The translations under genes and the position numbers were made by a program. The notes under the pieces are model-generated. The model made no database searches. It was not told the DNA's origin and was given only the letters and a program-made list of their open reading frames with translations. 64,000 bases of DNA from Chlorobiota bacterium (lineage in GTDB: Bacteria > Bacteroidota > Ignavibacteria > OLB7). Shown in pieces: positions 1-64,000 of the stretch (within the stretch, counting starts at the first letter, position 1; each line of letters opens with the position of its first letter). The stretch lies in contig JAQBOZ010000007.1 of assembly GCA_028287785.1 (NCBI GenBank), positions 186,001-250,000 on the forward strand. The letters are read 5' to 3'.

Positions 1-1095
1 GTGCTGATCTACGCGGTCGTGATGCTGCTGGCGGTTCTGCTGATCCTCTTCGCGCAGGCGCAGGGAAACAGTCGCGATAACCGTCGACGCTCCAATGGCG
101 GCGATTTCCTGACCGTGGTGCTCCGCGTGCTGGCCGAGGGACTCCGTTTCGCGTTCTGGACCAATGTGATGCTCCCCACCTCCTACTCGGTGGATGAGTA
201 TGGCTACCGCTACCGGAATGTTGTCACCCCGCGCGGCCCGGACAAGAACAAGAAATCGTTTATCATCGCCATCTACGATCTGGCCCTTGGACCCGAACGC
301 GCAGAGCCCGATCCGCTCGCCACCGAACAGGAAGTGGCGGCATTTCTCAGGGCAGAGCGCGGCGTGCTGGCACCGGTGGAGATCGTCGGGCTCAGGGGCG
401 GCGGCATCGCGGAGGCGGAGGAACGGATGGCGGACTACCTGGTCCGCTTCAACGGCGATCCGACCATCACCGATGAAGGCGTCGTGCTTGGGGAGTTCGA
501 CAGCTTTGTCGCCGGAAAGGACGCCAAGGCCGATGTGAAGGTAACGCCGTACTGGGATGAATACGAGCCGCCGTATGAGCACTCCGGCAATTCAACGGAG
601 CGGAACATCGCCATCATCGGCATCGTCGGGTTTACGTTCGTCTCCGGCATGGCACTGCTGGCCGGCGGGCTGGATACGCTCAGGAGCATCGGCCCGTTCT
701 TCCGCACCGGGTTCGTTCATTTCCTCCTCGGCTATATCCCGATATTCTTCTCCCTCAGCTATTTCGCGGTCTCCCTGATCCGCTACTTCATTACGAAGAA
801 AAAGGAGGAGGAGCGGGTGGCGCGCAACAAGGAGAAGAAGGTTCTCAGGATGATCTTCCAGCATCGCATCTGGAGCGGCACCGCCGATCAGATCTACTTC
901 ACGATCGTCTCCTACGGCAAGAACGATATCAAGCGGGAGGAGATCGACCCGATCCTTCAGAAGATCGTCGTGAAGTTGCAGGGGGATATCGAGCTTGGGG
1001 AGGAGGGGGAGGCGATCTACACGTTCGATCGCGTCCGGCGCGAGATCGAGGCGGCGGAACGGCTCCGCGCAACCCGGAGCGGAACCTACCTCTGA
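1..1095 (+). CDS. Hypothetical membrane protein, possibly 5'-incomplete
   Basis: The frame opens with GTG at base 1, so the true start may lie outside the window. The translation begins with a hydrophobic segment (residues 1-20), then a soluble stretch of about 180 residues, then two further predicted membrane segments (about 203-223 and 236-263), and a charged lysine-rich C-terminal tail of about 100 residues that begins RYFITKKKEEE. I recognise no family. The arrangement suggests an inner-membrane protein with a large soluble domain between helices 1 and 2. The gene ends 81 bases before the convergent lipoprotein gene on the other strand. Function unknown. Confidence 0.7.
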   Translation: MLIYAVVMLLAVLLILFAQAQGNSRDNRRRSNGGDFLTVVLRVLAEGLRFAFWTNVMLPTSYSVDEYGYRYRNVVTPRGPDKNKKSFIIAIYDLALGPERAEPDPLATEQEVAAFLRAERGVLAPVEIVGLRGGGIAEAEERMADYLVRFNGDPTITDEGVVLGEFDSFVAGKDAKADVKVTPYWDEYEPPYEHSGNSTERNIAIIGIVGFTFVSGMALLAGGLDTLRSIGPFFRTGFVHFLLGYIPIFFSLSYFAVSLIRYFITKKKEEERVARNKEKKVLRMIFQHRIWSGTADQIYFTIVSYGKNDIKREEIDPILQKIVVKLQGDIELGEEGEAIYTFDRVRREIEAAERLRATRSGTYL

Positions 1096-1176
1096 TAGTG
1101 ATTGAGATGACGCCGCGGGGATGTTCACGATGGAATATTCCCGCGGCCGTCCGTTCAGGGCATCCGCCACCGTCAG

Positions 1177-1722
1177 TTATTTCGGATGGAAAACCTTTTC
1201 CGCAACGCCCGGCAGCACATCGTTTCCCCACATCACGCCTGCGCGCGCCAGCTCTTCCATATCGGCGCGGAATGTCGAGTCGGGGCGGGATGATTTATAG
1301 ATGCGGTCGAGATAGAGTCCCTTGCTCGCATCCTCGTAGACCAGATGGCCGCCGCCGGTGGATGTAGTGCTCTCCTCGGCGTAAAACGCATCCAGCACGC
1401 CGGGCCGGGGATCATCGTGGAACTTGTAGACGAGGGCGGAACAGATCAGCGATTTCTCGCCGGGACCATACTCGAAATAGAGGGCCGCGTCGCCGATGGT
1501 TCCGGCGCCCAGATCGTTTGCGTTCAGGCCGGGGCTTTCCACGCCGTACGACGCGAAGAGCGAGCGGACCATCGCCGAGGCCCGCTCGCGCGTGAGGATT
1601 TCCTTGGCGCCATCGCCATCCGCCCGTTCCACATGGCGGCACGCCGGAAGGAGCAGGAGCAGCGCCAGCATCCATCGGCATTGCGCGGACATTCCAGTGC
1701 GGGACCGAACGCGAAATCCCAT
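1177..1722 (-). CDS. Putative lipoprotein, unknown function
   Basis: The protein of 181 residues has a lipobox-like signal near its N-terminus (LLLLLPAC), so export and lipidation are likely. The frame stays open upstream to 1866, but that part overlaps the amidohydrolase. The ATG at 1722 is preceded by AGGGG at a suitable distance and lies five bases after the amidohydrolase stop, so I chose it. A second in-frame ATG at 1692 sits closer to the hydrophobic core and is an alternative. The mature part has no domain I recognise. It is probably co-transcribed with the M20 peptidase gene upstream. Confidence 0.65.
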   Translation of the reverse strand: MGFRVRSRTGMSAQCRWMLALLLLLPACRHVERADGDGAKEILTRERASAMVRSLFASYGVESPGLNANDLGAGTIGDAALYFEYGPGEKSLICSALVYKFHDDPRPGVLDAFYAEESTTSTGGGHLVYEDASKGLYLDRIYKSSRPDSTFRADMEELARAGVMWGNDVLPGVAEKVFHPK

Positions 1723-1727
1723 TACGA

Positions 1728-2933
1728 TCACCCCTGCGTCAGATAGCGATAGGCAACCCAGGCCATCAGCGCGCTGCCGATCGGCAGGATGCTCTCGTCG
1801 ATCGTGAACTTCGGATTGTGGAGCCCGGCAACGCACCCCTGCTCGGCGGTGCCGGCGCCGATCCACCAGAATGTCCCGGGGATCTTCTCAAGGTAATACG
1901 CAAAATCCTCGGCCCCCATCATCGGCGGCGCGTCGAACACGGCGTTGGCGCCAAGCATCTCGCGGGCGGCATCCTGCGCGAACCGGGTGGTCCAGGGATC
2001 GTTGTTGAGCGCGGGATAGCCAAGCCTGATATCCAGCTCGTACTCCGTGCCGTTGCCGAGGCAGACGCCCTTGATGATGTTCTCGATCTTCTCATGCGCC
2101 CCCTTGCGCCACTCCTCATTCATCGCCCGGAGCGTCCCCTGCAACTTCACTTCATCCGGGATGATATTCGTGGCGGAGCCCCCCTCGATCTTCCCGATGG
2201 TGAGCACCCCCGGCTGGAACGGATCGATCGATCGGCTGATCACCTTCTGCAGCGCGATCACCAGTTCGCAGGCGGCCACCACCGGATCGATCGAAAGCTG
2301 AGGCATCGCGGCGTGCCCGCTTTTCCCGCGAATCGTGATGTAGATTTCGTCGGCGCTTGCCATCATCGTCCCCGGATGGAAGCCGACCGCGCCGGCCGGC
2401 ACCATCGGCGCCACATGCTGCCCGAACACCGCGTCCACTTTTGGTCCGTCCAGCGCGCCATCGGCGATCATCACCGACGCGCCGCCGGGCAGAAGCTCCT
2501 CGCTCGGCTGAAGCAGAAACTTCACGGTCCCCGGCAGTTCGTCGCGAAGCTCCGAGAGGATCATCGCCGCGCCGAGCGCCATCGTGGTATGGGAATCATG
2601 GCCGCACGCATGCATTTTTCCAGCGTTCCTCGACGCGAACGGCAATCCCGTCTCCTCATGAATCGGCAGCGCGTCCATATCTCCACGAAGCGCCACGCAA
2701 CGGGAGCCCTCCACCGCCATTCCACCGCGCAGCACGCCCACCACGCCGGTCCTGGCAACGCCGGTACGCATTTCGATATCCAGCTCGCCAAGCACCGACT
2801 GGACAAGCGCGGAAGTCTCATATTCCTCAAACGCCAGCTCGGGGTTGGCATGAAGTGTACGGCGCAACTCGACAAGGCGGGGAGCCCGGCGGCGCGCGGC
2901 TTCGAAGAAATCGGAAGGTGTGAGCGTACGCAT
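1728..2933 (-). CDS. M20 family amidohydrolase (hippurate / N-acyl-amino-acid hydrolase type)
   Basis: This 401-residue protein has the family's usual length and layout: a catalytic domain interrupted by a small dimerisation (lid) domain. Visible metal and catalytic sites are HACGHDSH (Cys110, His112), QPSEE (Glu145, Glu146), GQHV (His173), and near the C-terminus GAEDFAYY and AGLHNPKF. Known relatives hydrolyse N-acylated amino acids or hippurate in the cytoplasm using two divalent metals; the acyl substrate cannot be read from the sequence. There is no signal peptide. It heads a likely two-gene operon with the lipoprotein downstream. No clear Shine-Dalgarno precedes the ATG. Confidence 0.9.
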   Translation of the reverse strand: MRTLTPSDFFEAARRRAPRLVELRRTLHANPELAFEEYETSALVQSVLGELDIEMRTGVARTGVVGVLRGGMAVEGSRCVALRGDMDALPIHEETGLPFASRNAGKMHACGHDSHTTMALGAAMILSELRDELPGTVKFLLQPSEELLPGGASVMIADGALDGPKVDAVFGQHVAPMVPAGAVGFHPGTMMASADEIYITIRGKSGHAAMPQLSIDPVVAACELVIALQKVISRSIDPFQPGVLTIGKIEGGSATNIIPDEVKLQGTLRAMNEEWRKGAHEKIENIIKGVCLGNGTEYELDIRLGYPALNNDPWTTRFAQDAAREMLGANAVFDAPPMMGAEDFAYYLEKIPGTFWWIGAGTAEQGCVAGLHNPKFTIDESILPIGSALMAWVAYRYLTQG

Positions 2934-3824
2934 ATGGGTAAGAGCTTTGTGATCGATTCAACAGCAAGCGAAGGCACGGAGATTTCCGTGACTTCGCTTC
3001 CGCTCGATTCGTTGTACAGGCGGTGAAGATACTATTTGCGGCGAACATGACGCGGTGGACGCCGCGCGACACCTCAACACGATAGACAGATGCTATCGGC
3101 CGCGCGACGACCACAACGCCCGTCCGGCGTTGCGGAGGCGGGCGCCGGGAAACCATTCCCGTGGTTTCAATGATTTCCCGGCTTCGCCCCGCATTGCCGG
3201 AAGGATCGTGGGGATAAAGCAGCATCCTTTCACCTGCCACTCCATCCTGATCACAACCCCCGTTGCCGGATCACGATGTAGGGTTCGCATCGTCAATCCA
3301 TGCCGATCCCGTTGCCGGCATCCGATACCCGGCGCATCGGCATCAGAGGATATTCATCGGTATCCGCTCCATGTCCGTGAGCAATGCGGGCATGGATGTG
3401 TCATCAATCAATCAGGTCTCGGAAACGGCCTCCAGTAATTTTCAGGTAAGTATATCAGCCCGATCAACCAAATAAATCGAGTGATAATTACCGTCGATCA
3501 ACTGGGAATATCCGCTTCATGAGCCTAACCCATGACTTGCAAAAATGTTAGCGGAATATGGTGGCGGTGACAGGTAACAATTGCTGTTTCCGATATCATG
3601 GCAAAAAAATCGAAAGCCACTGGCCTTTATTACCAACGATATCACGATAAGATATTCACCACGTTGCGATCAATCATAAGAATATTTTTTTTCGCGGCAA
3701 TACGAAATTCAGGTCGACTTGAGCAGTCGCTGTTTCAACCGCATGAAAAGAAATATCAACAACGGCGATGAGCTTTATCCGCCCTCCGATCAGGAGAGCG
3801 GAATGCTCAAATCGGCAGCCGGCG
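2934..3824. other. Intergenic stretch with no convincing gene
   Basis: About 890 bases between the divergently placed start of the M20 gene and the end of the sugar transferase gene. Only short overlapping frames occur, with no recognisable protein and no start supported by context. The part from about 3470 to 3730 is visibly AT-richer than its surroundings. It must hold the promoter of the amidohydrolase operon, but I cannot point to a clear box. Confidence 0.5.
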
Positions 3825-4517
3825 TCAGCGCGCGCCGTACCGTGTCAGCACGGCGGGGATTGTCTTGCACGCAATGAGCAGATCGAGACGTGGCGAGAGA
3901 TTCTTGATATAATAGAGATCGTAGTGGAGCTTGATGCGTGTGCTGTCGATATCGTGGGTATATCCCTGGTTGATCTGCGACCAGCCGGTCATCCCCGGTG
4001 GCACCAGACGGCGATATTCGTAAAAGGGAATATTCCGCTCGTAAACCTCGGACATAAACGTGGGCTCAGGGCGTGGGCCAACAAGGCTCATCTCACCACG
4101 AAGGACATTCAGAAGCTGCGGCAGTTCGTCCAGATGATAGAGGCGGAGAAATCGCCCCAGACGGGTAACTCGCTGGTCCGCCTCCTCGGTCAGCCGCGCA
4201 ACGCCACGCCGCGAATATCGCATGCTGCGGAACTTGACCATTTTAAAAACACGGCCGTCTTTTCCGGGTCGCTTCTGCCAGTAGAATACGGGACCGGATG
4301 AGTCGAGGCGAATCGCCAGGGCGATCAGGAGACAGATCGGAAGGGTGATCGGTAAGGAGAGGATGACGAGGAATAATTCGATTCCTCTGCGAAGCGCGAG
4401 ATAACCAGCAGGGAGCCGGATCGACCGGAGGCGTTCTTCCGTCATCTCATCGAGGGAGACGACGGGAGGGTCCGCAAGATAGGTCTCCATGGACTCTACG
4501 GGAGGTTCGATGATCAT
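3825..4517 (-). CDS. Bacterial sugar transferase (undecaprenyl-phosphate sugar-1-phosphate transferase)
   Basis: The 230-residue protein matches the bacterial sugar transferase family (the WcaJ/WbaP catalytic domain). It has one hydrophobic segment (LFLVILSLPITLPICLLIA), then GPVFYWQKRPGKDG, KFRSMR, the catalytic-core stretch LDELPQLLNVLRGEMSLVGP and RPEP, and MTGWSQINQGY. These enzymes move a sugar-1-phosphate from a nucleotide sugar to undecaprenyl phosphate at the inner membrane and so start exopolysaccharide, capsule or O-antigen synthesis. The N-terminal multi-helix domain of WcaJ is absent, as in the short PglC-like forms. No other polysaccharide genes adjoin it, so it stands alone here. 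Confidence 0.9.
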   Translation of the reverse strand: MIIEPPVESMETYLADPPVVSLDEMTEERLRSIRLPAGYLALRRGIELFLVILSLPITLPICLLIALAIRLDSSGPVFYWQKRPGKDGRVFKMVKFRSMRYSRRGVARLTEEADQRVTRLGRFLRLYHLDELPQLLNVLRGEMSLVGPRPEPTFMSEVYERNIPFYEYRRLVPPGMTGWSQINQGYTHDIDSTRIKLHYDLYYIKNLSPRLDLLIACKTIPAVLTRYGAR

Positions 4518-4898
4518 ACCTGTTACACGTTAGTGAAAATAAACCGCTCGGCGCCGACCGAGATGGAACACCGACCATGGTTGTAACGGGTATGATTAAC
4601 TGCAAACATTCTCCGCTGATGATAGAACATCGGTTTTTACTATCGTCTACGCCCAACAGCCATATTCAATACCGCCATCCGCGCTATCGAACGTATTTGG
4701 CCGCAATAGCCCGACGGCATCCGGCTTCCTGATGGAGCATGCCGGAGGCAGGGCATTGTCACTACGTTGATTATTCACGCTCCGCAATGGGCGGAGAGGC
4801 GCGGGCAGGTATCGTGTTTCCCAAATTATATCTTCCTGATGAATATTGGAAATGTTCACGCAAATTGATTTCGGCCCTTCCCTGCTCCACCATCATCA
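4518..4898. other. Intergenic region, promoter of the sugar transferase
   Basis: About 380 bases between two minus-strand genes. A 70-codon frame inside it (4647-4859) has no protein-like character. The stretch should contain the promoter for the sugar transferase and the end of the large T9SS-protein transcript is on its far side; no clear hairpin or box is visible. Confidence 0.4.
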
Positions 4899-7619
4899 CT
4901 ACCGGCCGATGATCAGGCGCCCGGTTCCTCTCTTCCCGCCTGATTCCACGGACACCGCATATATGCCCGACGGCAGCCCATCCAGATTCACGGGCAATGT
5001 CATGATCCCACTATCGAGGTGATCGGATGAGTATCTCCGCACGATATTCCCGAGCATGTCCGCAACAACGATCGTAACGGCGGACACGGGATGGAATATT
5101 CGCAGCCTCGCGGTCCCGGTCGAGGGATTTGGTTCAAGAGAAAGCGCAAGCTCGCCGCCAACTTCCCATTCCTCATGAACGCCCGCGCTCAACCTTGGAA
5201 CCGGCAGATAGTTACCATAGATATTGGACGCGCCGTCGCGATCATCCTCCCATACCAGATAAAGAGTGTCGCCGCGGAATATGCCCGCGGGATGGCGGAC
5301 GGCACCGCGTGTCGTGCTCACCGGCAGATCGGTAACGCGCGGATTGAGAAGGCGATCGACCATGTCCAGGCGCACACCGGAGGAATCACCACGAAGGACC
5401 GCTATCGACGAGTCGTTTCCGTTCTGCACGAGAACAGGCTCGTTTCGCACGCCGGTGTAATGGATTTCCCTGCTCCGCCGTAGCGTCCCATTCAGGTCGT
5501 ATAATTCCAGCGTCAGCGTGCTGCTGCCGGAATTTTCGGTCGCAAAATAACTCCGCAGGAAATACGGGCCGAGCAACCTGCGATATACCGCCCTGGGATA
5601 TGAAGTCGCAAATGTAATTGCCCCCACCGAATCTTTTCCCCGCCAGTGAGTAGCGGCAGTTCCAGTTACCGAGAAATATTCGGCGCTGTCGACAGGGATG
5701 ATCACGGCCTTCGGATCAATCCGGTTTATGGCACTATCGATAGCCCATCCGTTTCGGCCGTCTGTATCAATGGCATAGATGTGAACTACCGGAACCGCGG
5801 TCCAATAGTTGACATAAATCCATGTTGTCATCAATGTCACCCACTCGTCGCGATTGGGATTATATCCCTGCGAGATGAGATTAAATCCTTCAAATCCCAG
5901 GTTGTCCGGGGCGAGGTGCAGGGCAGACTTCCATCCCTCGGGTGTAGCGACATAGGCACTGAGCTGATGCCTGAACACCGTTTCCGCATCGTACCGCCGT
6001 GTATACTCCGCCCAACGCCGTGCGGATGTCACCATGCAGCCACGATCCGACTGTCCGATGATATTCACACCTCTGTCATATGTCCCCGCTGCCTGAACCG
6101 AGGCCGTATCCTGAAAGCCTGTGGGTTCCAGTTCGGACAGAATCTCCGCATGTGATTCACCACCGGGAATCCATTCGCCAAGGAGATATTCCGGCATGCT
6201 CTGCCTGGAATACCAATTGACCAGGAGCTTCTCCCCAATTGAGCAGATCGCCGGATTCACCTGCGCGGAATCGGATTTAAAACCCGCTCGACCGACCGAA
6301 AGATAAACCGTGTCATCAGAAACGATGACGGCAATGGCACTCAGCGTTCGATCATATTTTCGTAGTGCCGCGGGATTGCATTCGGATGAACAATCGAGCG
6401 GGAGATTTGGAATAATATATCCATGCTTATCGAGCCCGATATACGAAGAATAATGAACCGATAACGTTGTATCGTATCCACCGCTTCTCAGGCGCGTCCC
6501 GACATCCGCGTCAAGCTCCAGTCCGCTGGTGTTATCACATCCCCACCACCGTTCCATTGAAATCCGATTGATCCAGTGGGTAATATGATGATCAGGATTG
6601 CCTATATACGTCAGCACCATACTGCCGACGACAACAAACGAGTCCGATTGCTGAATTATTCTGGCAACGGAAAGATCACCCTGACCATCGTCACGGAAGG
6701 AATAATGGAACGCATGGATGACATACGCTCCGCCGTCACTACGGGATAGCATTTCGCCATCCTGGAGATAACCATGCAGCGGCACATGCCGCCATTGAGC
6801 GGGTACCGCATCGAATATCGTCCTGAATATCCGCAGCGTATCATCCTTCAATACCGCGAAAGAGCCATCCTCATTGAAATAATGAGGACGCTTCAGATTA
6901 TCGGCAAAAAACCGATCGGGATAGGAGAGCCTGCCGTTTGCATCGATCAGCACCGGCGTTGAATCGCCGCGCATCAGCAGTGCCATTCCGGAATATCCTG
7001 GAATATTCCGCAGCTCGTGTATCATCCCGGCAAACGGGCCGACCTGAAATCCGGGAAATCGGCCGTCGCCTGTCATAAAAAGGCTGCAGTAACCGGAGTC
7101 CTTTTCCGTGATGATATTGTAGATGAGACGGTATCCGTTCCCAAGAGGGAACCGGAATATTCCGGCTTGCGAAATTCTTCCATCGGCGAATTTCCGTTCA
7201 TCGCCGATAAATCCGCCATTCGTGTCCACCACGCGGAGATAGACGCCGGGGGAATCGGCGCGGCGATCGTTCCAGAATACCAGGAACCTGTCGCGCGCCG
7301 GAATCACCTGCACAAGACCATACGGCCGGGCCGATGCGCCATGCACGAAGCCGCTCTGCTTCATGGGAACGTGGCGCCACAGAAGCCGCATAAACACTGC
7401 GTTAGCGGTCGATATGCCGGTGAGCGGAACCGTTGTTCCCCACGCGGCAAGCGTTACATCACCAATGCTCGCCGCCGATTGTATCTGCGCGTCCGGGGGG
7501 AGTTGGTAGCTGACCGGCTCCGGCGAGACGCGAACATCGGGTCCCTGCGAGCGGAGCGGAAGCCATGCGAAAAGGAGAAGGATCGGGATCGGAACGAACC
7601 GGAGAACGGATGCATTCAT
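4899..7619 (-). CDS. Secreted protein with C-terminal T9SS sorting domain
   Basis: This 906-residue protein starts with a signal peptide (PIPILLLFAWLPLRSQ) and ends with a domain typical of type A T9SS sorting signals: LEPNPSTG, then MLGNIVRRY, and LPSGIYAVSVESGGKRGTGR. Such domains direct transport across the outer membrane through the T9SS and are usually removed or used for surface attachment. The 800-residue cargo part contains many short beta-rich stretches, including LVWEDDRDG and FWNDRRADS. These resemble repeats seen in Bacteroidetes surface proteins, but I recognise no catalytic domain. The ATG is well supported by AGGAGGG six bases upstream and a candidate promoter box at 7666-7673. 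Confidence 0.85.
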   Translation of the reverse strand: MNASVLRFVPIPILLLFAWLPLRSQGPDVRVSPEPVSYQLPPDAQIQSAASIGDVTLAAWGTTVPLTGISTANAVFMRLLWRHVPMKQSGFVHGASARPYGLVQVIPARDRFLVFWNDRRADSPGVYLRVVDTNGGFIGDERKFADGRISQAGIFRFPLGNGYRLIYNIITEKDSGYCSLFMTGDGRFPGFQVGPFAGMIHELRNIPGYSGMALLMRGDSTPVLIDANGRLSYPDRFFADNLKRPHYFNEDGSFAVLKDDTLRIFRTIFDAVPAQWRHVPLHGYLQDGEMLSRSDGGAYVIHAFHYSFRDDGQGDLSVARIIQQSDSFVVVGSMVLTYIGNPDHHITHWINRISMERWWGCDNTSGLELDADVGTRLRSGGYDTTLSVHYSSYIGLDKHGYIIPNLPLDCSSECNPAALRKYDRTLSAIAVIVSDDTVYLSVGRAGFKSDSAQVNPAICSIGEKLLVNWYSRQSMPEYLLGEWIPGGESHAEILSELEPTGFQDTASVQAAGTYDRGVNIIGQSDRGCMVTSARRWAEYTRRYDAETVFRHQLSAYVATPEGWKSALHLAPDNLGFEGFNLISQGYNPNRDEWVTLMTTWIYVNYWTAVPVVHIYAIDTDGRNGWAIDSAINRIDPKAVIIPVDSAEYFSVTGTAATHWRGKDSVGAITFATSYPRAVYRRLLGPYFLRSYFATENSGSSTLTLELYDLNGTLRRSREIHYTGVRNEPVLVQNGNDSSIAVLRGDSSGVRLDMVDRLLNPRVTDLPVSTTRGAVRHPAGIFRGDTLYLVWEDDRDGASNIYGNYLPVPRLSAGVHEEWEVGGELALSLEPNPSTGTARLRIFHPVSAVTIVVADMLGNIVRRYSSDHLDSGIMTLPVNLDGLPSGIYAVSVESGGKRGTGRLIIGR

Positions 7620-7665
7620 CGTAGTCCCTCCTGAAATACTTTCCCACCTAACCCACGATTCCGGA

Positions 7666-7673
7666 AAAAGTTA
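7666..7673 (-). promoter_or_regulatory. Candidate TAnnTTTG-like -7 box
   Basis: On the minus strand this reads TAACTTTT, close to the Bacteroidetes sigma -7 consensus TAnnTTTG. It lies 46 bases before the start codon of the large T9SS-exported protein, leaving room for a leader with the strong AGGAGGG ribosome site at 7626-7632. No clear -33 TTTG element is visible; the region upstream is occupied by the terminator of the dehydrogenase gene. Confidence 0.4.
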
Positions 7674-7680
7674 GCTGCCA

Positions 7681-7708
7681 ATAAAAAAGGCGACCCGAGG
7701 GCCGCCTT
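7681..7708 (-). terminator. Intrinsic terminator after the hbd-type gene
   Basis: On the minus strand AAGGCG, a GC-rich loop and CGCCTT are followed by a run of Ts (plus-strand As at 7683-7686). It sits 29 bases after the stop codon of the dehydrogenase gene and closes the long minus-strand gene run that starts at holA. Confidence 0.75.
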
Positions 7709-7736
7709 CCGTTGAATTTCGAAGAAGATATCGAGT

Positions 7737-8597
7737 TTATTTAGCCGAATAATCGAAAAATCCTCGCTTGCTCTTCCGCCCGAGATGTCCGGCCGCCACC
7801 ATATTCCGAAGCAGCGGGCATGGGCGATATTTATCATCGCCGAGCCCCTTGTGCAGCACTTCCATGATTGCCAGACAGACATCCAGCCCGATAAAATCGG
7901 CCAGCGTGAGCGGCCCCATCGGATGTGCCATGCCGAGCTTCATCACCGTATCGATATCCTCGATCGACGCGACGCTCTCCATCACGCAGTAGATCGCCTC
8001 GTTGATCATCGGCATCAGGATGCGGTTGGAGATAAAGCCGGGATAATCGCGCACCTCCACGGGAGTTTTGCCGAGCCGCTCGCTCAATCCCCTGACCAGC
8101 GCATAGGTTTCATCGCTTGTGGCATAGCCCCGAATGATCTCCACCAGCTTCATCACCGGAACCGGATTGAAGAAGTGCATGCCGATCACCTTCTCCGGCC
8201 GCCGCGTCACCGCGCCGATCTGCGTTATCGAAATCGAGCTGGTGTTCGACGCCAGAATCGTCCTCTCGGTCGCCGCCTCGTCGATGGCACGGAAGATCTC
8301 CGCCTTCAGCCCGAAATTCTCCGTCGCCGCCTCCACGATCAGATCAGCGCCGGGGGCAGCCGATTTCAGATCGGTGGCGCGGGAGATCCGCCCGAGCGTC
8401 GCGTCGCGATCCGCGACGGTGATCGTCTCCTTCTTCACCTGCCGGTCCAGATTACCGCCGATCGTCGCCATGCCGGCGTCGATCCGGGCATTGTCCACGT
8501 CGGCCAGGGTGACGTTGAAGCCGTTCTGCGCGAAGATATGGGCGATGCCGTTACCCATGGTTCCGGCGCCGATGACCATTATGTTGTTGATTTCCAT
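7737..8597 (-). CDS. hbd: 3-hydroxybutyryl-CoA dehydrogenase (3-hydroxyacyl-CoA dehydrogenase)
   Basis: The 286-residue protein has the size of Hbd/PaaH enzymes. The NAD-binding fingerprint is GAGTMGNGIA at residues 10-19. Further family motifs are SNTSSISIT, the catalytic stretch HFFNPVPVMKLVEII with its His and Glu, and the C-terminal dimerisation domain beginning GFISNRILMPMINEA. The reaction is NAD(P)-dependent interconversion of acetoacetyl-CoA and 3-hydroxybutyryl-CoA. The gene lies 60 bases behind the thiolase gene on the same strand, which pairs two consecutive steps of acetyl-CoA/acetoacetyl-CoA/hydroxybutyryl-CoA metabolism. Direction (synthesis or beta-oxidation) cannot be read from the sequence. 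Confidence 0.93.
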   Translation of the reverse strand: MEINNIMVIGAGTMGNGIAHIFAQNGFNVTLADVDNARIDAGMATIGGNLDRQVKKETITVADRDATLGRISRATDLKSAAPGADLIVEAATENFGLKAEIFRAIDEAATERTILASNTSSISITQIGAVTRRPEKVIGMHFFNPVPVMKLVEIIRGYATSDETYALVRGLSERLGKTPVEVRDYPGFISNRILMPMINEAIYCVMESVASIEDIDTVMKLGMAHPMGPLTLADFIGLDVCLAIMEVLHKGLGDDKYRPCPLLRNMVAAGHLGRKSKRGFFDYSAK

Positions 8598-8657
8598 GAA
8601 GCTGCTTTATGATTCGATAGTTGATGGATCGTCCGGTTGCCGCTATTCGGACACGCC

Positions 8658-9830
8658 CTACATCATCTCCACGATCACCGCGGTTGCCTCGCCGCCGCCG
8701 ATGCAGATCGCCGCCAGCCCGCGCTTCAGATTACGATTCTTCAGAGCGTAGAGAAGGGTCGTGAGGATGCGGGCGCCGGATGCGCCGATCGGATGGCCGA
8801 TCGCCACCGCGCCACCGTTGATGTTCAATTTGTCATGCGGGATGCCGAGCGCGTTCTTTGCCGCCAGGGCCACCACTGCAAACGCCTCGTTGACCTCGAA
8901 GAGATCGATATCATCCATCGAGAGCCCCGCCTTTGCCAGCACTTTCCTGATGGCATCGACCGGCGCGGTGGTGAACTCCATCGGCGCCTGGGCGTGGGAT
9001 GACTGCGCGACGATGCGGGCCATCGGCTTCAGGCCGTTCTTCGCGGCATATTCCTCATCGGCAAGCACCAGCGCGGCGGCTCCATCGTTGATCTTCGATG
9101 CGTTGGCGGCGGTGACTGTGCCATCCTTGCTGAAGACCGGCTTCAGCGTCGGGATCTTGTCGAAGTTCGTCTTGGCGGGGTCCTCATCGGTGTCCACGGT
9201 GACATCTCCCTTCCGATCCTTCACCACCACCGGGACAATCTCATCCCTGAAACGCCCCTCGGCAATCGAGGTCTGCGCGCGCCTGTAGCTCTCGATCGTG
9301 AACTCATCCTGCGCCTCGCGCGGGACATTGCAGCTTACCGCGCAGGCATCGGCAGCCACACCCATCGGCACGTTGTCGTAGGCATCGGTCAGGCCATCCA
9401 GCATCATCGAATCGATGATCTTCCCATCCCCCATCCGGTAGCCGTTACGCGCCTTGTCAAGAATGTACGGCGCCAGCGACATCGATTCCTGTCCGCCTGC
9501 CACGACGATCGAGGCATCACCGCAGCGGATTGCCTGGTCGGCCATCATCACGGATTTCATGCCGGAGCCGCACACCTTGGCGATGGTGGTGCATGGAACC
9601 GAGTTGGGAATCCCGGCGCCGAGCGCCGCCTGGCGTGCCGGGGCCTGGCCCAGACCAGCCGTCAGGACATTGCCGAAGATCACTTCGGAGACCTGATCCC
9701 CCTGAATGCCGGCGCGCTCCAGCGCGGCCCTGATTGCCGTGGCGCCGAGCTGTGGGGCGCGAACCGAGCTGAGAGTGCCGCCGAACGATCCAACCGGGGT
9801 GCGCGCGGCCGAGAGAATTACAGATGCCAT
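8658..9830 (-). CDS. Acetyl-CoA C-acetyltransferase (thiolase)
   Basis: This 390-residue protein is a typical type II thiolase of full length. The nucleophile is Cys87 in KVCGSGMKSV. The C-terminal His and Cys catalytic residues are in NGGAVAIGHPIGASGAR and AAICIGGGEATAV. GGQESMS is a further family motif. It condenses two acetyl-CoA to acetoacetyl-CoA or runs in reverse. It is followed by the hydroxyacyl-CoA dehydrogenase gene and preceded, after 69 bases, by carA, so it probably belongs to the same transcript as both. I give no gene symbol because atoB, phaA and thlA cannot be separated from sequence alone. Confidence 0.93.
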   Translation of the reverse strand: MASVILSAARTPVGSFGGTLSSVRAPQLGATAIRAALERAGIQGDQVSEVIFGNVLTAGLGQAPARQAALGAGIPNSVPCTTIAKVCGSGMKSVMMADQAIRCGDASIVVAGGQESMSLAPYILDKARNGYRMGDGKIIDSMMLDGLTDAYDNVPMGVAADACAVSCNVPREAQDEFTIESYRRAQTSIAEGRFRDEIVPVVVKDRKGDVTVDTDEDPAKTNFDKIPTLKPVFSKDGTVTAANASKINDGAAALVLADEEYAAKNGLKPMARIVAQSSHAQAPMEFTTAPVDAIRKVLAKAGLSMDDIDLFEVNEAFAVVALAAKNALGIPHDKLNINGGAVAIGHPIGASGARILTTLLYALKNRNLKRGLAAICIGGGEATAVIVEMM

Positions 9831-9899
9831 GATGTTGCTATGATTTGAACTGTGTTGAAAATCTCTGGAGTGGATGCGGTCGGCTCGAGAAACCCCGCA

Positions 9900-11042
9900 T
9901 CAGTCCGCGCCCATCATCTCCACGAACTGCCGGAAGAGATAATCCGCGTCGTGCGGGCCGGGGCCGGCCTCCGGGTGATACTGCACGCAGAAGAGGGGAT
10001 GCTCCGTGTGACGGAATCCCTCGATCGTCTGGTCGTTCAGGTTGATATGGGTCACTTCCACCGGCAGATCCTTCAGCGATTCCGGATCGACCGCGAAGCC
10101 GTGGTTCTGGGATGTGATCTCGTTTTCCCCCGTCAGCAGATTCTGCACCGGATGGTTCGCCCCCCGATGACCGAACTTCAGCTTGTAGGTGCGCGCGCCA
10201 AGCGCCAGCGCCAGGAGCTGATGGCCGAGACAGATGCCGAAAATCGGCTTCCTGCCGACCAATGACTTGATGGTTTCGATCGCGTACTTCACGGCATCGG
10301 GATCGCCGGGGCCGTTGGAGAGGAAGATCCCGTCCGGGTTCAGCGCCAGTATCTCCTCGGCGGTCGCGGAGCCGGGGACCACCGTCAACCGGCAGCTGTA
10401 GCTGGTCAAGCGTTCCAGGATGTTCCGCTTTACGCCGTAATCGATCACCACCACATGATATTCCCTCGTCGCGGTAAACCCGGCCGATGGAAGCAGCCTG
10501 TAGCCGCTGGCGTCGACCGTTGTCCACGGGGCGCTCTGCTCGCAGGCCACAAAGCTGGTCAGATCCAGCCCGCTCATGCTCGGAATGGCCCGCGCCCTCT
10601 CCACCAGCCTGGCGTCGTCCAGCTCCGTGGCGGAGATCACGCCGCGCATCGCCCCCTCCTCGCGGAGAATGCGGACCAGCATGCGGGTGTCGATCCCCTC
10701 GATGCCGATCACCCCGTTCTCCAGCAGATACTCGTCAAGGCTCTCCTCACTCCGCCAGTTCGACCGCACCCGCGATGCCTCCCGCGTCACAAAACCGGCC
10801 GCCTGCACCCGTCCCGACTCCACGTCGAAATGGTTGGCGCCCACGTTTCCCTGGTGCGGATAGGTCATCGTGACGATCTGGCCGTAGTAGCTGGGATCGG
10901 TGAGGATCTCCTGATAGCCGGTGATCGATGTGTTGAACACCACTTCGCCGGCGGACTCGCGATCCACCGCGCCGAAGGCACGGCCGGTGAAGACGACGCC
11001 GTTTTCGAGGGCGAGCTTGGCTTTTGGACGTGAAGGAGTCAT
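9900..11042 (-). CDS. carA: Carbamoyl-phosphate synthase small subunit
   Basis: The 380-residue protein has the N-terminal CPSase small-subunit domain ([20 protein letters not shown]) and a C-terminal class I glutamine amidotransferase. The nucleophile Cys is in [15 protein letters not shown], and the catalytic His and Glu are in [13 protein letters not shown]. It releases ammonia from glutamine for the large subunit, which makes carbamoyl phosphate for arginine and pyrimidine synthesis in the cytoplasm. carB is not adjacent, unlike in many bacteria. The gene sits between mazG and the thiolase gene. No obvious Shine-Dalgarno precedes the start. Confidence 0.95.
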
Positions 11043-11173
11043 GAGGATCTATTTGGAGCTTTGCGTAGGGACAAATCGAAGAAGTCTCACAAATCTACGA
11101 AAGGAGAGATGAATGATGGCGGGCGGCGATCGATTGACACGAATTGAAAGGAGCGGCGGACTCGGGCGATCGA

Positions 11174-11382
11174 TCAACCACGATGCCCGGTGCCGGGGAT
11201 GCGAAGCTCGAACTCCGGGCAGAGATAGGTTTCGGCGACGATGGGAGATTCGCCACGCCGCAAACCGTAAAACTGAATCGATCCCTGACGTTCCGCAGCA
11301 TCACATGCTCGCAGCCGGATGCGTCGCAGTAGAGCGCCGGGAATTCGCCGCTGTCGTAGTTATAAACCTCATCCCCCCTCAT
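11174..11382 (-). pseudogene. Small conserved-looking ORF broken by one frameshift (about 69 aa if repaired)
   Basis: An ATG at 11382 overlaps the end of mazG. Its frame gives a protein-like start (MRGDEVYNYDSGEFPALYC, then ASGCEHVMLRNVRDRFSF) and then turns low-quality. The neighbouring frame continues protein-like as FYGLRRGESPIVAETYLC, PEFELRIPGTGHRG and a stop at 11174-11176. Adding one T to the TTTT run (plus-strand As at 11269-11272) joins both halves into one 69-residue protein with three Cys, two of them five residues apart. It may be a real frameshift or a sequencing/assembly indel. I recognise no family. Confidence 0.4.
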
Positions 11383-12148
11383 GTTCCCCCCGTTTCGCCT
11401 CATTCCAGTAGGCATCCATCTGCTCCAGATCCACATCCTTGAATGTCTTTCCCTGCTCCAGCAGCCGCGACTCGATATGCTGGAACCGGCGGATGAACTT
11501 GTTGGTGGTCCTGTGGAGCGATTCCTCCGGCGAGACGCCGATAAACCGGGCATAGTTGACCAGCGCGAAGAGAAGATCGCCAAACTCCTCCTCCACCTTC
11601 TCCCGCTCGCCGCCACGGACCGCCTCGTGCATCTCCTCCATCTCCTCCTCCACCTTCTTCCAGACATCCTCCGGCTTCTCCCAGTCGAACCCGACCTTCG
11701 ATGCCTTCTCCTGCACGCGATCGGCGCGCTGAAGGGCCGGCAGCGCCTTCGGCATGTTCTCGAAGAGCGAGCGACGCCCCTCCTTCATCTTGAGCTGCTC
11801 CCAGTTCTCGCTCACCTCCCCCGCATCCTTTACCGATGTATCGCCAAAGACATGGGGGTGACGATGGACCAGTTTCGTGGAGATGAACTTCACCACATCG
11901 TTGAAATCGAACGCCCCGCGCTCCTCGGCAATCACCGAGTGCATCACCGAATGGAGGAGGATATCCCCAAGCTCCTTCTTCAGCTCCGTGTCGTTGTTAT
12001 CCTCGATCGCCTCCTTTACCTCATAGGCCTCCTCGACCAGAAGCGGCGCGATCGAGGCGTGCGTCTGCTCGCGGTCCCAGGGACAGTCGACGCGGAGACG
12101 CCGGACGATCGCGAAAAAATCCTCGAATGTATCGGTTGGTGGGTTCAT
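11369..12148 (-). CDS. mazG: Nucleoside triphosphate pyrophosphohydrolase MazG
   Basis: The 259-residue protein carries two MazG units. The first has the family signature DCPWDREQTHASIAPLLVEE, with the EExxE metal-binding helix. The second, in the C-terminal half (VEEEMEEMHEAVRGGEREKV), repeats the acidic pattern. The enzyme hydrolyses NTPs to NMP and pyrophosphate in the cytoplasm and is thought to clean nucleotide pools. It lies 86 bases behind holA and its stop overlaps the start of a small frameshifted ORF, which suggests translational coupling in the ancestor. Confidence 0.95.
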   Translation of the reverse strand: MNPPTDTFEDFFAIVRRLRVDCPWDREQTHASIAPLLVEEAYEVKEAIEDNNDTELKKELGDILLHSVMHSVIAEERGAFDFNDVVKFISTKLVHRHPHVFGDTSVKDAGEVSENWEQLKMKEGRRSLFENMPKALPALQRADRVQEKASKVGFDWEKPEDVWKKVEEEMEEMHEAVRGGEREKVEEEFGDLLFALVNYARFIGVSPEESLHRTTNKFIRRFQHIESRLLEQGKTFKDVDLEQMDAYWNEAKRGEHEGG

Positions 12149-12234
12149 GAACGTGTCTCGATCAGAGTTGAAAAATCGTTTATGCGGATGCCGGATATCA
12201 TGATGAGGGGCGGCTTATTGCCGGATCTCCCCGT

Positions 12235-13326
12235 TCAGCCAAACGCCGCCTCGTAGATGGCGGAGGGAATGCCGCGCATCGGCTCGCCGCGGATGATCGC
12301 GATCAGCATGGTCTGCATCACCAGCGGGATCTCCATGTTGGTTGTCTTCATCACGATATCGGCATGGAGGAGCGCCTCGAACGCATTACGCAGATGCGCC
12401 ATCGGATAGCGGGAAAGGGCGGCGATATATTCATTGAGGAAAAACGGGGAGATGCCGAGGCTCCTCGCCATCTCGTTCTGGTCCTTGGCGCGGGAGCGAA
12501 GCTCGATCAGACGCCAGAGAATGGTGAAGTAGCGGGTGAGCATCGTCAAAATCAACTGCGCGGGCTCGCCGGCGCGCAGCATCCGCTCGGCGATCTCGGC
12601 GGCCAGCTCCAGATTTTTCATGCCGACCGATTTCTGAAGCTCGAACACATTGAAGACTTTCGATGCCCCCACGATCGCCCGGACATCCTCCGCCGTGATC
12701 CGCTTCCGATCCTCGACGAAGGTGAAGAGCTTTTCAATCTCGTTGCTCAGCACGCGGAGCGACGCGCCGACATATCCCACGAACAATTCCACGGCATCCG
12801 GCGTGATCTCCTTTCCCCGCGCCTTGATCCGCGATGCCGTCCATGAGGGGATTTCCCGATCGTAGATTTTCTTGAATTGAACGGCCGCGGCGTGGTTGAC
12901 GATAAGATTATAGGGAGCCTTTGCTCCGGGACCGTTTTTTCCCTTCGTGAGAAAATCGGCGATGGCGGCGGTTATAATCAGAATTGTCGTCGGCGCGGGG
13001 GTGTTCATATATCTACCAAACGGGGAATTTTCCTCCGGTTTTCCCCGCAGCGCAAATGTCCTGTCGATCTCCCGCACCACCACCACGCGACGGTCCGCCA
13101 TCAGCGGATAGGCCATCGACCGTTCCACGATATCGTTGACCGATATCTCGCTGCCGTACATCAGATCGAAATTGAAGCTGCGGGTGCTTTCATCGACCGT
13201 TGCGGCCATGATCCGGTCAAGCGCCTCATCGATCAGAAATTCCTCCTCGCCGAACAGAAAATAGACGGGATCGAATTTCCCATGCTTCAGCGATGTTTCG
13301 AGACTATCCGGCGTGACAATCGGCAT
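12235..13326 (-). CDS. holA: DNA polymerase III delta subunit
   Basis: The 363-residue protein has the HolA layout. The N-terminal AAA-like domain starts PVYFLFGEEEFLIDEALDRI, with the characteristic YFLFGEE followed by RVVVVREID. The middle part reads VGASLRVLSNEIEKL (the family's L.NE.EKL motif), and the C-terminal domain contains LILTMLTRYFTILWRL. It is the clamp-loader wrench that opens the sliding clamp. It appears to be the first gene of the minus-strand run ending at 7737. The ATG is preceded by only weak ribosome-site signals. Confidence 0.93.
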   Translation of the reverse strand: MPIVTPDSLETSLKHGKFDPVYFLFGEEEFLIDEALDRIMAATVDESTRSFNFDLMYGSEISVNDIVERSMAYPLMADRRVVVVREIDRTFALRGKPEENSPFGRYMNTPAPTTILIITAAIADFLTKGKNGPGAKAPYNLIVNHAAAVQFKKIYDREIPSWTASRIKARGKEITPDAVELFVGYVGASLRVLSNEIEKLFTFVEDRKRITAEDVRAIVGASKVFNVFELQKSVGMKNLELAAEIAERMLRAGEPAQLILTMLTRYFTILWRLIELRSRAKDQNEMARSLGISPFFLNEYIAALSRYPMAHLRNAFEALLHADIVMKTTNMEIPLVMQTMLIAIIRGEPMRGIPSAIYEAAFG

Positions 13327-13419
13327 CTGTACGGTGCTTTACGTGAACATTATCGTGAGCCACCAATATAACGCTCTCGAATTCCCGAAGAAGAACGCCG
13401 GTGAAACAGCCCATAATAT

Positions 13420-13456
13420 AACGGGCGGAGATTCACCCATGGAATCTCCGCCCGTT
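13420..13456 (-). terminator. Hairpin terminator of the AT-hook protein gene
   Basis: A perfect 15-bp inverted repeat (AACGGGCGGAGATTC and its complement) encloses a 7-base loop. It lies 55 bases after the stop of the AT-hook gene and before the holA start. The minus-strand flank (ATATTATGG) is AT-rich but has no T run, so termination strength is uncertain. Confidence 0.55.
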
Positions 13457-13510
13457 CAGTTTCAATAATCTCTTCGCCGACCGGAATCTTCCCGGCCGGC
13501 ATCGGGATTT

Positions 13511-14956
13511 CTACTGCTGCGTCGGCTCGGCACCAGTTTCCCCGACCGCTGTTTCGGGGGTGTTCACCTGAGCGCCGTTCTGCTCCGATTTCCTGGGGCG
13601 ACCGCGGCGCTTGGCGCCGGTGGAAGCCTCGGTAGTCCCGGAAGCCTCGGTAGTACGCGCCGGACGACCGCGACGGCGTGGCGTTGCCTGCACCTCCGCC
13701 GCCGGAGCCTCGACATTCTTCCTTGGGCGACCGCGACGCTTGGCGCCGGTGCTTCCCTCGGTGGCTGCCGGAGCGCCTTCAGCGGCATTCTTCGGACGGC
13801 GACCGCGGCGCTTGGCGCCCGTGGACTCACCACCGGCATTGCCGGCTTCGGCATTCTTCGCCGGGCGACCACGACGCTTGGCCGATGACGGAGCAGCGGC
13901 GGCATCAGCGTTCTTCCGTGGACGACCACGACGGCCGGTAGCTGCCGGGGCCGAAGCGGAGACCGGTGCCTCTGCATTCTTCCTTGGACGACCACGACGA
14001 CCGGCAACAACCGGAGCGGCGGCCGGCGCCTCTGCGTTCTTCCGTGGACGGCCACGACGCTTTGCCGCGCCGGCTGGAGCCTCGGCGGCTCCGGCATTCT
14101 TCGCCGGACGACCACGACGGCGCGGTGCGGCCTGCTCGGCTACCGGCGCCTCTACATTTTTCCTCGGACGGCCACGACGCTTTGCTGCGCCGGCTGGAGC
14201 CTCGGCGGCGCCGGCATTCTTCGCCGGACGACCACGACGGCGCGGCGCGGCCTGCTCGGCTACCGGCGCCTCTGCATTTTTCCTTGGGCGACCACGACGC
14301 TTTGCGCCGACGGTTGCCTCAGTGGCGGCGGGAGCAGCGGCATTCTTTGCCGGGCGTCCACGACGCTTGGGAACCGCCACCTCGCCAACTGCCTCGGTCT
14401 TCCTTGGACGCCCACGGCGCTTTGCCGGCGCCGGCGTGGAATCCGCCTCGGTCGTTTCGGTCTTCCTTGGGCGACCACGACGCTTCGCCGATGTTCCTGC
14501 GGCTTTACCACGACCACGGCGGGCCGGAGCTGGGGACTCCTGTGCGTGGGCAATGGCGGCAAGGCCACGATTAACTTCGAAACCATTTGCCAGAGGGAGC
14601 GCGGCATGGAAAAGATCCATCATCCACCGCTCGGCATTACGCGCCATATCCTCCGAAATCAGCTCGACCACGCGGAAGCTCGCCGCGAAACCGCTGCTTG
14701 CCAGCCCCTGAATTTCCCTGGCTGCCCGGTTCTGCTGCCGCTTATCCATCGACTCGAGCATGGCCCCCGCCTGCAGCGGCATCCCGTTGGTTGAATAAAC
14801 CACGTAGAGATAATTCTGGGCACCTTCGAGGGGGAAAGCGGCGATTGGATGACTGGGGCTGACATTAACCTGCTCGAAGATAGCCCCTATCTGCGAGACA
14901 ATTTGCGAAGCGAATTCGCTCATCAACCGAGACCCACCTGAAGTAGTCGATGGCAT
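13511..14956 (-). CDS. Repetitive AT-hook-like DNA-binding protein
   Basis: This 481-residue protein has a globular N-terminal domain (about residues 12-140) that I do not recognise. A long tail of 15 repeats of KRRGRPRKN, RRRGRPAKN or close variants follows, spaced about 18-24 residues apart by Ala/Glu/Pro/Gly linkers. GRPRK is the AT-hook core that binds the minor groove of AT-rich DNA; one repeat reads GRRPKN. The tail is strongly basic and should be disordered. AGGAG seven bases before the ATG at 14956 supports this start over Met12. Similar tails occur in nucleoid-associated and histone-H1-like proteins, so an architectural role is plausible but inferred. Confidence 0.85.
   Translation of the reverse strand: MPSTTSGGSRLMSEFASQIVSQIGAIFEQVNVSPSHPIAAFPLEGAQNYLYVVYSTNGMPLQAGAMLESMDKRQQNRAAREIQGLASSGFAASFRVVELISEDMARNAERWMMDLFHAALPLANGFEVNRGLAAIAHAQESPAPARRGRGKAAGTSAKRRGRPRKTETTEADSTPAPAKRRGRPRKTEAVGEVAVPKRRGRPAKNAAAPAATEATVGAKRRGRPRKNAEAPVAEQAAPRRRGRPAKNAGAAEAPAGAAKRRGRPRKNVEAPVAEQAAPRRRGRPAKNAGAAEAPAGAAKRRGRPRKNAEAPAAAPVVAGRRGRPRKNAEAPVSASAPAATGRRGRPRKNADAAAAPSSAKRRGRPAKNAEAGNAGGESTGAKRRGRRPKNAAEGAPAATEGSTGAKRRGRPRKNVEAPAAEVQATPRRRGRPARTTEASGTTEASTGAKRRGRPRKSEQNGAQVNTPETAVGETGAEPTQQ
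14062..14301 (-). repeat. Tandem 120-bp duplication inside the AT-hook gene
   Basis: Two almost identical 40-codon units lie head to tail. Each encodes one KRRGRPRKN hook, a linker AEAPVAEQAAP (VEAP in the second), one RRRGRPAKN hook, and AGAAEAPAGAA. The nucleotide match is close enough to show a recent duplication rather than convergence. Limits are approximate to a few bases. Confidence 0.7.
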
Positions 14957-17345
14957 TTGAAGCTCCTGGTATGTTTACTGATCCGCCTAGAAGAAATTCA
15001 CAGGCCTTAAATAACTTCCTAATATATAAAGAGAATGCGACTTTCTATCGCCGGAACTCGCCATCCGCAACAATTACTCAAACCATGCGCCAATTTATTG
15101 CGCCATGGACATCCGCGCCGGTGATGGTTATTTGTCGACGCCGTGATCAGGGTATTTCATCGAAAGCATTGCGGTCGGATCGGCCATGTATTACTTATAT
15201 CGTCCGCATCGGCTGGGGAATTATCCGGTTGTGGATGATCATGTCGGAGCAGTTTGCCCGCTGGAAGAGCGCAATTTCGGAGTGTTTGAACCATGTTTTC
15301 ATCGGCACCACTCATTCCATTCCCGGCACGCTCGAAGGGAATATCGTTTCTCCCGCCGACATCATTTTCGCGACGCAATTCTCCCCGAAGCCGCGCAAAT
15401 ACCGAATTCACCGCGCCAGTGCATTGCCCTCAATATCCACGATGGAAGCGTTAGTGTCCCGATCCCGGATCGATCGGGACATCAATATCACTGCACCGGA
15501 TATCACATCATTGCAGGGTCAGAGATCGACGTTGGCTTTATCGAGACATTCGCGCCCGCCGTTTGACAGCCCACATTCAGGAAGAATCTCTACGTAGCCC
15601 CCGGACATGGTCAATGATATTACGATGCCCGGGTGGAGAGGCGCGGCGGGAAGGATTTTCGGGAATCCTCATGACGATATTACCAGCGGATGGTATCAAG
15701 TTGTGGTGCACGCGTTCATATCCGTTCAGCACAACCCAATCGGACGAAATCGGAACAACGGCCGGCTTCCCGGCTTCTCAAGGTGAGAGCGGCACCCATG
15801 GGAATAATCGCCACGCCGGATATTCCGCGTGGAGCAGATGCCCGGCGTGCGCGACAGGCAGCCCGCGAATCGCCGTCGCGCCGGAAGCCCCGGATATCAC
15901 GGGCCGGCGTGGAATCCATGCGTGACGGCTTTTGCGGGGCTGCAATGATCCGGAAGGTTATTCGAACAGCGTTATTCACCCGCCCGCCGCGCAAAGCCCG
16001 ATGCGATGAAATGGGCATCGAATGCAATGACAACCGACGAAATCAGATGCTCCATTTTGCCCGTATATGCCGATCGCGATAATTCAACCCCACCGACTCA
16101 GCCTGGTTATGGACGATCCAGCAATCAAAATCCACCAATGCATTCTCCCGACATTCCCGTTGCATGCGATAACCGGATGATATGGGATTTCCCTTCCATC
16201 GTTTTCCATCGCATCACACAGCACCGGCAATCACAGCAATCAAATGCGACGCGCGTTCAATGTAATGGAGATTGACGCGGGAGAGGAATATGACAACCGA
16301 TATCGACGGAAATCCCGAACCCAATGAATACAGCGATCGGTTTGAACGTGCTCGCGATGGCCGCCCACGGGGAGTATGGTTTGCATCCCATGTATCATGG
16401 GTCTTCCGATAATCACGATTCAATCCGGGCATCGAAGTCCTCCCGAAGCGAAGTTCGAAGTTCAGGTGGTCATCGACTTTTACCGTGTGTGATGGAATGA
16501 TTTTGATCCACGAATGGCGACATGATCAACACCCGCATCCGTCATCGAAGAAATTTCACAAATGGTAACAGGGATGTGATGTGGCGGCACGCTTGAACAC
16601 GATGCAACCGGATCGTGTTGAACATTCGGCGAGCGACGGGATATTGCTCAATCCAACCCGACGGAAATTGATGTCTGTTATCGGGATCGCTTCGCTTTTT
16701 CGGTTTATCATCCCATGATGGGAATGATATGTCATCACAACACATGCAATCCTGCATCTCCTCGTTATCTCACATTTGCGTTCGCACAGTGCAGGCCGGT
16801 GCTGAAAAATCGTGCGATGTCCCATCGAGTATGGATGATTTTGGAGGGGAGCATTATCGGCCGGTGCCATCATTTTCCGGCATCGCCACCATGCCGGCGT
16901 CCGGCGGCATATCCAGTGAAGGGATGATGTATTGTGCGGCGGGGTCAATCCATTACATCGGAAATTTCCCGGAGATCGGGCGACGGAATTTCCCCGTGAT
17001 TACCGGCCGTCCGTTGCATCACGGACATGCCGCCATCCCACAATGGTGCGGATAGGCGACGGCGATTGGGCGCGACAGGCTTTATGACCGTCCCGGAAGA
17101 AGAGTGGGAATCGGCGTACCGTCGGGCCCGCTGCTCCGTGCCCGAACTGCCGGCCTGGGAACAGTTCATCCGGGCGCTCGTCCATACAATCGCACCGGGG
17201 ACAATTCGTCATGGGGAGATGATTCAGGGCATCTGTTCATGGTCCCGCATGATTGGATCGTCGGGGAGCCCGAAGGAATATCAACGCCTGCAATCGAGAA
17301 ATCTTCTTCTCCCAAAAAGGGCGTAACTTTCCCCATCGATCTCGT
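14957..17345. other. 2.4-kb stretch without a convincing gene
   Basis: Frames here are short or read as low-quality protein on both strands; none has a start with ribosome-site support or a recognisable motif. The DNA is not simple sequence and holds many short palindromes of the GATATC and GGAATATTCC kind. I see no tRNA, rRNA, CRISPR or transposase fragment. It separates two oppositely transcribed genes, the AT-hook gene and the small T9SS-tail gene, so both promoters are at its edges. Confidence 0.5.
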
Positions 17346-17353
17346 TATATTTG
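17346..17353 (+). promoter_or_regulatory. Candidate TAnnTTTG -7 box
   Basis: TATATTTG fits the Bacteroidetes -7 consensus exactly and lies 37 bases before the ATG of the small T9SS-tail protein, with a GGAG ribosome site at 17381-17384 in between. No clear -33 TTTG is present at the usual spacing. Confidence 0.4.
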
Positions 17354-17390
17354 GAGTGTGCCTAATCAGTATTGTGATACGGAGTACCTT

Positions 17391-17762
17391 ATGAAAGCGA
17401 AGCTGCTTACTGCAATGGTCCTGGTGGGGATGGTGGTCGCCTCCTCGTTCATTCCGTCAAGTCTCCCGGCGGGACAGAATGGGATGGCGATGCGAAGCGT
17501 CTACCCCAATCCTTTCACGATCAGCACAACCTTCCAGCTTACGATGCCCAAGTCGGGGAACATCACGATTGCCGTGTTCGATCTTCTGGGTCGTCATATG
17601 AAAACCCTCTTCCAGGGGGAGCATGAACAGGGGAAGGACAATATCTTCTGGGACGGCAATGATGATACCGGCAAGCCGGTGATTCCGGGCATCTATATCT
17701 GCTCGCTCTTCGCCGACAACAACATGGTTACGAGTGTGAAGGTGGTCAAGATTCCGGCGTAG
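17391..17762 (+). CDS. Small secreted protein consisting of a T9SS type A sorting domain
   Basis: The frame is open further upstream, but the ATG at 17391 is preceded by GGAG and starts a signal peptide (KLLTAMVLVGMVVASSF). The mature part of about 100 residues is almost entirely a FlgD-like/T9SS C-terminal domain: SVYPNPF, TISTTFQLTMPKSGNITI, AVFDLLGRHMKTL, WDGNDDTGKPVIPGIYI. There is essentially no cargo. T9SS cargo normally carries such a domain at the end of a larger protein. It could be a mini surface protein, a decoy, or the remnant of a longer gene. The strand and context are isolated from neighbours. Confidence 0.75.
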   Translation: MKAKLLTAMVLVGMVVASSFIPSSLPAGQNGMAMRSVYPNPFTISTTFQLTMPKSGNITIAVFDLLGRHMKTLFQGEHEQGKDNIFWDGNDDTGKPVIPGIYICSLFADNNMVTSVKVVKIPA

Positions 17763-17834
17763 TCTTCCGTGCGTTCGGGGATACCACGCCCCGATCGCAC
17801 GATGCAGGTGCATCCCGCCGCGTGGATGCACTCG

Positions 17835-19046
17835 TTACGGCTGCAAGGCCGTCGGATCGCTCCGGCCACCCCGCTCCATCAACTTCTCGGTTTCCTCGAT
17901 CACCTCCGCTATGGTGACAGCCTGCATGCATGTATCGTCCGGCCGGACGCAATGCACCTGATCGCATGGGCTGCATGGAAACTGATGATACACCGTCGCG
18001 ACCTGCCTGCCGATGGGACGGAACATATGGTGAAGCCCCGGCCCGAACAGGCCAAGCGTCCGCGTGCCGACCACCGCGGCCATATGCATCAGCCCACCAT
18101 CCGATCCCAGATAGAGTGAGGCGCGCTTCAGCACGGCGGCCATTGAACGAAGATCGAGCCGACCGGTAAGATCGATCGGGTTCAGATCGCCGATCAGCGC
18201 GGCCAGCCCGGCGGAACGCTCCACCTCCCCTCCCGACCCGATCAACACGATTCTCAGCCCGTGCGTCGCCACGATATGGCGTGCCATCTCCGCGAACCGC
18301 TCAAGCGACCACTCTCTCAGCTTCTGCGACGCCCCGGTGTGGATGGTCGCAAAGGGAACATCGATCCCGTTATCCGCCAGAAAACGCCCTGCCTCCTCTT
18401 CCTCCTCCGGCGTGACGAAATAATCGAGATGAGCTTCCGGGTCCAGATCGATGCCGAGAGGCGCAAGCAGTTCCGCGAGACGCTTGATCTCGTGCTGGCG
18501 TGGCTCCCCCGTGCGGCGCCTGTGGAGATATTCCCGCAGATGGACGCTCCCCCGCTGAATGTGCGGCACGCTGGAAAAAAGAGCGCCCAGCAGCGTCTTC
18601 CAGTCATCACGCAGGCCGATAACCAGATCCGGCCTCCATGAGCCAAGCCGGGCGCGCAGATCGCGGAATGAATCGGGACGATAGGGAGGGCGGAGGAAGA
18701 GCGTGCTGTTGTAGCGGACCACCTGATCCACGTTGGGGTTGCCGGCGAGGATCGCATCGCACCATTCACCGGCCGCGATTCTGATCTCCGCATCGGGATA
18801 GCGGCGCCTGATGGCCCTGAGCGCCGATGTAGCCATCAGCATATCCCCCATGTGATCCGGCTTGTAGATCAGCACACGCCGAACTTCTCCGACCGGCGGG
18901 TGCGATCGGAGCACGCCGACAAGCACGGCAAAGAGGTTGAGGAAATGCTCGTTATGAGCCAGCCTGTTCAGAACCTCACGTCCGCGACGGTGGAGGAATC
19001 CCTCCCTGGGGATCGATGGATCTGCATGATTCGGGCGTTTGCTCAT
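17835..19046 (-). CDS. Glycosyltransferase family 9 (heptosyltransferase-like)
   Basis: The protein of 403 residues matches the ADP-heptose:LPS heptosyltransferase family. Visible features are the N-terminal VLIYKPDHMGDMLMATSALRAI, the central domain with GLRDDWKTLLGA, and the C-terminal nucleotide-sugar site around IHTGASQKLREW and GSDGGLMHMAAVVGTRTLGLFG. It would add a heptose or related sugar to a lipid A core or other glycan on the cytoplasmic side of the inner membrane. The frame opens at 19136, but those 30 extra residues look non-native, so I prefer Met at 19046, although it lacks a clear ribosome site. A single GT9 gene without core-synthesis neighbours. Confidence 0.85.
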   Translation of the reverse strand: MSKRPNHADPSIPREGFLHRRGREVLNRLAHNEHFLNLFAVLVGVLRSHPPVGEVRRVLIYKPDHMGDMLMATSALRAIRRRYPDAEIRIAAGEWCDAILAGNPNVDQVVRYNSTLFLRPPYRPDSFRDLRARLGSWRPDLVIGLRDDWKTLLGALFSSVPHIQRGSVHLREYLHRRRTGEPRQHEIKRLAELLAPLGIDLDPEAHLDYFVTPEEEEEAGRFLADNGIDVPFATIHTGASQKLREWSLERFAEMARHIVATHGLRIVLIGSGGEVERSAGLAALIGDLNPIDLTGRLDLRSMAAVLKRASLYLGSDGGLMHMAAVVGTRTLGLFGPGLHHMFRPIGRQVATVYHQFPCSPCDQVHCVRPDDTCMQAVTIAEVIEETEKLMERGGRSDPTALQP

Positions 19047-19177
19047 AGTAGATCGGGATAATCTATGGCGATGCCCGCGACAGATACAAGACGAATCTCT
19101 CGCCGACCCCTTTCCCGGAATCATCATGGCACCCACGAGCCCCGGACAGCCGGCTCCGTTCGCGGGAATGCAAATGA

Positions 19178-19207
19178 AAAGGGCGACCTCTTTCGAGCCC
19201 GCCCTTT
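19178..19207 (-). terminator. Intrinsic terminator of the lipoprotein gene
   Basis: Read on the minus strand, AAAGGGCG and CGCCCTTT flank a 14-base loop and are followed by TTCATTTG. It lies about 38 bases after the stop codon of the 268-residue lipoprotein. Confidence 0.6.
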
Positions 19208-19244
19208 AGTGATCTATGATAAAAGGATCATGCGATCCCGGTTG

Positions 19245-20051
19245 TCACCCTTCCTGCCGCAGCCTGGCCGTTCCCAGGCTCACCAGATATCGCTTGCCGC
19301 CAATGACCAGCGTTGCCGTGTCACCGCCATCGAATGTAAGGATGCCGTTCTTGGAGATAACCCCGGCCGGGCCGTTCGCCCTGATGTTGATATCGCAACG
19401 ACCGTTCAGCACGCTCCGTCCATCGCGCGGATCGGCCGTGGCCGAAAGCCTGTTCCAGCTTATCCGCACCGAAACATCGGTATAACGCTCGTCACGCGCG
19501 CTGCGGACAACCGTGGTCCCGATCCACTGATAATCGCCGCTCAGGTTGGCGCCGTCGCGGGCGTCGAGATTCTCAAACCGGAGATCGGTCGTGGATGAAC
19601 CCTGCACGGTAAGCGCCGGGCTCCTGTACGTGCCGTCGGTATGCGCCTGCGCGTTCAACGGCAGACCGAGCGCGCTGGCGCCGGGAGCCTGCTCGGCAAA
19701 CCCGATCTGATAGCGGAGCTTCCACTCGGAAAAATCATCAGCCTGGCTCCGCTGGCAGATGAATGAGAGGTTCTGATTGCGCGTGCCCGGATCGTAGCTG
19801 GAGTCGGTCTGTGTGACGATGACGTCACCGGAAGTCGCCGTGCGGACCATATCGCGCAGCCCGCGCCCCTTCCCCGCCGCGATCACATCGCCAACCGTCG
19901 CCATCAGGCCGTTGCTCTGATACCCCACGGCCCCCGCCACAATCTCGGCGATGACATCGGTATCCGCTCCGGGCGCCTGCGTCGGCGTCTCGGTGGAGCA
20001 GCCGACCAGTGCCAGCAGCACCAGTCCAAGTATGTAGAGCGAGTTCTTCAT
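19245..20051 (-). CDS. Putative lipoprotein, unknown function
   Basis: The 268-residue protein begins with a clear lipoprotein signal (LGLVLLALVGCSTE, Cys at residue 18). The mature protein is rich in beta-prone stretches and short Asp/Gly/Ser turns, with no motif I can assign. GGATGGAGG precedes the ATG, giving good start support. The gene ends at a terminator shared in position with the gap before the GT9 gene, so it is probably monocistronic. It is placed next to lnt, the enzyme that finishes lipoprotein maturation, but on separate transcripts. Confidence 0.75.
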   Translation of the reverse strand: MKNSLYILGLVLLALVGCSTETPTQAPGADTDVIAEIVAGAVGYQSNGLMATVGDVIAAGKGRGLRDMVRTATSGDVIVTQTDSSYDPGTRNQNLSFICQRSQADDFSEWKLRYQIGFAEQAPGASALGLPLNAQAHTDGTYRSPALTVQGSSTTDLRFENLDARDGANLSGDYQWIGTTVVRSARDERYTDVSVRISWNRLSATADPRDGRSVLNGRCDINIRANGPAGVISKNGILTFDGGDTATLVIGGKRYLVSLGTARLRQEG

Positions 20052-20399
20052 GTTGCCTCCATCCCCGCTTCGATAACGCGATTTCGAAATGCTGTTTCTC
20101 TTTGAGTAACGGGTTGCCCGGCGTTAGTGTTAGAGCTTCCACCGATGTGCCCTGAAAGAGCCTCGACTGGCGGGCCAACGGCCCATTTCAGTAAGAAGCT
20201 TCCGCGATGTGTCTGTAACGACGACGGATTTATCGAATGTATCAACCGCCGTGCCAGCACCGGACGGAGCGGATCGGGAGAAGTTTCGGGTGATGGTGAT
20301 GATATCCTGACACGAAGCCCGTGCACTCATGTCTCGATACGTGCCGATATGGCACGCTCCGGCGGCGTGGACGGCCCGCCGCCGGAGCGGAGAACCGAA
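20052..20399. other. Intergenic region upstream of the lipoprotein gene
   Basis: About 350 bases between two minus-strand genes. Short frames overlap lnt antisense and are not real. It must contain the lipoprotein promoter and the end of the lnt transcript; I see no clear hairpin. Confidence 0.4.
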
Positions 20400-22088
20400 C
20401 TATATGTCGATCGTGGCGGAGGGGACGGAGACCCTCCGCGCCAGGACCGTGATAAACATGCCGGCGGCAATCACCAGACAGAGCTTCGGCCACCAGTCCC
20501 CCCAGCGCACATAAAGGGTCCGGTCATCGCGCAGCTCGATCGTCGCGGTTGTCGTCGTCGCGATCCCCTCCTCCGTCTCATCGGAGATGATGCCGTACGG
20601 GCTTACAAAGCAGCTTATCCCGGTGTTGGCGGAGCGGGCAATGGCGCGCCGTGTTTCGATGGCACGCATGATCGCGAAACGCTCGTGCTGGCGCGGGCCG
20701 GGCGTCCCCCGGTACCAGCCATCGTTGGTGATGATCGTCAGGAAATTGGCGCCGGAGTCGACGAATTTCCTGACGACGTTCGGATAGACGCTCTCGAAGC
20801 AGACCACGGAGGCGGCATGCGCGACCCCGCCATTGACCGGCACCGCGAACGTGGTGATCCGGTCCCCCTTCCCCCATGTCGAGATGCCGACACCCCAGCT
20901 CAGCATGTTCATCAGCGACGGGAAATTATCGATGAACGGAATCCGCTCGCCGAACGGCACAAGCTGCATCTTGTGATAGGCCGCATCCTTCAGGCCGATC
21001 CCCGGCAGAAAGAGCCCCGCGGAGTTGAAGTTGTCGAACCGGATGGTGTCGTTCCCCCCCGCGCCATCGGGACGAACGATCGAGTGCGAGCTGGGGGGCG
21101 CCTTCGTCCTGTCGGCGTACTCCATGTAGTCCGGGAAGCCGGTCAGCACTGGGACGCCAAGGCTGTCGATGGCCCGGCGCAGCTCATCGCGGCGCGACTC
21201 GAACCCCGGCTGCGAGACGGGATAGGGGATCGCGGTTTCCGACCAGAGGAACATCTGCGTGGGATGATCCTTCAACGATCCCTTCGAGAGATCGGCGTTC
21301 AGCGTGATCTGATCCTCCCCATCGCCATTGCTGTTCCACTTGTCCCACGGGTCCACGTTCGGCTGCACGACCGTCACCGTCAGCCCCTTCTCCGGGATGT
21401 GCCCCTTCGCCTCGCCAAGCACGTAGAAACCGTAGAGGAACGGGGGAACAAGCGTCAGCGCAAGCACCACCGCCCCCACCTTGAAGACACGCGATTGATC
21501 GGCCGGCGAATCGCCGAGCGCGAAGATCATGGCGGCCACCACGGCGTTCTGCACAAGCAGCAGAAAGCTGAGCCCCCAGATCCCGGTGAACTCGATGAAC
21601 TGAATGAAGTAGAGATTATACGTCTGCGTGTTGCCGAGCGTAAGCCAGGGATAGCTGGCGTCGGAGAGGGCGTGGAGATATTCCCCGCCGCACCAGAGGA
21701 ACGGCAGGAACCCCAGCGCGAACAGTCGCGAAGTCCGGAGCCGCACCGCCCGATAGAAAAAGAGAGGGACGATAAAGAAGAACGGATGGATGATGATCAG
21801 CAGCACGCAGCTTATCATCAGAAACGGATCGGCCCTGGCCTGCCAGCTCCCCACCCAGTAGCTGGAAAGCGCGGAGAAGATCAGGAGCGACGAATAGCTC
21901 CAGCGGAACAACTGCTTATAGGATTTCGCCCGCTCGATCGCGATCAGCAGCGGCACCAGCCCGATCGAACCAAGCAGGCCGACCGGGTTGGGAGGATACG
22001 CCAGGCCGAGCAGAAGCCCGCTCAATACCAGAAGTACCCAGGTCGGCGGCGTGCGGTCGAGTGAGATACGCATCGGTTGTCTGCTCAC
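20400..22088 (-). CDS. lnt: Apolipoprotein N-acyltransferase
   Basis: The 562-residue protein has several N-terminal membrane helices followed by a nitrilase-type (CN hydrolase) domain facing the periplasm. The Glu-Lys-Cys catalytic set is visible: Glu in LWSETAIPYPV, Lys in HKMQLVPFGERIPF, and Cys in ASVVCFESVYP. Lnt adds the third acyl chain to the N-terminal Cys of lipoproteins in the inner membrane, the last step before sorting to the outer membrane. Several lipoprotein genes lie in this window, consistent with its use. Length is near that of other Lnt proteins, slightly long. Confidence 0.95.
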   Translation of the reverse strand: MSRQPMRISLDRTPPTWVLLVLSGLLLGLAYPPNPVGLLGSIGLVPLLIAIERAKSYKQLFRWSYSSLLIFSALSSYWVGSWQARADPFLMISCVLLIIIHPFFFIVPLFFYRAVRLRTSRLFALGFLPFLWCGGEYLHALSDASYPWLTLGNTQTYNLYFIQFIEFTGIWGLSFLLLVQNAVVAAMIFALGDSPADQSRVFKVGAVVLALTLVPPFLYGFYVLGEAKGHIPEKGLTVTVVQPNVDPWDKWNSNGDGEDQITLNADLSKGSLKDHPTQMFLWSETAIPYPVSQPGFESRRDELRRAIDSLGVPVLTGFPDYMEYADRTKAPPSSHSIVRPDGAGGNDTIRFDNFNSAGLFLPGIGLKDAAYHKMQLVPFGERIPFIDNFPSLMNMLSWGVGISTWGKGDRITTFAVPVNGGVAHAASVVCFESVYPNVVRKFVDSGANFLTIITNDGWYRGTPGPRQHERFAIMRAIETRRAIARSANTGISCFVSPYGIISDETEEGIATTTTATIELRDDRTLYVRWGDWWPKLCLVIAAGMFITVLARRVSVPSATIDI

Positions 22089-22511
22089 GGAGACGATATG
22101 AATAGTAAGGACAAATACTCGGGAGAACCGGAACGGCGGCCCATGAAAAGGCTTCGACGATCGATCCGGCCGCCCACGCCGTTATCTCATCACGGGAGTT
22201 TCCGGACGCGAAACCGGCGCTGGCGAAACAAGTTAGCAAAGAGCGGCGATCGGATGCGTTATCGCCCCGGAGGGAATCGCTCGAACCAATCCCATTATTT
22301 TTTTACCGGAGTGACCGGAACATCGATCGGCGCGGCATCCAGAAGCCCTCGGGAAGGGATGATTCCGGCGTTTCGGGGAGATCCCGCCACCGAAATCCCC
22401 CGCGGCCGGACATGGCGCATCAACTGATGAGCCCGTCCGCAACCGGAGGAGCACGGGCCGCTTCGGCGCCCATACGGCGGGCCTACCGTTGCGGGACAGA
22501 CCCGACCTCCC
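22089..22511. other. Divergent intergenic region between lnt and a secreted protein
   Basis: About 420 bases between oppositely facing starts. No gene is visible. It should hold both promoters. Confidence 0.4.
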
Positions 22512-22519
22512 TAACTTTG
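22512..22519 (+). promoter_or_regulatory. TAACTTTG box immediately before a start codon
   Basis: TAACTTTG fits the TAnnTTTG -7 consensus and ends only six bases before the ATG at 22526; its last G is part of GGAG. If it is a real promoter the transcript would be nearly leaderless. The GGAG could equally be an ordinary ribosome site and the match chance. Confidence 0.25.
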
Positions 22520-22525
22520 GAGATT

Positions 22526-23857
22526 ATGAATATCAGAACGGCCTTTTCCCTTTGCGCGCTTATGCTCCTCGCCGCCTCCGCGCGAGCGCAGAACGCCATC
22601 ACCTTTGACTCCCTCGCGAAGCGGATCGACCCGTACTTCGCCCCCGAGCTGATTCAGGATGTCCGCGATGCCCTTCCGCAGACCGGCTACGATATCTGGG
22701 GCTACGATGTCGGCGATTACTCCGGCGACGGCGCCAACGATATCTCCGTCGTCGTCCGGCAGAAGAACGACAACCGGAAGAAGATGGGCGTCTACTATTT
22801 CGTGGACGATGACGGGACGCTCCGGCTGGTGAAGCAGATGATGGTCGATTTCGTCGAGCTGCCGATCGAGGTCGGCGTGGCGATATCCGATGGCGCCGTC
22901 CACATGACCCACAAGCTGAAGGAATTCAACTGGGAGATCTACGGCTATCGCTATCGCGACGGCGTGGTGATGATGGTGGACAGGTTCACCACCGAGCGGC
23001 AGGGGGCGATGACCTACGAGACCTACAGGAACTTCCAGTCGCTGGAGGGATACGAGCGATACCTGAACACCGCCGATGGCGAGCTCCTCTTCCGAAGCGA
23101 TTTCCTGACCACGCCAAGCTACGGCCGCGGCCGCGATGTCTCCACCGGCTATCAGGCAAACACCATCGCGAAGATGTCGAAGTATGTGATGAAGGGGAGC
23201 TACTACTGGCAGAACGAAAAGGATCTGACGCTCGATACCCGCTCCGCGTACGACAAGGACTATCTCTACTTCAATATCACCCTTCAGGATGATCAGGTGA
23301 TCCCCATCGGCCTGAACGGCGTGGACAGCACGGCGGACCGCCTGGAGCTCTGGCTGGACATGTACTCCCTGGGGGACCGGTTCCGCGTCGGGCGGAGAAC
23401 CCGCGACTTCAGGATGAAGACCGATTCCAACATCTACGCGCTGAATGTGGGCCTTGGCGATTTCATCGATCAGCAGGCGCATGTCAAACTCTCCAGCTCC
23501 AACAACCTGGATGAGCGGCAGAAGACCGCGGCCAAGGCGATCAAGGCGGTCGCGATACGGCTGGACAGCGGCTATACCGTCAAGATCAGAATCCCCTGGG
23601 CCCTCTTCGGGTTCGATGCGGCGCCGACCGAGGATGAGGCGCTGACGCAGTTCGGCATGAACGTGGTCGTCCACGACGTGGACAACCCCTACCGGCCGGA
23701 GGAGGAGACGGTGCTGACGACAAGCCAGAATTTCGACCGGATGAAGCCAGCCACCTTCGGCTCGCTCGTCCTGATCCCCAGCAACCTCTATTACGGCGAA
23801 TCGATCAACATCTTCCTGGGCGATCTCAAGGAACGTATGCAGGAGGTCGGCTATTAA
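22526..23857 (+). CDS. Secreted protein with a C-terminal CBM9/DOMON-like domain
   Basis: The 443-residue protein has a signal peptide (AFSLCALMLLAASARAQ). Its N-terminal half includes GDYSGDGANDISVVVRQ, an FG-GAP-like calcium/aspartate turn. The C-terminal half resembles the carbohydrate-binding family 9/DOMON beta-sandwich found in secreted Bacteroidetes proteins (WQNEKDLTLDTRSAYDKDYL, DRLELWLDM, YTVKIRIPWALFGF). It probably acts in the periplasm or at the cell surface; ligand unknown. The ORF is open further upstream to 22412 but the ATG at 22526 begins the signal peptide and has GGAG upstream. Confidence 0.75.
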   Translation: MNIRTAFSLCALMLLAASARAQNAITFDSLAKRIDPYFAPELIQDVRDALPQTGYDIWGYDVGDYSGDGANDISVVVRQKNDNRKKMGVYYFVDDDGTLRLVKQMMVDFVELPIEVGVAISDGAVHMTHKLKEFNWEIYGYRYRDGVVMMVDRFTTERQGAMTYETYRNFQSLEGYERYLNTADGELLFRSDFLTTPSYGRGRDVSTGYQANTIAKMSKYVMKGSYYWQNEKDLTLDTRSAYDKDYLYFNITLQDDQVIPIGLNGVDSTADRLELWLDMYSLGDRFRVGRRTRDFRMKTDSNIYALNVGLGDFIDQQAHVKLSSSNNLDERQKTAAKAIKAVAIRLDSGYTVKIRIPWALFGFDAAPTEDEALTQFGMNVVVHDVDNPYRPEEETVLTTSQNFDRMKPATFGSLVLIPSNLYYGESINIFLGDLKERMQEVGY

Positions 23858-23982
23858 GATCCCGCCAGAAATCCCGGAACGGCATTCCTCAGCCGGACGC
23901 CGGCCCGTTTCACTCCTCCCTTTGAATATGATCACACCCGCGGCGGCCACCGAAGGCCCCGCCGGGACGGGAGCCGATACCA

Positions 23983-24675
23983 ATGAGTGATGCCGGCGAT
24001 ATCGCCGAACGCTATCGGGATATCCTGCGGCGGATCGACGCGGCGTGCCTGAGAAGCGGTCGCGACCCGCGCCAGGTGACGGTGATCGGCGTGACCAAGA
24101 CGAAGCCCGTGGAGGTTATCGGCGCGGCGCGCGAGGCGGGGATCACGGAGATCGGCGAGAACTATGTGCAGGAGATGGTTGCCAAGCACGCGGAGATCGG
24201 CGACACCGTCCACTGGCACTTCATCGGCCACCTTCAGCGGAACAAGGTGCGGGAGATCGTCCCGTTTACCGGCATGATCCACGGCGTCGATTCCGAGCGG
24301 CTTGGCGCGGAGATCGGACGGCAGGCGGCGGCGCTCGGGCAACGGATGCCGGTGCTCCTCCAGGTCAACACCTCCGGCGAGGAATCGAAGTTCGGCGTTG
24401 CGCCGGAGGACGCTCTCTATCTGGGCCGGGCGCTGGCGGCGATACCGGGAATCGAGCTTCGCGGGCTGATGACCATCGCGGCGTTTCCCGATGATCCCGA
24501 GGAAGTCCGCCCGATGTTCCGGCTCCTCCGCGACATTCGCGAGGACCTCCGCGCGGCAACCGGCCTTCCGCTCCCCGATCTCTCGATGGGCATGACCGGC
24601 GATTTCGAGATCGCCGTGGAGGAGGGGGCCACACTGGTCCGTATCGGCACGGCACTGTTCGGCGGGAGGGGATAA
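23983..24675 (+). CDS. YggS-family pyridoxal-phosphate homeostasis protein
   Basis: The 230-residue protein matches the YggS/PROSC family in length and motifs. The PLP lysine is Lys39 in IGVTKTKPVEVI. Other signatures are IGENYVQEM, HFIGHLQRNKV, LQVNTSGEESKFGV, LRGLMTIAAFPDDP and TLVRIGTALFGGRG. The usual SMGMS segment reads SMGMTGDFEIAVEEGAT. These proteins bind PLP in the cytoplasm and balance its pool; they have no known catalytic turnover. The gene stands between the secreted CBM9-like protein and the M16 pair, all on the plus strand. Confidence 0.92.
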   Translation: MSDAGDIAERYRDILRRIDAACLRSGRDPRQVTVIGVTKTKPVEVIGAAREAGITEIGENYVQEMVAKHAEIGDTVHWHFIGHLQRNKVREIVPFTGMIHGVDSERLGAEIGRQAAALGQRMPVLLQVNTSGEESKFGVAPEDALYLGRALAAIPGIELRGLMTIAAFPDDPEEVRPMFRLLRDIREDLRAATGLPLPDLSMGMTGDFEIAVEEGATLVRIGTALFGGRG

Positions 24676-24806
24676 CGCGCAACAAATCGGCCGGCCCTGA
24701 CGTAGCCGCCCTTTCATCCGGCGGCTCCCTCCGCGGAAGGGCGTATCATGGCGCACGCATAAACTCCTCATCTCTATCATACATCCATTCATTATTCGGA
24801 CAATCG

Positions 24807-26195
24807 ATGGTTAAGAAATTCTATTGGCGACCTCCCCTCGCGCTTCTCCCCGCGGCGCTGGCGCTGGCGCTTCTGGCTGCCGGCCCCGTGGCGGCACAGC
24901 AGATGCAATCCCCGTACAAGACAATGAAGCTGGACAACGGGCTGGAAGTGGTGGTCATCGAGAACCACTCGGTGCCGCTGGTGACCGTGGATATCGCCGT
25001 GCGTAACGGCTCGTTCACCGAACCTGATGAGTTCGCGGGGCTCTCCCACCTGTACGAGCATATGTTCTACAAGGCGAACGCGGCGATCCCATCGCAGGAA
25101 CTCTTCATGGACCGCGTTCGGGAGCTGGGGATCACCTTCAACGGCTACACGTCGGACGAGGTCGTCACGTATTTCTTCACCCTCCCTTCCGGCAAGATGA
25201 ACGAAGGGATGAGGTTCATGGCCGATGCCATCCGCACCCCGACATTCAAGGATGACGAGCTGGTGAAGGAGCGGGAGGTTGTGCTGAGCGAGTTCGACCG
25301 GAACGAGGCGCAGCCGTCGTTCGTGCTGAACCGCGCCATCGATTCCGCGCTCTGGATGCCGTACGTCAGCCGCAAGCAGCCTCTGGGCCAGCGGCCGGTG
25401 ATCAAGACCGCGACGGTCGAGAAGATGAAGATGATCCAGAACCGCTTCTACGTGCCGAACAACTCGGCGCTGATCGTCTCAGGCGATGTGAAGGCGGATG
25501 ATGTCTTCGCGCTCGCCAAAAAATATTACGCCGACTGGAAGCAGGGCGCCAACCCGTTCCCCACCTACAACGCGCCGGCATTCCCGCCGCTGACATCGAA
25601 GCTGGTGGTGCGGGAGGCAAAAGTCCCGGAGGTGATGATTCATGTGGAGTTCTTCGGCCCAAGCATCGGCAAGGATGACCAGGATGTCTACTCGGCCAGC
25701 CTCCTGACGGAGCTGATCGGCCAGTCCACCTCCCGCTTCTCCCACAACCTGGTGGACAGCGGCCTGGTGACGCAGATCTTCGGCGGCTATAACCCCGCGC
25801 ACAACGGCGGCACCATCGGCTTCTTCCTGACCGCTCCGAAGGAGAAGGCAAAGCAGGCATTGAGCGTGCTGAAATCGGAGATCGCGGCGATGGGACGCCC
25901 CGGATATTTCTCGGACGCGGAGATCGCGACGGCCAAGAACATCGCGGCCGATGAGAAGCTGTTCGATCAGGATAATGTCTATAGCTTTACGATCCGCACC
26001 TCGGCGCGGTGGTGGAGCATGGCATCGCTCGATTACTATCTTCATTTCTCCGATAATCTCGCCACCGTCTCATCCGATCAGCTTCGGCAGGTCGCCAACA
26101 AATATCTGGTCGGCAAGCCGTACGTTCTCGGCGTCGGCGCACAGCGGGCAACGCTGGATGAGTTGAACTTCACGCAGGAGGCGCTCCGATGGTAA
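24807..26195 (+). CDS. M16 family zinc metallopeptidase, catalytic subunit
   Basis: The 462-residue protein has a signal peptide (about residues 11-31, ending PVAAQQ) and an M16 fold. The inverted zinc motif HLYEH is at residues 81-85, and the third ligand is probably Glu162 in VVLSEFDRNE. It resembles periplasmic pitrilysin/processing-peptidase homologues that work with a second subunit. The stop codon overlaps the start of the following gene (ATGGTAA), so the two products are translationally coupled. Substrates are not evident. This is the zinc-binding partner of a likely heterodimer. Confidence 0.92.
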   Translation: MVKKFYWRPPLALLPAALALALLAAGPVAAQQMQSPYKTMKLDNGLEVVVIENHSVPLVTVDIAVRNGSFTEPDEFAGLSHLYEHMFYKANAAIPSQELFMDRVRELGITFNGYTSDEVVTYFFTLPSGKMNEGMRFMADAIRTPTFKDDELVKEREVVLSEFDRNEAQPSFVLNRAIDSALWMPYVSRKQPLGQRPVIKTATVEKMKMIQNRFYVPNNSALIVSGDVKADDVFALAKKYYADWKQGANPFPTYNAPAFPPLTSKLVVREAKVPEVMIHVEFFGPSIGKDDQDVYSASLLTELIGQSTSRFSHNLVDSGLVTQIFGGYNPAHNGGTIGFFLTAPKEKAKQALSVLKSEIAAMGRPGYFSDAEIATAKNIAADEKLFDQDNVYSFTIRTSARWWSMASLDYYLHFSDNLATVSSDQLRQVANKYLVGKPYVLGVGAQRATLDELNFTQEALRW

Positions 26196-27505
26196 CAAGG
26201 AAATCTCTCGCGGCAATCGCCGCACTGACCCTCGCCACGGTCATCCCGGCCGCGGCCCAGTCGAAGCCCGGATCGCAGGTGCAGGCGTTTACGGTGGACG
26301 GCATCAGCGTCATCATGAGCCCGGCCGATAATCCGCTCGTCTCGGTGATCATCGGACTGGAAGGGGGGCTTGCCAGCGGCGAGACCGACAACCCCGCGCT
26401 GGCCGCGTTCACGAGCGATCTGATCACCTCCAGCGGTTCCGCGAAATATCCGAAGGAGACGTACCGCCGGATTCTCTCGGAGACATCGACGACGATCAAC
26501 GGCGGCGGCGACTATCGCGGCACCAACATGACGATGACCTCCACGCTCAGGAGCTTCGACAAGGCGTGGGATGTCCTCGCCTCGCTGGTCCTCTCCCCGG
26601 AGTACGACGCAAACGAGTACCGGAACATCGCCCAGCGTCGCGTTGCGGAGGTGCAGCACCGGTGGAACAACCCGGAAGGATATGCGTTCATCATCGCCGA
26701 CAGCCTGACGAAGCTCGGCAACACCATCCTTGGCCGCTCCACGCGCGAGAGCGATGTGGAGGCGGTCACCATCCCGATGATGCAGCAGTATCAGAAGGCG
26801 ATCACCGAGCGCTCACGGATGATCGTGGTGGTTGTGGGGAATGTGGCGCCGGAGGATATCAAGCGGAAGCTCCAGGCGTTCTCCAAGCTCCCGCAGGGGA
26901 AGTACAAGCCGGTCATCGTCCCGGCAGTTCAGATGACCTCCGTTCCGAAGGTGGAGATCGTGGACCGGAAGATCCCGACGACCTATGTCTCAGGCGTCTT
27001 CGCCGGACCCAGGGCCAATGACCCGGACTACTGGCCGCTTCAGATCGGGCTGAGCCATCTGGGGAACACGATGTTCGAGGAGATCCGGACGAAACGGAAC
27101 CTCTCCTATGCCCCGCAGGCCTATCTTACATCCACCCTCGGCGCCACGCGCGGCGTTGTCGCGGTCAACTCAGTCTCGCCGGATTCCGCGTCGGTCATCA
27201 TGCTGGCGGAGCTGGAGAAGATGCGCCGCGGCGATTTCTCGGAGAAGGATCTCGAGAAATCGAAGCAGGTCTTCATCACCCGCTACTACATGGGGCAGAT
27301 GACGAACAGCGGCCTTGCAAACTCCCTCTACGGCACACAGCGGAACGCGGGGGACTGGCGGCGGACGTACAGCATCGACGCCATCAACGCCGTGAACAAG
27401 GCGAGCGTGCAGAGGGCGCTGGCAAAGTATGCGCGGAACCTTCAGATCGGCATTGTCGGCCAGAAGGGGAAGATCAGCGATCAGAAGTATCTCTTTCACG
27501 AGTAA
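26189..27505 (+). CDS. M16 family peptidase homologue, non-catalytic subunit
   Basis: The 438-residue protein has a signal peptide (LTLATVIPAAAQS) and the M16 fold, but the HxxEH zinc motif is absent: the equivalent stretch reads NPALAAFTSDLITSSG. The C-terminal substrate-positioning segment with Arg/Tyr is kept (RTKRNLSYAPQAYL). Pairs of one active and one inactive M16 subunit are known from mitochondrial processing peptidase and bacterial PqqL-like and Sph2681/2682-type proteins. It overlaps the catalytic partner by seven bases, which supports a heterodimer exported to the periplasm. Confidence 0.88.
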   Translation: MVTRKSLAAIAALTLATVIPAAAQSKPGSQVQAFTVDGISVIMSPADNPLVSVIIGLEGGLASGETDNPALAAFTSDLITSSGSAKYPKETYRRILSETSTTINGGGDYRGTNMTMTSTLRSFDKAWDVLASLVLSPEYDANEYRNIAQRRVAEVQHRWNNPEGYAFIIADSLTKLGNTILGRSTRESDVEAVTIPMMQQYQKAITERSRMIVVVVGNVAPEDIKRKLQAFSKLPQGKYKPVIVPAVQMTSVPKVEIVDRKIPTTYVSGVFAGPRANDPDYWPLQIGLSHLGNTMFEEIRTKRNLSYAPQAYLTSTLGATRGVVAVNSVSPDSASVIMLAELEKMRRGDFSEKDLEKSKQVFITRYYMGQMTNSGLANSLYGTQRNAGDWRRTYSIDAINAVNKASVQRALAKYARNLQIGIVGQKGKISDQKYLFHE

Positions 27506-27517
27506 CGTTCGTTCATC

Positions 27518-27556
27518 GGCGCCGGCTGGGGCAACCGACCAGCCGGCGCCGTTTCA
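27518..27556 (+). terminator. Strong intrinsic terminator after the M16 pair
   Basis: GGCGCCGGCTGG and its complement form a 12-bp stem around a 9-base loop, followed by GTTTC. It closes the M16 transcript 13 bases after the second stop codon and lies before the phosphatidyltransferase gene. Confidence 0.75.
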
Positions 27557-27573
27557 TTGTCCCGATCTCTCCC

Positions 27574-28137
27574 ATGGAAGCTGACCAGACCGGCGCCCCC
27601 CCGCTCAACCTTCGCTGGACCCTCTCGAACATCATCAGCGCTCTCCGCATCGTCCTGGCGATTCCGACGGCATTCATCCTTGTTGCCGGAATGCGCTGGA
27701 CCGCCGTGGCGCTCTGCCTTGTGGCCTCGCTCACCGATGTGCTGGACGGCTATATCGCCCGGCGAAACAATGAGATATCCGATCTGGGAAAGATCCTTGA
27801 CCCGCTCGCCGACAAGGCGTTCGTGGGGATGCTTGTCATCGTCCTGCTGGTTCAGCATCAACTCCCTCTCTGGCTGGTGGCGATCGTGCTGGGGCGCGAT
27901 CTGCTGATTCTCCTTGGAGGGCTGGCCGTGGAGCGTCGCACGGGGGTCGTGCTCCCCTCGAACTATCCCGGCAAGGCGGCCGTGGTGGCCCTTTCGCTGA
28001 TGCTGGTGCTGGTGATCATCGGCGTCGATCCAATGGCTATCGATATCTTGATGGCTGTCGCGCTGATACTCCTCGCCATCTCCCTCTATCTGTACGGGAG
28101 GCGGGCGTTCGACGCTCTCCGTGGCGCCGCCGCCTGA
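27574..28137 (+). CDS. CDP-alcohol phosphatidyltransferase (PgsA-like)
   Basis: This 187-residue integral membrane protein has about four to five helices and the family signature DGYIARRNNEISDLGKILD plus PLADK, matching DG(x)2AR(x)8G(x)3D(x)3D. PgsA forms phosphatidylglycerol phosphate from CDP-diacylglycerol and glycerol-3-phosphate at the cytoplasmic face. The N-terminal LSNIISALRIVLAIPTAF is also PgsA-like. Other members use serine, inositol or cardiolipin substrates, so the exact alcohol is inferred from size and similarity. It is followed after 58 bases by ftsY, but no ribosome site couples them. Confidence 0.85.
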   Translation: MEADQTGAPPLNLRWTLSNIISALRIVLAIPTAFILVAGMRWTAVALCLVASLTDVLDGYIARRNNEISDLGKILDPLADKAFVGMLVIVLLVQHQLPLWLVAIVLGRDLLILLGGLAVERRTGVVLPSNYPGKAAVVALSLMLVLVIIGVDPMAIDILMAVALILLAISLYLYGRRAFDALRGAAA

Positions 28138-28195
28138 GAAGCGTCGCGACGATGGAACGGACGGAATCATTTCTGCATACTGACGGACAACAACA

Positions 28196-29233
28196 ATGGG
28201 ATTATTCGATAAGCTGAAGGGGAAGGTCAAGGAGGCGATCCAGGAGACGAAGACATCGATCCGGGAGACCGTGGACAACCTCCGCTACGACCGGCTGAAG
28301 GAGGGGCTCTCACGCACGCGCGAGGGGATTGCCGAGAAGATCGGCGTGGCGGCGCGGCAGAACAGGAAGATCGACGATCAGTTGCTTGATGAGATCGAGG
28401 AGGCGCTGATCATGGCCGATGTGGGGGCGGATACCACGATCGAGATCAGCGACAGCCTCCGCGAGCGCGTCCGCGCCGGCGGGTTCACCGATGCTCATGA
28501 CCTGAGCAGGCTGCTCCGCGAGGAGATCACCCGCCTCCTGTCGAAATCCCCATCCGGCCACGGCGACGGCGATCCGTTCGCCATCCCCGTGGACCATCGC
28601 CCATACGTGATCATGGTGGTCGGGGTCAACGGCGTTGGAAAGACCACGACGATCGGCAAGCTGGCCTACAACTACCGGAACGCCGGGCACAGGGTGCTGA
28701 TCGGCGCGGCCGACACGTTCAGGGCCGCCGCCAACGAACAGCTCGAGATCTGGGCGGAACGGGCGGAGGTGGAGATCGTGGGACAGGGGCAGGGGGCCGA
28801 TCCCGCGGCGGTTGCCTACGATACGATCCAGGCAGCGCTGAGCCGGAAGGCGGATGTGGTGATCATCGACACCGCCGGGCGGCTTCACAACAAGTCCAAC
28901 CTGATGGAGGAGCTCAGGAAGATGTCGCGCGTGATGCAGAAGCTGGCCCCCACCGCGCCTGATGAGGTGCTGCTGGTGCTGGACGCGACCACCGGGCAGA
29001 ACGCCATCCAGCAGGCGAAGGAGTTCACCCGCTCGGTGGATGTCACCGGCCTGGTCCTCACAAAGCTGGACGGAACCGCGAAGGGGGGCGTGGTGATCGC
29101 CATCGCCAACACGCTCGACATGCCGGTGCGGTTCATCGGCGTGGGGGAACGGATCGATGATCTTCAGCCGTTCAGCGCCGACGAGTTCGCCAGTGCTCTT
29201 TTTGCGATCGACACGACCGAGCCAGCCGAATAG
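28196..29233 (+). CDS. ftsY: Signal recognition particle receptor FtsY
   Basis: The 345-residue protein has the N and G domains of FtsY. The P-loop is GVNGVGKTTTIGKLA, with DTFRAAANEQLEIW, DTAGRLHNKSNLM and LTKLDGTAKGG following as the other GTPase and SRP-interface motifs. The acidic A domain is very short; the N-terminus (GLFDKLKGKVKEA) is a membrane-targeting amphipathic helix. FtsY docks SRP-ribosome complexes at the inner membrane for co-translational insertion. A neighbouring membrane-anchored protein begins 18 bases later and may be co-transcribed. Confidence 0.97.
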   Translation: MGLFDKLKGKVKEAIQETKTSIRETVDNLRYDRLKEGLSRTREGIAEKIGVAARQNRKIDDQLLDEIEEALIMADVGADTTIEISDSLRERVRAGGFTDAHDLSRLLREEITRLLSKSPSGHGDGDPFAIPVDHRPYVIMVVGVNGVGKTTTIGKLAYNYRNAGHRVLIGAADTFRAAANEQLEIWAERAEVEIVGQGQGADPAAVAYDTIQAALSRKADVVIIDTAGRLHNKSNLMEELRKMSRVMQKLAPTAPDEVLLVLDATTGQNAIQQAKEFTRSVDVTGLVLTKLDGTAKGGVVIAIANTLDMPVRFIGVGERIDDLQPFSADEFASALFAIDTTEPAE

Positions 29234-29251
29234 ATTTCAACCGGATCTCCC

Positions 29252-29995
29252 ATGCGTAAAGGATGCATCATCTTCACGGTTCTTCTGGTCCTGATCATCG
29301 CCGGAGCTGGATTTGCCGGCTATCGCTATCTCAGGAACAGCCTCGATATCTCCCCCGATCTGAAGTTCTATTCCAACAAGGATTCGGTGCTGGGGAAAAT
29401 CAGGAACCATGCCCCGGCGCCGGGGAGGAATGAACATCTCACCAGGCAGCAGGTAACGCTGTTCATCGGCGCGCTGGACTCCGCCGCTTCCGGCTGGCGC
29501 GATCTGAGAGCGGCCATCGATTCATTGCATATCCGCTCCGGAAAGGATTCGAGCGGGATGAATATCTGGGCAAGCCCGAAGCTGGTCCGCGAGATCATCC
29601 TCGCCCCCCTGGTTACCCGTCGCGCCATCGTGGGCTATCTGAACAGAAACAACCTCTCCTGGGAGGAATATATCTGGATCAAGGAGCGGACGGTGGCGGC
29701 GGCCGATATCAACGAGGGGGATCTGGACTCCGCGGAAACCGCAGTGATGCGCTCCCATTTCCGGCTCTACGGCAACGGCGCCGACGTCAAGAGAAAGCTG
29801 TCGCATTCGGATGATTTCTTCAGGAACGTCGCTCAGATCCGGAACGGCAGCCTGATCAACGATCACGACCGCGAGCTGGCGGCCCCCTACCGGGAGGTTC
29901 TCCTGAGCCGCGGCCTTCCCGCGCTGATGGGAACCGAAACAAACCTGACCGATAAGAACGGCGGCCTTACCCTGGGCCCGGTCGGAGAAGACTAG
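29252..29995 (+). CDS. Membrane-anchored hypothetical protein
   Basis: The 247-residue protein begins RKGCIIFTVLLVLIIAGAGF, one transmembrane segment with a positively charged N-terminus. The rest appears helical and soluble, predicted outside the cytoplasm. I recognise no family. It follows ftsY after 18 bases and ends before a hairpin at 30002-30035, so ftsY and this gene form a likely operon. Confidence 0.7.
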   Translation: MRKGCIIFTVLLVLIIAGAGFAGYRYLRNSLDISPDLKFYSNKDSVLGKIRNHAPAPGRNEHLTRQQVTLFIGALDSAASGWRDLRAAIDSLHIRSGKDSSGMNIWASPKLVREIILAPLVTRRAIVGYLNRNNLSWEEYIWIKERTVAAADINEGDLDSAETAVMRSHFRLYGNGADVKRKLSHSDDFFRNVAQIRNGSLINDHDRELAAPYREVLLSRGLPALMGTETNLTDKNGGLTLGPVGED

Positions 29996-30001
29996 GGCAG
30001 A

Positions 30002-30066
30002 CCGTTGAAGGACCTGCGGCGTTGGCCTTCAACGGTCGCTCATTGCGGCGTCCTCCCGGACGCCGC
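30002..30066 (+). terminator. Two hairpins after the ftsY transcript
   Basis: CCGTTGAAGG/CCTTCAACGG (30002-30035) and GCGGCGTCC/GGACGCCGC (30045-30066) are stable stems directly after the stop codon at 29995. Neither has a long T run. They probably end the ftsY transcript or protect its 3' end. Confidence 0.5.
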
Positions 30067-30328
30067 ACCCGCTCAGGTTCGGCCGCCTTGCAGCTGATCG
30101 TCCTTGAACAGTCTGCGGGTTCGGAGTACGCCGAAAGCACCAGCCGCTGTATTCTTCTTCAAGCCCGCGTAATATTCCTGCGCGAAGCATCGCCCCGCGC
30201 AAGCGCACACCCTGAGGATTCGGTGTGACAAATCATGCCGACGATAATAAAGCTTGCCTTCCGGGGATGGTCTGCGTATGTTTGTAGCCCGCTTCGATAC
30301 AACGGCAACGTAATCTGAAGCGTCACAT
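30067..30328. other. Intergenic region upstream of the tRNA
   Basis: About 260 bases with no gene. It should contain the tRNA promoter; I cannot point to one with confidence. Confidence 0.3.
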
Positions 30329-30401
<73 letters not shown>

Positions 30402-30404
30402 CTC

Positions 30405-30441
30405 AAAACGCCGATTCTATATCAGAATCGGCGTTTTTCGT
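30405..30441 (+). terminator. Replacement terminator carried by the island
   Basis: AAAACGCCGATTCT and its complement form a 14-bp stem with a short ATATC-type loop, and TTTTT is part of the 3' arm. It lies right behind the tRNA 3' end and thus ends the tRNA transcript, while the tRNA's probable original terminator now lies at 33694-33730. Confidence 0.8.
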
Positions 30442-30588
30442 TATTGGGAACAAGAACGAGGCATTAGCAAGCAGCATTATCATATCTGTAGGGTAAACGG
30501 AGACGTCCCGTTCTCCCTAGAATGCCCTATTACTTCTTGATTAGCTTCAAAGAGTAGATTTAAACTAGCTACTTAAGCGTAAGCGTTT

Positions 30589-30658
30589 CCCTATCTTCGC
30601 CGTTCCAACCTATACAGATTCCCCCGATAGGGCTTCCCTGGTCACTTACACCCTATCG
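30589..30658. promoter_or_regulatory. Three CCCTATC boxes upstream of the R-M genes
   Basis: CCCTATC at 30589-30595, its complement GATAGGG at 30626-30632, and CCCTATC again at 30651-30657 are spaced by about one to three helical turns. They are all within 105 bases of the first R-M start codon. Such arrays can be regulator operators in restriction systems, but no controller gene is present. Confidence 0.3.
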
Positions 30659-30689
30659 TACACCTTCAAACGACTTCTATCCAGTCACA

Positions 30690-32549
30690 ATGGCAAAAAA
30701 ACGTCACTCTGAGTTCCGAGCTTACATATGGATCGAAGCACAACTAAAGCTCAGAGACTGGAACACGGATAATCCGAATAGTACCCCTTTAGGCGAGGTA
30801 TGGACACAAGGAGAGTGTCTTGCCGATCCCGAGATCAAAAAGGCATTGGGTCAGGCGCGGCCAGAGAACGTTGTTAAAGTCGATAGTTCCACCTTCTGGG
30901 TAATCGAAGCTAAAGAGGGTAAGGATAGCATTAATAAGGCGACTCAAGAAGCACAGGAGTATGCCGAGACTATCAACCACACTTCGAATATTGTTTCCGC
31001 TCCGCTCGCCACTGGCGTAGCTGGCAATCTGAGCCATGGTTACGAAGTACAGACCTTCATTCGATTGAATGGAGCTTGGAGACGTGTAACCGTTGGGGCT
31101 TTTCCACTGACACGTTTCCTCTCAAAGGAGGAGGCTCGTAGACTGATCGCAGGGAACACATCAAGCCTTACCCGCCCTGAACTGACAGTAAACGAGGTCA
31201 CTCAGCTCTCGATCCAAATCAATGAATCTCTGCATAAAGCCAAAGTCGAGAAAGAACGTCGAGCTTTGATTGTGGCTTTTTTGCTGTTGGCTTTGAAGGA
31301 GGATCCCACCTTGACGCTGAAAGGTGACCCCGAAATTTTCATTAGCGACATCAACGCACGGGCAGAACGTGTTTTCAAATCCAGTGGAAAGGCTGATCTA
31401 TGGAAGAGCGTCGCCATTCATACGGCGTCTGATAAAGCTGCGGATGTAGCAGGCGCTTTGAGCCGAATCATCACGCTCTTAAAGGATGCTGACATTCTTC
31501 ATGCTGTAGCTACAACTGACATTCTCGGTAGCTTTTTTGAGAGCTTCTTGCGGTATGGAAATACGAGTAAGGATCTGGGAATTGTATTCACCCCACGTCA
31601 CATTTGCTGGCTTGGTGCAGAGATCCTTGCCATAAGCCCATCGGATATTTTGTTCGACCTAGCAGCTGGAACTGGAGGGTTCCTTATAGCCGCCTTTAAT
31701 AGGCTTCGTGAAACCCTACCTATCCAAGAGGCTGGGGAGTTCGCTGCAAAGAATCTTTTCGGAGTTGAAGCTTCTGAACGTGTCGCTGCGCTTACGTTTG
31801 TCAACATGTATTTCCGAGGAGATGGGAAACATAATCTGAAGACAGATTCCTGCTTTAACTGGAATCTTGTTCAGGTATCGCATGGAAAATCGGAGTTTCA
31901 AAATACTTTAGGTTCTAATATCACCACTACGCCAGGTGCAACTAAGATCCTCATGAACCCGCCGTTTGCATTACGCGATACTGACGAAGTAGAATCGCGA
32001 TTTGTAGATCATGCCCTGGCACAGCTGCAAGATCGTGCCTTGCTTTTCGCCGTACTACCTACTTCCGTCATGTACGAGCGTAGCGATCGAGATTGGAGGC
32101 AACGCTTACTCGCTTCTAATACACTAGTGGCTGTAATGCTGTTTCCAACCGACCTGTTTTACCCCGTGTCAACGGAAACGCTTGCTATAGTGGTAAGGAA
32201 GGGCATACCGCATAATATGCAGACTGATGTTCTTTGGGCAAGAATAGGAGACGATGGCTTTATTAAGCGCAAAGGATTCCGAGTAGAAAAGAGCGGGGTT
32301 GGATATAAGAAGATATTGGAGCCTGTGAAGAACATTCTATCATCTTGGATTGCCTTAGGAGTAAAGGGCGCTCCATTACAGGGCGAATATGAGTTTGCGA
32401 CCATTCGCTCAGATGAGCTAATACCTCAGGCACATCTGGGAACGCCTCAGTTAAACCAAACCCAATATTTGCGTGAAGCTAGGCGGGTTTTCCGAGAGGT
32501 AACGACACAGCTATGGGATCAACTGGAAGAAACAGGAGGGGGACTCTAA
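30690..32549 (+). CDS. Restriction-modification fusion: N-terminal nuclease plus N6-adenine DNA methylase
   Basis: This 619-residue protein has, near its N-terminus, VVKVDSSTFWVIEAKEGKDS, a PD-(D/E)xK-like pattern with Asp65 and Glu73-x-Lys75. A helical linker follows, and then a gamma-type amino-methyltransferase: IVFTPRHICWL (about 299-308), motif I FDLAAGTGGFL (322-332), GVEASER, and catalytic motif IV NPPF (423-426). The layout matches single-chain R-M subunits such as BcgI-A (type IIB/IIG), which cleave and methylate with a separate specificity subunit. The following gene overlaps the stop (TAATG) and encodes that subunit. If Glu73/Lys75 are not catalytic, this is a methylase only. Confidence 0.8.
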   Translation: MAKKRHSEFRAYIWIEAQLKLRDWNTDNPNSTPLGEVWTQGECLADPEIKKALGQARPENVVKVDSSTFWVIEAKEGKDSINKATQEAQEYAETINHTSNIVSAPLATGVAGNLSHGYEVQTFIRLNGAWRRVTVGAFPLTRFLSKEEARRLIAGNTSSLTRPELTVNEVTQLSIQINESLHKAKVEKERRALIVAFLLLALKEDPTLTLKGDPEIFISDINARAERVFKSSGKADLWKSVAIHTASDKAADVAGALSRIITLLKDADILHAVATTDILGSFFESFLRYGNTSKDLGIVFTPRHICWLGAEILAISPSDILFDLAAGTGGFLIAAFNRLRETLPIQEAGEFAAKNLFGVEASERVAALTFVNMYFRGDGKHNLKTDSCFNWNLVQVSHGKSEFQNTLGSNITTTPGATKILMNPPFALRDTDEVESRFVDHALAQLQDRALLFAVLPTSVMYERSDRDWRQRLLASNTLVAVMLFPTDLFYPVSTETLAIVVRKGIPHNMQTDVLWARIGDDGFIKRKGFRVEKSGVGYKKILEPVKNILSSWIALGVKGAPLQGEYEFATIRSDELIPQAHLGTPQLNQTQYLREARRVFREVTTQLWDQLEETGGGL

Positions 32550-33043
32550 TGGAAACGCATATGAAGCCACTGAAAGAACTATTCACCTTTGATGCTGCTC
32601 GATCAAATGGGGTTAGCGACTATGCACCTGGCCCCATACCCTTTGTGACAAGCAAGGAGCAGAACAACGGGGTCGTGTCGTACATTACTCCGGAGGAAGA
32701 AGATCGCGTTTTTGTGGGACCAGCAATTGCAATCTCAGGACTTGGATATGCTTCTATCCACACTGGATCGTTTTTACCAAAAGGTAATGGTGGCGACTCT
32801 TTAACTATACTGACTCCAAAGCAACCCATGATTGTGGAGCAATTGATAGGAGTAGTGGCCGCGTTTAATACACTACACAAGTGGCGGTTCAGTTTTGGCA
32901 GGAAGTGTAACATTACCCGTTTAGAGGATTTGGAAATCCCTATAGATCCACCAACAGTACTCGACGAATGGAGTAATGAAAAGCAGCGGATCCAGGATAT
33001 TATTGCCAATGTCGAGAGCAAATTAAGTCACAGAGATACCTGA
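32549..33043 (+). CDS. Half-length specificity (HsdS-like) subunit with one target-recognition domain
   Basis: The protein of 164 residues starts at the ATG that overlaps the methylase stop (TAATG). GGAGGGGG precedes it. It is about half of a usual HsdS or BcgI-B subunit. Its body resembles one target-recognition domain (VTSKEQNNGVVSYITPEEE, GPAIAISGLGYASIHTGSF) followed by a short helical conserved region (EWSNEKQRIQDIIANV). Half-S subunits are known to work as dimers and read symmetrical bipartite sites. It may be intact, because it ends cleanly; alternatively it is the N-terminal half of a longer S gene cut by the adjacent IS remnant. Confidence 0.7.
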   Translation: METHMKPLKELFTFDAARSNGVSDYAPGPIPFVTSKEQNNGVVSYITPEEEDRVFVGPAIAISGLGYASIHTGSFLPKGNGGDSLTILTPKQPMIVEQLIGVVAAFNTLHKWRFSFGRKCNITRLEDLEIPIDPPTVLDEWSNEKQRIQDIIANVESKLSHRDT

Positions 33044-33115
33044 GGATTCTACTTTGAGCATGCTATGTGTTTTCGCAAACCTTATGAAGTTCCCCCGCTT
33101 TGGTAGAGCGATGAG

Positions 33116-33543
33116 TTAAGTGTCAGCAGCATGCTGACGTTCACATTGGTCGGGGCTCAGATAGCCCAATGTCGAGTGCCGGCGCTCGCGATTGTAGAAG
33201 CGTTCGATGTACTCGAAGATGCTCGCACGAGCCTCCGACCGGCTGCGATACTGCTGGCGATAGACCAGCGCCACCCTCAATGTGCAATGTCACGAATTGT
33301 CCCAGTGCCCTCGCGGCTCATGCTTGGGATCATCCTCCAGTCACTGAGCATCTGCCGGAACGCTGTCGCACAGTACTGGCTCCCGCGATCGGAGTGATGC
33401 ACCACGCTGACTCGGTGGCATCGACCGCCGAGTCAGCGTGGTGCGCGGCACACTACCCAATTGACGTGCTTGCCTGATTCATTGCTCAGACGGGCTGCTC
33501 CCTGTTGGAACTCCTTGGTAAATACTCTGCGTTGTTCTGCCAT
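33116..33543 (-). pseudogene. IS3-family transposase remnant
   Basis: The minus strand keeps the start of orfA (33433-33543: MAEQRRVFTKEFQQGAARLS, then a stop after 36 codons). After a break it keeps parts of orfB: VVHHSDRGSQYC, then WRMIPSMSRE, then after a frameshift GHWDNS with a stop, and the C-terminal EYIERFYNRERRHSTLGYLS ending at 33116. The DDE core before HHSDRG is lost, so it cannot transpose. A perfect 16-bp inverted repeat (33400-33415 and 33428-33443) sits at the orfA/orfB junction. I could not identify the IS ends. Confidence 0.85.
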
Positions 33544-33667
33544 GTCGATCTCCCTGGGACCTAAAATAGCCCCTTATCCGGTACTCTACCGAATCGAGGA
33601 AGGTTCAAACCGATTTCGAGCAAAACGAATGGTTTTACCAGATGTAGTGCACCCTTTAAAACTGCTC

Positions 33668-33690
33668 GGTTCAAGTCCTGTCCCCGCTAC
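33668..33690 (+). repeat. Right attachment-site repeat (attR), 23 bp
   Basis: Exact second copy of the tRNA-fMet 3' end at 30380-30402. The flanking base on each side differs. It marks the right border of the island and was originally the real tRNA 3' end or its duplicate. Confidence 0.85.
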
Positions 33691-33693
33691 AAA

Positions 33694-33730
33694 AGAAAAG
33701 GCCTGAGTTGAACGACTCGGGCCTTTTGCG
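33694..33730 (+). terminator. Probable original tRNA-fMet terminator, now displaced
   Basis: AAAAGGCCTGAGT and its complement ACTCGGGCCTTTT form an imperfect stem with a TGAACG-type loop, followed by GCGTTT. It lies immediately after the right repeat, where the terminator of the uninterrupted tRNA gene would be. Confidence 0.6.
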
Positions 33731-33765
33731 TTTCCCCCTGATCCCACCAATTTCCGTCCAGCGCC

Positions 33766-34605
33766 ATGCGTCTTCAGACGATGCCGTACGATGCCTCACA
33801 GCTTGCCTTCATTCGAACCGGATCGGGCCCTCCCGTGGTGATGATCCACGGCAATCCCGCCACGCACACGCTCTGGCGACCGCTGGCGGAACGGCTGGCG
33901 GCGGCGCGCACCGTCTACGCCATCAACCTCCCCGGATTCGGCGGCAGCCCCGCCCCCGCAACGGCGGATCAGTATACTCTCCGGTCGCTGGCGCGGCTGG
34001 TGCTGGAGTTCGGAACGATTCAGGGGTTTGAACGGTTCGATCTGATCGGGCACTCCTTCGGCGGGGCGATCTCCATCACGATGGCCGATCTCTTCCCCGA
34101 TTCGGTCAGATCACTGGTGGCGATCACGCCGATGACCGATAGAATCCCGATGCTCGCGCGGCTGGCCCGCGTCGCGCCGCTGGAATGGATGGCCGGGACG
34201 CTCTGGAATGCGGCTCCGTCGCGGCTGCGAAGGGAGTTCGCGGGCCGGTGGGCGCACGTGAGCTACGGGAAGGGATATTCGCCGGGAAGGGCGGCCGAGG
34301 TCGCGATGGAGGCGGACAGGAAAGGCCTGGTGCGGGCGCTCTGCGGGCTGGTACGGGAAACCGACTATGGCTCCTATGGCGAAACGCTCGGCAGGCTCGG
34401 CGCGGCCCACCGTCAGCCGGTGCTGCTGGTGGGAGCTGGCGAGGACAGCATCATCCCGGCATCGCATTTCGAGCACCTGTGTGGGCGATTCCCGAGGGCC
34501 GAACGCCATATCTTCCCTGAAAGCGGGCATGTCCCGATGTGGCAGCATCCCGATGACCTTGCCCCCCTGATCCGTCGCTTCTGGGAAAAGGCCGGGCCGG
34601 TCTGA
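33766..34605 (+). CDS. Alpha/beta hydrolase
   Basis: The 279-residue protein has the alpha/beta hydrolase fold. VVMIHGNPATHTLW forms the oxyanion region, GHSFGGAIS carries the nucleophile Ser, and GHVPMWQHP carries the catalytic His near the C-terminus. VGAGEDSIIPASH should hold the acid. It has no signal peptide, so it works in the cytoplasm, perhaps as an esterase, lipase or C-C hydrolase; the substrate is not evident. The start could be Met1 (33766) or Met6; no clear ribosome site decides. A GT2 gene follows 41 bases later on the same strand. Confidence 0.88.
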   Translation: MRLQTMPYDASQLAFIRTGSGPPVVMIHGNPATHTLWRPLAERLAAARTVYAINLPGFGGSPAPATADQYTLRSLARLVLEFGTIQGFERFDLIGHSFGGAISITMADLFPDSVRSLVAITPMTDRIPMLARLARVAPLEWMAGTLWNAAPSRLRREFAGRWAHVSYGKGYSPGRAAEVAMEADRKGLVRALCGLVRETDYGSYGETLGRLGAAHRQPVLLVGAGEDSIIPASHFEHLCGRFPRAERHIFPESGHVPMWQHPDDLAPLIRRFWEKAGPV

Positions 34606-34646
34606 ACGATGCACCGCACTCCCCCCTCGCTATCGAACCGATTATC

Positions 34647-35795
34647 ATGCTTATCTACGCCCTGGTCATCTTCATCGTCACCCTCCTCTGGCTGGGGCTT
34701 CTCCTCTACGCTAGGAGCAGACAGCGACACATCCGCGATCTCCCGCCGATGACCGGGACGTGGCCCTCCATCTCCGTGATCGTCCCCGCGATGAACGAGG
34801 AGGAGACGATCGAACCGGCGATGCGCTCCCTGCTTGCGCTGGACTATCCCGATATCGAGATCATCGCCGTCAACGACCGCTCCACCGACCGGACCGGGGA
34901 GATTCTGGACCGGCTGGCGACGGAGCATCCGGGGAGGCTTCGGGTGATCCATGTCACCGACCTGCCGGCCGGATGGCTCGGCAAGTGCAACGCCCTCTCG
35001 GTCGCGGCGCGGCATGCCCGCGGGGAGTGGATACTCTTCACCGACGCCGATGTCGTGTTCGAGCCGGACGCCATCCGTATCGCCGCGACCTTCGCCGTTT
35101 CAGGTCGCGCCGATCATATCGTCCTCTTCCCCCGCATGCTCTGGGGCGATCCGGTGGAGGCGGCGCTGCTGGCCTTCTTCGCGATGGCGTTGACGATCGG
35201 CTTCCGGATGTGGCGGGTGGAGTCGCAATCGCTCAGGGCGTTCGTCGGCATCGGGGCGTTCAACATGATCCGGCGGGAGCTGTACGAGGGGTTCGGCGGG
35301 CACGCGCCGCTCCGGCTGGAGGTGGCCGACGACATGAAGCTCGGCTATCTGGCGAAGAAGCATGGCGGCCGATCGATGGCAGTGCTCTCCGGCGGAAAGG
35401 TCCGCGTCCGCTGGCGCATGGGAACGGTGGATACGATCCGGGGACTGGAGCGGAGCGGCTTCGCGGGAATCGATTTCAACTGGCCGAAGACGATCGCCTC
35501 CATCGTCCTCTGCGCTGTTCTGATGCTTGGGGAATACGCGCTGCTGATTGTTCCGGCGGCCCCGATCGTCCATCTGCTGGCGCTTGCATCGATCGGGCTG
35601 ATCATCGTGATCTACGCGGCGGAATCGCGCTCCGGCGGCTTTCCCTGGTGGGCCGGCATCCTCCATCCGGTGGCCTGCGTCCTCTTCATCTACGCGTTTG
35701 CCCGGTCGGCGATCGTCACCTCCATCCGTGGAGGGCTGAGCTGGCGCGGCACATTCTATTCGATCGCCGAGCTGCGGCGCGGCACAGTGCGCTAG
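34647..35795 (+). CDS. Membrane-bound glycosyltransferase family 2
   Basis: The 382-residue protein starts with a membrane helix and has a GT-A catalytic domain: ISVIVPAMNEEETIEPAMRS, IIAVNDRSTDRTGEIL, the metal-binding FTDADVVFEPDAI, and EVADDMKLGYLAKKHG (catalytic EVADD region). Three to four C-terminal helices follow. It resembles HpnB/cell-wall glycosyltransferases that use lipid or hopanoid-type acceptors. The acceptor cannot be assigned. The gene may share a transcript with the hydrolase upstream. Confidence 0.85.
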   Translation: MLIYALVIFIVTLLWLGLLLYARSRQRHIRDLPPMTGTWPSISVIVPAMNEEETIEPAMRSLLALDYPDIEIIAVNDRSTDRTGEILDRLATEHPGRLRVIHVTDLPAGWLGKCNALSVAARHARGEWILFTDADVVFEPDAIRIAATFAVSGRADHIVLFPRMLWGDPVEAALLAFFAMALTIGFRMWRVESQSLRAFVGIGAFNMIRRELYEGFGGHAPLRLEVADDMKLGYLAKKHGGRSMAVLSGGKVRVRWRMGTVDTIRGLERSGFAGIDFNWPKTIASIVLCAVLMLGEYALLIVPAAPIVHLLALASIGLIIVIYAAESRSGGFPWWAGILHPVACVLFIYAFARSAIVTSIRGGLSWRGTFYSIAELRRGTVR

Positions 35796-36066
35796 CAGAC
35801 TGTTGGAATAGTTCGGTTGTTCAACATTCTGAGCAATCATCCGAATTGCCTGGTACATCAAGGCTCTGGTTCGGGTCTGCTGAACGATCATCGAGGCAAA
35901 CCATCTTCATTCTTCAAGCTCCGTCAGGAGCGCGCCGGTTGTAGCAACGATGGCTTCCTGTTCTCTCAAGCCCCATCGGAGCGAACCATCTTAACATCGA
36001 TGAGGAATGGTTCGCTCCGATGGAGCTTGAAATCATTAAAGGCACGGCGCAACTACAGCCGGTTCG
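35796..36066 (+). repeat. Palindromic repeat family, copy 1 (left part, interrupted by copy 2)
   Basis: From about 35874 the sequence matches the 307-bp repeat family in plus orientation: the GTCTGCTGAACGATCATCG segment, the CCGGTTGTAGC arm, and the inner pair around CTCCATCGGAGC with its complement. The left terminal repeat is missing or too diverged to recognise. It stops at 36066, where copy 2 is inserted, and resumes at 36379. Bases 35796-35873 between the GT2 gene and the repeat show no gene. Confidence 0.75.
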
Positions 36067-36368
36067 GCAGTGACTCAGGTTAAGATGGTGTAGATGATGC
36101 CCAGAGTCATATCCGGCCTGCGTCTTCCCAGCCCCATGGGGGCGTACCGGTTGTAGCATCGCCATCCCCTCCATGATCCCAAGCTCCATCGGAGCGTACC
36201 ATCCTCGCATGCCGGCGGAATGGTACGCTCCGATGGAGCTTGAGTGGGAAACGGAGGCATCGTTACTACAACCGGCACGCTCCTGACGGAGCTTGAAGAA
36301 TGAAGAGAGGATCGTCGATGAATCATTGCCCTGTCAACCGGGGAGCTGGATTCAAACTGAGTCACTAC
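36067..36368 (-). mobile_element. Palindromic repeat family, copy 2, inserted inside copy 1
   Basis: A 302-base unit in minus orientation has ends GCAGTGACTCAG and CTGAGTCACTAC, which are 12-bp terminal inverted repeats with one mismatch. The 10 bases AGCCGGTTCG occur directly before (36057-36066) and directly after it (36369-36378), a target-site duplication. Within it are the nested palindromes of the family. It has no transposase gene, so it is a MITE-like, non-autonomous element. Confidence 0.8.
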
Positions 36369-36452
36369 AGCCGGTTCGCCCCGATGGGGCTGTCAGGAGA
36401 AATGCCGGATGCGCTGCATGATGCTGAACGGCATCCCAAAATGAGTCACGAT
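36369..36452 (+). repeat. Palindromic repeat family, copy 1 (right part)
   Basis: After the duplicated AGCCGGTTCG the sequence continues as CCCCGATGGGGCTG, exactly where the family consensus should go on after the CCGGTACG arm, and ends at ATGAGTCACGAT, a degraded terminal repeat. Together with the left part it makes one complete copy without its left end. Confidence 0.7.
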
Positions 36453-36576
36453 CAACTGCATCCGCCGCCGAATAGCGCGCTGACTCAGGATGTAACCGTA
36501 TGCAATCCCCCTGGTTCCCCCTGCAACCAGTAGCCGTGTTCGTTGTAATGTCGCTCGCACGAAACCAGGAACATCC

Positions 36577-38886
36577 ATGCATTTTCAGATACCCATATCG
36601 ATCCGCGGCGGGCGATCGCTCGGGCTGCTTGCGCTTGTCGCCATCAGCCTGATCACGGCCACGGGCACCCTTCTCTCCCAGGACAACACCGCCGCGCTGA
36701 ACGGCTACGTGGTGGATGCCGACACAAAGGAGACATTGATCGGCGCCACCGTGGCGATCAAGGGGACGAAGCTGGGTGCCTTCACCAACAAGAGCGGCTA
36801 CTTCTCGATCAGGAACATCCCGCCGGGAAAACAGACGGTGACCATCTCCTCGGTCGGCTACGACCGGCAGGAGATCCCGATCAATTTCGTCGCCGATGAA
36901 TCGAGGAAGATGACCTTCACCCTCAAGCTCGGCGCCGTCTCCAGCGAAGGCGTTACCGTCACGACGGAACGGAACGTGGAGAAACGGCAGATCGATATCA
37001 GCAAGGTGAACATCCCCATCGCGCAGCTCAACCAGCTCAGGGTCGGCGGCGAGGCTGATGTCTTCCGCTCGCTTCAGTATCTGCCGGGCGTGCTGACATC
37101 ATCGCAGATATCGAGCGGCCTCTATATCCGCGGCGGCTCGCCGGATCAGAACCTGGTGCTGCTGGACGGCTCCACGGTCTACAACCCGACCCATCTCCTC
37201 GGCTTCTTCTCGGCCTTCAACCCCGATGCCGTGAAGGATCTGGATCTGATCAAGGGGGGATTCCCGGCGGAGTTCGGCGGAAGGCTTTCGGCGGTGCTGA
37301 ACCTGACGCAGAAGGATGGCAACCGGGAGAAGTTCGAGGGGGTGGCATCGCTTGGCGCCATCTCCTCCCGGCTCTCCCTTCAGGGGCCGATCGGCAATGG
37401 ATCGTGGTTTCTGGGGGGGCGGCGGACCTATCTGGATCTGCTGATAGGGCTGCTTCCGAAGGATAAGGAGAACCCGCTGCCGAACTTCAATTTCTACGAT
37501 CTGAACGGCAAGATCACCCAGGATCTCTCCGAAAACGACCGCATCTCCCTGACCGGATTCATGAGCGCCGACAAGCTCTCGCTGGATGGCGCGGGTCTCA
37601 GCTTCGGCATCGGCATCGGCAATCGCGCCGGCGCGTTCCGCTGGAATCATATCTTCGGCAACAACCTCTTCTCCACGCTCAACATCTCCGGCAGCCGCTA
37701 TGTGAACGGCTTCGACGGCGATCAGTCCGGCTTCGGGTTCAGCATTCAGAACACGATCGAGGATTACACGGCGCGCGGAAACGTGGAATGGTTCGCGTCC
37801 GACGCATTGACGGTGAAGGCGGGATTCGAGACATCGCGCTATATCTTCAACTATCTGAAGAACTTCACGGGAAAGAAGGATTCCACGGCGCAATCCGGGA
37901 CCGTCACCAGCGGATCGACGAACCTGACGGTGCGCGACTGGGCACACGCGGTGTTCGCGCAGACGAACTATCAGCTTACCGATCTCCTCTCGCTCCAGAT
38001 CGGCATCCGCGGCGGCTACTCCAACCTGAGCAACACCTACACGGCCGATCCCCGCGCGGCGATCCGGTATCAGTGGCAGGAGGATATCGCCTTCAAGGCG
38101 GCCTGGGGAATCTATCATCAGTATCTCCACCTGGCATCCGCCCCGGACTTCTCCTTCTTCGACACATGGCTGCCGACCGATTCCACGGTTTCGATAGGAC
38201 GGTCGGACCACTACATCTTCAGCGTCGAAACGTCGCCGGTCGATGGCTACGATCTGAACGTGGATACATACTACAAGAAGCTCTACAACATCAACGAGGC
38301 CAACCAGCTTGCCACCGATGTGAGAAATGTCTCCGATATCTTCTTCAGCGGCAACGGGACAGCCTACGGCGTGGAGGTGTTCCTCCAGAAGAAGAAGGGG
38401 GATTTCACCGGCTGGATAGGCTACGCCCTGGGCTATATCACCGCGCAGTTCGACAGCATCAACGGCGGAAAGGAGTTCCGTCCGAAATACGATCGCCGTC
38501 ACGATCTGAAGATCGTGGGACAGTACAAGATCAACGACCGCTGGGATCTGGGCGCATCCTTCTCCTTCCAGTCCGGCCAGTCGTACACGGGGGCCACGTC
38601 GCGCTTCAACACGGCGCTGCCGGGGGAGAGCACGGGCACCGATCTGGTGGTCCCGGCGCAGCGCTACGGGCTGCGGCTTCCGCCGTCGCATCAGTTGAAC
38701 ATCAACGCCAACTACAACTCCACGCTCTTCGGCCTGCCGATGCGGCTGCTGATCGATATCTACAACGTCTATTCCCGTCGCGATATCTGGTTCAGATATT
38801 ACGACACCAAGAAGACCGTCACCGAGGTCACGGATGTGCGGCTGCTGCCGATCCTCCCCACGGTATCGCTCGAAGTAAAATTCTAA
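36577..38886 (+). CDS. TonB-dependent outer-membrane receptor
   Basis: The 769-residue protein has a signal peptide, an N-terminal carboxypeptidase-regulatory-like domain (LNGYVVDADTKETLIGATVA, SGYFSIRNIPPGKQTVTISS), a plug domain (PGVLTSSQISSGLYIRGGSP, LLDGSTVYNPTHLLGFFSAF, GGFPAEFGGRLSAVLNL) and a beta barrel ending in VSLEVKF with an aromatic last residue. These proteins import a ligand with TonB energy. The gene is followed after 18 bases by a DUF4249 lipoprotein, a common two-gene unit in Bacteroidetes whose ligand is unknown. AGGAAC lies upstream of the ATG. Confidence 0.93.
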   Translation: MHFQIPISIRGGRSLGLLALVAISLITATGTLLSQDNTAALNGYVVDADTKETLIGATVAIKGTKLGAFTNKSGYFSIRNIPPGKQTVTISSVGYDRQEIPINFVADESRKMTFTLKLGAVSSEGVTVTTERNVEKRQIDISKVNIPIAQLNQLRVGGEADVFRSLQYLPGVLTSSQISSGLYIRGGSPDQNLVLLDGSTVYNPTHLLGFFSAFNPDAVKDLDLIKGGFPAEFGGRLSAVLNLTQKDGNREKFEGVASLGAISSRLSLQGPIGNGSWFLGGRRTYLDLLIGLLPKDKENPLPNFNFYDLNGKITQDLSENDRISLTGFMSADKLSLDGAGLSFGIGIGNRAGAFRWNHIFGNNLFSTLNISGSRYVNGFDGDQSGFGFSIQNTIEDYTARGNVEWFASDALTVKAGFETSRYIFNYLKNFTGKKDSTAQSGTVTSGSTNLTVRDWAHAVFAQTNYQLTDLLSLQIGIRGGYSNLSNTYTADPRAAIRYQWQEDIAFKAAWGIYHQYLHLASAPDFSFFDTWLPTDSTVSIGRSDHYIFSVETSPVDGYDLNVDTYYKKLYNINEANQLATDVRNVSDIFFSGNGTAYGVEVFLQKKKGDFTGWIGYALGYITAQFDSINGGKEFRPKYDRRHDLKIVGQYKINDRWDLGASFSFQSGQSYTGATSRFNTALPGESTGTDLVVPAQRYGLRLPPSHQLNINANYNSTLFGLPMRLLIDIYNVYSRRDIWFRYYDTKKTVTEVTDVRLLPILPTVSLEVKF

Positions 38887-38904
38887 CGGAGAGGAGAGAA
38901 CATC

Positions 38905-39798
38905 ATGATGATAACGAAGCTGATGAGGGGAGCACTGCTCGCGATGGGATGCGCTCTGACTCTCCTTGTGGCGGCCTGCGGCGATGCCCCGCCGACCGAT
39001 TATATCCCGCAGTATGTGGTGCAGGCCTATCTGATCGTGGACAGCCCGCTTGTCGCCGTCAGGATCACCCGCTCGCAGTCGGTCACCGATACGTTCAAGG
39101 TGGCGAACGGCGCGGTTCCCGATGCCGATGTCAGGATCATCACCGGCGGCCAGACGCTGCCGCTGCAATACCGGAGGACGGAGGGAGATGCGATCGGTGA
39201 ATACTACTACCCGGACACAACGGTCCGCATCCGGCCGAACACACAGTACAGGATCGAGGTGCGGGCGAAGGATGGATCGTTCCTCACGGCGCAGACCACC
39301 ACGCCGGAACGGATCTCATGGGTGAAGCCGCCGTTCGATACGCTTCAGTATCCGATCGATACCCTCTCCCTGCTCTCCCCCGACTCACTGAAGCTGAAGT
39401 GGAACGCGGTTCCGAACATGAGCGAATATCTGATCTCCATCCGCTGCCTCGATACCGCGGAATATGGAAAATATCTCAACCCGCCAACCGCGGAGAAGAA
39501 CCGGCGGATGGTCAGGAAGTTCGAGGATCAGGACCCGCAGTACGCCGAGGTAATCCGCTGGGGCTTCCTCGCCAGCACCGAAACGCCGACGATGTGGGCG
39601 GCGTTCAAATGGTACGGGAAGCAGGTGGTGACGATCTACGCGCCGGATCAGAGCATGGTGCGGTGGTTCAAGATGACCAACTGGGGGGGGAACGGCCAGT
39701 ACAATCCGCTCCTCAGCAACGTGGAGGGAGGGCTCGGCGTCTTCACATCCGCGTCGGCAGCCAGCAAGGAGGTTTTTGTGCTCAAGAACCAGCCGTAG
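38905..39798 (+). CDS. DUF4249 family lipoprotein
   Basis: The 297-residue protein has a lipoprotein signal (GCALTLLVAACGD). The mature part has the order expected of DUF4249: VVQAYLIVDSPLVAVRITRS, PDADVRIITGG, NTQYRIEVRAKDGSFLTAQT, then a fibronectin-like segment that begins LKLKWNAVPNMSEYL. DUF4249 genes normally lie directly downstream of a TonB receptor and act at the outer membrane as its partner, with unknown ligand. It is 18 bases after the receptor gene and ends at a terminator, so the pair is one operon. Confidence 0.85.
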   Translation: MMITKLMRGALLAMGCALTLLVAACGDAPPTDYIPQYVVQAYLIVDSPLVAVRITRSQSVTDTFKVANGAVPDADVRIITGGQTLPLQYRRTEGDAIGEYYYPDTTVRIRPNTQYRIEVRAKDGSFLTAQTTTPERISWVKPPFDTLQYPIDTLSLLSPDSLKLKWNAVPNMSEYLISIRCLDTAEYGKYLNPPTAEKNRRMVRKFEDQDPQYAEVIRWGFLASTETPTMWAAFKWYGKQVVTIYAPDQSMVRWFKMTNWGGNGQYNPLLSNVEGGLGVFTSASAASKEVFVLKNQP

Positions 39799-39836
39799 CG
39801 CGGGGATGGACATGGCCGCCGGGTGATGATGGTTTC

Positions 39837-39864
39837 GGGGCGATCGATCGATCGCCCTTTTTTT
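39837..39864 (+). terminator. Strong intrinsic terminator
   Basis: GGGCGATC...GATCGCCC followed by TTTTTTT lies 38 bases after the DUF4249 stop codon. It is one of the clearest rho-independent terminators in the window. Confidence 0.85.
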
Positions 39865-39904
39865 ATGCGACAACCGGGGGAATTATTCCGGGAAGGAAAT
39901 CGGG

Positions 39905-40288
39905 TCAGTTCAGAAACCCCTCATAATATCCGGCCGCATCGTATCCCCAGATTTTCGTCACCACGCCATCCACGATGCGGGCCCGGACCATATACGGAGC
40001 GCCGGAGATCGTGGTCCCCTGCTGGTCGATATCGTACGGCTCGGCGGAATCGCCCGGCCGGCCGGCGCGGATAACGGAATATCGATAGAACGTCCCGGAG
40101 CAATCGACGCCGTAGGCCAGCGCGCAGCATCCGGTATCGGTATCGATCAGCATCACCACGAATGCCCCGCCATATCCGTTGCGGCAATGAAGAGCACTGT
40201 AACGGGGCTCGATCCCGCAGAAGGCCGTCTGCATCCATGCAAGGCTGAGACATACCACGACAATACCGACGCGAAGCGATCGCAGCAT
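39905..40288 (-). CDS. Small secreted protein, paralogue of the neighbouring gene
   Basis: The frame opens at 40342, but Met at 40288 is preceded by AAAGGAA and starts a signal peptide (GIVVVCLSLAWMQTAFC), so I prefer it; the product is 127 residues. The mature part has four Cys and reads HCRNGYGGAFVVMLID, YGVDCSGTFYRYSVI, and a VRARIVDGVVTKIWGYD ending. The order of these segments matches the gene upstream at 40351-40737. The two genes are 62 bases apart on one strand and are probably an old tandem duplication. Function unknown. Confidence 0.7.
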   Translation of the reverse strand: MLRSLRVGIVVVCLSLAWMQTAFCGIEPRYSALHCRNGYGGAFVVMLIDTDTGCCALAYGVDCSGTFYRYSVIRAGRPGDSAEPYDIDQQGTTISGAPYMVRARIVDGVVTKIWGYDAAGYYEGFLN

Positions 40289-40350
40289 ATGTGTTCCTTT
40301 TAGACTTTGGAAAAGTGGTGCTCCTCTCTCTCCCGGAAGCAATGATAGAG

Positions 40351-40737
40351 CTATAAAAGGTTGGGAACATCCAGCATCCAGTATGTCCCGTCAACGCCAC
40401 GCCCCCATGCGCTGGTGACATCTCCGGCCGCGTTGACGTTGTACCGGACCCAGTATCCGGTTCCGTTGTAAACGTAGTCGCTCGCCATCCCCGGATTATC
40501 GGGCACGGTGACGATGGAGCAGTGCCCGACCCACGTCTCGCCGGCGCAGTTGGTCCCCCACATCCCTATGATGCGCCCGGTGCCGTCATCGATATTGGTG
40601 ATGGTGATCCATTTATTCCCGTTGGCGCAGTTCCCGAACTCGGCAATCTGCGCTATCCCGGCGTGGGCCGCCGTCGCCGCCGTAACAAGAACGATGGCCG
40701 CCACCATCAGCCTGACATGCCCTATCATGATCTTCAC
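40351..40737 (-). CDS. Small secreted protein, first of a tandem pair
   Basis: The 128-residue protein has a signal peptide ending ATAAHA. The mature part has three Cys (NCANG, NCAG, HCS) and the pattern NCANGNKWITITNIDDGTGR, WGTNCAGETWVGHCSIV, NGTGYWVRYNVNAAGDV and AWGRGVDGTYW. It parallels the second gene position by position in the glycine and cysteine framework, although identity is low. No known family is apparent. It is likely periplasmic or extracellular and the promoter must lie in the 320 bases upstream. Confidence 0.7.
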   Translation of the reverse strand: MKIMIGHVRLMVAAIVLVTAATAAHAGIAQIAEFGNCANGNKWITITNIDDGTGRIIGMWGTNCAGETWVGHCSIVTVPDNPGMASDYVYNGTGYWVRYNVNAAGDVTSAWGRGVDGTYWMLDVPNLL

Positions 40738-41062
40738 CCGAAATAGTATTGAGGAAATATTACTCGCGCCCGATATTCAGAAAAACCGCCCTCCGGCAAA
40801 CGAATCATTACCGGTACTGTTGGTAAGATGATTTCTGCGCCGAAAAATGCACGCAAGCCGGGCAACGCGATGGAGATTTCCGTGATATTGTATGGCATCG
40901 CTTACCAATTGGGCCATTTGGGATCGAATATGGGGGAATCGACCGCGGAAAATGCCGCGGGGTTACGCCGCCGGATGATCGATATCGCGTGAGAATATCG
41001 TCGGCCGAGAGTGTTTTAAAATATACTTTTGATCCGACATATGCCACTGGATAAAATTATTG
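40738..41062. other. Intergenic region between a secreted-protein gene and the palindromic repeat
   Basis: About 325 bases with no gene that I can support. It should hold the promoter of the tandem secreted-protein genes and ends at the left terminal repeat of copy 3. Confidence 0.35.
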
Positions 41063-41369
41063 GCAGTGACTCAGGTTGAATCCAGTCTTCCGTCTGCTGA
41101 ACAATCATCGAGCGACGATCCATGCTTCACTCTTCAAGCTCCGTGGGAGCGCGCCGGTTGTAGCAACGATGCTCCCATCTCCCGCTCAAGCTCCATCGGA
41201 GCGTACCATCCCCGCATCCGTGCCAAATGGTACGCTCCGATGGAGCTTCAGATCACGGAAGGCGTGGCATCGCTACAACCGGTACGCCCCGATGGGGCTG
41301 GAAGGAGAGATGCCGAATGCCCTCGATGAGTCCGAACAGCATGAACCGTATCCCAACCTGAGTCACTAC
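41063..41369 (+). mobile_element. Palindromic repeat family, copy 3
   Basis: A 307-base unit with GCAGTGACTCAG and CTGAGTCACTAC at its ends. It contains the same nested palindromes as copies 2 and 4, in the same order. The flanks (AAAATTATTG left, CATCGTCCGC right) show no target duplication, so this copy is older or its flank has rearranged. It lies 150 bases upstream of the arginase-family gene. Confidence 0.75.
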
Positions 41370-41519
41370 CATCGTCCGCGACTCATCCCGGATTATTCAT
41401 CTCATGACGACCGGGATGGTTCCGGGAGATATCTTGCGCGTCATTATCCCGGCCGCGGTTGCATCGCGCGCACGAGCCGGCCCGTGCACTATCCGCCGAC
41501 GGCATTCATCGGAGCCCTT

Positions 41520-42494
41520 ATGGATATCTCCTCCCTGGCCCCCCTCGTTGCTCCCCCGGAGCCACGCCTCTTCTTCACGAAGAACGATCCGGCCGATCCC
41601 CGGATGGGTGATATCATCTCGCGTGACCCGAACATCATCCCGGAGAGCGCGAGCGTGGTGCTGATCGGGGTGCCGCAGGATATCGGCGTGCAGCGGAACG
41701 GCGGACGAGCCGGCGCGGCGGCGGCTCCCGATGCCATACGGGCGATGCTCTACAGGCTGACCCCCTTCGATATCGCCAGCGGGCGCTCCATCCCCGATGG
41801 CTTCCTCCACGATCTGGGAAACATCCGTGTCGATGGGGAGCTGGAGGAGATTCACGAACGGCTTGCGGAGGTTGTGGCGCTCCTCTGCCGGGCCGGGCTG
41901 ATCCCGCTGGTGCTCGGCGGCGGGCACGATACCACGTATGCCGCCGCGAGCGGAGCATACGCGGCGCACGGCCCGCTCGGGATGATCAACCTGGACGCCC
42001 ACCTCGACGTCCGCCCGCCGAACCCGCTCAGGAATTCCGGGACATCGTTCAGGATGCTGATCGAGGAGGGAAAGCTGGCGCCGGAGAGCTTTGTGGAGTT
42101 CGGCATTCAGAGCTTCGCGAACGCGGCGGCGCACGCGGAGTGGCTGACAGGCATGGGAGGAAGGATCATGACGCTGGATGGGATCAGGGAACGCGGCTTC
42201 ACCGAATCGCTCCGGACGGCGTATGAAATCGCCAGCGCCGGCGTGACGCGCTGCTATGGAACGCTCGATATCGACGGCGTTCGCGGGGCCGAGGCGCCGG
42301 GAGTTTCGGCGGTGATGCCTGACGGGTTCTCCGCCGCGCATCTGCTGGCGACGGCACGCCTGCTCGGAAGCAGGCCCGCAATCGCGGCGCTCGATATCGT
42401 CGAGATGAACCCACGGTTCGATATCGACGACATCACCGCGAAGCTGGCGGCACATGCGGCGCTACGGTTTGTGATGGGAGCCCTGGAGCGGTAG
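41520..42494 (+). CDS. Arginase/agmatinase/formimidoylglutamase family ureohydrolase
   Basis: The 324-residue protein has GGGHDTTYAAAS, NLDAHLDVRPPNP (the DAHxD manganese motif) and TLDIDGVRGAEAPGVS, the family's metal-binding set. The last motif carries an RGAEAPG pattern typical of HutG-like formimidoylglutamases rather than arginases. It hydrolyses a guanidino or formimino group in the cytoplasm. A frame is open upstream to 41076, but it runs through the palindromic repeat; GGAG six bases before the ATG at 41520 supports the start given. It converges on the methyltransferase gene nine bases away. Confidence 0.88.
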   Translation: MDISSLAPLVAPPEPRLFFTKNDPADPRMGDIISRDPNIIPESASVVLIGVPQDIGVQRNGGRAGAAAAPDAIRAMLYRLTPFDIASGRSIPDGFLHDLGNIRVDGELEEIHERLAEVVALLCRAGLIPLVLGGGHDTTYAAASGAYAAHGPLGMINLDAHLDVRPPNPLRNSGTSFRMLIEEGKLAPESFVEFGIQSFANAAAHAEWLTGMGGRIMTLDGIRERGFTESLRTAYEIASAGVTRCYGTLDIDGVRGAEAPGVSAVMPDGFSAAHLLATARLLGSRPAIAALDIVEMNPRFDIDDITAKLAAHAALRFVMGALER

Positions 42495-42503
42495 CCGGCG
42501 GCA

Positions 42504-43238
42504 TCAATGAACGCGCTCGAAGACGAGCTGCATCCGGGGATGCTCGGCCGTGGCGGGGACATCGGCGGAGCATTCGCTGCACGCGAGCAGGAGCGCCAGA
42601 TCGTGGTTGGCGGCGATGCCGGCGATCTCCCCCGGCGTGAACAGATGAGGATCGACCAGCCCGGCCAGCGGAGCCGCGAGCGACGCCAGATCCTCGCGAT
42701 GCCTCATAAACGGCAGATGAATCCTCTCCCGCCGCATCGCCGCGGTGGGAAGGCCCAGGTCGTACTCGAACTGACCGGAGGAGGCGCTCCCACGTGTGTA
42801 ATAGAGCCGGTTGTAGAGATCGAGAATCAGCCGCCCGCCGGGTCGCAGCAGCCGCCGAAGCTGGGCGAAGAGCCTCACCTGCGCCACGCCGTCGAAAAAC
42901 CCGTAGCTCTGCCAGAGGAGCACCACGCCATCGTAGCGTTCATCGATCACATCAAGCGAGCGGAGATCGGCCTCGATAAACGTGGCGGCGACGCCCAGGC
43001 TCCGGGCCGTGTCGCTCGCCACCCGAAGCGCCATCCGGTCCAGATCGGCGCCGGTGACGGTGTAACCGCGGGCCGCCAGCTCCACCGAGAAGCGACCCGC
43101 GCCGCAGGCCAGATCCAGGATGCGGCAATGCGTTCCGATCGGCACGAATCGCGCTATGAAATCGCACTCGCGCACGGTCTGCTCATGAGGGATATCGCTT
43201 GCGTAAAGCGCCTTCCACATATCATCGGGGGAGATCAT
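42504..43238 (-). CDS. Class I SAM-dependent methyltransferase
   Basis: The 244-residue protein has the Rossmann methyltransferase core: motif I RILDLACGAGRFSVELAARG, the acidic GADLDRMAL that follows, and GVVLLWQSYGFF as motif IV. After it comes LLRPGGRLILDLYN, a typical post-IV segment. The methyl acceptor is not evident. The gene converges with the ureohydrolase gene and lies 70 bases after the start of the MFS permease gene on the same strand, so the two may share a transcript. Confidence 0.85.
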   Translation of the reverse strand: MISPDDMWKALYASDIPHEQTVRECDFIARFVPIGTHCRILDLACGAGRFSVELAARGYTVTGADLDRMALRVASDTARSLGVAATFIEADLRSLDVIDERYDGVVLLWQSYGFFDGVAQVRLFAQLRRLLRPGGRLILDLYNRLYYTRGSASSGQFEYDLGLPTAAMRRERIHLPFMRHREDLASLAAPLAGLVDPHLFTPGEIAGIAANHDLALLLACSECSADVPATAEHPRMQLVFERVH

Positions 43239-43308
43239 CGGTAGCCTTTGTACGTCGTTTCACTTCGCCGGAGGCCGTGTCACGAGCGGGGAGGCCGATA
43301 CGATTCTC

Positions 43309-44571
43309 TCAGCCTGCCTCCACCTCCCGTCCGGCGCGGACATCAGGTGTACGAAGCATCAAAATCATGCCGATAACGAACATCACCCCGAGAATCAGCA
43401 TCGCCGGCCGCTGGCCGTAGCGTTGCGAGACCTCGCCGAAGACAAGCGGCCCGATCACCGCCGATGCCTTGCCGAAGAACCCGTCGTAGAACCCGAAGAA
43501 CTCCGTCTGCTTGTCCGCCGGCGTCAGCAGCGCCATCATGGTGCGGCTGCACGACTGCGATGAGCCGAGCGCCAGCCCCGCCACGCCCCCCAGCACGAAG
43601 AACTGCCCCGCGTTGGTCACCCAGAACGCGGCCCCCAGCACGATCGCGATCCAGATCGTCAGCGTGATCATGATCGACTGCCGCACGCCGATCCGGTTGG
43701 TGATTCCACCGAAGATGAGCGACCCCACCAGCGCGGAGCCCTGAACGATCATGAAGAAGTAGATCAGGCTCTCCGTCTTCAGCTTCAGCGTCTCGCTGGC
43801 GAAGATGCCGGCAAAGAGAATCACCGTCAGAATGCTGTCGTTGTAGATGAAGAACGCCAGGAGGAATTTCCTGATAGAATCGTAGCGGCGGAGATGGGAA
43901 AGCGTTTCCCGCAGCCGCGTATACCCGATCGTGAAGAGATTTCCGCGAACCTCCTCGCGGGCCGCCCGTTCCCTGACGACGAAAAAGAGCGGAAGCGAGG
44001 CGATGGCGAAGAACGTCCCGGCGATCAGAAAGGTGAGCTTCGTGTCCGCCTCGGTGATCACCGGCCTGCTGAGAATGGGAAGGACGATAAAGAGGATCAC
44101 GAACGACCCGAGATAGCCCATCGCGAAGCCATAGCCCGAGACTTTTCCGTAATCCTCCGGGTTGGCGATATCGGGAAGAAAAGCATCGTAGAAGATGGTC
44201 CCCCCCTCGAACCCGACGTTCGCCACCACCAGCAGGAACACGCCGAGCGCGATGGTGCCGGCGCCGGTGAAATAGAGCCCGAAGGTGGCAAGGATGCAGG
44301 CGACGGTGAAGATGGCGAGGAGAAACTTCTTCCTGTTGGTCACATCGGCAAGCGAGCCGAGGAACGGGCCGATGACCGCGGTGATAAGCATCGAGGCGGA
44401 GATGGCGCGTCCCCAGTATGCTTCGTTGCCGCCGGCGATCGTATTGCGGAAGTAGATCGGGAAGACGAGCGTGATGATGATCACATAGAAGCCGGTGTTC
44501 GCGAAGTCGAACAGCGTCCACGAGATGATCTCGCCCCATCCCGCCTTGTTCGGCCGAATCGATTGTTGCAT
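43309..44571 (-). CDS. MFS transporter, UMF1 (Atg22-like) family
   Basis: The 420-residue protein has 12 predicted membrane segments and starts SWTLFDFANTGFYVIIITLV, the UMF1 signature (the DFANT motif), followed by FLGSLADVTNRKKFL as the loop 2-3 motif. The second half contains GSLIFGGITNRIGVRQSIMI and FFGFYDGFFGKASAVIGPL. UMF1 members are uncharacterised exporters related to vacuolar effluxer Atg22. The methyltransferase gene follows. Confidence 0.88.
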   Translation of the reverse strand: MQQSIRPNKAGWGEIISWTLFDFANTGFYVIIITLVFPIYFRNTIAGGNEAYWGRAISASMLITAVIGPFLGSLADVTNRKKFLLAIFTVACILATFGLYFTGAGTIALGVFLLVVANVGFEGGTIFYDAFLPDIANPEDYGKVSGYGFAMGYLGSFVILFIVLPILSRPVITEADTKLTFLIAGTFFAIASLPLFFVVRERAAREEVRGNLFTIGYTRLRETLSHLRRYDSIRKFLLAFFIYNDSILTVILFAGIFASETLKLKTESLIYFFMIVQGSALVGSLIFGGITNRIGVRQSIMITLTIWIAIVLGAAFWVTNAGQFFVLGGVAGLALGSSQSCSRTMMALLTPADKQTEFFGFYDGFFGKASAVIGPLVFGEVSQRYGQRPAMLILGVMFVIGMILMLRTPDVRAGREVEAG

Positions 44572-44615
44572 GTAGTATGAGCGTGGGCCGCCGGCGTGGG
44601 GATACCGGAAATGAT
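44572..44615. promoter_or_regulatory. Short gap upstream of the UMF1 permease gene
   Basis: The permease start (44571) is followed directly by the left 83-bp repeat of the fic cassette. Insertion of that cassette may have changed the permease promoter. No clear box is visible. Confidence 0.2.
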
Positions 44616-44698
44616 TGCGCTGGCCCGGCGTGCGGCTCCGGCGGCTATGAATATCGCCACATAATACGGGAAGCCTGATCTATGAGGCAACCGGTATC
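44616..44698 (+). repeat. Left 83-bp direct repeat flanking the fic cassette
   Basis: This block matches 45962-46044 with three mismatches in 83 positions. In the right copy it covers the 3' end of the dinB-family gene and its downstream flank; here it is an orphan fragment of it. The repeat therefore marks the boundary of an inserted segment. Confidence 0.85.
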
Positions 44699-44772
44699 GC
44701 TGCCGTGGTTCTTGATCCCGGACATTGAACGCTGCATTCATCAGCCATTAATGTAACGGAACCGCCTTTGCT

Positions 44773-45893
44773 TTACATTAGGAACAAACTAAAGTAAGCT
44801 TCGAAGGAATAGACGCGATAGCGCTCTCCCCCGGTAACCTCAGTAAGAATGCCGATACGCTGCAATTCCCCCAGCAGGGCATTGACCGTAGGGTGCGTAA
44901 TACCCAGCTCGGTTACCAGGTCGGCCGATGTGATTCTCGGTCGTCGATACAGCACGTTAAGAGCACGCCGGGCATTGGGTGCCCGTTTCCCCAACCCCAG
45001 GATTCGTTGTTCAACATCGGTTCGTAGCGCCAAAATCTTCCGGAACGTGTCACGCCCCTTGGGGGCAGTCTCGGCCATCCCATTGAGGAAGAAACGCACC
45101 CAATGAATAACGTCATCTGCCTGACGTACCCGCATAAGAGCATCGTAATAGCTTGCTCTGTTACGTTCGAAGAAATCGGATAGATAGAGCGATGGCTTGG
45201 CTGGAAGCCCATGGCTGACCAGATATAACGGCCGATTCGCCCATTGCCGTCCAGAAAGGGGTGGATTGTCTCGAACTGATAATGGCTGATGGCAATACGG
45301 ATCAGATGGGGCACCATGATGGCTTCGTTATGCCAGAACGCCTCCAGATCCCCCATCAGCTCAGACACATCGTTTTGGTGCGGTGGAATGAAGACGGCGT
45401 CGGCAAGGCTGGAACCACCGATCCAGTTCTGGCTGGACCGAAACTCTCCCGGCTGTTTATGTTCCCCGCGCACGCCCTGCATCAGAATAGCATGAGTGTC
45501 CTTGAGAAGCCGGTTGGAGAGAGGCATGGTTTCCAGTGCTCCAACGGAAATATTGATAGCATCGATATAGTTGCGGACCTCACGCCAGTCGTCACGCTTC
45601 TCGGGCTGAATCTGCTCCTCGTGAAGGATTGCCTCCTCCATGCCGGTCTGTGTCCCTTCAATCCGGCTGGAAGTCTGGGCCTCTTTCACTACATGCATCT
45701 GTATGAACAGATCTATATCGGGCACGATAAGAGAAAAGGCATTCAGTTCCCCAAGCGCCTGGGTAGCTTTCTCCAGAAGAGCATTGACCGTTGGATCCTC
45801 CCAGACCCACTCTCTGTTGACCGTCGCCGGTTGAAAGCTCTTGTACTTGTATTGCTGACGCCATACACCCGACTGGAACTGCTCTAGCTTCAT
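44773..45893 (-). pseudogene. Fic family protein (adenylyltransferase/AMPylase) gene, broken after the Fic motif
   Basis: The frame runs well from Met at 45893 (AGG upstream) through the Fic N-terminal domain (SSRIEGTQTGMEEAI, probable inhibitory helix) to HPFLDGNGRIGR, the full catalytic motif. The frame then fails. The correct continuation reads LYLVSHGLPAKPSLYLSDFF one frame over and goes on to the C-terminal winged-helix domain (ITSADLVTELGITHPTVNAL) ending at 44773. A family member has about four residues (LLIT-like) between GRIGR and LYLV, so a 13-base deletion fits. The product would lack the C-terminal half. Confidence 0.8.
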
Positions 45894-45961
45894 TGACCTG
45901 GCTTGTATGATGTGGTCGTTAACGCATCCCGCCATCCATTCCACCGATATAGGTATCCAAG

Positions 45962-46025
45962 TGCGCTGGCCCGGCGTGCAGCTCCGGCGGCTATGAATAT
46001 CGCCACATAATACGGGAAGCCCGAT

Positions 46026-46044
<19 letters not shown>
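45962..46044 (+). repeat. Right 83-bp direct repeat flanking the fic cassette
   Basis: Second copy of 44616-44698. It overlaps the last codons of the dinB-family gene. The pair brackets about 1.26 kb that contains only the fic gene. Confidence 0.85.
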
Positions 46045-47946
<1,902 letters not shown>

Positions 47947-48023
47947 GCACGGCTCCCGAGGGAGCGGTCCGCGAACGGATCGGCCGGCCCGAATCACTTA
48001 CATAACAATCGAATCGGCGAGCA

Positions 48024-48335
48024 ATGGATTTCACATTTCTTCTTGCACAGGCAGGCGGTGGCGCCGGCGGCATCGGCGGCACCGCGATCATGTTCGCGGC
48101 GATCATCGGCATCTTCTTCTTTATGATCATCCGCCCGCAGCAGAAGCGGATGAAAGAGCATCAGGCCCTTCTCAGCGGCGTCAAGCGCGGCGACAAGGTT
48201 GTCCTCAGCAATGGCATGCACGGCTCGGTCTATGAAGTCGAGGAGAAGACCATCCTCGTCGAGATCTCCAAGAACACCGTCGTGAAGTTCGAAAAAGGAT
48301 CGATCCAGTCGATAGTCCCCCCAGCGACCACGTAA
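48024..48335 (+). CDS. yajC: YajC, Sec translocase auxiliary subunit
   Basis: This 103-residue protein has one N-terminal membrane helix ([20 protein letters not shown]), with the conserved RPQQKR at its end, then LKxGD-type [18 protein letters not shown], and a small beta domain. YajC is associated with SecDF at the inner membrane. Located 77 bases after tgt, in the common tgt-yajC order, so the two may be co-transcribed. Confidence 0.93.
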
Positions 48336-48384
48336 CCGGCCGGATGGGCGTCACAATCCGCTCACGTATATACCGATATCGCAC

Positions 48385-49638
48385 ATGTTCAAGTCAGTCG
48401 AAAAAGCGCTCGACGATCTGCGCGCCGGCAGGGTGATCATCATCGTCGATGACGAGGGACGGGAAAACGAGGGAGATTTCGTCGCGGCGGCGGAGACCTG
48501 CACGCCGGAGACGATCAACTTCCTGATCAGGGAAGGTCGCGGGATGATCTGCGCCCCGGTTACCGAGGGACGCGCCAGTGAGCTGGAGCTCGATATGATG
48601 GTATCGGTGAACACATCGCTCCACGCAACGCCGTTTACCGTGCTGATCGATTATCGCCACGGCACAACCACCGGCATCTCCGCCGCCGATCGCGCCGCCA
48701 CCATCCGCGCGCTGGCCGATACCAGGGCCATCGCCAGCGACTTCGCCCGTCCGGGACATATCGCCCCGCTCAGAGCGGTGGAGGAAGGGGTGCTCCGCCG
48801 CGCGGGACATACCGAGGCGGTGATCGACATGGTGCGGCTGGCCGGCATGTATCCGGCCGGTGTCCTCTGCGAGATCCTGAACGAGGATGGGACGATGGCC
48901 CGCATGCCGCAGCTTGAGCAGATCGCCGAAAAACATGGGCTTACCATCGTCACCATCGCCGACCTTATCAAATACCGCGTCGCCCGAGAGAAGCTGGTGA
49001 AGAAGGTGGTGGAGGTCGATCTGCCAACCGATTACGGCGACTTCAGGCTCCATCTCTATCACAATGTGGTGGACGGCAAGGAGCATATGGCGCTGGTGAA
49101 GGGGGATATCCACTCCGATGAGCCGGTCCTTGTCCGCGTTCACAGCGAGTGCTTCACCGGCGATACGCTCGGCTCCAGGCGCTGCGATTGCCAGTCGCAA
49201 CTCCACGCGGCGATGTGGCAGGTGGACCGCGAGGGGCGCGGCGTGGTGCTCTATATGCGGCAGGAGGGACGGGGAATCGGCCTGACGAACAAGCTGCTGG
49301 CCTACGCGCTTCAGGATCAGGGGAAGGATACCGTGGAGGCGAATGAAGCGCTCGGGTTCAAGGCCGATCTTCGCGACTACGGCATCGGGGCGCAGATCCT
49401 GGTCGATCTGGGCATCAAGGAGATGCGCCTGATGACGAACAACCCGAAGAAGGTGGTCGGCCTGGAAGCCTACGGCCTGAAGATCGTGGAACGCGTCCCG
49501 ATCGAGGTGGAGGCGAACGAGGCAAACGCCCGCTACCTCCGGACCAAGAAGGAAAAGCTGGGACATCTCTTCGGTGAGTCCCCCTACCGTCATCCCCCGG
49601 ATGGCGATGCGACGCCGATCAACGAACAGGCCATCTGA
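48385..49638 (+). CDS. ribBA: Bifunctional 3,4-dihydroxy-2-butanone-4-phosphate synthase / GTP cyclohydrolase II
   Basis: The 417-residue protein joins RibB ([16 protein letters not shown] and [15 protein letters not shown]) with RibA ([20 protein letters not shown] with the zinc Cys, and [20 protein letters not shown]). Each half makes one starting substrate for riboflavin: dihydroxybutanone phosphate from ribulose 5-phosphate, and diamino-pyrimidine phosphate from GTP. Both catalytic motif sets look intact. No other rib gene lies nearby; a terminator follows at 49648. Confidence 0.96.
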
Positions 49639-49647
49639 TCGATATTC

Positions 49648-49685
49648 AGCGTGCCGGGGCCGATGCTCCGGCACGCTTCGTTTCA
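49648..49685 (+). terminator. Intrinsic terminator after ribBA
   Basis: GCGTGCCGG and CCGGCACGC form a 9-bp stem around a 10-base loop, followed by TTCGTTTC. The presence of this hairpin argues against a GTG start at 49651 for the next gene. Confidence 0.75.
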
Positions 49686-49746
49686 ACAGTTCCGTGCCCC
49701 GCCAACCTCCACGGAGCCGCCGGATGCTCCATTATTCCCCGCCGCC

Positions 49747-51027
49747 ATGATGCTCGATATCCCCCCCTCCGATCGCTTCCATCGAAGCACCGCGCGCTCC
49801 GCGCGGAAAAGCCCGGCGCTGCCGGAGGATATCATCATCGGCGATGGGATCACGCAGGTGGGAAATCGCCGGCTTGGTGATATCGCGCGGCCGGGAATGC
49901 GGGTCGTCATCGCCTTCACCGACGCCACCCGGTTCTCCCCCGACCGGCTGCTGATGGGCGCGCTCCTCTCCGAGCTGATTGCCCTCGGCATCGACCACGA
50001 CCACATCACACTCCTCTGCGCCACCGGTCTCCACCGCCCGATGACCGCCGCCGAGCGCGTCGCGAAGCTGGGAGATGAGATCGTGGGAACGATGCGGATC
50101 GTTGATCACGACGCGCTCGACCGGGAACATCTGACGCGACTCGGGGAGATCCGCGGCCTGCCGGTGGTGGTAAACGCCCTCTGCGCCGAGGCGGATCTGC
50201 TGCTGGCGACCGGCGTCGTGGAACCGCACCAGTATGCCGGCTATTCGGGGGGATCGAAAACCATTGTGATAGGCTGCGGCGGAGAGGCAACGATCCAGGC
50301 GACCCACGGCGCAGGGATGCTCGATCGCCCCGGCACGCGCCTTGGAGCGGTCGATGGAAATCCGTTCCAGGAGTTTGTGCGCGACGCGGGACGCATGGTT
50401 GGTCTGGACTATGTCGTGAATGTGTTGCTCGATGACGATGGCGCCATCATCGCGGCCGCGGCGGGCGATCCGGACGCGGTCCACGATCACCTGATAGCCG
50501 CAGGACGCGGGGAATACGAGATCGAAATCGATCGCCCGGCGCATATCGTCATCGCGGGGGTAAACCCGGCCAAGGCGACGAATCTCTATCAGGCAAGCCG
50601 CGCCGCAACCTATCTGGCCCTCTCCGATGGCTCGCCGCTTCTCCCCGGAGCGCCGATCATCCTCCCCGCCGCAATCCCCGAAGGAGCCGGCGATGGCCTC
50701 GGCGAGCGAAGATTTTTCGAGATCCTCGCATCCGCGACATCACCAACATCCCTTCTCTCCGATCTCCGCGCGCACGGATTTCCGGCCGGGGCACAGCGCG
50801 CCTATATTCTGGCGCAGGTTCTTGAAGGGCATCCGGTCATCGTGGTTGGAGCGGAACATCCAGACGTGGTGGAGGCATGTCATATGCTGGCGATGCCCGA
50901 TCTGGAACGCGGGCTGGCGCTGGCCGAGGAGCTTGCGCGGGCGCGTTTCGGGATTATCGCCCCACGGCCGCTGGAGCTGCTGATTGTGCATAACGCGCTG
51001 GTAACGCTGCCACGGGTTGGGGGGTGA
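49747..51027 (+). CDS. LarA-like nickel-dependent lactate racemase family protein (DUF2088)
   Basis: The frame is open from 49651, but that GTG lies in the ribBA terminator, so I prefer ATG 49747; the product is 426 residues, close to LarA. Key positions are recognisable: FTDATRFSPDRLL, CATGLHRPM, EPHQYAGYSGGSKTI with the His and Lys that would hold the nickel-pincer cofactor, and ATHGAGM. LarA racemases need LarB, LarC and LarE to make the cofactor; none is in the window. Many family members act on other 2-hydroxy acids, so the substrate is open. Confidence 0.85.
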   Translation: MMLDIPPSDRFHRSTARSARKSPALPEDIIIGDGITQVGNRRLGDIARPGMRVVIAFTDATRFSPDRLLMGALLSELIALGIDHDHITLLCATGLHRPMTAAERVAKLGDEIVGTMRIVDHDALDREHLTRLGEIRGLPVVVNALCAEADLLLATGVVEPHQYAGYSGGSKTIVIGCGGEATIQATHGAGMLDRPGTRLGAVDGNPFQEFVRDAGRMVGLDYVVNVLLDDDGAIIAAAAGDPDAVHDHLIAAGRGEYEIEIDRPAHIVIAGVNPAKATNLYQASRAATYLALSDGSPLLPGAPIILPAAIPEGAGDGLGERRFFEILASATSPTSLLSDLRAHGFPAGAQRAYILAQVLEGHPVIVVGAEHPDVVEACHMLAMPDLERGLALAEELARARFGIIAPRPLELLIVHNALVTLPRVGG

Positions 51028-51099
51028 GACCGGTTCCGGGCATTGCTTCGAATACCATAAACACCATGATCGCTCGCGCAGGACGGAGCCAGATACCGG

Positions 51100-51406
51100 G
51101 TAGTGACTCAGTTTGAATCCACTCTTCCGTCTGCTGAACAATCATCGATCGGCGATCCCTTCTTCACTCTTCAAGCTCCGTCAGGAGCGCGCCGGTTGTA
51201 GCAACAATGCTCCCATCTCCCGCTCAAGCTCCATCGGAGCGTACCATCCCCGCATCCATCAGGAATGGTACGCTCCGATGGAGCTTGGAATCATGGGGGC
51301 ATGGCGATGCTACAACCGGTACGCCCCGATGGGGCTGGAAGGACAGATGTCGAATGCCCTCGATGAGTCCAAACAGTATGAACCGTATCTCAAACTGAGT
51401 CACTAC
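51100..51406 (+). mobile_element. Palindromic repeat family, copy 4
   Basis: This 307-base unit has perfect 12-bp terminal inverted repeats (GTAGTGACTCAG and CTGAGTCACTAC). It is flanked by a 10-base direct repeat, CAGATACCGG, at 51090-51099 and 51407-51416. Inside are 22-base inner arms (51226-51247 and 51265-51286), the CCGGTTGTAGC arm at 51192-51202 with its complement at 51309-51319, and four short GCTCC...GGAGC-type hairpins. The copy has no protein-coding capacity. Confidence 0.85.
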
Positions 51407-51532
51407 CAGATACCGGCATGCATTGCTTGTTCACGACAAGTTCCGTTACTCGCATCAGAAACGCGCCCTGATGCCGTCGGACAGTTGATGAAAAAGAGCC
51501 CTTGCACGATATCCATCCACTACCATGCACCC

Positions 51533-51902
51533 ATGACACAGGAAGAACTGACAGAGCTTGAACGGAAATTGAAGGCCGCCACCGATCCGCGCGAGCGGAT
51601 AACGCTGCTGAACGAATCGAGCCGCGCTCATATCCTCGCGGACCCTCCAAAGGCGACCCGGTACGCGCGGGAGGCGCTGCGACGCGCGCGATGGCTCAAG
51701 GATGATGAACTGATTGCGCGAAGCCTCTATCGCGTCGGCGACTGCGCGCTCGCCACAAATGATTTCAGCAATGCCGAGCGCCATCTGCTGGAAGCGTCAC
51801 GGATTCTCGCAACCATCGCGCACAGGACTCTGGAGGCGCATGTCTGCATCAAACTCGGAGATGTGCATGCGCTCACCGGGAGGAACGATCAGGCGCTGGA
51901 AG
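51533..51902 (+). pseudogene. Truncated TPR-like gene (N-terminal part)
   Basis: From ATG 51533 the frame gives TQEELTELERKLKAATDPRE and then two helical repeats (ATRYAREALRRARWLKDDEL, SLYRVGDCALATNDFSNAER, CIKLGDVHALTGRNDQALE) of the tetratricopeptide type. After ALE at about 51902 the frame continues as unrelated residues overlapping the next gene. The likely reading is the start of a longer TPR protein (sensor or cyclase type) that has lost its end. A palindromic repeat lies 127 bases upstream. Confidence 0.5.
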
Positions 51903-51983
51903 GGACACATCGCCGTTCGTTCGGGCACGGTGAACCGCCTGACGCTTTCAACCAATCACATCCAACGTTTAAAGGACCACATC

Positions 51984-52400
51984 ATGACTTTGATCCGCAG
52001 ATCGATCATCACGGCGGCGCTTATCGCGCTCGCATCGCTTGCGTCGTTCCTCAGCCCGAATGTGGCGCGTGCGCAATGCCCCGTCAGTATCACCGTGTTC
52101 AACAACATGGCGTGTCCCATCAGACTCGTCATCTATGATGTGTCCGGCACGCAGACGGTCACATTCAATCTCCCGCCCAACGCGGCCACCGTCTGCAACA
52201 ACCCCGGCGGATTTGTTTCACAGGGTATTGTCAGTGCCGGCAACAATCGATATGCATTTCCCAATGGCGGCGGCTGTCTCCCCTGCTTGGCGTTTCCCGT
52301 CATTGGGGGTGGCACCTGCTGCGCCCAGGCGTGCAGCAACCCGGCAAACTGCACGATGACCATCAATCCATGCGGTGCCGGTGCCACCTGCGCGCCATAA
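51984..52400 (+). CDS. Cysteine-rich secreted small protein
   Basis: The ATG at 51984, with AAAGGA upstream, starts a signal peptide (IITAALIALASLASFLSP) ending VARAQ. The mature part of about 107 residues has about a dozen Cys: CPVS, ACPI, VCNN, CLPCL, TCCAQACS, NCTM, NPCG and TCAP. Cys spacing suggests a disulfide-rich or metal-binding domain, but I know of no matching family. Its N-terminus carries a short NMACPIRLVIYDVSGTQTVT beta motif. It stands directly after the TPR fragment and before a minus-strand gene. Confidence 0.7.
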   Translation: MTLIRRSIITAALIALASLASFLSPNVARAQCPVSITVFNNMACPIRLVIYDVSGTQTVTFNLPPNAATVCNNPGGFVSQGIVSAGNNRYAFPNGGGCLPCLAFPVIGGGTCCAQACSNPANCTMTINPCGAGATCAP

Positions 52401-52446
52401 TCGCCAGGACGCGTCGTGAAATACCATCTCCATGATGGCGGGGAAT

Positions 52447-52479
52447 AACAAAAAGCGGGACGCCACCACGACGTCCCGC
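52447..52479 (-). terminator. Intrinsic terminator of the PfpI-like gene
   Basis: On the minus strand GCGGGACG and CGTCCCGC form an 8-bp stem with a 9-base loop, followed by TTTTTGTT. It lies 40 bases after the stop of the PfpI-like gene. Confidence 0.8.
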
Positions 52480-52518
52480 CATTCCCCTTCACTGATTCCC
52501 CATCACGGAATAATCGTT

Positions 52519-53115
52519 CTACGCCGATGTCCGCGTCGAACGCGCAAGGTTCTCCACGCCATCGTTCCGCGGATGCCGTCCCTCGGCGAATTCCTCCACC
52601 ATTTTCTCATTGAATGCATCCAGGTCCTTCGGCGAGCGGGAGGTGACAAGCCCATGATCAACCACGACCTCTTCATCAACCCAGGTCGCGCCGGCGTTCG
52701 TGAGATCGGTCCTGATCGATGGATAGCTGGTCATCTGCTTTCCATCCACGATGCCCGCCTCGATCAGCGTCCACGGCCCGTGACAGATGGCGGCGATCGG
52801 CTTATCATTCACATAGAAACTGCGGACAAATTCCACAGCATCCGGGTTGGTCCGCAGCTTGTCCGGGTTCATCACGCCGCCGGGAAGGAGAAGCGCGTCG
52901 AAATCCTCGGGCCGGGCATTGTCCAGCTCGACATCCACATCGATCTCCTCTCCCCAGTCCGTATGGTTCCACGCCTTCACGGTTCCCGATTGCGGGGAAA
53001 CGATCATCACATCGGCCCCGGCCTCGCGCAATGCCTCAACCGGCGAGGTCAGCTCGATCTCCTCGAATCCCTTATCGACCAGCACCGCCACTTTTTTCCC
53101 CGAGAGATTTCCCAT
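52519..53115 (-). CDS. DJ-1/PfpI family protein (glutamine amidotransferase fold)
   Basis: The 198-residue protein matches the PfpI branch in length and layout: KKVAVLVDKGFEEIELTSPV with the conserved Glu, ALLLPGGVMNPDKL, and AAICHGPWTLIEAG with the nucleophile Cys-His. Known family members are called proteases, chaperones or glyoxalases (deglycation activity is debated); sequence alone does not decide. No signal peptide, so cytoplasmic. It ends at a strong terminator. Confidence 0.9.
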   Translation of the reverse strand: MGNLSGKKVAVLVDKGFEEIELTSPVEALREAGADVMIVSPQSGTVKAWNHTDWGEEIDVDVELDNARPEDFDALLLPGGVMNPDKLRTNPDAVEFVRSFYVNDKPIAAICHGPWTLIEAGIVDGKQMTSYPSIRTDLTNAGATWVDEEVVVDHGLVTSRSPKDLDAFNEKMVEEFAEGRHPRNDGVENLARSTRTSA

Positions 53116-53496
53116 GATCGTTCTCCTGATTGATATTCCATATGCACAGATATCGCGGGATATATTCCCCGCTTCGTGACCGGAATCCGTCGCAAACAGC
53201 AGGCCAGCGACGGCAATATCATGACGTGATAATCCCGCCGCCGCCGGAGAAATTGCCGGCCATTGAGGGATGAAATGATGCCGCGATGAATTATGAAGAC
53301 CGTGGTGGGAATATGAGCGGAACTATCCGTTCAGCCCGGCGTGCGGCGCGTATTTGCGGGCGCCGCGAACATGGTTGATGACCAAAGCGGAGATGTGATA
53401 AGCAGATGGCCGCCTTGCGCGACGCCGGAATGTGGCGGGCACGCGGGAATATCCACGATGCGTTTCATGAATGATATTCCCGCGAATGCGGAGAAC
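53116..53496. other. Intergenic region without a gene
   Basis: About 380 bases between the PfpI-like start and the end of the DUF971 gene. Frames here are short and look like chance. It should hold the PfpI-like promoter. I see no hairpin of note. Confidence 0.35.
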
Positions 53497-53829
53497 TCAG
53501 CTCCCGGCGCGTTCGGCGGGGTTGGCGCAGAGCAGATGGAGATATTCCCAGGAATAGATCCCCGTGTCGTGCCGGTCCTTCCAGGTGAACTGGATGCCGT
53601 AACTGCCGACCGGGACAATGGCCGCGACCTCGTACATCCCCGGCGTGAACGTGGGGAGCATCAACGGCTGATAGACCTTGCCGAGAATATTCTCCCCCTT
53701 GCATCCGGCGCAGGGGCACTCATCGCGCAGACGCTTCAGCGTCAGTGTACACTCGGAAGAGTCCGGCCAGGTAAACGTGAGCGCGGTCGGCGATGACTGC
53801 TGGATCTTGGTCGGTGCTGGATAATTCAT
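53497..53829 (-). CDS. DUF971 domain protein
   Basis: The 110-residue protein fits the DUF971 family, the N-terminal domain of gamma-butyrobetaine hydroxylases that also occurs alone in bacteria. LKRLRDECPCAGCKGEN contains the conserved Cys cluster (CPCAGC), and GSYGIQFTWKDRHDTGIYSW is the characteristic end. Stand-alone bacterial members have been linked to iron-sulfur or ApbC-like partners by neighbourhood, but here the neighbours do not show such a link. Confidence 0.85.
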   Translation of the reverse strand: MNYPAPTKIQQSSPTALTFTWPDSSECTLTLKRLRDECPCAGCKGENILGKVYQPLMLPTFTPGMYEVAAIVPVGSYGIQFTWKDRHDTGIYSWEYLHLLCANPAERAGS

Positions 53830-53874
53830 TGAGGATCATTGAAGATTTGGATTTCCCCGTGGGGCAGTCCCGGT

Positions 53875-54453
53875 TCAGTTGGAGAGGTCCGGCGTGGATT
53901 GCCCTGCGGTCATCATGGCGTGTTCCATTCGCTCCCATGCTTCGCGTAACGTGGCCGTGAGGATCTCCGCCCGGCTCTTCGCAAGCAGCGGGTCCACCTT
54001 CGCGGTATGACAGCCGGCGGCGATCCCGGCCAGGATATCGCTTTCCGAATCACCGATCATCCAGGAGGCGGCAAGATCGATCCCATGTTCGGCGGCGGCG
54101 CGCAACAGCATTCCCGGCAGCGGCTTCCGGCAGTCGCACTCGTCGGCATGATCGTGCGGACAGTGATAGATGGCATCGAAACGGCTGCCGGTCCGCCGGA
54201 GCAGCTCCCGCTGCATGGCGTCGTGGATTGCGGCAAGCCCCTCCTCCGTCATCAGCCCGCGACCGATTCCCCGCTGGTTGGTGATCAGCACGACAAGCCC
54301 CCCCGCCGCGCGCATCAGCGGCAGCACGGAGAAAATATCCTCGATAAAATCGAATTCCGACGGGTCCTTCACGTAATCGTCGATACGCCGCCGGTTGACG
54401 ATCCCATCGCGATCCAGAAAGAACGCCCGCCGCGGGCCTGCCGCATCAGCCAT
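53875..54453 (-). CDS. HAD-IIIA phosphatase, GmhB-like (heptose/histidinol bisphosphate phosphatase)
   Basis: The 192-residue protein is a HAD phosphatase: FFLDRDGIVN with the nucleophile Asp, LITNQRGIGRG, the zinc-binding CPHDHADECDCRKP and SWMIGDSESDILAG. These are the D-glycero-D-manno-heptose 1,7-bisphosphate phosphatase (GmhB) and histidinol-phosphatase signatures; the former would link it to the heptosyltransferase-like gene at 17835. The frame opens at 54561, but I chose the Met at 54453 because the longer N-terminus reads as non-native and overlaps the receptor gene. Confidence 0.85.
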   Translation of the reverse strand: MADAAGPRRAFFLDRDGIVNRRRIDDYVKDPSEFDFIEDIFSVLPLMRAAGGLVVLITNQRGIGRGLMTEEGLAAIHDAMQRELLRRTGSRFDAIYHCPHDHADECDCRKPLPGMLLRAAAEHGIDLAASWMIGDSESDILAGIAAGCHTAKVDPLLAKSRAEILTATLREAWERMEHAMMTAGQSTPDLSN

Positions 54454-54541
54454 ATGATCTGCCGGGTAAACGAAAGGAACGAACACCGGCGAATTTACGA
54501 CACCGAAACGATGCAAACGGTAAGAGCTGATAACAGCCCCA

Positions 54542-57058
54542 CTACTCCCCTGATCCGCCACTGCCGCCCGATCCGCTGCTCCCCTTGGTGTCCGACTTCT
54601 CCTGCTTGTGCGTCTCCATCCGCGGGGTGGTGCCGAACGTGTAGCTGACGTTCAGCCCCACATATCGCGTCAGCCACTTGCTGGTCGATTCCGAGCGGAA
54701 GTCCGGCGATTCATAGACATTATGCCACTGCTGAAGATTGAGCGGATCGTTGACCGATAGCGATATGCTCAGTTTGTTTTCCAGAAGGCGCTGCCGCAAC
54801 GAGACATTCCAGTACACAAATCCGCTCTGCCGTGACTCGCCGACCTGCGCGGGAGTGTTGAAGAACAGGTTCGTGCTCAGCGTGGTCCCCTTCATCAGAT
54901 CCGCATTGAGCGAAGCGTTGCCGTTGTTTCCCAGGGCCGATGAGTAAACGTCCCCCGGGATATCGCTTCCGCGATTCACCTTCATAAACAGATTTATCGA
55001 CCCCCTGAAATTGAACCAGTCGAACGGCCGCAGCGATACCGACACCTCCGAGCCGAGCGAGTACGCGCCATTGAAATTGGCGGTGGTGGAATACGTAACC
55101 CCGTTGAGAAGCCGCTGCGTGCTCTCGATGCTGCCGGTGGTGATCGAATAATACGGCGCCACCGAAATCATATTTCCGGCGCCCCAGAATGTATTGTAAT
55201 TCAACTCCAGCGATTGCGTGAATTCAGGATCGAGATCGGGATTTCCGGACGCCTCGTAAAAATCGCTCCACTTTATCTTCACGGGATTCAGCACATCGAT
55301 ATCGGGAAGAGCCAGGCTTCGCCGATAGCTGAAGGTCAGGCTCTGCGCGTCGGTGATATTATAGGAGAGCGATCCGCTCGGGAAGAAATTCGAATAATTC
55401 CGTGAGATGATCGGCTCGCCCGAGGCATACTTCGCGGACACCGTCGCGCGCTCGAACCTGAGCCCGGCCTGTATTCCCAGCTCCTTGATCGGCCTGTAGG
55501 CGGCATTTCCATAGGCCGCGTAAATCGAATTCGTGGGGAGATAATGATTCGTCTGCGTCGCATCAAGGATATACTCCCCGGTGGCCCTGTCAAGGCTGCG
55601 GACGGAAGTATTGTCGTCCAGGCTGTTGGTTTCGTTCTTCCCGCCCAGTGAGATGGTCAATTTATCGCTGATCGGATTATCGTAGTTCAACGATGTGATG
55701 ATCGTGGAATTCTTCTGATCGTATGTCGAGCTGCGGCCGGAAACCCTGGCGGAATCCAGCTCTCCGTCTGCACGGAAATAGGTGCTGGAATATTCGCTGT
55801 TGCTGACATATCCGTTGGCATTATAGCTTACGTCGAGGCTGAGCTTATGATCCTTGCCGAATTCATGCTTCAGAAGCAGCGATGCGCTGTTGTAATCGCC
55901 GGAATTTCCCGAGCCTGAAATCGGCCCGCTGGTATCGTAGGATCGTTCGACGATCGCATTGTTGAGATTGTAGAACGTGTGCGCGCCGTGCGATGTGTAA
56001 TCCGATGACCAGCCATGCAGGTTGAAGGATAACGACACCAGATCGCTCTCGGTAAACCGGTAATCGATCTGACCATAGCCGTTGTGGGAGTTCGATGTGG
56101 ATGTGCTGGTGCCGTCGGCCTGATCGCGCTGCTCGTTGCTGTCACGATAGTTCAACCGCAGGCTGGTGCTGGACCCGTGCCCCGACCCGTGATAGAGGCC
56201 GCCGCCAAGCGAAGCGTTCAGATCCTTGCCGTTGTAATACAGCCCGGCGCCGGTGTTCCCCCCCAGGCGCGAATCCACCCCGGCACTGAGATTTCCGCCG
56301 AACAGATCGCTCATCGTCCGTCGCGTGACGATGTTGATGATCCCGCCGCCGTTCTTCGCGTCGAACTGCGCCCCCGGATTGGTCCGTATCTCGATCTCCT
56401 TCACGCTGTTCGCCGGAAGCGACTGAAGAAATTTGTTCTGCTGATCCGCCGGCATCGTCAGCGGGCGATCGTTGATCATGATCGTCACATTCTCCTTCCC
56501 CCGCAGCGATACCTTCCCATCCTGATCCACCGCCACCGACGGCGTCTGTCCCAGAAGCTCGCTCACGTTGGTGGCCGTATACGCCGGGTTGTTCTCAACG
56601 CCGTACACCGTCTTGTCCGCCATCACCACCACCTGCTGGCGCTCCGATGTCACCTCCACCCCGCCGCCGTCGATCGCCGTCTGCGTCAGCGGAATCTCCC
56701 CCACGTTCAGGTTCGGCCTGTCGGCGGTGAGGAGGATTCCGGTCGCCGTGTGCCGTTGATAGCCCACATACACCACTTCCAGCGTATACGTTCTGCCGAT
56801 CACAGCGTGATCGATGGAGAATGCCCCCTTGTCGTTGCTGAGATTTCCCAGCGGCTTCCTGGTGGAATCCGAGGGATCGCGGAGGATCGCCGTGGCCCCC
56901 TTCATCGGCGCATGCGTCCCCGCATCCCTGACGATGCCGGAAACCGTGCCGGTGGCCTGGGCGCGCGCCATCATCGGCACAAGGATCAGCACGGCATGAA
57001 GGAGAAGAAAGCGCGCCGGTGTCGAACGGCCGTTGAAAACGGTATGGGGAAATCTCAT
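54542..57058 (-). CDS. Outer-membrane beta-barrel receptor with carboxypeptidase-regulatory-like domain
   Basis: This 838-residue protein has a signal peptide, a carboxypeptidase-regulatory-like domain (GTVSGIVRDAGTHAPMKGAT), a plug with TASYTATNVSELLGQTPSV-like sequence, and a large beta barrel (OMP_b-brl_3 type). The C-terminus adds a flexible GSSGSGGSGGSGE tail after the barrel. Proteins of this group resemble TonB receptors without a clear ligand. It is separate from the other receptor gene and has no DUF4249 partner. Confidence 0.88.
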   Translation of the reverse strand: MRFPHTVFNGRSTPARFLLLHAVLILVPMMARAQATGTVSGIVRDAGTHAPMKGATAILRDPSDSTRKPLGNLSNDKGAFSIDHAVIGRTYTLEVVYVGYQRHTATGILLTADRPNLNVGEIPLTQTAIDGGGVEVTSERQQVVVMADKTVYGVENNPAYTATNVSELLGQTPSVAVDQDGKVSLRGKENVTIMINDRPLTMPADQQNKFLQSLPANSVKEIEIRTNPGAQFDAKNGGGIINIVTRRTMSDLFGGNLSAGVDSRLGGNTGAGLYYNGKDLNASLGGGLYHGSGHGSSTSLRLNYRDSNEQRDQADGTSTSTSNSHNGYGQIDYRFTESDLVSLSFNLHGWSSDYTSHGAHTFYNLNNAIVERSYDTSGPISGSGNSGDYNSASLLLKHEFGKDHKLSLDVSYNANGYVSNSEYSSTYFRADGELDSARVSGRSSTYDQKNSTIITSLNYDNPISDKLTISLGGKNETNSLDDNTSVRSLDRATGEYILDATQTNHYLPTNSIYAAYGNAAYRPIKELGIQAGLRFERATVSAKYASGEPIISRNYSNFFPSGSLSYNITDAQSLTFSYRRSLALPDIDVLNPVKIKWSDFYEASGNPDLDPEFTQSLELNYNTFWGAGNMISVAPYYSITTGSIESTQRLLNGVTYSTTANFNGAYSLGSEVSVSLRPFDWFNFRGSINLFMKVNRGSDIPGDVYSSALGNNGNASLNADLMKGTTLSTNLFFNTPAQVGESRQSGFVYWNVSLRQRLLENKLSISLSVNDPLNLQQWHNVYESPDFRSESTSKWLTRYVGLNVSYTFGTTPRMETHKQEKSDTKGSSGSGGSGGSGE

Positions 57059-57454
57059 AATAAATCCAGTACGGTTGTTGATATCGATGCCTGAACGTAT
57101 CCGCGGCGGAATGGTTGCGGTCGGGACCGGCTGCCCCGTCTTTCGCCGGTAGCGCGGCGTTACCGAAGGCCGATCGCACTCACATAAGTGCCATCCTGAA
57201 CGCCGACGCGCATATCATCCTTACAGGACCATGAGCCATGGTCACCACGGGATTCACCGATCGCGGCGGATCGCGGCGGCCGGCAGCGCTTTCGCCCCAC
57301 CCGGCGGGAGCTATTCATCGGGATAATCGTAGATTGGCCGGTCTGCCGGCCCGGCGCTGCATAACAGCATTCACCGCCCGGCGGAAACCGTCCTCCGGCG
57401 GTGGGACGGCGCTGCACCGCAACCCTCCGCTCAACCGAACCCGGCCAAATCGAT
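57059..57454. other. Divergent intergenic region between the receptor and a membrane glycosyltransferase
   Basis: About 395 bases between two starts facing away from each other. Several short frames on both strands look like chance. It should hold both promoters, but I see no clear box. Confidence 0.35.
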
Positions 57455-58978
57455 ATGATCCTGCTCGGACGTTTACGTGGCGTGCTCCGCTATCTTCTGC
57501 TGGGCGCCGCGCTCTTCGACGTCGCGCTCTACCTGTTTGTCGTGCTCCGCCGCATCGGCTTCCCGTTCGAACTGGAATGGATGGAGGGGGGCGCGGTCGA
57601 TCATGTCCTCCGCATCCTGCACGGCGCGCCGCTCTACGCCCGGCCGTCGCTCGCGTTCGTTCCCTACATTTATCCTCCGCTCTATTACTATCTGTCGGCG
57701 GCGGCATCGCTGGTGCTGGGGGAGGGATTTCTTCCGCTCAGGGTGATATCGTTCGCGGCGTCCATCGGCGCGTTCGCGATGGTTTTTCTGATCGTGCGAC
57801 GGGAAAGCGCGAATATATTCGCCGGGATCATCGGCGCCGCGCTCTTCGCGGCCACGTTTCCGCTGAGCGATGGGTGGTTCGATATCGGGCGCGTCGATTC
57901 CCTCTTCATTTTTCTTCTGCTGGTCGCCGTCTATTTCATCAGGTTCGTTCCCACGCGCGGCGGATATATCGTCGCCGGAATATTCATCATTCTCTCCTAT
58001 CTCACCAAGCAGACCGCGCTCGGAATTTCGTTTGCGCTGATGCTTTACTGCGCGCTCGTGGACTGGAGAAAATCGCTCTGGTTCATCGGGACTGTCGGGT
58101 TTCTGGCGGTTGCCAGCTTTCTTCTGCTCAATCATATCTACGACGGCTGGTACGCGTATTATCTCTACAGGCTGCCGGCCGGTCACCCCCTGGAATGGCC
58201 GATCCTCGCCACATTCTGGGTTCGCGATATCCTCCCGGCGCTTTCCGTCTCCATCCTTATCGCCATACTCCATCTGGCGCTCGGCGGCGGGGAGAGCGGA
58301 CGCCGCCGGTACTTCTATCCGCTGCTGGCGCTCGGGATGGTGGGCTGGGGACTGCTCTCCCGGATGCATATCGGCGGCTACGTCAACGTGCTGATTCCGG
58401 TCCACGCCGTCATCGCCATTCTCTGCGGGATAGCGATTCCCGGTCTGACGGAATATTTTCGGCGGGAGGCACCGGACAGGGCGAAGGGGATCGAATCATT
58501 TATCTCCATCGCATTTATCATCCAGTTCGCGCTGCTTGCCTATAATCCCCGCAAGATCATTCCGGCGCCGGGCGATGTTGCCGCCGGCCAGCGGATGCTG
58601 AGCGCGATGCGGGCGGTTCGGGGGGATATTTTCATGGAGCATCACAGCTATCTCCCGGTGCTCGCCGGAAAAAACAGCAACGCGCACGGACAGGCCATCC
58701 TCGATATTCTCCGCAGTTCCGACACGGCATCGGCAAACGCACTGAAGAGCGAGCTGGCCGATGCGATCGTGCATAAAAAATTCGGCGCGATTATCCTGGA
58801 TAATACCTCGATATTCGACGAGGTGACGCCGGGCAACAACTGGCTTAAAGGACTTTTACAAAATAATTATACGCTTCGCGATACTCTCGATTATCCCTCC
58901 AATGAATTCTGGCCGGTGGTAGGTTCAAAGACCCGGCCTGAGTATATTTATGTTCCGGTCGGATTATCGGCCGAATAA
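57455..58978 (+). CDS. Polytopic membrane glycosyltransferase (GT39/ArnT-like)
   Basis: The 507-residue protein has about ten membrane segments and a conserved acidic loop after helix 1 (FPFELEWMEGGAVDHV), with LYARPSLAFVPYIYPPLYYY following. These fit the GT-C superfamily (dolichyl- or undecaprenyl-phosphate-sugar-dependent), as in ArnT or PMT-like proteins. The C-terminal about 130 residues look soluble. The Met at 57455 starts the first helix; an earlier GTG-type start is open but non-native. The acceptor is unknown. Confidence 0.8.
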   Translation: MILLGRLRGVLRYLLLGAALFDVALYLFVVLRRIGFPFELEWMEGGAVDHVLRILHGAPLYARPSLAFVPYIYPPLYYYLSAAASLVLGEGFLPLRVISFAASIGAFAMVFLIVRRESANIFAGIIGAALFAATFPLSDGWFDIGRVDSLFIFLLLVAVYFIRFVPTRGGYIVAGIFIILSYLTKQTALGISFALMLYCALVDWRKSLWFIGTVGFLAVASFLLLNHIYDGWYAYYLYRLPAGHPLEWPILATFWVRDILPALSVSILIAILHLALGGGESGRRRYFYPLLALGMVGWGLLSRMHIGGYVNVLIPVHAVIAILCGIAIPGLTEYFRREAPDRAKGIESFISIAFIIQFALLAYNPRKIIPAPGDVAAGQRMLSAMRAVRGDIFMEHHSYLPVLAGKNSNAHGQAILDILRSSDTASANALKSELADAIVHKKFGAIILDNTSIFDEVTPGNNWLKGLLQNNYTLRDTLDYPSNEFWPVVGSKTRPEYIYVPVGLSAE

Positions 58979-59031
58979 CGCTACGCGATCCGCCGCTCCG
59001 GCGGCATTGACCCTCTACAGAAATTATCTCC

Positions 59032-59871
59032 GTGCATTCTCCAACATTTTCGAACACCGATTACGCCCTGATCCTCGGAGCCTCCAGCGGCTTCGGCGCG
59101 GCGGCCGCTCTTGAATCCGCCCGGCATGGGATGAACGTCATCGGCGTTCACCTCGATCGCGGCGCGGCGCTCCCGGCGGTGCAGGCCCTCCAGGATCAGA
59201 TCCGCGACCTTGGCGCCGAGGCGCACTTCTTCAATATCAACGCGGCCGATGCCGATCAGCGGCGCTCGGTGCTGGATCAGGTTGCGGCCCTCTTCGCCGA
59301 AAAGGAAGGGGCAACCGTCCGCGTGCTGATGCACTCCCTCGCGTTCGGCTCGCTGAAGCCGTTTATCGCCGCCGAACCGAAGGAGGCGCTGACGCAGGCG
59401 CAGGTGGAGATGACGATGAACGTGATGGCGAGCAGCCTTGTCTACTGGACCCAGGACCTCTTCTGGCACGGAATGCTTGCCGGAGGCGGACGCATCTTCG
59501 CGATGACCAGCTCGGGATCGCATCGGGTGCTCCCGACGTACGGGGCGGTATCGGCGGCAAAGGCCGCGCTTGAAAGCTACTGCCGGCAGCTTGCGTTCGA
59601 GCTTGGCCCGCACGGCGTTACCGTCAACGCGATTCAGGCGGGAGTGACCGTGACGCCGGCGCTCAACAAGATTCCGGGGAGCGACCAGATCATCGCCAAC
59701 GCGATGGGGCGGAACCCGAGCCGGCGGCTGACGACGCCCGAGGATGTGGCGCGCGCGCTGATCCTTCTGGCAAGCGACCATGCAAGCTGGATCAACGGAA
59801 CGGTTATCCGTCTCGATGGCGGCGAGGATGTCGTGGAGCTCAACTGGACGGAGCAAGAGAAGAGCGCATGA
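59032..59871 (+). CDS. Enoyl-ACP reductase of the FabL-like SDR type
   Basis: The 279-residue protein (GTG start) is a short-chain dehydrogenase with GASSGFGAAAALESARHG at the cofactor site. Its active-site spacing is Tyr-x6-Lys (YGAVSAAKAALESYC), the pattern of enoyl-ACP reductases rather than the Tyr-x3-Lys of most SDRs. The GxxxGxG cofactor motif favours FabL over FabI. It would reduce trans-2-enoyl-ACP, the last step of each fatty acid elongation round. Its stop codon overlaps the next gene by four bases (ATGA), so the two are coupled. Confidence 0.8.
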   Translation: MHSPTFSNTDYALILGASSGFGAAAALESARHGMNVIGVHLDRGAALPAVQALQDQIRDLGAEAHFFNINAADADQRRSVLDQVAALFAEKEGATVRVLMHSLAFGSLKPFIAAEPKEALTQAQVEMTMNVMASSLVYWTQDLFWHGMLAGGGRIFAMTSSGSHRVLPTYGAVSAAKAALESYCRQLAFELGPHGVTVNAIQAGVTVTPALNKIPGSDQIIANAMGRNPSRRLTTPEDVARALILLASDHASWINGTVIRLDGGEDVVELNWTEQEKSA

Positions 59872-60572
59872 GCAGATTCGAAGACCTGATCCCCCGCGGC
59901 GTGATCGTAAGCTGCCAGCTCGATGCAACCGAACCCCTTCACTCGCCGCAGCACTGCGCCCTCTTTGCACAGGCGGCGGAGGCGGGCGGAGCCGCGGCGG
60001 TCCGTGCCGAGGGAATACCGAGCATCCAGGAGATCCGCGCCACCACCAGAATCCCGCTGATCGGCTGCACGCGCGACAGCTACAGCGATGGGTGGATGCT
60101 GGTAACGCCGGATATGCCGGCGGTGGAACGGCTGGTGCGCGTCGGGTGCGATGTGGTGGCGGTGGATGCCACGCTCCGAAACCGGCCGGGCGGCCTTGAC
60201 GGCATTCGTTTTCTGGCGGAGGTGCGGAAGCGCTACGCGGATCTCACGATCCTGGCCGATATCTCGACATTCGAGGAGGGGGTCCTTGCCGCCGACATGG
60301 GCGCCAGCGCCGTCTCCACGGTTCTCTGCGGGCGCACGAAGGAGACATACGAGCAATCGCTGGTTGCCTCCCCGAATCTCGATCTGATCTATCGGCTCGC
60401 CACCACCATCGGCATTCCGGTGCTGGCTGAAGGATTTATCTGGACCACGGCTGAAGCGGGCGAGGCGGTGGAGGCAGGAGCATATTCGGTGATCGTTGGC
60501 GGGGCAATCACCCGCCCGCGCGTCCTGACGCAGCTCTTCGTCAACGCCGTGGAAATGTGCAGGGTCCGCTGA
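59868..60572 (+). CDS. Putative N-acetylmannosamine-6-phosphate 2-epimerase (NanE-like)
   Basis: The 234-residue TIM-barrel protein has GVIVSCQLDATEPLHSP, GGAAAVRAEG, VVAVDATLRNRPGG, and AEGFIWTTAEAGEAVEAGAY with VGGAITRP, all NanE signatures. The enzyme makes N-acetylglucosamine-6-phosphate from N-acetylmannosamine-6-phosphate. One unusual point: the catalytic Lys of NanE (IGxxK) is replaced in IGCTRDSYSDG, where an Arg lies at that place by my alignment. The gene overlaps the reductase by four bases; sialic-acid genes are absent around it. The function is therefore moderately certain. Confidence 0.8.
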   Translation: MSRFEDLIPRGVIVSCQLDATEPLHSPQHCALFAQAAEAGGAAAVRAEGIPSIQEIRATTRIPLIGCTRDSYSDGWMLVTPDMPAVERLVRVGCDVVAVDATLRNRPGGLDGIRFLAEVRKRYADLTILADISTFEEGVLAADMGASAVSTVLCGRTKETYEQSLVASPNLDLIYRLATTIGIPVLAEGFIWTTAEAGEAVEAGAYSVIVGGAITRPRVLTQLFVNAVEMCRVR

Positions 60573-60588
60573 GCGGCTGAAAACAAGA

Positions 60589-60618
60589 GCAGGGACGTTC
60601 TCGATTGAACGTCCCTGC
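60589..60618. terminator. Bidirectional terminator between convergent genes
   Basis: GCAGGGACGTTC and its complement form a 12-bp stem around six bases. It lies between the convergent nanE-like and lipoprotein genes. The minus-strand side is followed by CTTGTTTTC, so it works best for the lipoprotein transcript. Confidence 0.7.
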
Positions 60619-60679
60619 AATGAAATCTGCTGCCGGATTTCCCGGTGATCGGCCTCACACTCCGGTGAAGCAATCCCCG

Positions 60680-61318
60680 CTACTTCCCATCAAACTTCTT
60701 GGCAATCTCGGCCGCCACATCCTTCAGCTTCCCCGTCGCATCTTCCTTGCCGCCCTCGGTGGTCAGCGTCACCATATAGCGATAGCGCGTCGATACCGTC
60801 ACGGTCGAGCTCTTGTTATCCTTGTTGAAGGTCATGGAGCCGCTGGTGGTGGGGTCGAGCTTGATCGTCTCGATTTTCTGGTGGGCATCCTCGGAGTTGA
60901 TGCCGAGCGACGAAAGCGCCGTATAGGCGCCCGCCGCCTCGGTCCCGCCGGCATCCACCAGCATCACCGTCAGATGGCTGCCGTCGCCGGACTCGCTCAC
61001 GAACTGCTGCGATGCCTGCGACATCGAGCTTCCGGTTGCCCCGGATATCGACGTGCCGGACGGCTCCCCTTCCACCTTGTAGCCGGGAATCGAGGTGGGG
61101 ATATATCCCTCAAGATCCTTGAACGGTATCGCGACCGTATCGCCCTTCGCGGCGCGCTCATCGGCCATCTTCTTGGCATCGGCCTGGCCTTCCTCCATGG
61201 CCTTTCCGGCCTTGGAAAGCTGCTGTGCCGCATCGATTCCCTTCTTCAACTCGTCGATCTTTCCACCGCATGAAGCGCAGACCGCGGCCAATGCAATAAC
61301 TAGAAGCACCTTCTTCAT
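60680..61318 (-). CDS. Putative lipoprotein, unknown function
   Basis: The 212-residue protein begins with a lipoprotein signal (VLLVIALAAVCASCGG; Cys is in the lipobox). The mature protein starts with a lysine/alanine-rich helical segment (IDELKKGIDAAQQLSK) and has a beta-rich second half. GGAGTCGAG precedes the ATG at 61318, which supports this start over the upstream Met at 61360. It is not recognised. It converges on the nanE-like gene, with a terminator between. Confidence 0.72.
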   Translation of the reverse strand: MKKVLLVIALAAVCASCGGKIDELKKGIDAAQQLSKAGKAMEEGQADAKKMADERAAKGDTVAIPFKDLEGYIPTSIPGYKVEGEPSGTSISGATGSSMSQASQQFVSESGDGSHLTVMLVDAGGTEAAGAYTALSSLGINSEDAHQKIETIKLDPTTSGSMTFNKDNKSSTVTVSTRYRYMVTLTTEGGKEDATGKLKDVAAEIAKKFDGK

Positions 61319-61476
61319 CTCGACTCCATGATTAATGTGAGAGTATCCGCAACCTGCCATGCCGGGGACGGTGCCGCTCGACGATGCAGATCTTCCAACG
61401 GTGGGGGAATGATTGCGACAACGAACTTAATCAAAGATTGCTCTCCGCCAAAGCGAGGGAAAGCGTCAAATGTTCG

Positions 61477-62568
61477 TTACGGCGTCAGCAGAAAGAAGCC
61501 CCAGAAGAGCCCCCACCAGAGGAATGTCCCCCATCGCGCCAGATCCGGGCGCCGCCGCCGGATGCCGTCCCATGCGAAAATCGCCAGCGCGCAGAGCGCC
61601 AGCACCAGCATTGCGACGAGAATTGTTTCGACCGGAGAGAGCGCCCGATCGAGGATGCCCCCCAGCCAGTAGCGCATCCCCATCGTCATCGGTGAACCGT
61701 AGATCAGCATCAGATGGAGGATGTAGAGAGGGAGGGAGCGCCTGCCTGTGAACGCCACCGCGTCCAGATCGGCGCCGTCGGCCCGCGCAATCAGAAACGC
61801 GATGGCGATCAGCAGCATCACCCCACCCATCCTGAAGAGCTGATGCCCAACGCTCGATCCCCAGAAATCACCGTGCGGAGGAAATCCCCGCATCAGCATG
61901 TCGAGCAGAAACCCGGCGGCGATCAGCGCTCCACCGATGACCGCAATCCCGATCCGCCCGCGGACCGATCGGCCCGCTGCGATCACGGGAGCGGCGGCGA
62001 CGAAACCGAACAGGAAATAGGCGGCGTAGGGAAACAGCGGAAATGTGGCGGGGGGCTGAGGCGCCAGATAGAAGCGGATGGGAAGCGGCAGCGAGCCGTA
62101 CAGACCGGAATTCCAGACATACGGCGTGGCGATCATCACCGCCAGCCCAAGACCCAGCGCAATCCATCCGGTGCGCCGGAGCGATCCGGTGATCCGCCAC
62201 ACCCCCACCAGCGCAAGCCCGGCCACGGCAATCACCTGGAGGATGTTGGCATCGAACATCCTCGCGAGAAGATCGGGACGATGCGTATAGATGAGCTGGC
62301 GGATGGAAAGGACCGGCGTCTGCAACCAGTAGCCGAGCAGAAGGACCATCCCATACCGGGCCGCCACCGAAGCGCCACCGGAGATGCTCTCGCGACGCCG
62401 AAGCGCCATCCAGAGCGTTACGCCGCTCAGAAACGCAAACGCGGGGGCCACGAAGCCGAAGAGGATGTTGGTGTCGTACCAGAGATCGTTCCCCTTCCAT
62501 TTATCGGCGAGAAAGGCGCCGGCCGCGTGACAGCCGACCATCAGCATCACCGCCAGGCCGCGCGCCAC
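61477..62568 (-). CDS. DUF1624/HGSNAT-like membrane acyltransferase
   Basis: The 363-residue protein has about eleven membrane segments and begins, with GTG start, ARGLAVMLMVGCHAAG, which matches the DUF1624/heparan-alpha-glucosaminide N-acetyltransferase type (RG-AV-M---H signature with the conserved His). In frame upstream, SGRIREIDVARGL would extend the match, but no ATG, GTG or TTG precedes it, and GGGAG fits the GTG. Family members move acyl groups across membranes or on to glycans. The substrate is unknown. Confidence 0.75.
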   Translation of the reverse strand: MARGLAVMLMVGCHAAGAFLADKWKGNDLWYDTNILFGFVAPAFAFLSGVTLWMALRRRESISGGASVAARYGMVLLLGYWLQTPVLSIRQLIYTHRPDLLARMFDANILQVIAVAGLALVGVWRITGSLRRTGWIALGLGLAVMIATPYVWNSGLYGSLPLPIRFYLAPQPPATFPLFPYAAYFLFGFVAAAPVIAAGRSVRGRIGIAVIGGALIAAGFLLDMLMRGFPPHGDFWGSSVGHQLFRMGGVMLLIAIAFLIARADGADLDAVAFTGRRSLPLYILHLMLIYGSPMTMGMRYWLGGILDRALSPVETILVAMLVLALCALAIFAWDGIRRRRPDLARWGTFLWWGLFWGFFLLTP

Positions 62569-62661
62569 ATCGATCTCCCGGATACGACCCGATGGATGAG
62601 AAGTGCTTTTGATAGCGGAGCAAATAATGTGGTTTCAGCGACGGATCGCGCAAGACAGTAA

Positions 62662-62682
62662 GGGGATGTTTGAAACATCCCC
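62662..62682 (-). terminator. Small hairpin after ruvA
   Basis: GGGGATGTTT and AAACATCCCC nearly form a perfect palindrome 29 bases after the ruvA stop. No T run follows, so its terminator strength is uncertain. Confidence 0.4.
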
Positions 62683-62710
62683 CGACAGGGATACTCCACG
62701 ACAGTCTGTT

Positions 62711-63310
62711 TTACCCCGTCACCGCCTGCCGGAGCGCCGCCTTGATCAGCGTCTCGACATTCTCCTCAACCTCCGCTCCGCTCGCCAGCGCGCTCCGTAT
62801 GGCCCGCTCGGCAACCGACCTGTTGTATCCCAGCGCCACGAGCGCCGCCAGCGCCTCCTCCCGCACCTCCATCTTCTGGTGTCCGAATGCCGCCGCGCCG
62901 GAATCGATCGACCCGATCTTCTCCCGAAGCTCCAGCGTCACCCGCTCCGCGATCTTCTTTCCGATTCCCGGCAGCCGTGTAAGCGCCGCGGCATTCCCCC
63001 GCGAGATATTCTCCTTCAGCACATCGATGCCGGTGCTGCTCAGAATGCCGATCGCGATCTTCGGGCCGACGCCGTTGACGCTGGTGAGGAGGAGAAAGAG
63101 ATCGCGCTCCGCCACCGTCGAAAAACCGAACAGCGTCAGCGCGTCCTCGCGCACCACCAGATAGGTATGGAGCGATGCCTTCCCCCCGATCTCCGGGAGC
63201 CGCTCGTAGGTAGCCAGCGAAATAAAAAGGCCATAGCCGACCCCGGAGGCCGAGATCACGGCCTTCGTCGGGTTCTTATCGATAAGCTCTCCGGAGAGAT
63301 ATTCTATCAT
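62711..63310 (-). CDS. ruvA: Holliday junction branch migration protein RuvA
   Basis: The 199-residue protein has the normal RuvA length. It begins MIEYLSGELIDKNPTKAVI, contains LLTSVNGVGPKIAIGIL and RLPGIGKKIAERVTLELREK (the two helix-hairpin-helix motifs), and ends with the flexible-linked domain III (EALAALVALGYNRSVAERAI). RuvA tetramers hold the junction for RuvB. ruvB and ruvC are not adjacent. The gene lies between the histidine kinase fragment and the DUF1624 gene on one strand. Confidence 0.96.
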   Translation of the reverse strand: MIEYLSGELIDKNPTKAVISASGVGYGLFISLATYERLPEIGGKASLHTYLVVREDALTLFGFSTVAERDLFLLLTSVNGVGPKIAIGILSSTGIDVLKENISRGNAAALTRLPGIGKKIAERVTLELREKIGSIDSGAAAFGHQKMEVREEALAALVALGYNRSVAERAIRSALASGAEVEENVETLIKAALRQAVTG

Positions 63311-63374
63311 GATGTGATGTCGGGGGAAAGAGAGTGGACGATTGCGGGATGCGATGCGTCCGCGACGCGCGGGC

Positions 63375-64000
63375 CTACGTCGCGGTGGCCGGCTGCTTCA
63401 ATGTCATATTGCGGACGGTGGCGCCGGCGGCGGGGGCATGCGGCAGCCAGATCATGATGGTGGTGCCGCAGCCGAGCGTGCTGCTGAGCTGAATGGTCCC
63501 GCCGTGCGCCTCGACGATCGCCTTGGTAAGCGACAGCCCCAGGCCGTATCCGCCGGTGGCCCTGGAACGGGAATCATCGGTGCGATAGAATGGCTCGAAC
63601 ACCATCTTCTGCGCCTCCACCGAGATGCCGATCCCCTGATCCGCCACCACGATCCGGGCGCCGTCATCATCGGGAAATACCGTCACCTTCACCGGGCCAT
63701 CCTTCTCGGAGGAATACTTGAGCGCATTGGAGATCAGGTTGCGGACGGCGATCGCCAGCCGCTGACCGTCGGCGGTGATCTCCAGGTTGCCGGTGAGCGA
63801 ATCGAGTTCGATCCGCTGCTGATCGTATCCGAACGATTCCATCACCGTTCCGACCAGCGCCACGATGTCCACCACCTCCACCACCAGCACGCCGCCGAGC
63901 ACCGCCAGCCGCTCGTTCTCCAGCAGCTCGGTGATCATCGTGTTCAGCTCGCGGATATTCCGCTCGATCGATACTCTCGCCTTCCCCTCCGGCAGCATCG
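63375..64000 (-). CDS. Sensor histidine kinase, C-terminal part (5' end outside window)
   Basis: The frame is open to the window edge, so the N-terminal sensor part is missing. The visible portion is a dimerisation segment (LNTMITELLENERLAVL) and a HATPase domain: N-box NLISNALKYSS, G1-box VVADQGIGISVEAQ, and G2-box GGYGLGLSLTKAIVEAHGG. The H-box is probably just outside. It phosphorylates a response regulator; neither its regulator nor its signal is visible. The kinase gene is upstream of ruvA on the same strand. Confidence 0.88.
   Translation of the reverse strand, partial: MLPEGKARVSIERNIRELNTMITELLENERLAVLGGVLVVEVVDIVALVGTVMESFGYDQQRIELDSLTGNLEITADGQRLAIAVRNLISNALKYSSEKDGPVKVTVFPDDDGARIVVADQGIGISVEAQKMVFEPFYRTDDSRSRATGGYGLGLSLTKAIVEAHGGTIQLSSTLGCGTTIMIWLPHAPAAGATVRNMTLKQPATAT

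Follow-up and report, generated by a model that had tools for sequence, protein, structure and literature searches.

The window analysed here, a 64-kb stretch of a genome of 4.75 Mb (G000; 37 contigs, 95% complete), carries beside holA a gene for a protein with a long series of AT-hooks, referred to below as the hook protein. The features of the locus are as follows.

12235..13326, (-) strand: holA (DNA polymerase III delta), the conserved downstream neighbour, separated from the hook gene by a hairpin
13420..13456, (-) strand: strong terminator-like hairpin in the gap from the hook gene to holA (z -6.0), with equivalents in three relatives
13511..14956, (-) strand: gene of the multi-AT-hook protein (481 aa, ATG start)
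13589..14485, (-) strand: array of 15 AT-hooks (residues 158-456), spaced by 18-24 aa, with Ala/Pro/Glu-rich linkers
14023..14262, (-) strand: tandem 120-bp duplication within the array, two copies, 112/120 identical
14588..14938, (-) strand: head domain (residues 7-123), helix-strand-strand-helix-strand-helix, with a GIY-YIG-like predicted fold and catalytic positions that are not conserved
14957..15156, no strand assigned: AT-rich region upstream of the hook gene, with four A/T runs of at least 6; putative self-binding site

The AT-hook array

All 15 hooks have RGRP or RGRRPK as their core and follow each other at 18-24 residues, preceded by one degenerate RRGRGK. This count of cores, together with the Pfam AT_hook model (PF02178; 55.6 bits, with the cut-off at 17.4, and 11 stretches of the protein marked), confirms the 15 hooks in one chain that the initial annotation had reported, while its description of them as GRPRK/GRPAK-type fits 13 of the 15 (nine RGRPRK and four RGRPAK) and not the single RGRPAR and RGRRPK. 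AT_hook was also the only family found when the whole protein was scanned against Pfam at E<=1. The tail has a net charge of +54 and the head of about 0. The AT_hook model was uninformative as a query against the own genome, being with its 13 positions too short: it returned 0 matches, missing the hook gene itself, and recovered 0 of 14 controls.

The copies of the duplication, at 14023-14142 and 14143-14262, are identical at 112 of 120 positions, which marks the duplication as a fairly recent event. The duplication previously described is therefore real, whereas the accompanying claim that the array is still growing by it is not demonstrable from a single genome.

On the opposite strand, a 366-aa open frame (13611-14711, (+) strand) runs antisense to the array and contains GRPRR repeats as well. 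Such a frame is a by-product of hook codons read from the opposite strand, has a 273-aa counterpart in the relative L009, and is probably an artefact.

Hooks were also seen on a different protein in the same genus. In genome G001 (L032:267-5028, contig C71), a Septu-like PtuA ATPase of defence (PADLOC E 1.6e-183 over residues 56-484), with PtuB and PglZ next to it, has three RGRPRK hooks in its C-terminal end, beyond the PtuA model. That the hook array was recently transferred into this ptuA was considered and rejected, the DNA being only 66% alike over 146 bases.

Distribution of the hook protein

A query with the head identified a single copy in each of four of the five genomes of the order, and a profile of the four homologues recovered the same four genomes, and no others, among 391 sampled from the class. 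When the contigs were searched, the single sequence gave no locus and the four-homologue alignment gave three, L009 (a 'Bacteroidetes' MAG), L010 (an 'Armatimonadetes'-labelled MAG) and L011 (a 'Chlorobiota' MAG). In a sample of 395 genomes from the phylum, which like the class sample is a partial selection of its group, the profile matched the own genome and G396/L013, and the latter (E 1e-4) was excluded from the counts since its frames lie antisense to an apparent repetitive gene. At E<=1e-5, the hook tail matched the own genome alone among the 395; by sequence, a long array under selection (see below) on a separately folded head is very rare in the phylum. Viral contigs and plasmids searched for relatives of the hook protein yielded none. 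A search for the same head without hooks, which had been proposed as a check, found none, all four homologues having hooks (15 in the window, 12 in L009, 5 in L010 and 8 in L011). The best reading of this distribution is that the hook protein is lineage-restricted.

Selection on the hooks and their number in relation to GC content

Hooks were compared among themselves inside each protein, over seven codons per hook. The values of pN and pS were 0.10 and 0.50 in the window (n=15), 0.00 and 0.58 in L009 (n=12), 0.00 and 0.16 in L010 (n=5), and 0.09 and 0.26 in L011 (n=8). For the linkers, an ungapped and therefore rough comparison gave a pN of 0.43-0.45 in the window and L009, and 0.00 and 0.13 in L010 and L011, where the repeats are more alike and the values little informative. 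On these comparisons, changes in hook codons are almost all silent, so that purifying selection on the hook cores is strong, and the linkers are drifting. Since the hook peptide is kept while its DNA varies, the tail appears to work as hooks rather than being a by-product of repeat slippage.

The host had been described as GC-rich, which at 59.6% GC in the window holds in a moderate and not an extreme sense. With GC values taken from the window and the fetched loci, there are 0 hooks at 48% GC, 5 and 8 at 54-55%, and 12 and 15 at 60%. These data are suggestive of a hook number that tracks GC content, in a comparison of five genomes in three genera that is confounded with ancestry.

Gene neighbourhood

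The hook gene adjoins holA on the same strand in all four genomes and is flanked on its other side by a sorting-domain gene and a heptosyltransferase gene, again in all four. A hairpin occupies the gap between the hook gene and holA in each genome (RNA fold z of -6.0, -6.5, -5.3 and -4.6), indicating that the hook gene and holA are probably transcribed separately, and we infer that the hairpin acts as terminator of the hook gene. In genome G002, the fifth of the order, with 48.3% GC at the locus, the flanking genes including holA are kept and the hook gene is absent. An operon with holA was considered as the main clue to function and rejected on account of the hairpins in four of four gaps and of this locus without the hook gene. 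Because the whole neighbourhood is conserved, adjacency to holA is weak evidence. In the same G002 region (L031, C32:14000-27000), the heptosyltransferase gene is missing together with the hook gene from a neighbourhood that is otherwise conserved.

The region upstream of the hook gene

In the 200 bp that precede the hook gene, the four genomes have 4, 5, 6 and 6 A/T runs of at least 6, numbers reached by 1.7%, 0.5%, 0.5% and 0.9% of the 200-bp windows of the same sequence, the first value being the share among those of the 64-kb window. Such a region fits self-binding and also an ordinary promoter, promoters being AT-rich in general and the comparison having been made with all 200-bp windows. 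It is the only AT-rich target that the sequence suggests for the hook protein; nothing observed links the protein to origins or foreign DNA, the marking of which, put forward in the initial annotation, is a possible role.

Between the hook gene and the divergently oriented gene upstream of it lies an intergenic stretch (14957-17360) of about 2.4 kb, compared with 627-748 bp in the three relatives. Its sequence is unique within its genome, and the five ORFs scanned in it had no Pfam match. Elsewhere in the window, Rfam identified one tRNA and nothing else, and the lowest GC contents are found at 30001-34000, beside a tRNA-Met gene, and at 3350-3800 (200-bp minima of 0.41-0.45); these two stretches are possible acquired islands.

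Predicted fold of the head domain

The N-terminal domain had been called unrecognised, which is true of sequence families, with no match in Pfam, NCBIfam or PDB sequences, but not of predicted structure. AlphaFold, applied as the initial annotation had proposed, gave a folded domain both for the head of the window protein (mean pLDDT 69.4, pTM 0.61) and for that of L010 (mean pLDDT 72.9, pTM 0.62), the two heads being about 28-30% identical. The order of elements is helix, strand, strand, helix, strand, helix in both models, which are not independent because the same shallow alignment of four sequences underlies both. In the comparison with PDB folds, the first ten rows were GIY-YIG folds for the window head (Z 6.0-6.4; first unrelated row 5.4) as well as for the L010 head (Z 5.4-6.3; first unrelated row 4.3), the best value of 6.4 lying below 8, a range in which Z can reflect a common arrangement. 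These first ten rows comprise UvrC, R.Eco29kI and the N-domain of a plant glutaredoxin; nine are GIY-YIG by title, and the glutaredoxin domain (2lwf) is presumably of the same fold. Foldseek returned probabilities of up to 1.00 and no E-value below 0.001, and in a viral structure library 10 of the 50 matches listed, including rank 1, were GIY-YIG by name, with low TM-scores and again no E-value below 0.001. A Roadblock/LC7-like head, suggested by the order of helices and strands, was also considered; no Roadblock entry was prominent among the fold matches listed, which is an absence and not an exclusion. Taken as predictions, these modest matches point to a head that resembles the GIY-YIG nuclease fold.

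Sequence comparison gave weak support for this fold. When the head profile was compared with 12 small GIY-YIG proteins from related genomes, hand-picked from 30 extracted fragments, it reached a score of 19.0 across residues 49-65, which form the two-strand motif. With 30 sequences of GIY-YIG proteins and UvrC combined, the score was 16.1, and the aligned residues 48-112 fell in the expected register; in either case 1 of 200 column shuffles scored as high, and 35 decoy profiles built from neighbouring genes all stayed below 16.1. The probabilities assigned by HHalign itself were low (5.3% and 1.5%), the 18 UvrC sequences alone gave no signal (186 of 200 shuffles at least equal), and PF01541 was not listed in a Pfam scan at E<=10.

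Catalysis by GIY-YIG enzymes depends on the two tyrosines of the motif, an arginine and a glutamate. In the register of the profile alignment, and in the order window, L009, L010 and L011, the corresponding residues are Y/Y/F/F at Tyr51, Q/R/T/T at the YIG tyrosine (position 62), R/R/E/A at the arginine (position 73) and E/S/H/Y at the glutamate (position 109). Since these four positions are not conserved, we do not place the family among the GIY-YIG nucleases, and the head most likely does not cut DNA. Three of the four residues (Tyr51, Arg73 and Glu109) are present together in the window copy only, so that in this species loss of activity is no more than probable and a small chance of activity is left. 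Overall, the modelled head is probably a nuclease-fold domain that is inactive.

Discussion

With modest confidence, we regard the hook protein as a DNA-architectural protein, whose mode of action would resemble that of HMGA or of the C-terminal half of CarD in Myxococcus and whose GIY-YIG-like head probably does not cut. The flexible linkers, about 12 residues long, between the fifteen hooks would enable one molecule to span or cross-link several AT tracts, and the folded head predicted here may contact DNA or bind a partner. The gene would form its own transcription unit beside holA, if the hairpin observed in the gap terminates transcription, and it may be autoregulated via its AT-rich promoter. 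Two HU/IHF-family genes are found in each of the five genomes; a general packaging role is therefore not obviously needed, and the hook protein would add to the ordinary nucleoid proteins and not replace them.

A more far-reaching version, which we put forward as a tentative and rather doubtful proposal, is that a GIY-YIG nuclease fold lost its catalytic site and was recruited as the head domain of a chromatin-like protein in bacteria. The AT-hook tail of this protein would have lengthened as the lineage gained GC, and the outcome would be a sensor or organiser of AT-rich DNA that is specific to the lineage.

Alternatively, the hook protein could be a xenogeneic silencer that coats and represses AT-rich DNA acquired by a genome of 60% GC, as H-NS, Lsr2, MvaT and Rok do, with a head that oligomerises. 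The rise of hook number with genome GC among the relatives and the richness of the own promoter in A/T runs in all four genomes speak for such a role. However, the former is a trend over five genomes of three genera confounded with ancestry, Pfam (AT_hook alone) and NCBIfam gave no match to the H-NS, Lsr2, MvaT or Rok families, and the fold searches indicated no known oligomerisation domain; we consider a silencer unlikely.

It is very improbable that the basic tail tethers an inclusion body, for example of polyphosphate or polyhydroxybutyrate, to the nucleoid, a role reported or proposed for AlgP. A basic, disordered C-terminal repeat tail is the general plan of AlgP in the available part of its description (PMC9239181), and genes for acetyl-CoA acetyltransferase and 3-hydroxybutyryl-CoA dehydrogenase lie downstream of the hook gene. 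However, the tail consists of arginine-containing GRP hooks and not of lysine-rich KPAA repeats, the downstream genes belong to general metabolism, and the thiolase gene is kept in G002, which lacks the hook gene.

Very improbable, in our view, is a live AT-hook-guided GIY-YIG nuclease, whose head would cut or nick the DNA held by the tail in the manner of a modular homing or restriction enzyme. The predicted fold and the Tyr51, Arg73 and Glu109 placed in the window copy by the profile alignment would suit such an enzyme, but these three positions and that of the YIG tyrosine vary across the four homologues, and no restriction partner was found among the neighbouring genes scanned. Least probable of all is an accessory factor of replication or of the clamp loader, for which holA is adjacent on the same strand in four of four genomes, but from which a strong hairpin separates the hook gene in every one, and holA is retained in G002 without it.

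Several points give the hook protein wider interest. Long AT-hook arrays in bacterial proteins have been little studied, and we know of no established silencer of AT-rich DNA on the Bacteroidota-Chlorobiota side. Should the head be a disarmed nuclease, it would exemplify a DNA-cutting fold put to a new use in organising DNA. With hook numbers that range from 5 to 15, the four syntenic orthologues constitute a natural series for relating hook number to genome GC.

Comparison with known systems

The portions of the literature available on bacterial AT-hook proteins, on GIY-YIG domains with AT-hooks, on inactive GIY-YIG domains and on histone-H1-like tails contained no description of the hook protein. 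As far as the accessible text of PMC4374960 goes, Myxococcus CarD likewise joins a structured N-terminal domain to a C-terminal tail that is disordered, contains RGRP hooks and binds the AT-rich minor groove, but has four hooks and an N-terminal domain that binds RNA polymerase, in contrast to the 15 hooks and the GIY-YIG-like head found here. No CarD_CdnL_TRCF N-terminal domain was found in the hook protein with Pfam (E<=1) or NCBIfam. HMGA and other eukaryotic AT-hook proteins share the repeated, linker-joined GRP core with basic flanks, but at most five hooks are named for them (in MLL2) in the sections of PMC11354804 drawn upon, compared to 15 and a folded head in this bacterial protein.

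A basic DNA-binding repeat tail is likewise present in chlamydial Hc2 (HctB) and Pseudomonas AlgP, whose repeats are, in the extracts used, lysine-rich and histone-H1-like instead of GRP hooks (PMC2848022, PMC9239181); the tail of Hc2 is described there as varying in length through repeat duplication and loss (PMC2848022). With the GIY-YIG superfamily (the UvrC N-domain and R.Eco29kI), the head has in common the predicted strand-strand-helix-strand-helix core, in a rough profile register, and it differs in its non-conserved catalytic residues, its extra N-terminal helix and its fusion to AT-hooks. By its sequence, the hook protein is a member of the AT-hook-containing proteins only, and the element that is new among them is its predicted head, a disarmed nuclease if the models hold.

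Follow-up and report, generated by a model that had tools for sequence, protein, structure and literature searches.

Two members of one MITE family lie one inside the other in an intergenic region of this Chlorobiota bacterium, and we are confident that the younger one entered the older in reverse orientation, by transposition through terminal inverted repeats (TIRs) with target-site duplication (TSD). In the window, by which we mean the whole 64,000-nucleotide stretch of DNA analysed, positions 36066-36369 are a complete 304-bp element (copy 2), enclosed in an older copy 1 that spans 35852-36453 and measures 290 bp once the insert is subtracted. Alignment to the family consensus puts copy 2 on the plus strand and copy 1 on the minus strand, which bears out the opposite orientations noticed in an earlier, sequence-only reading of the locus. 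The features of the composite, and the two other family copies in the window, are as follows.

35844-35851, no strand: left TSD of host copy 1, AATTGCCT, matching AACTGCAT at 6/8 positions
35852-36065, minus strand: left part of host copy 1, consensus 241-79, including the insert's first TSD copy
36058-36065, no strand: left TSD of the nested insertion, GCCGGTTC, 8/8 against 36370-36377
36066-36369, plus strand: MITE copy 2, the complete 304-bp insert, with ends GGCAGTGACTCAGG...AACTGAGTCACTACA
36131-36160, plus strand: hairpin unit 1 of copy 2 (CAGCCCCATGGGGGCGTACCGGTTGTAG), in a four-unit + + - - arrangement
36179-36243, no strand: long inner hairpin of copy 2, comprising units 2 and 3 in head-to-head arrangement, 23-nt arms, 100% complementary
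36266-36297, minus strand: hairpin unit 4 of copy 2, TTCAAGCTCCGTCAGGAGCGTGCCGGTTGTAG on the minus strand
36370-36377, no strand: right TSD of the nested insertion, GCCGGTTC, 8/8 against 36058-36065
36378-36453, minus strand: right part of host copy 1, end TGAGTCACGATC; the consensus resumes without a gap at the junction
36454-36461, no strand: right TSD of host copy 1, AACTGCAT, 6/8 against 35844-35851
41062-41370, minus strand: further family copy, 309 bp; flanking 8-mers AAATTATT and ATCGTCCG mismatch
51099-51407, minus strand: further family copy, 309 bp; TSD AGATACCG, 8/8, at 51091-51098 and 51408-51415

Excising copy 2 together with one TSD leaves a host copy 1 whose alignment to the consensus is unbroken at the junction, just as the earlier reading had held when it described copy 1 as rejoining in register. 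End to end, copy 2 shares 88% identity with the 304-bp consensus, and the left end of host copy 1 is eroded (GGTACATC). The sequence-only reading had placed the event at 36057-36378 and described it as a palindromic repeat that had transposed with a 10-bp target duplication. All of the pieces are present there, but the outer bounds are those given above. Mobility also stands, although the mobile unit is really a ∼304-bp MITE, bounded by TIRs of its own and containing four palindromic units. The 10-mer AGCCGGTTCG does occur on both sides of the insert, at 36057-36066 and 36369-36378, enclosed in a 15-mer (ACTACAGCCGGTTCG) present twice, at 36052-36066 and 36364-36378. The TSD itself is nevertheless 8 bp, the length found across the family, and the two extra matching bases are due to chance matches to degenerate element ends (GGC/ACA for GGT/ACC).

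The two-step history of the locus can be read straight from its letters. Copy 1 first entered the gap between a glycosyltransferase gene and a TonB-type receptor gene, with a TSD of the form AA(T/C)TGC(C/A)T; AATTGCCT and AACTGCAT around host copy 1 are what would be expected as remnants of this eroded duplication. Later, copy 2 entered the outer hairpin unit of copy 1 at its CCGGTT foot, and GCCGGTTC is the TSD of this insertion. The same nested pattern occurs at C2:305781-306090 and C2:335993-336296 in the same genome, making three nested insertions including the window locus. All three hosts, with the insert removed, fit the consensus gap-free at the junction, and the host at C2:305781 is restored over 304 bp with zero gaps anywhere.

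The duplication is a property of the family. We compared the left and right flanks of 52 copies at every length from 2 to 14 bp, using shuffled pairs as the control. Mean flank identity was 0.75 at 8 bp and 0.20-0.34 at all other lengths, including background values of 0.30 at 7 bp and 0.34 at 9 bp; because the peak is found solely at 8 bp, the TSD is exactly 8 bp. The flanking 8-mers match at 6/8 or better in 37 of the 52 copies, against 1.2% in the control, so the duplication is not due to chance. In 31 copies the match is at least 7/8, and 15 (∼29%) have no recognisable TSD. The flank comparison of the 52 copies revealed no motif in the target sequences. The claim that the locus holds direct sequence evidence of transposition is thus upheld, by TSDs on 37 of 52 copies and by three nested insertions that restore their hosts. 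The sequence-only reading had also held that the repeats would be a chance or recombinational artefact if most copies lacked flanking duplications and empty sites. This is not what we found, as most copies carry the duplication, at 8 bp, and a relative has the syntenic locus without the element.

The genome (G000) is a 4.75-Mb draft of 37 contigs, 95% complete, and our counts for the whole genome come from searches and retrieved stretches of DNA. A search with copy 2 found at least 40 scored copies in this genome, with matches stopping at identical terminal positions and copy lengths of 286-312 bp. The inverted repeat GGTAGTGACTCAGTTTGA is found at both ends of the element, and the aligned copies yield the 304-bp consensus with inverted ends GGTAGTGACTCAGGTTGAGA and GGTAGTGACTCAGTTTGAAT. 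The 12-bp end GGTAGTGACTCA has 95 exact matches in the genome, where we estimate about 0.6 by chance. An unbiased 420-kb stretch of contig C36 holds 12 blocks, counted as ∼14 copies, which extrapolates to perhaps ∼150 copies per genome. Contigs C2, C7, C10, C11, C17, C18, C19, C22, C24, C25, C29, C30, C31, C33 and C35 have ends inside MITE copies; with so many contig ends in copies, the true copy number is probably underestimated. Random family members average 77% identity, and several copies are near-identical, up to 97%. The near-identical copies and the contig ends within copies point to fairly recent amplification. At ∼304 bp the element is too short for a transposase and is non-coding.

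Inside each element are four hairpin units resembling REPs, in the order + + - -, of the form CAAGC(T/C)CC-ATC-GG(A/G)GCG-NACC. The RNA fold of the whole window copy is stable relative to shuffles (z = -7.4), with nearly end-to-end folding, and Rfam returned only sub-threshold generic hairpin matches. In the inner stem, two neighbouring pairs are changed on both sides in 8-9 copies, as would be expected from either structural constraint or gene conversion between the arms. Two loci in related genomes combine such palindromes with IS200-type Y1 genes. At L228 1174-2060 (G001:C25), a degenerate element of the MITE kind lies upstream of the Y1 gene and hairpin units lie at its 3' end; at L226 1000-2400 (G004:C137), the Y1 gene is surrounded by related palindromes.

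A rival reading takes the repeats for REP/BIME (REPIN)-type palindromes that an IS200-like Y1 (RAYT) transposase disseminates via single-stranded intermediates, with the duplication incidental. In support of this route, G001 and G004 have near-identical units next to Y1 transposase genes, and a Flavobacterium MAG has similar units that lack MITE ends. However, Y1 transposition is not known to leave a TSD, whereas most copies here carry one of 8 bp, and similarity between copies stops at the TIRs, far outside the hairpin units. Moreover, 50 of the 51 units in the 420 kb of contig sit within MITEs, so the palindromes of this genome move solely as part of the MITE. The Y1 genes of G000 have no hairpin units around them, and the Y1 proteins tested score as IS200, under the REP-transposase cut-off. 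The Y1 (RAYT) route as mover of the family is therefore largely refuted, and we give it very little credence; the MITE may at some time in the past have captured REP-type units.

Synteny bears on whether the composite could be an artefact. G001, a genome of the same genus, has hydrolase, glycosyltransferase and TonB-type receptor genes in the same order as around the composite, with 59% identity between the glycosyltransferases and 67% between the receptors. The gap between the latter two genes is 781 bp here, ∼610 bp of it composite, and ∼260 bp in G001 by coordinate reading, where it contains no element; this absence is by synteny, as the intergenic DNA is not alignable base by base. It is highly improbable that homologous recombination or gene conversion between two family members produced the composite, or that it is an assembly chimera of two repeats. 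The draft assembly does break contigs in these repeats, and the covariation of the inner-hairpin arms at two positions could come from gene conversion. Yet neither process predicts an intact element, exact 8-bp repeats and an in-register host with its own TSD, or the same pattern at two other loci, and the conserved gene order in G001 makes misassembly unlikely. Integration of a folded single strand, as for integron cassettes, fits an element that folds almost end to end, but tyrosine-recombinase integration of such strands is not known to give an 8-bp TSD, and with no array, common attachment site or target motif, its chances are close to nil.

By DNA similarity the element has no match in 60 relatives and none in plasmids, and the hairpin-unit pattern has no match in viral contigs. 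Nonetheless, a search by the ends alone uncovered a cousin family in G001, with elements of 266-271 bp that have the same ends, TSDs of 7/8 or 8/8 and a diverged body. The units of G001 keep the architecture and differ in stem bases (GCGCC/GGCGC, GCACC/GGTGC). In G004, a 93-bp element with related ends (GGTAGTGGCTCA...TGAACCACTACC; L158 and related loci) is present in several copies; it is a possible minimal relative of the family. A scan of genome contigs at large with the core-unit pattern matched one genome, the Flavobacterium MAG (JAGYJR010000006.1; L183 5250 and 5299), where two occurrences of the unit TAGCCCCATCGGGGCGACC(GGTTTGTAG), 49 bp apart, lack MITE ends; another lineage thus has a very similar hairpin.

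Where copies insert also fits a mobile element. Empty sites fall within ORFs of at least 200 amino acids in 37% of cases, compared to 84% of random positions, indicating an intergenic insertion bias. From this bias and the density of copies we estimate ∼2 nested copies among 52 and observe 3, so nesting needs no special preference, and we dropped self-targeting as its cause. All three nested insertions lie at the foot of a hairpin unit, too few cases for a claim. The spacing between neighbouring copies is harder to account for. In the four cases we found of facing element ends 60 bp or less apart, the spacer is exactly 8 bp (4/4; L007, L018, L185 and L251), and at L185 and L251 one of the two facing ends has no MITE body behind it. 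A further pair, L078, has a 7-bp spacer. The two elements at L018 are 74% identical, about as divergent as random family members, which makes recent tandem duplication unlikely. The 8-bp spacing is better explained by insertion next to an existing end, whose 8-bp flank is reused as the TSD; IS30 is a known element whose ends act as targets.

Two of these loci have further peculiarities. In the tandem MITE pair at L007 (G000:C19; 1801-1808 and 2099-2106), the middle and right 8-mers, GTCGGCGC and GCGCCGAC, are exact reverse complements of each other and look as if the segment between two inverted copies had flipped. At L185 1384-2615 (G000:C32), an ISAs1-family IS with a 369-aa transposase and CAGGGC ends lies exactly 8 bp from a MITE end, and its 10-bp TSD, CCTCCAATCA, includes the MITE's 8-bp TSD, TCCAATCA.

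Mechanistically, a transposase encoded elsewhere or now lost would act in trans, recognising the TIRs and cutting or copying the element, which would be joined to the target at a cut staggered by 8 bp; gap repair would then produce the 8-bp duplication. We infer that this mover is a DDE-type transposase. An 8-bp TSD with GG... ends fits IS1595, IS6, ISL3, IS256 or IS1. Of these families our searches covered IS1595, IS6, ISL3 and IS256, as well as DDE_Tnp_1 (PF12762, PF01609, PF00872, PF01610 and PF13610), in five genomes, with inspection of the flanks. None of the IS1595, DDE_Tnp_1 (ISAs1 and others), IS256, ISL3 and IS6 genes in the five genomes has matching ends; for IS1595, this covers 3 genes in G000 and 13 matches in G001/G002. 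Across these five transposase families, neither the 95%-complete draft nor the relatives yielded an autonomous element with these ends. In the retrieved DNA, nearly all sequences that match the TIR with 0-1 mismatches run into MITE-like sequence, with two solitary exceptions. A solitary end, GGCAGTGACTCAGTCTGA, lies at L268 1620 (G000:C1:224619), with 16/18 identity to the TIR, no MITE body and no partner end nearby.

Two candidate partners were rejected. The ISAs1 at C32, the sole match beside an exact TIR, is a separate IS with CAGGG ends that adjoins a MITE, and the ISL3 gene in G001 is near a MITE but does not have such ends. Nor did the contig ends hide autonomous copies, as all those inspected lie within MITE sequence. 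The autonomous partner may have been lost, may lie in the missing 5% of the genome or may belong to another family.

The kind of element is already well known. Bacterial MITEs are under 500 bp, encode no protein, have TIRs of 4-30 bp and TSDs on younger copies, are mostly intergenic and form stable stem-loop RNA (PMC10969869). Like QMITE of Coxiella, Nezha, RUP and Correia/NEMIS, the present family is short, non-coding and intergenic, with TIRs, TSDs and a stem-loop; its sequence differs, and it is G+C-rich, whereas typical MITEs are A+T-rich (PMC10969869). The 8-bp TSD, the GGTAGTGACTCA...TGAGTCACTACC ends and the lack of a parent IS among our finds further set it apart. As in BrickBuilt of Porphyromonas gingivalis, the MITE body lies between genes and is made from a repeated internal unit, which in BrickBuilt is a 23-nt tandem minisatellite and here is four hairpin units in + + - - order (PMC4596501).

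The units share with REP/BIME/REPIN a length of ∼28-30 nt, a G+C-rich stem, conserved flanks and inverted pairing and, as with RAYT, some adjoin Y1 genes, here in relatives; unlike REP, they have GTAG 3' of the palindrome and not in the 5' tag position (PMC3733652, PMC3116915). Short palindromic units in inverted pairs are thus present, but the units in G000 are not dispersed on their own with a 5' GTAG (or CGTC) tag, 50 of the 51 in the 420 kb being inside a TIR- and TSD-bearing element with which they move, and no same-genome RAYT is flanked by units, the flanked Y1 genes of G001 and G004 being IS200-type. Given the IS200-type scores and the absence of units near the G000 Y1 genes, we do not place the family in REP/RAYT. 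In TSD length and terminal GG it resembles IS1595, IS6, ISL3, IS256 and IS1, but representatives of IS1595, IS6, ISL3 and IS256 in this and related genomes do not have such ends. In particular, the family shares no ends with the genomic IS1595 elements that an IS1595-derived MITE would match.

Altogether, these copies make up a new MITE family, for the present an orphan, whose body is a hairpin array. One could go further and suppose that the body is a captured REP-type hairpin array of an IS200-like Y1 system, a single repeat serving two unrelated transposition mechanisms, with new copies preferring hairpin feet or the 8-bp flank beside an older copy; we consider this unlikely. Through its self-nesting, what had been dispersed palindromes become a mobile family for which the ends and the TSD length are exactly defined. 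The family is its own natural internal control, as host copies act as empty sites, so that insertion order, target choice and TSD decay are readable within one genome. The hairpin units have been kept in the elements of related species though much other sequence has diverged, which makes a role of the hairpin, as target, as RNA structure or for a second transposase, testable.
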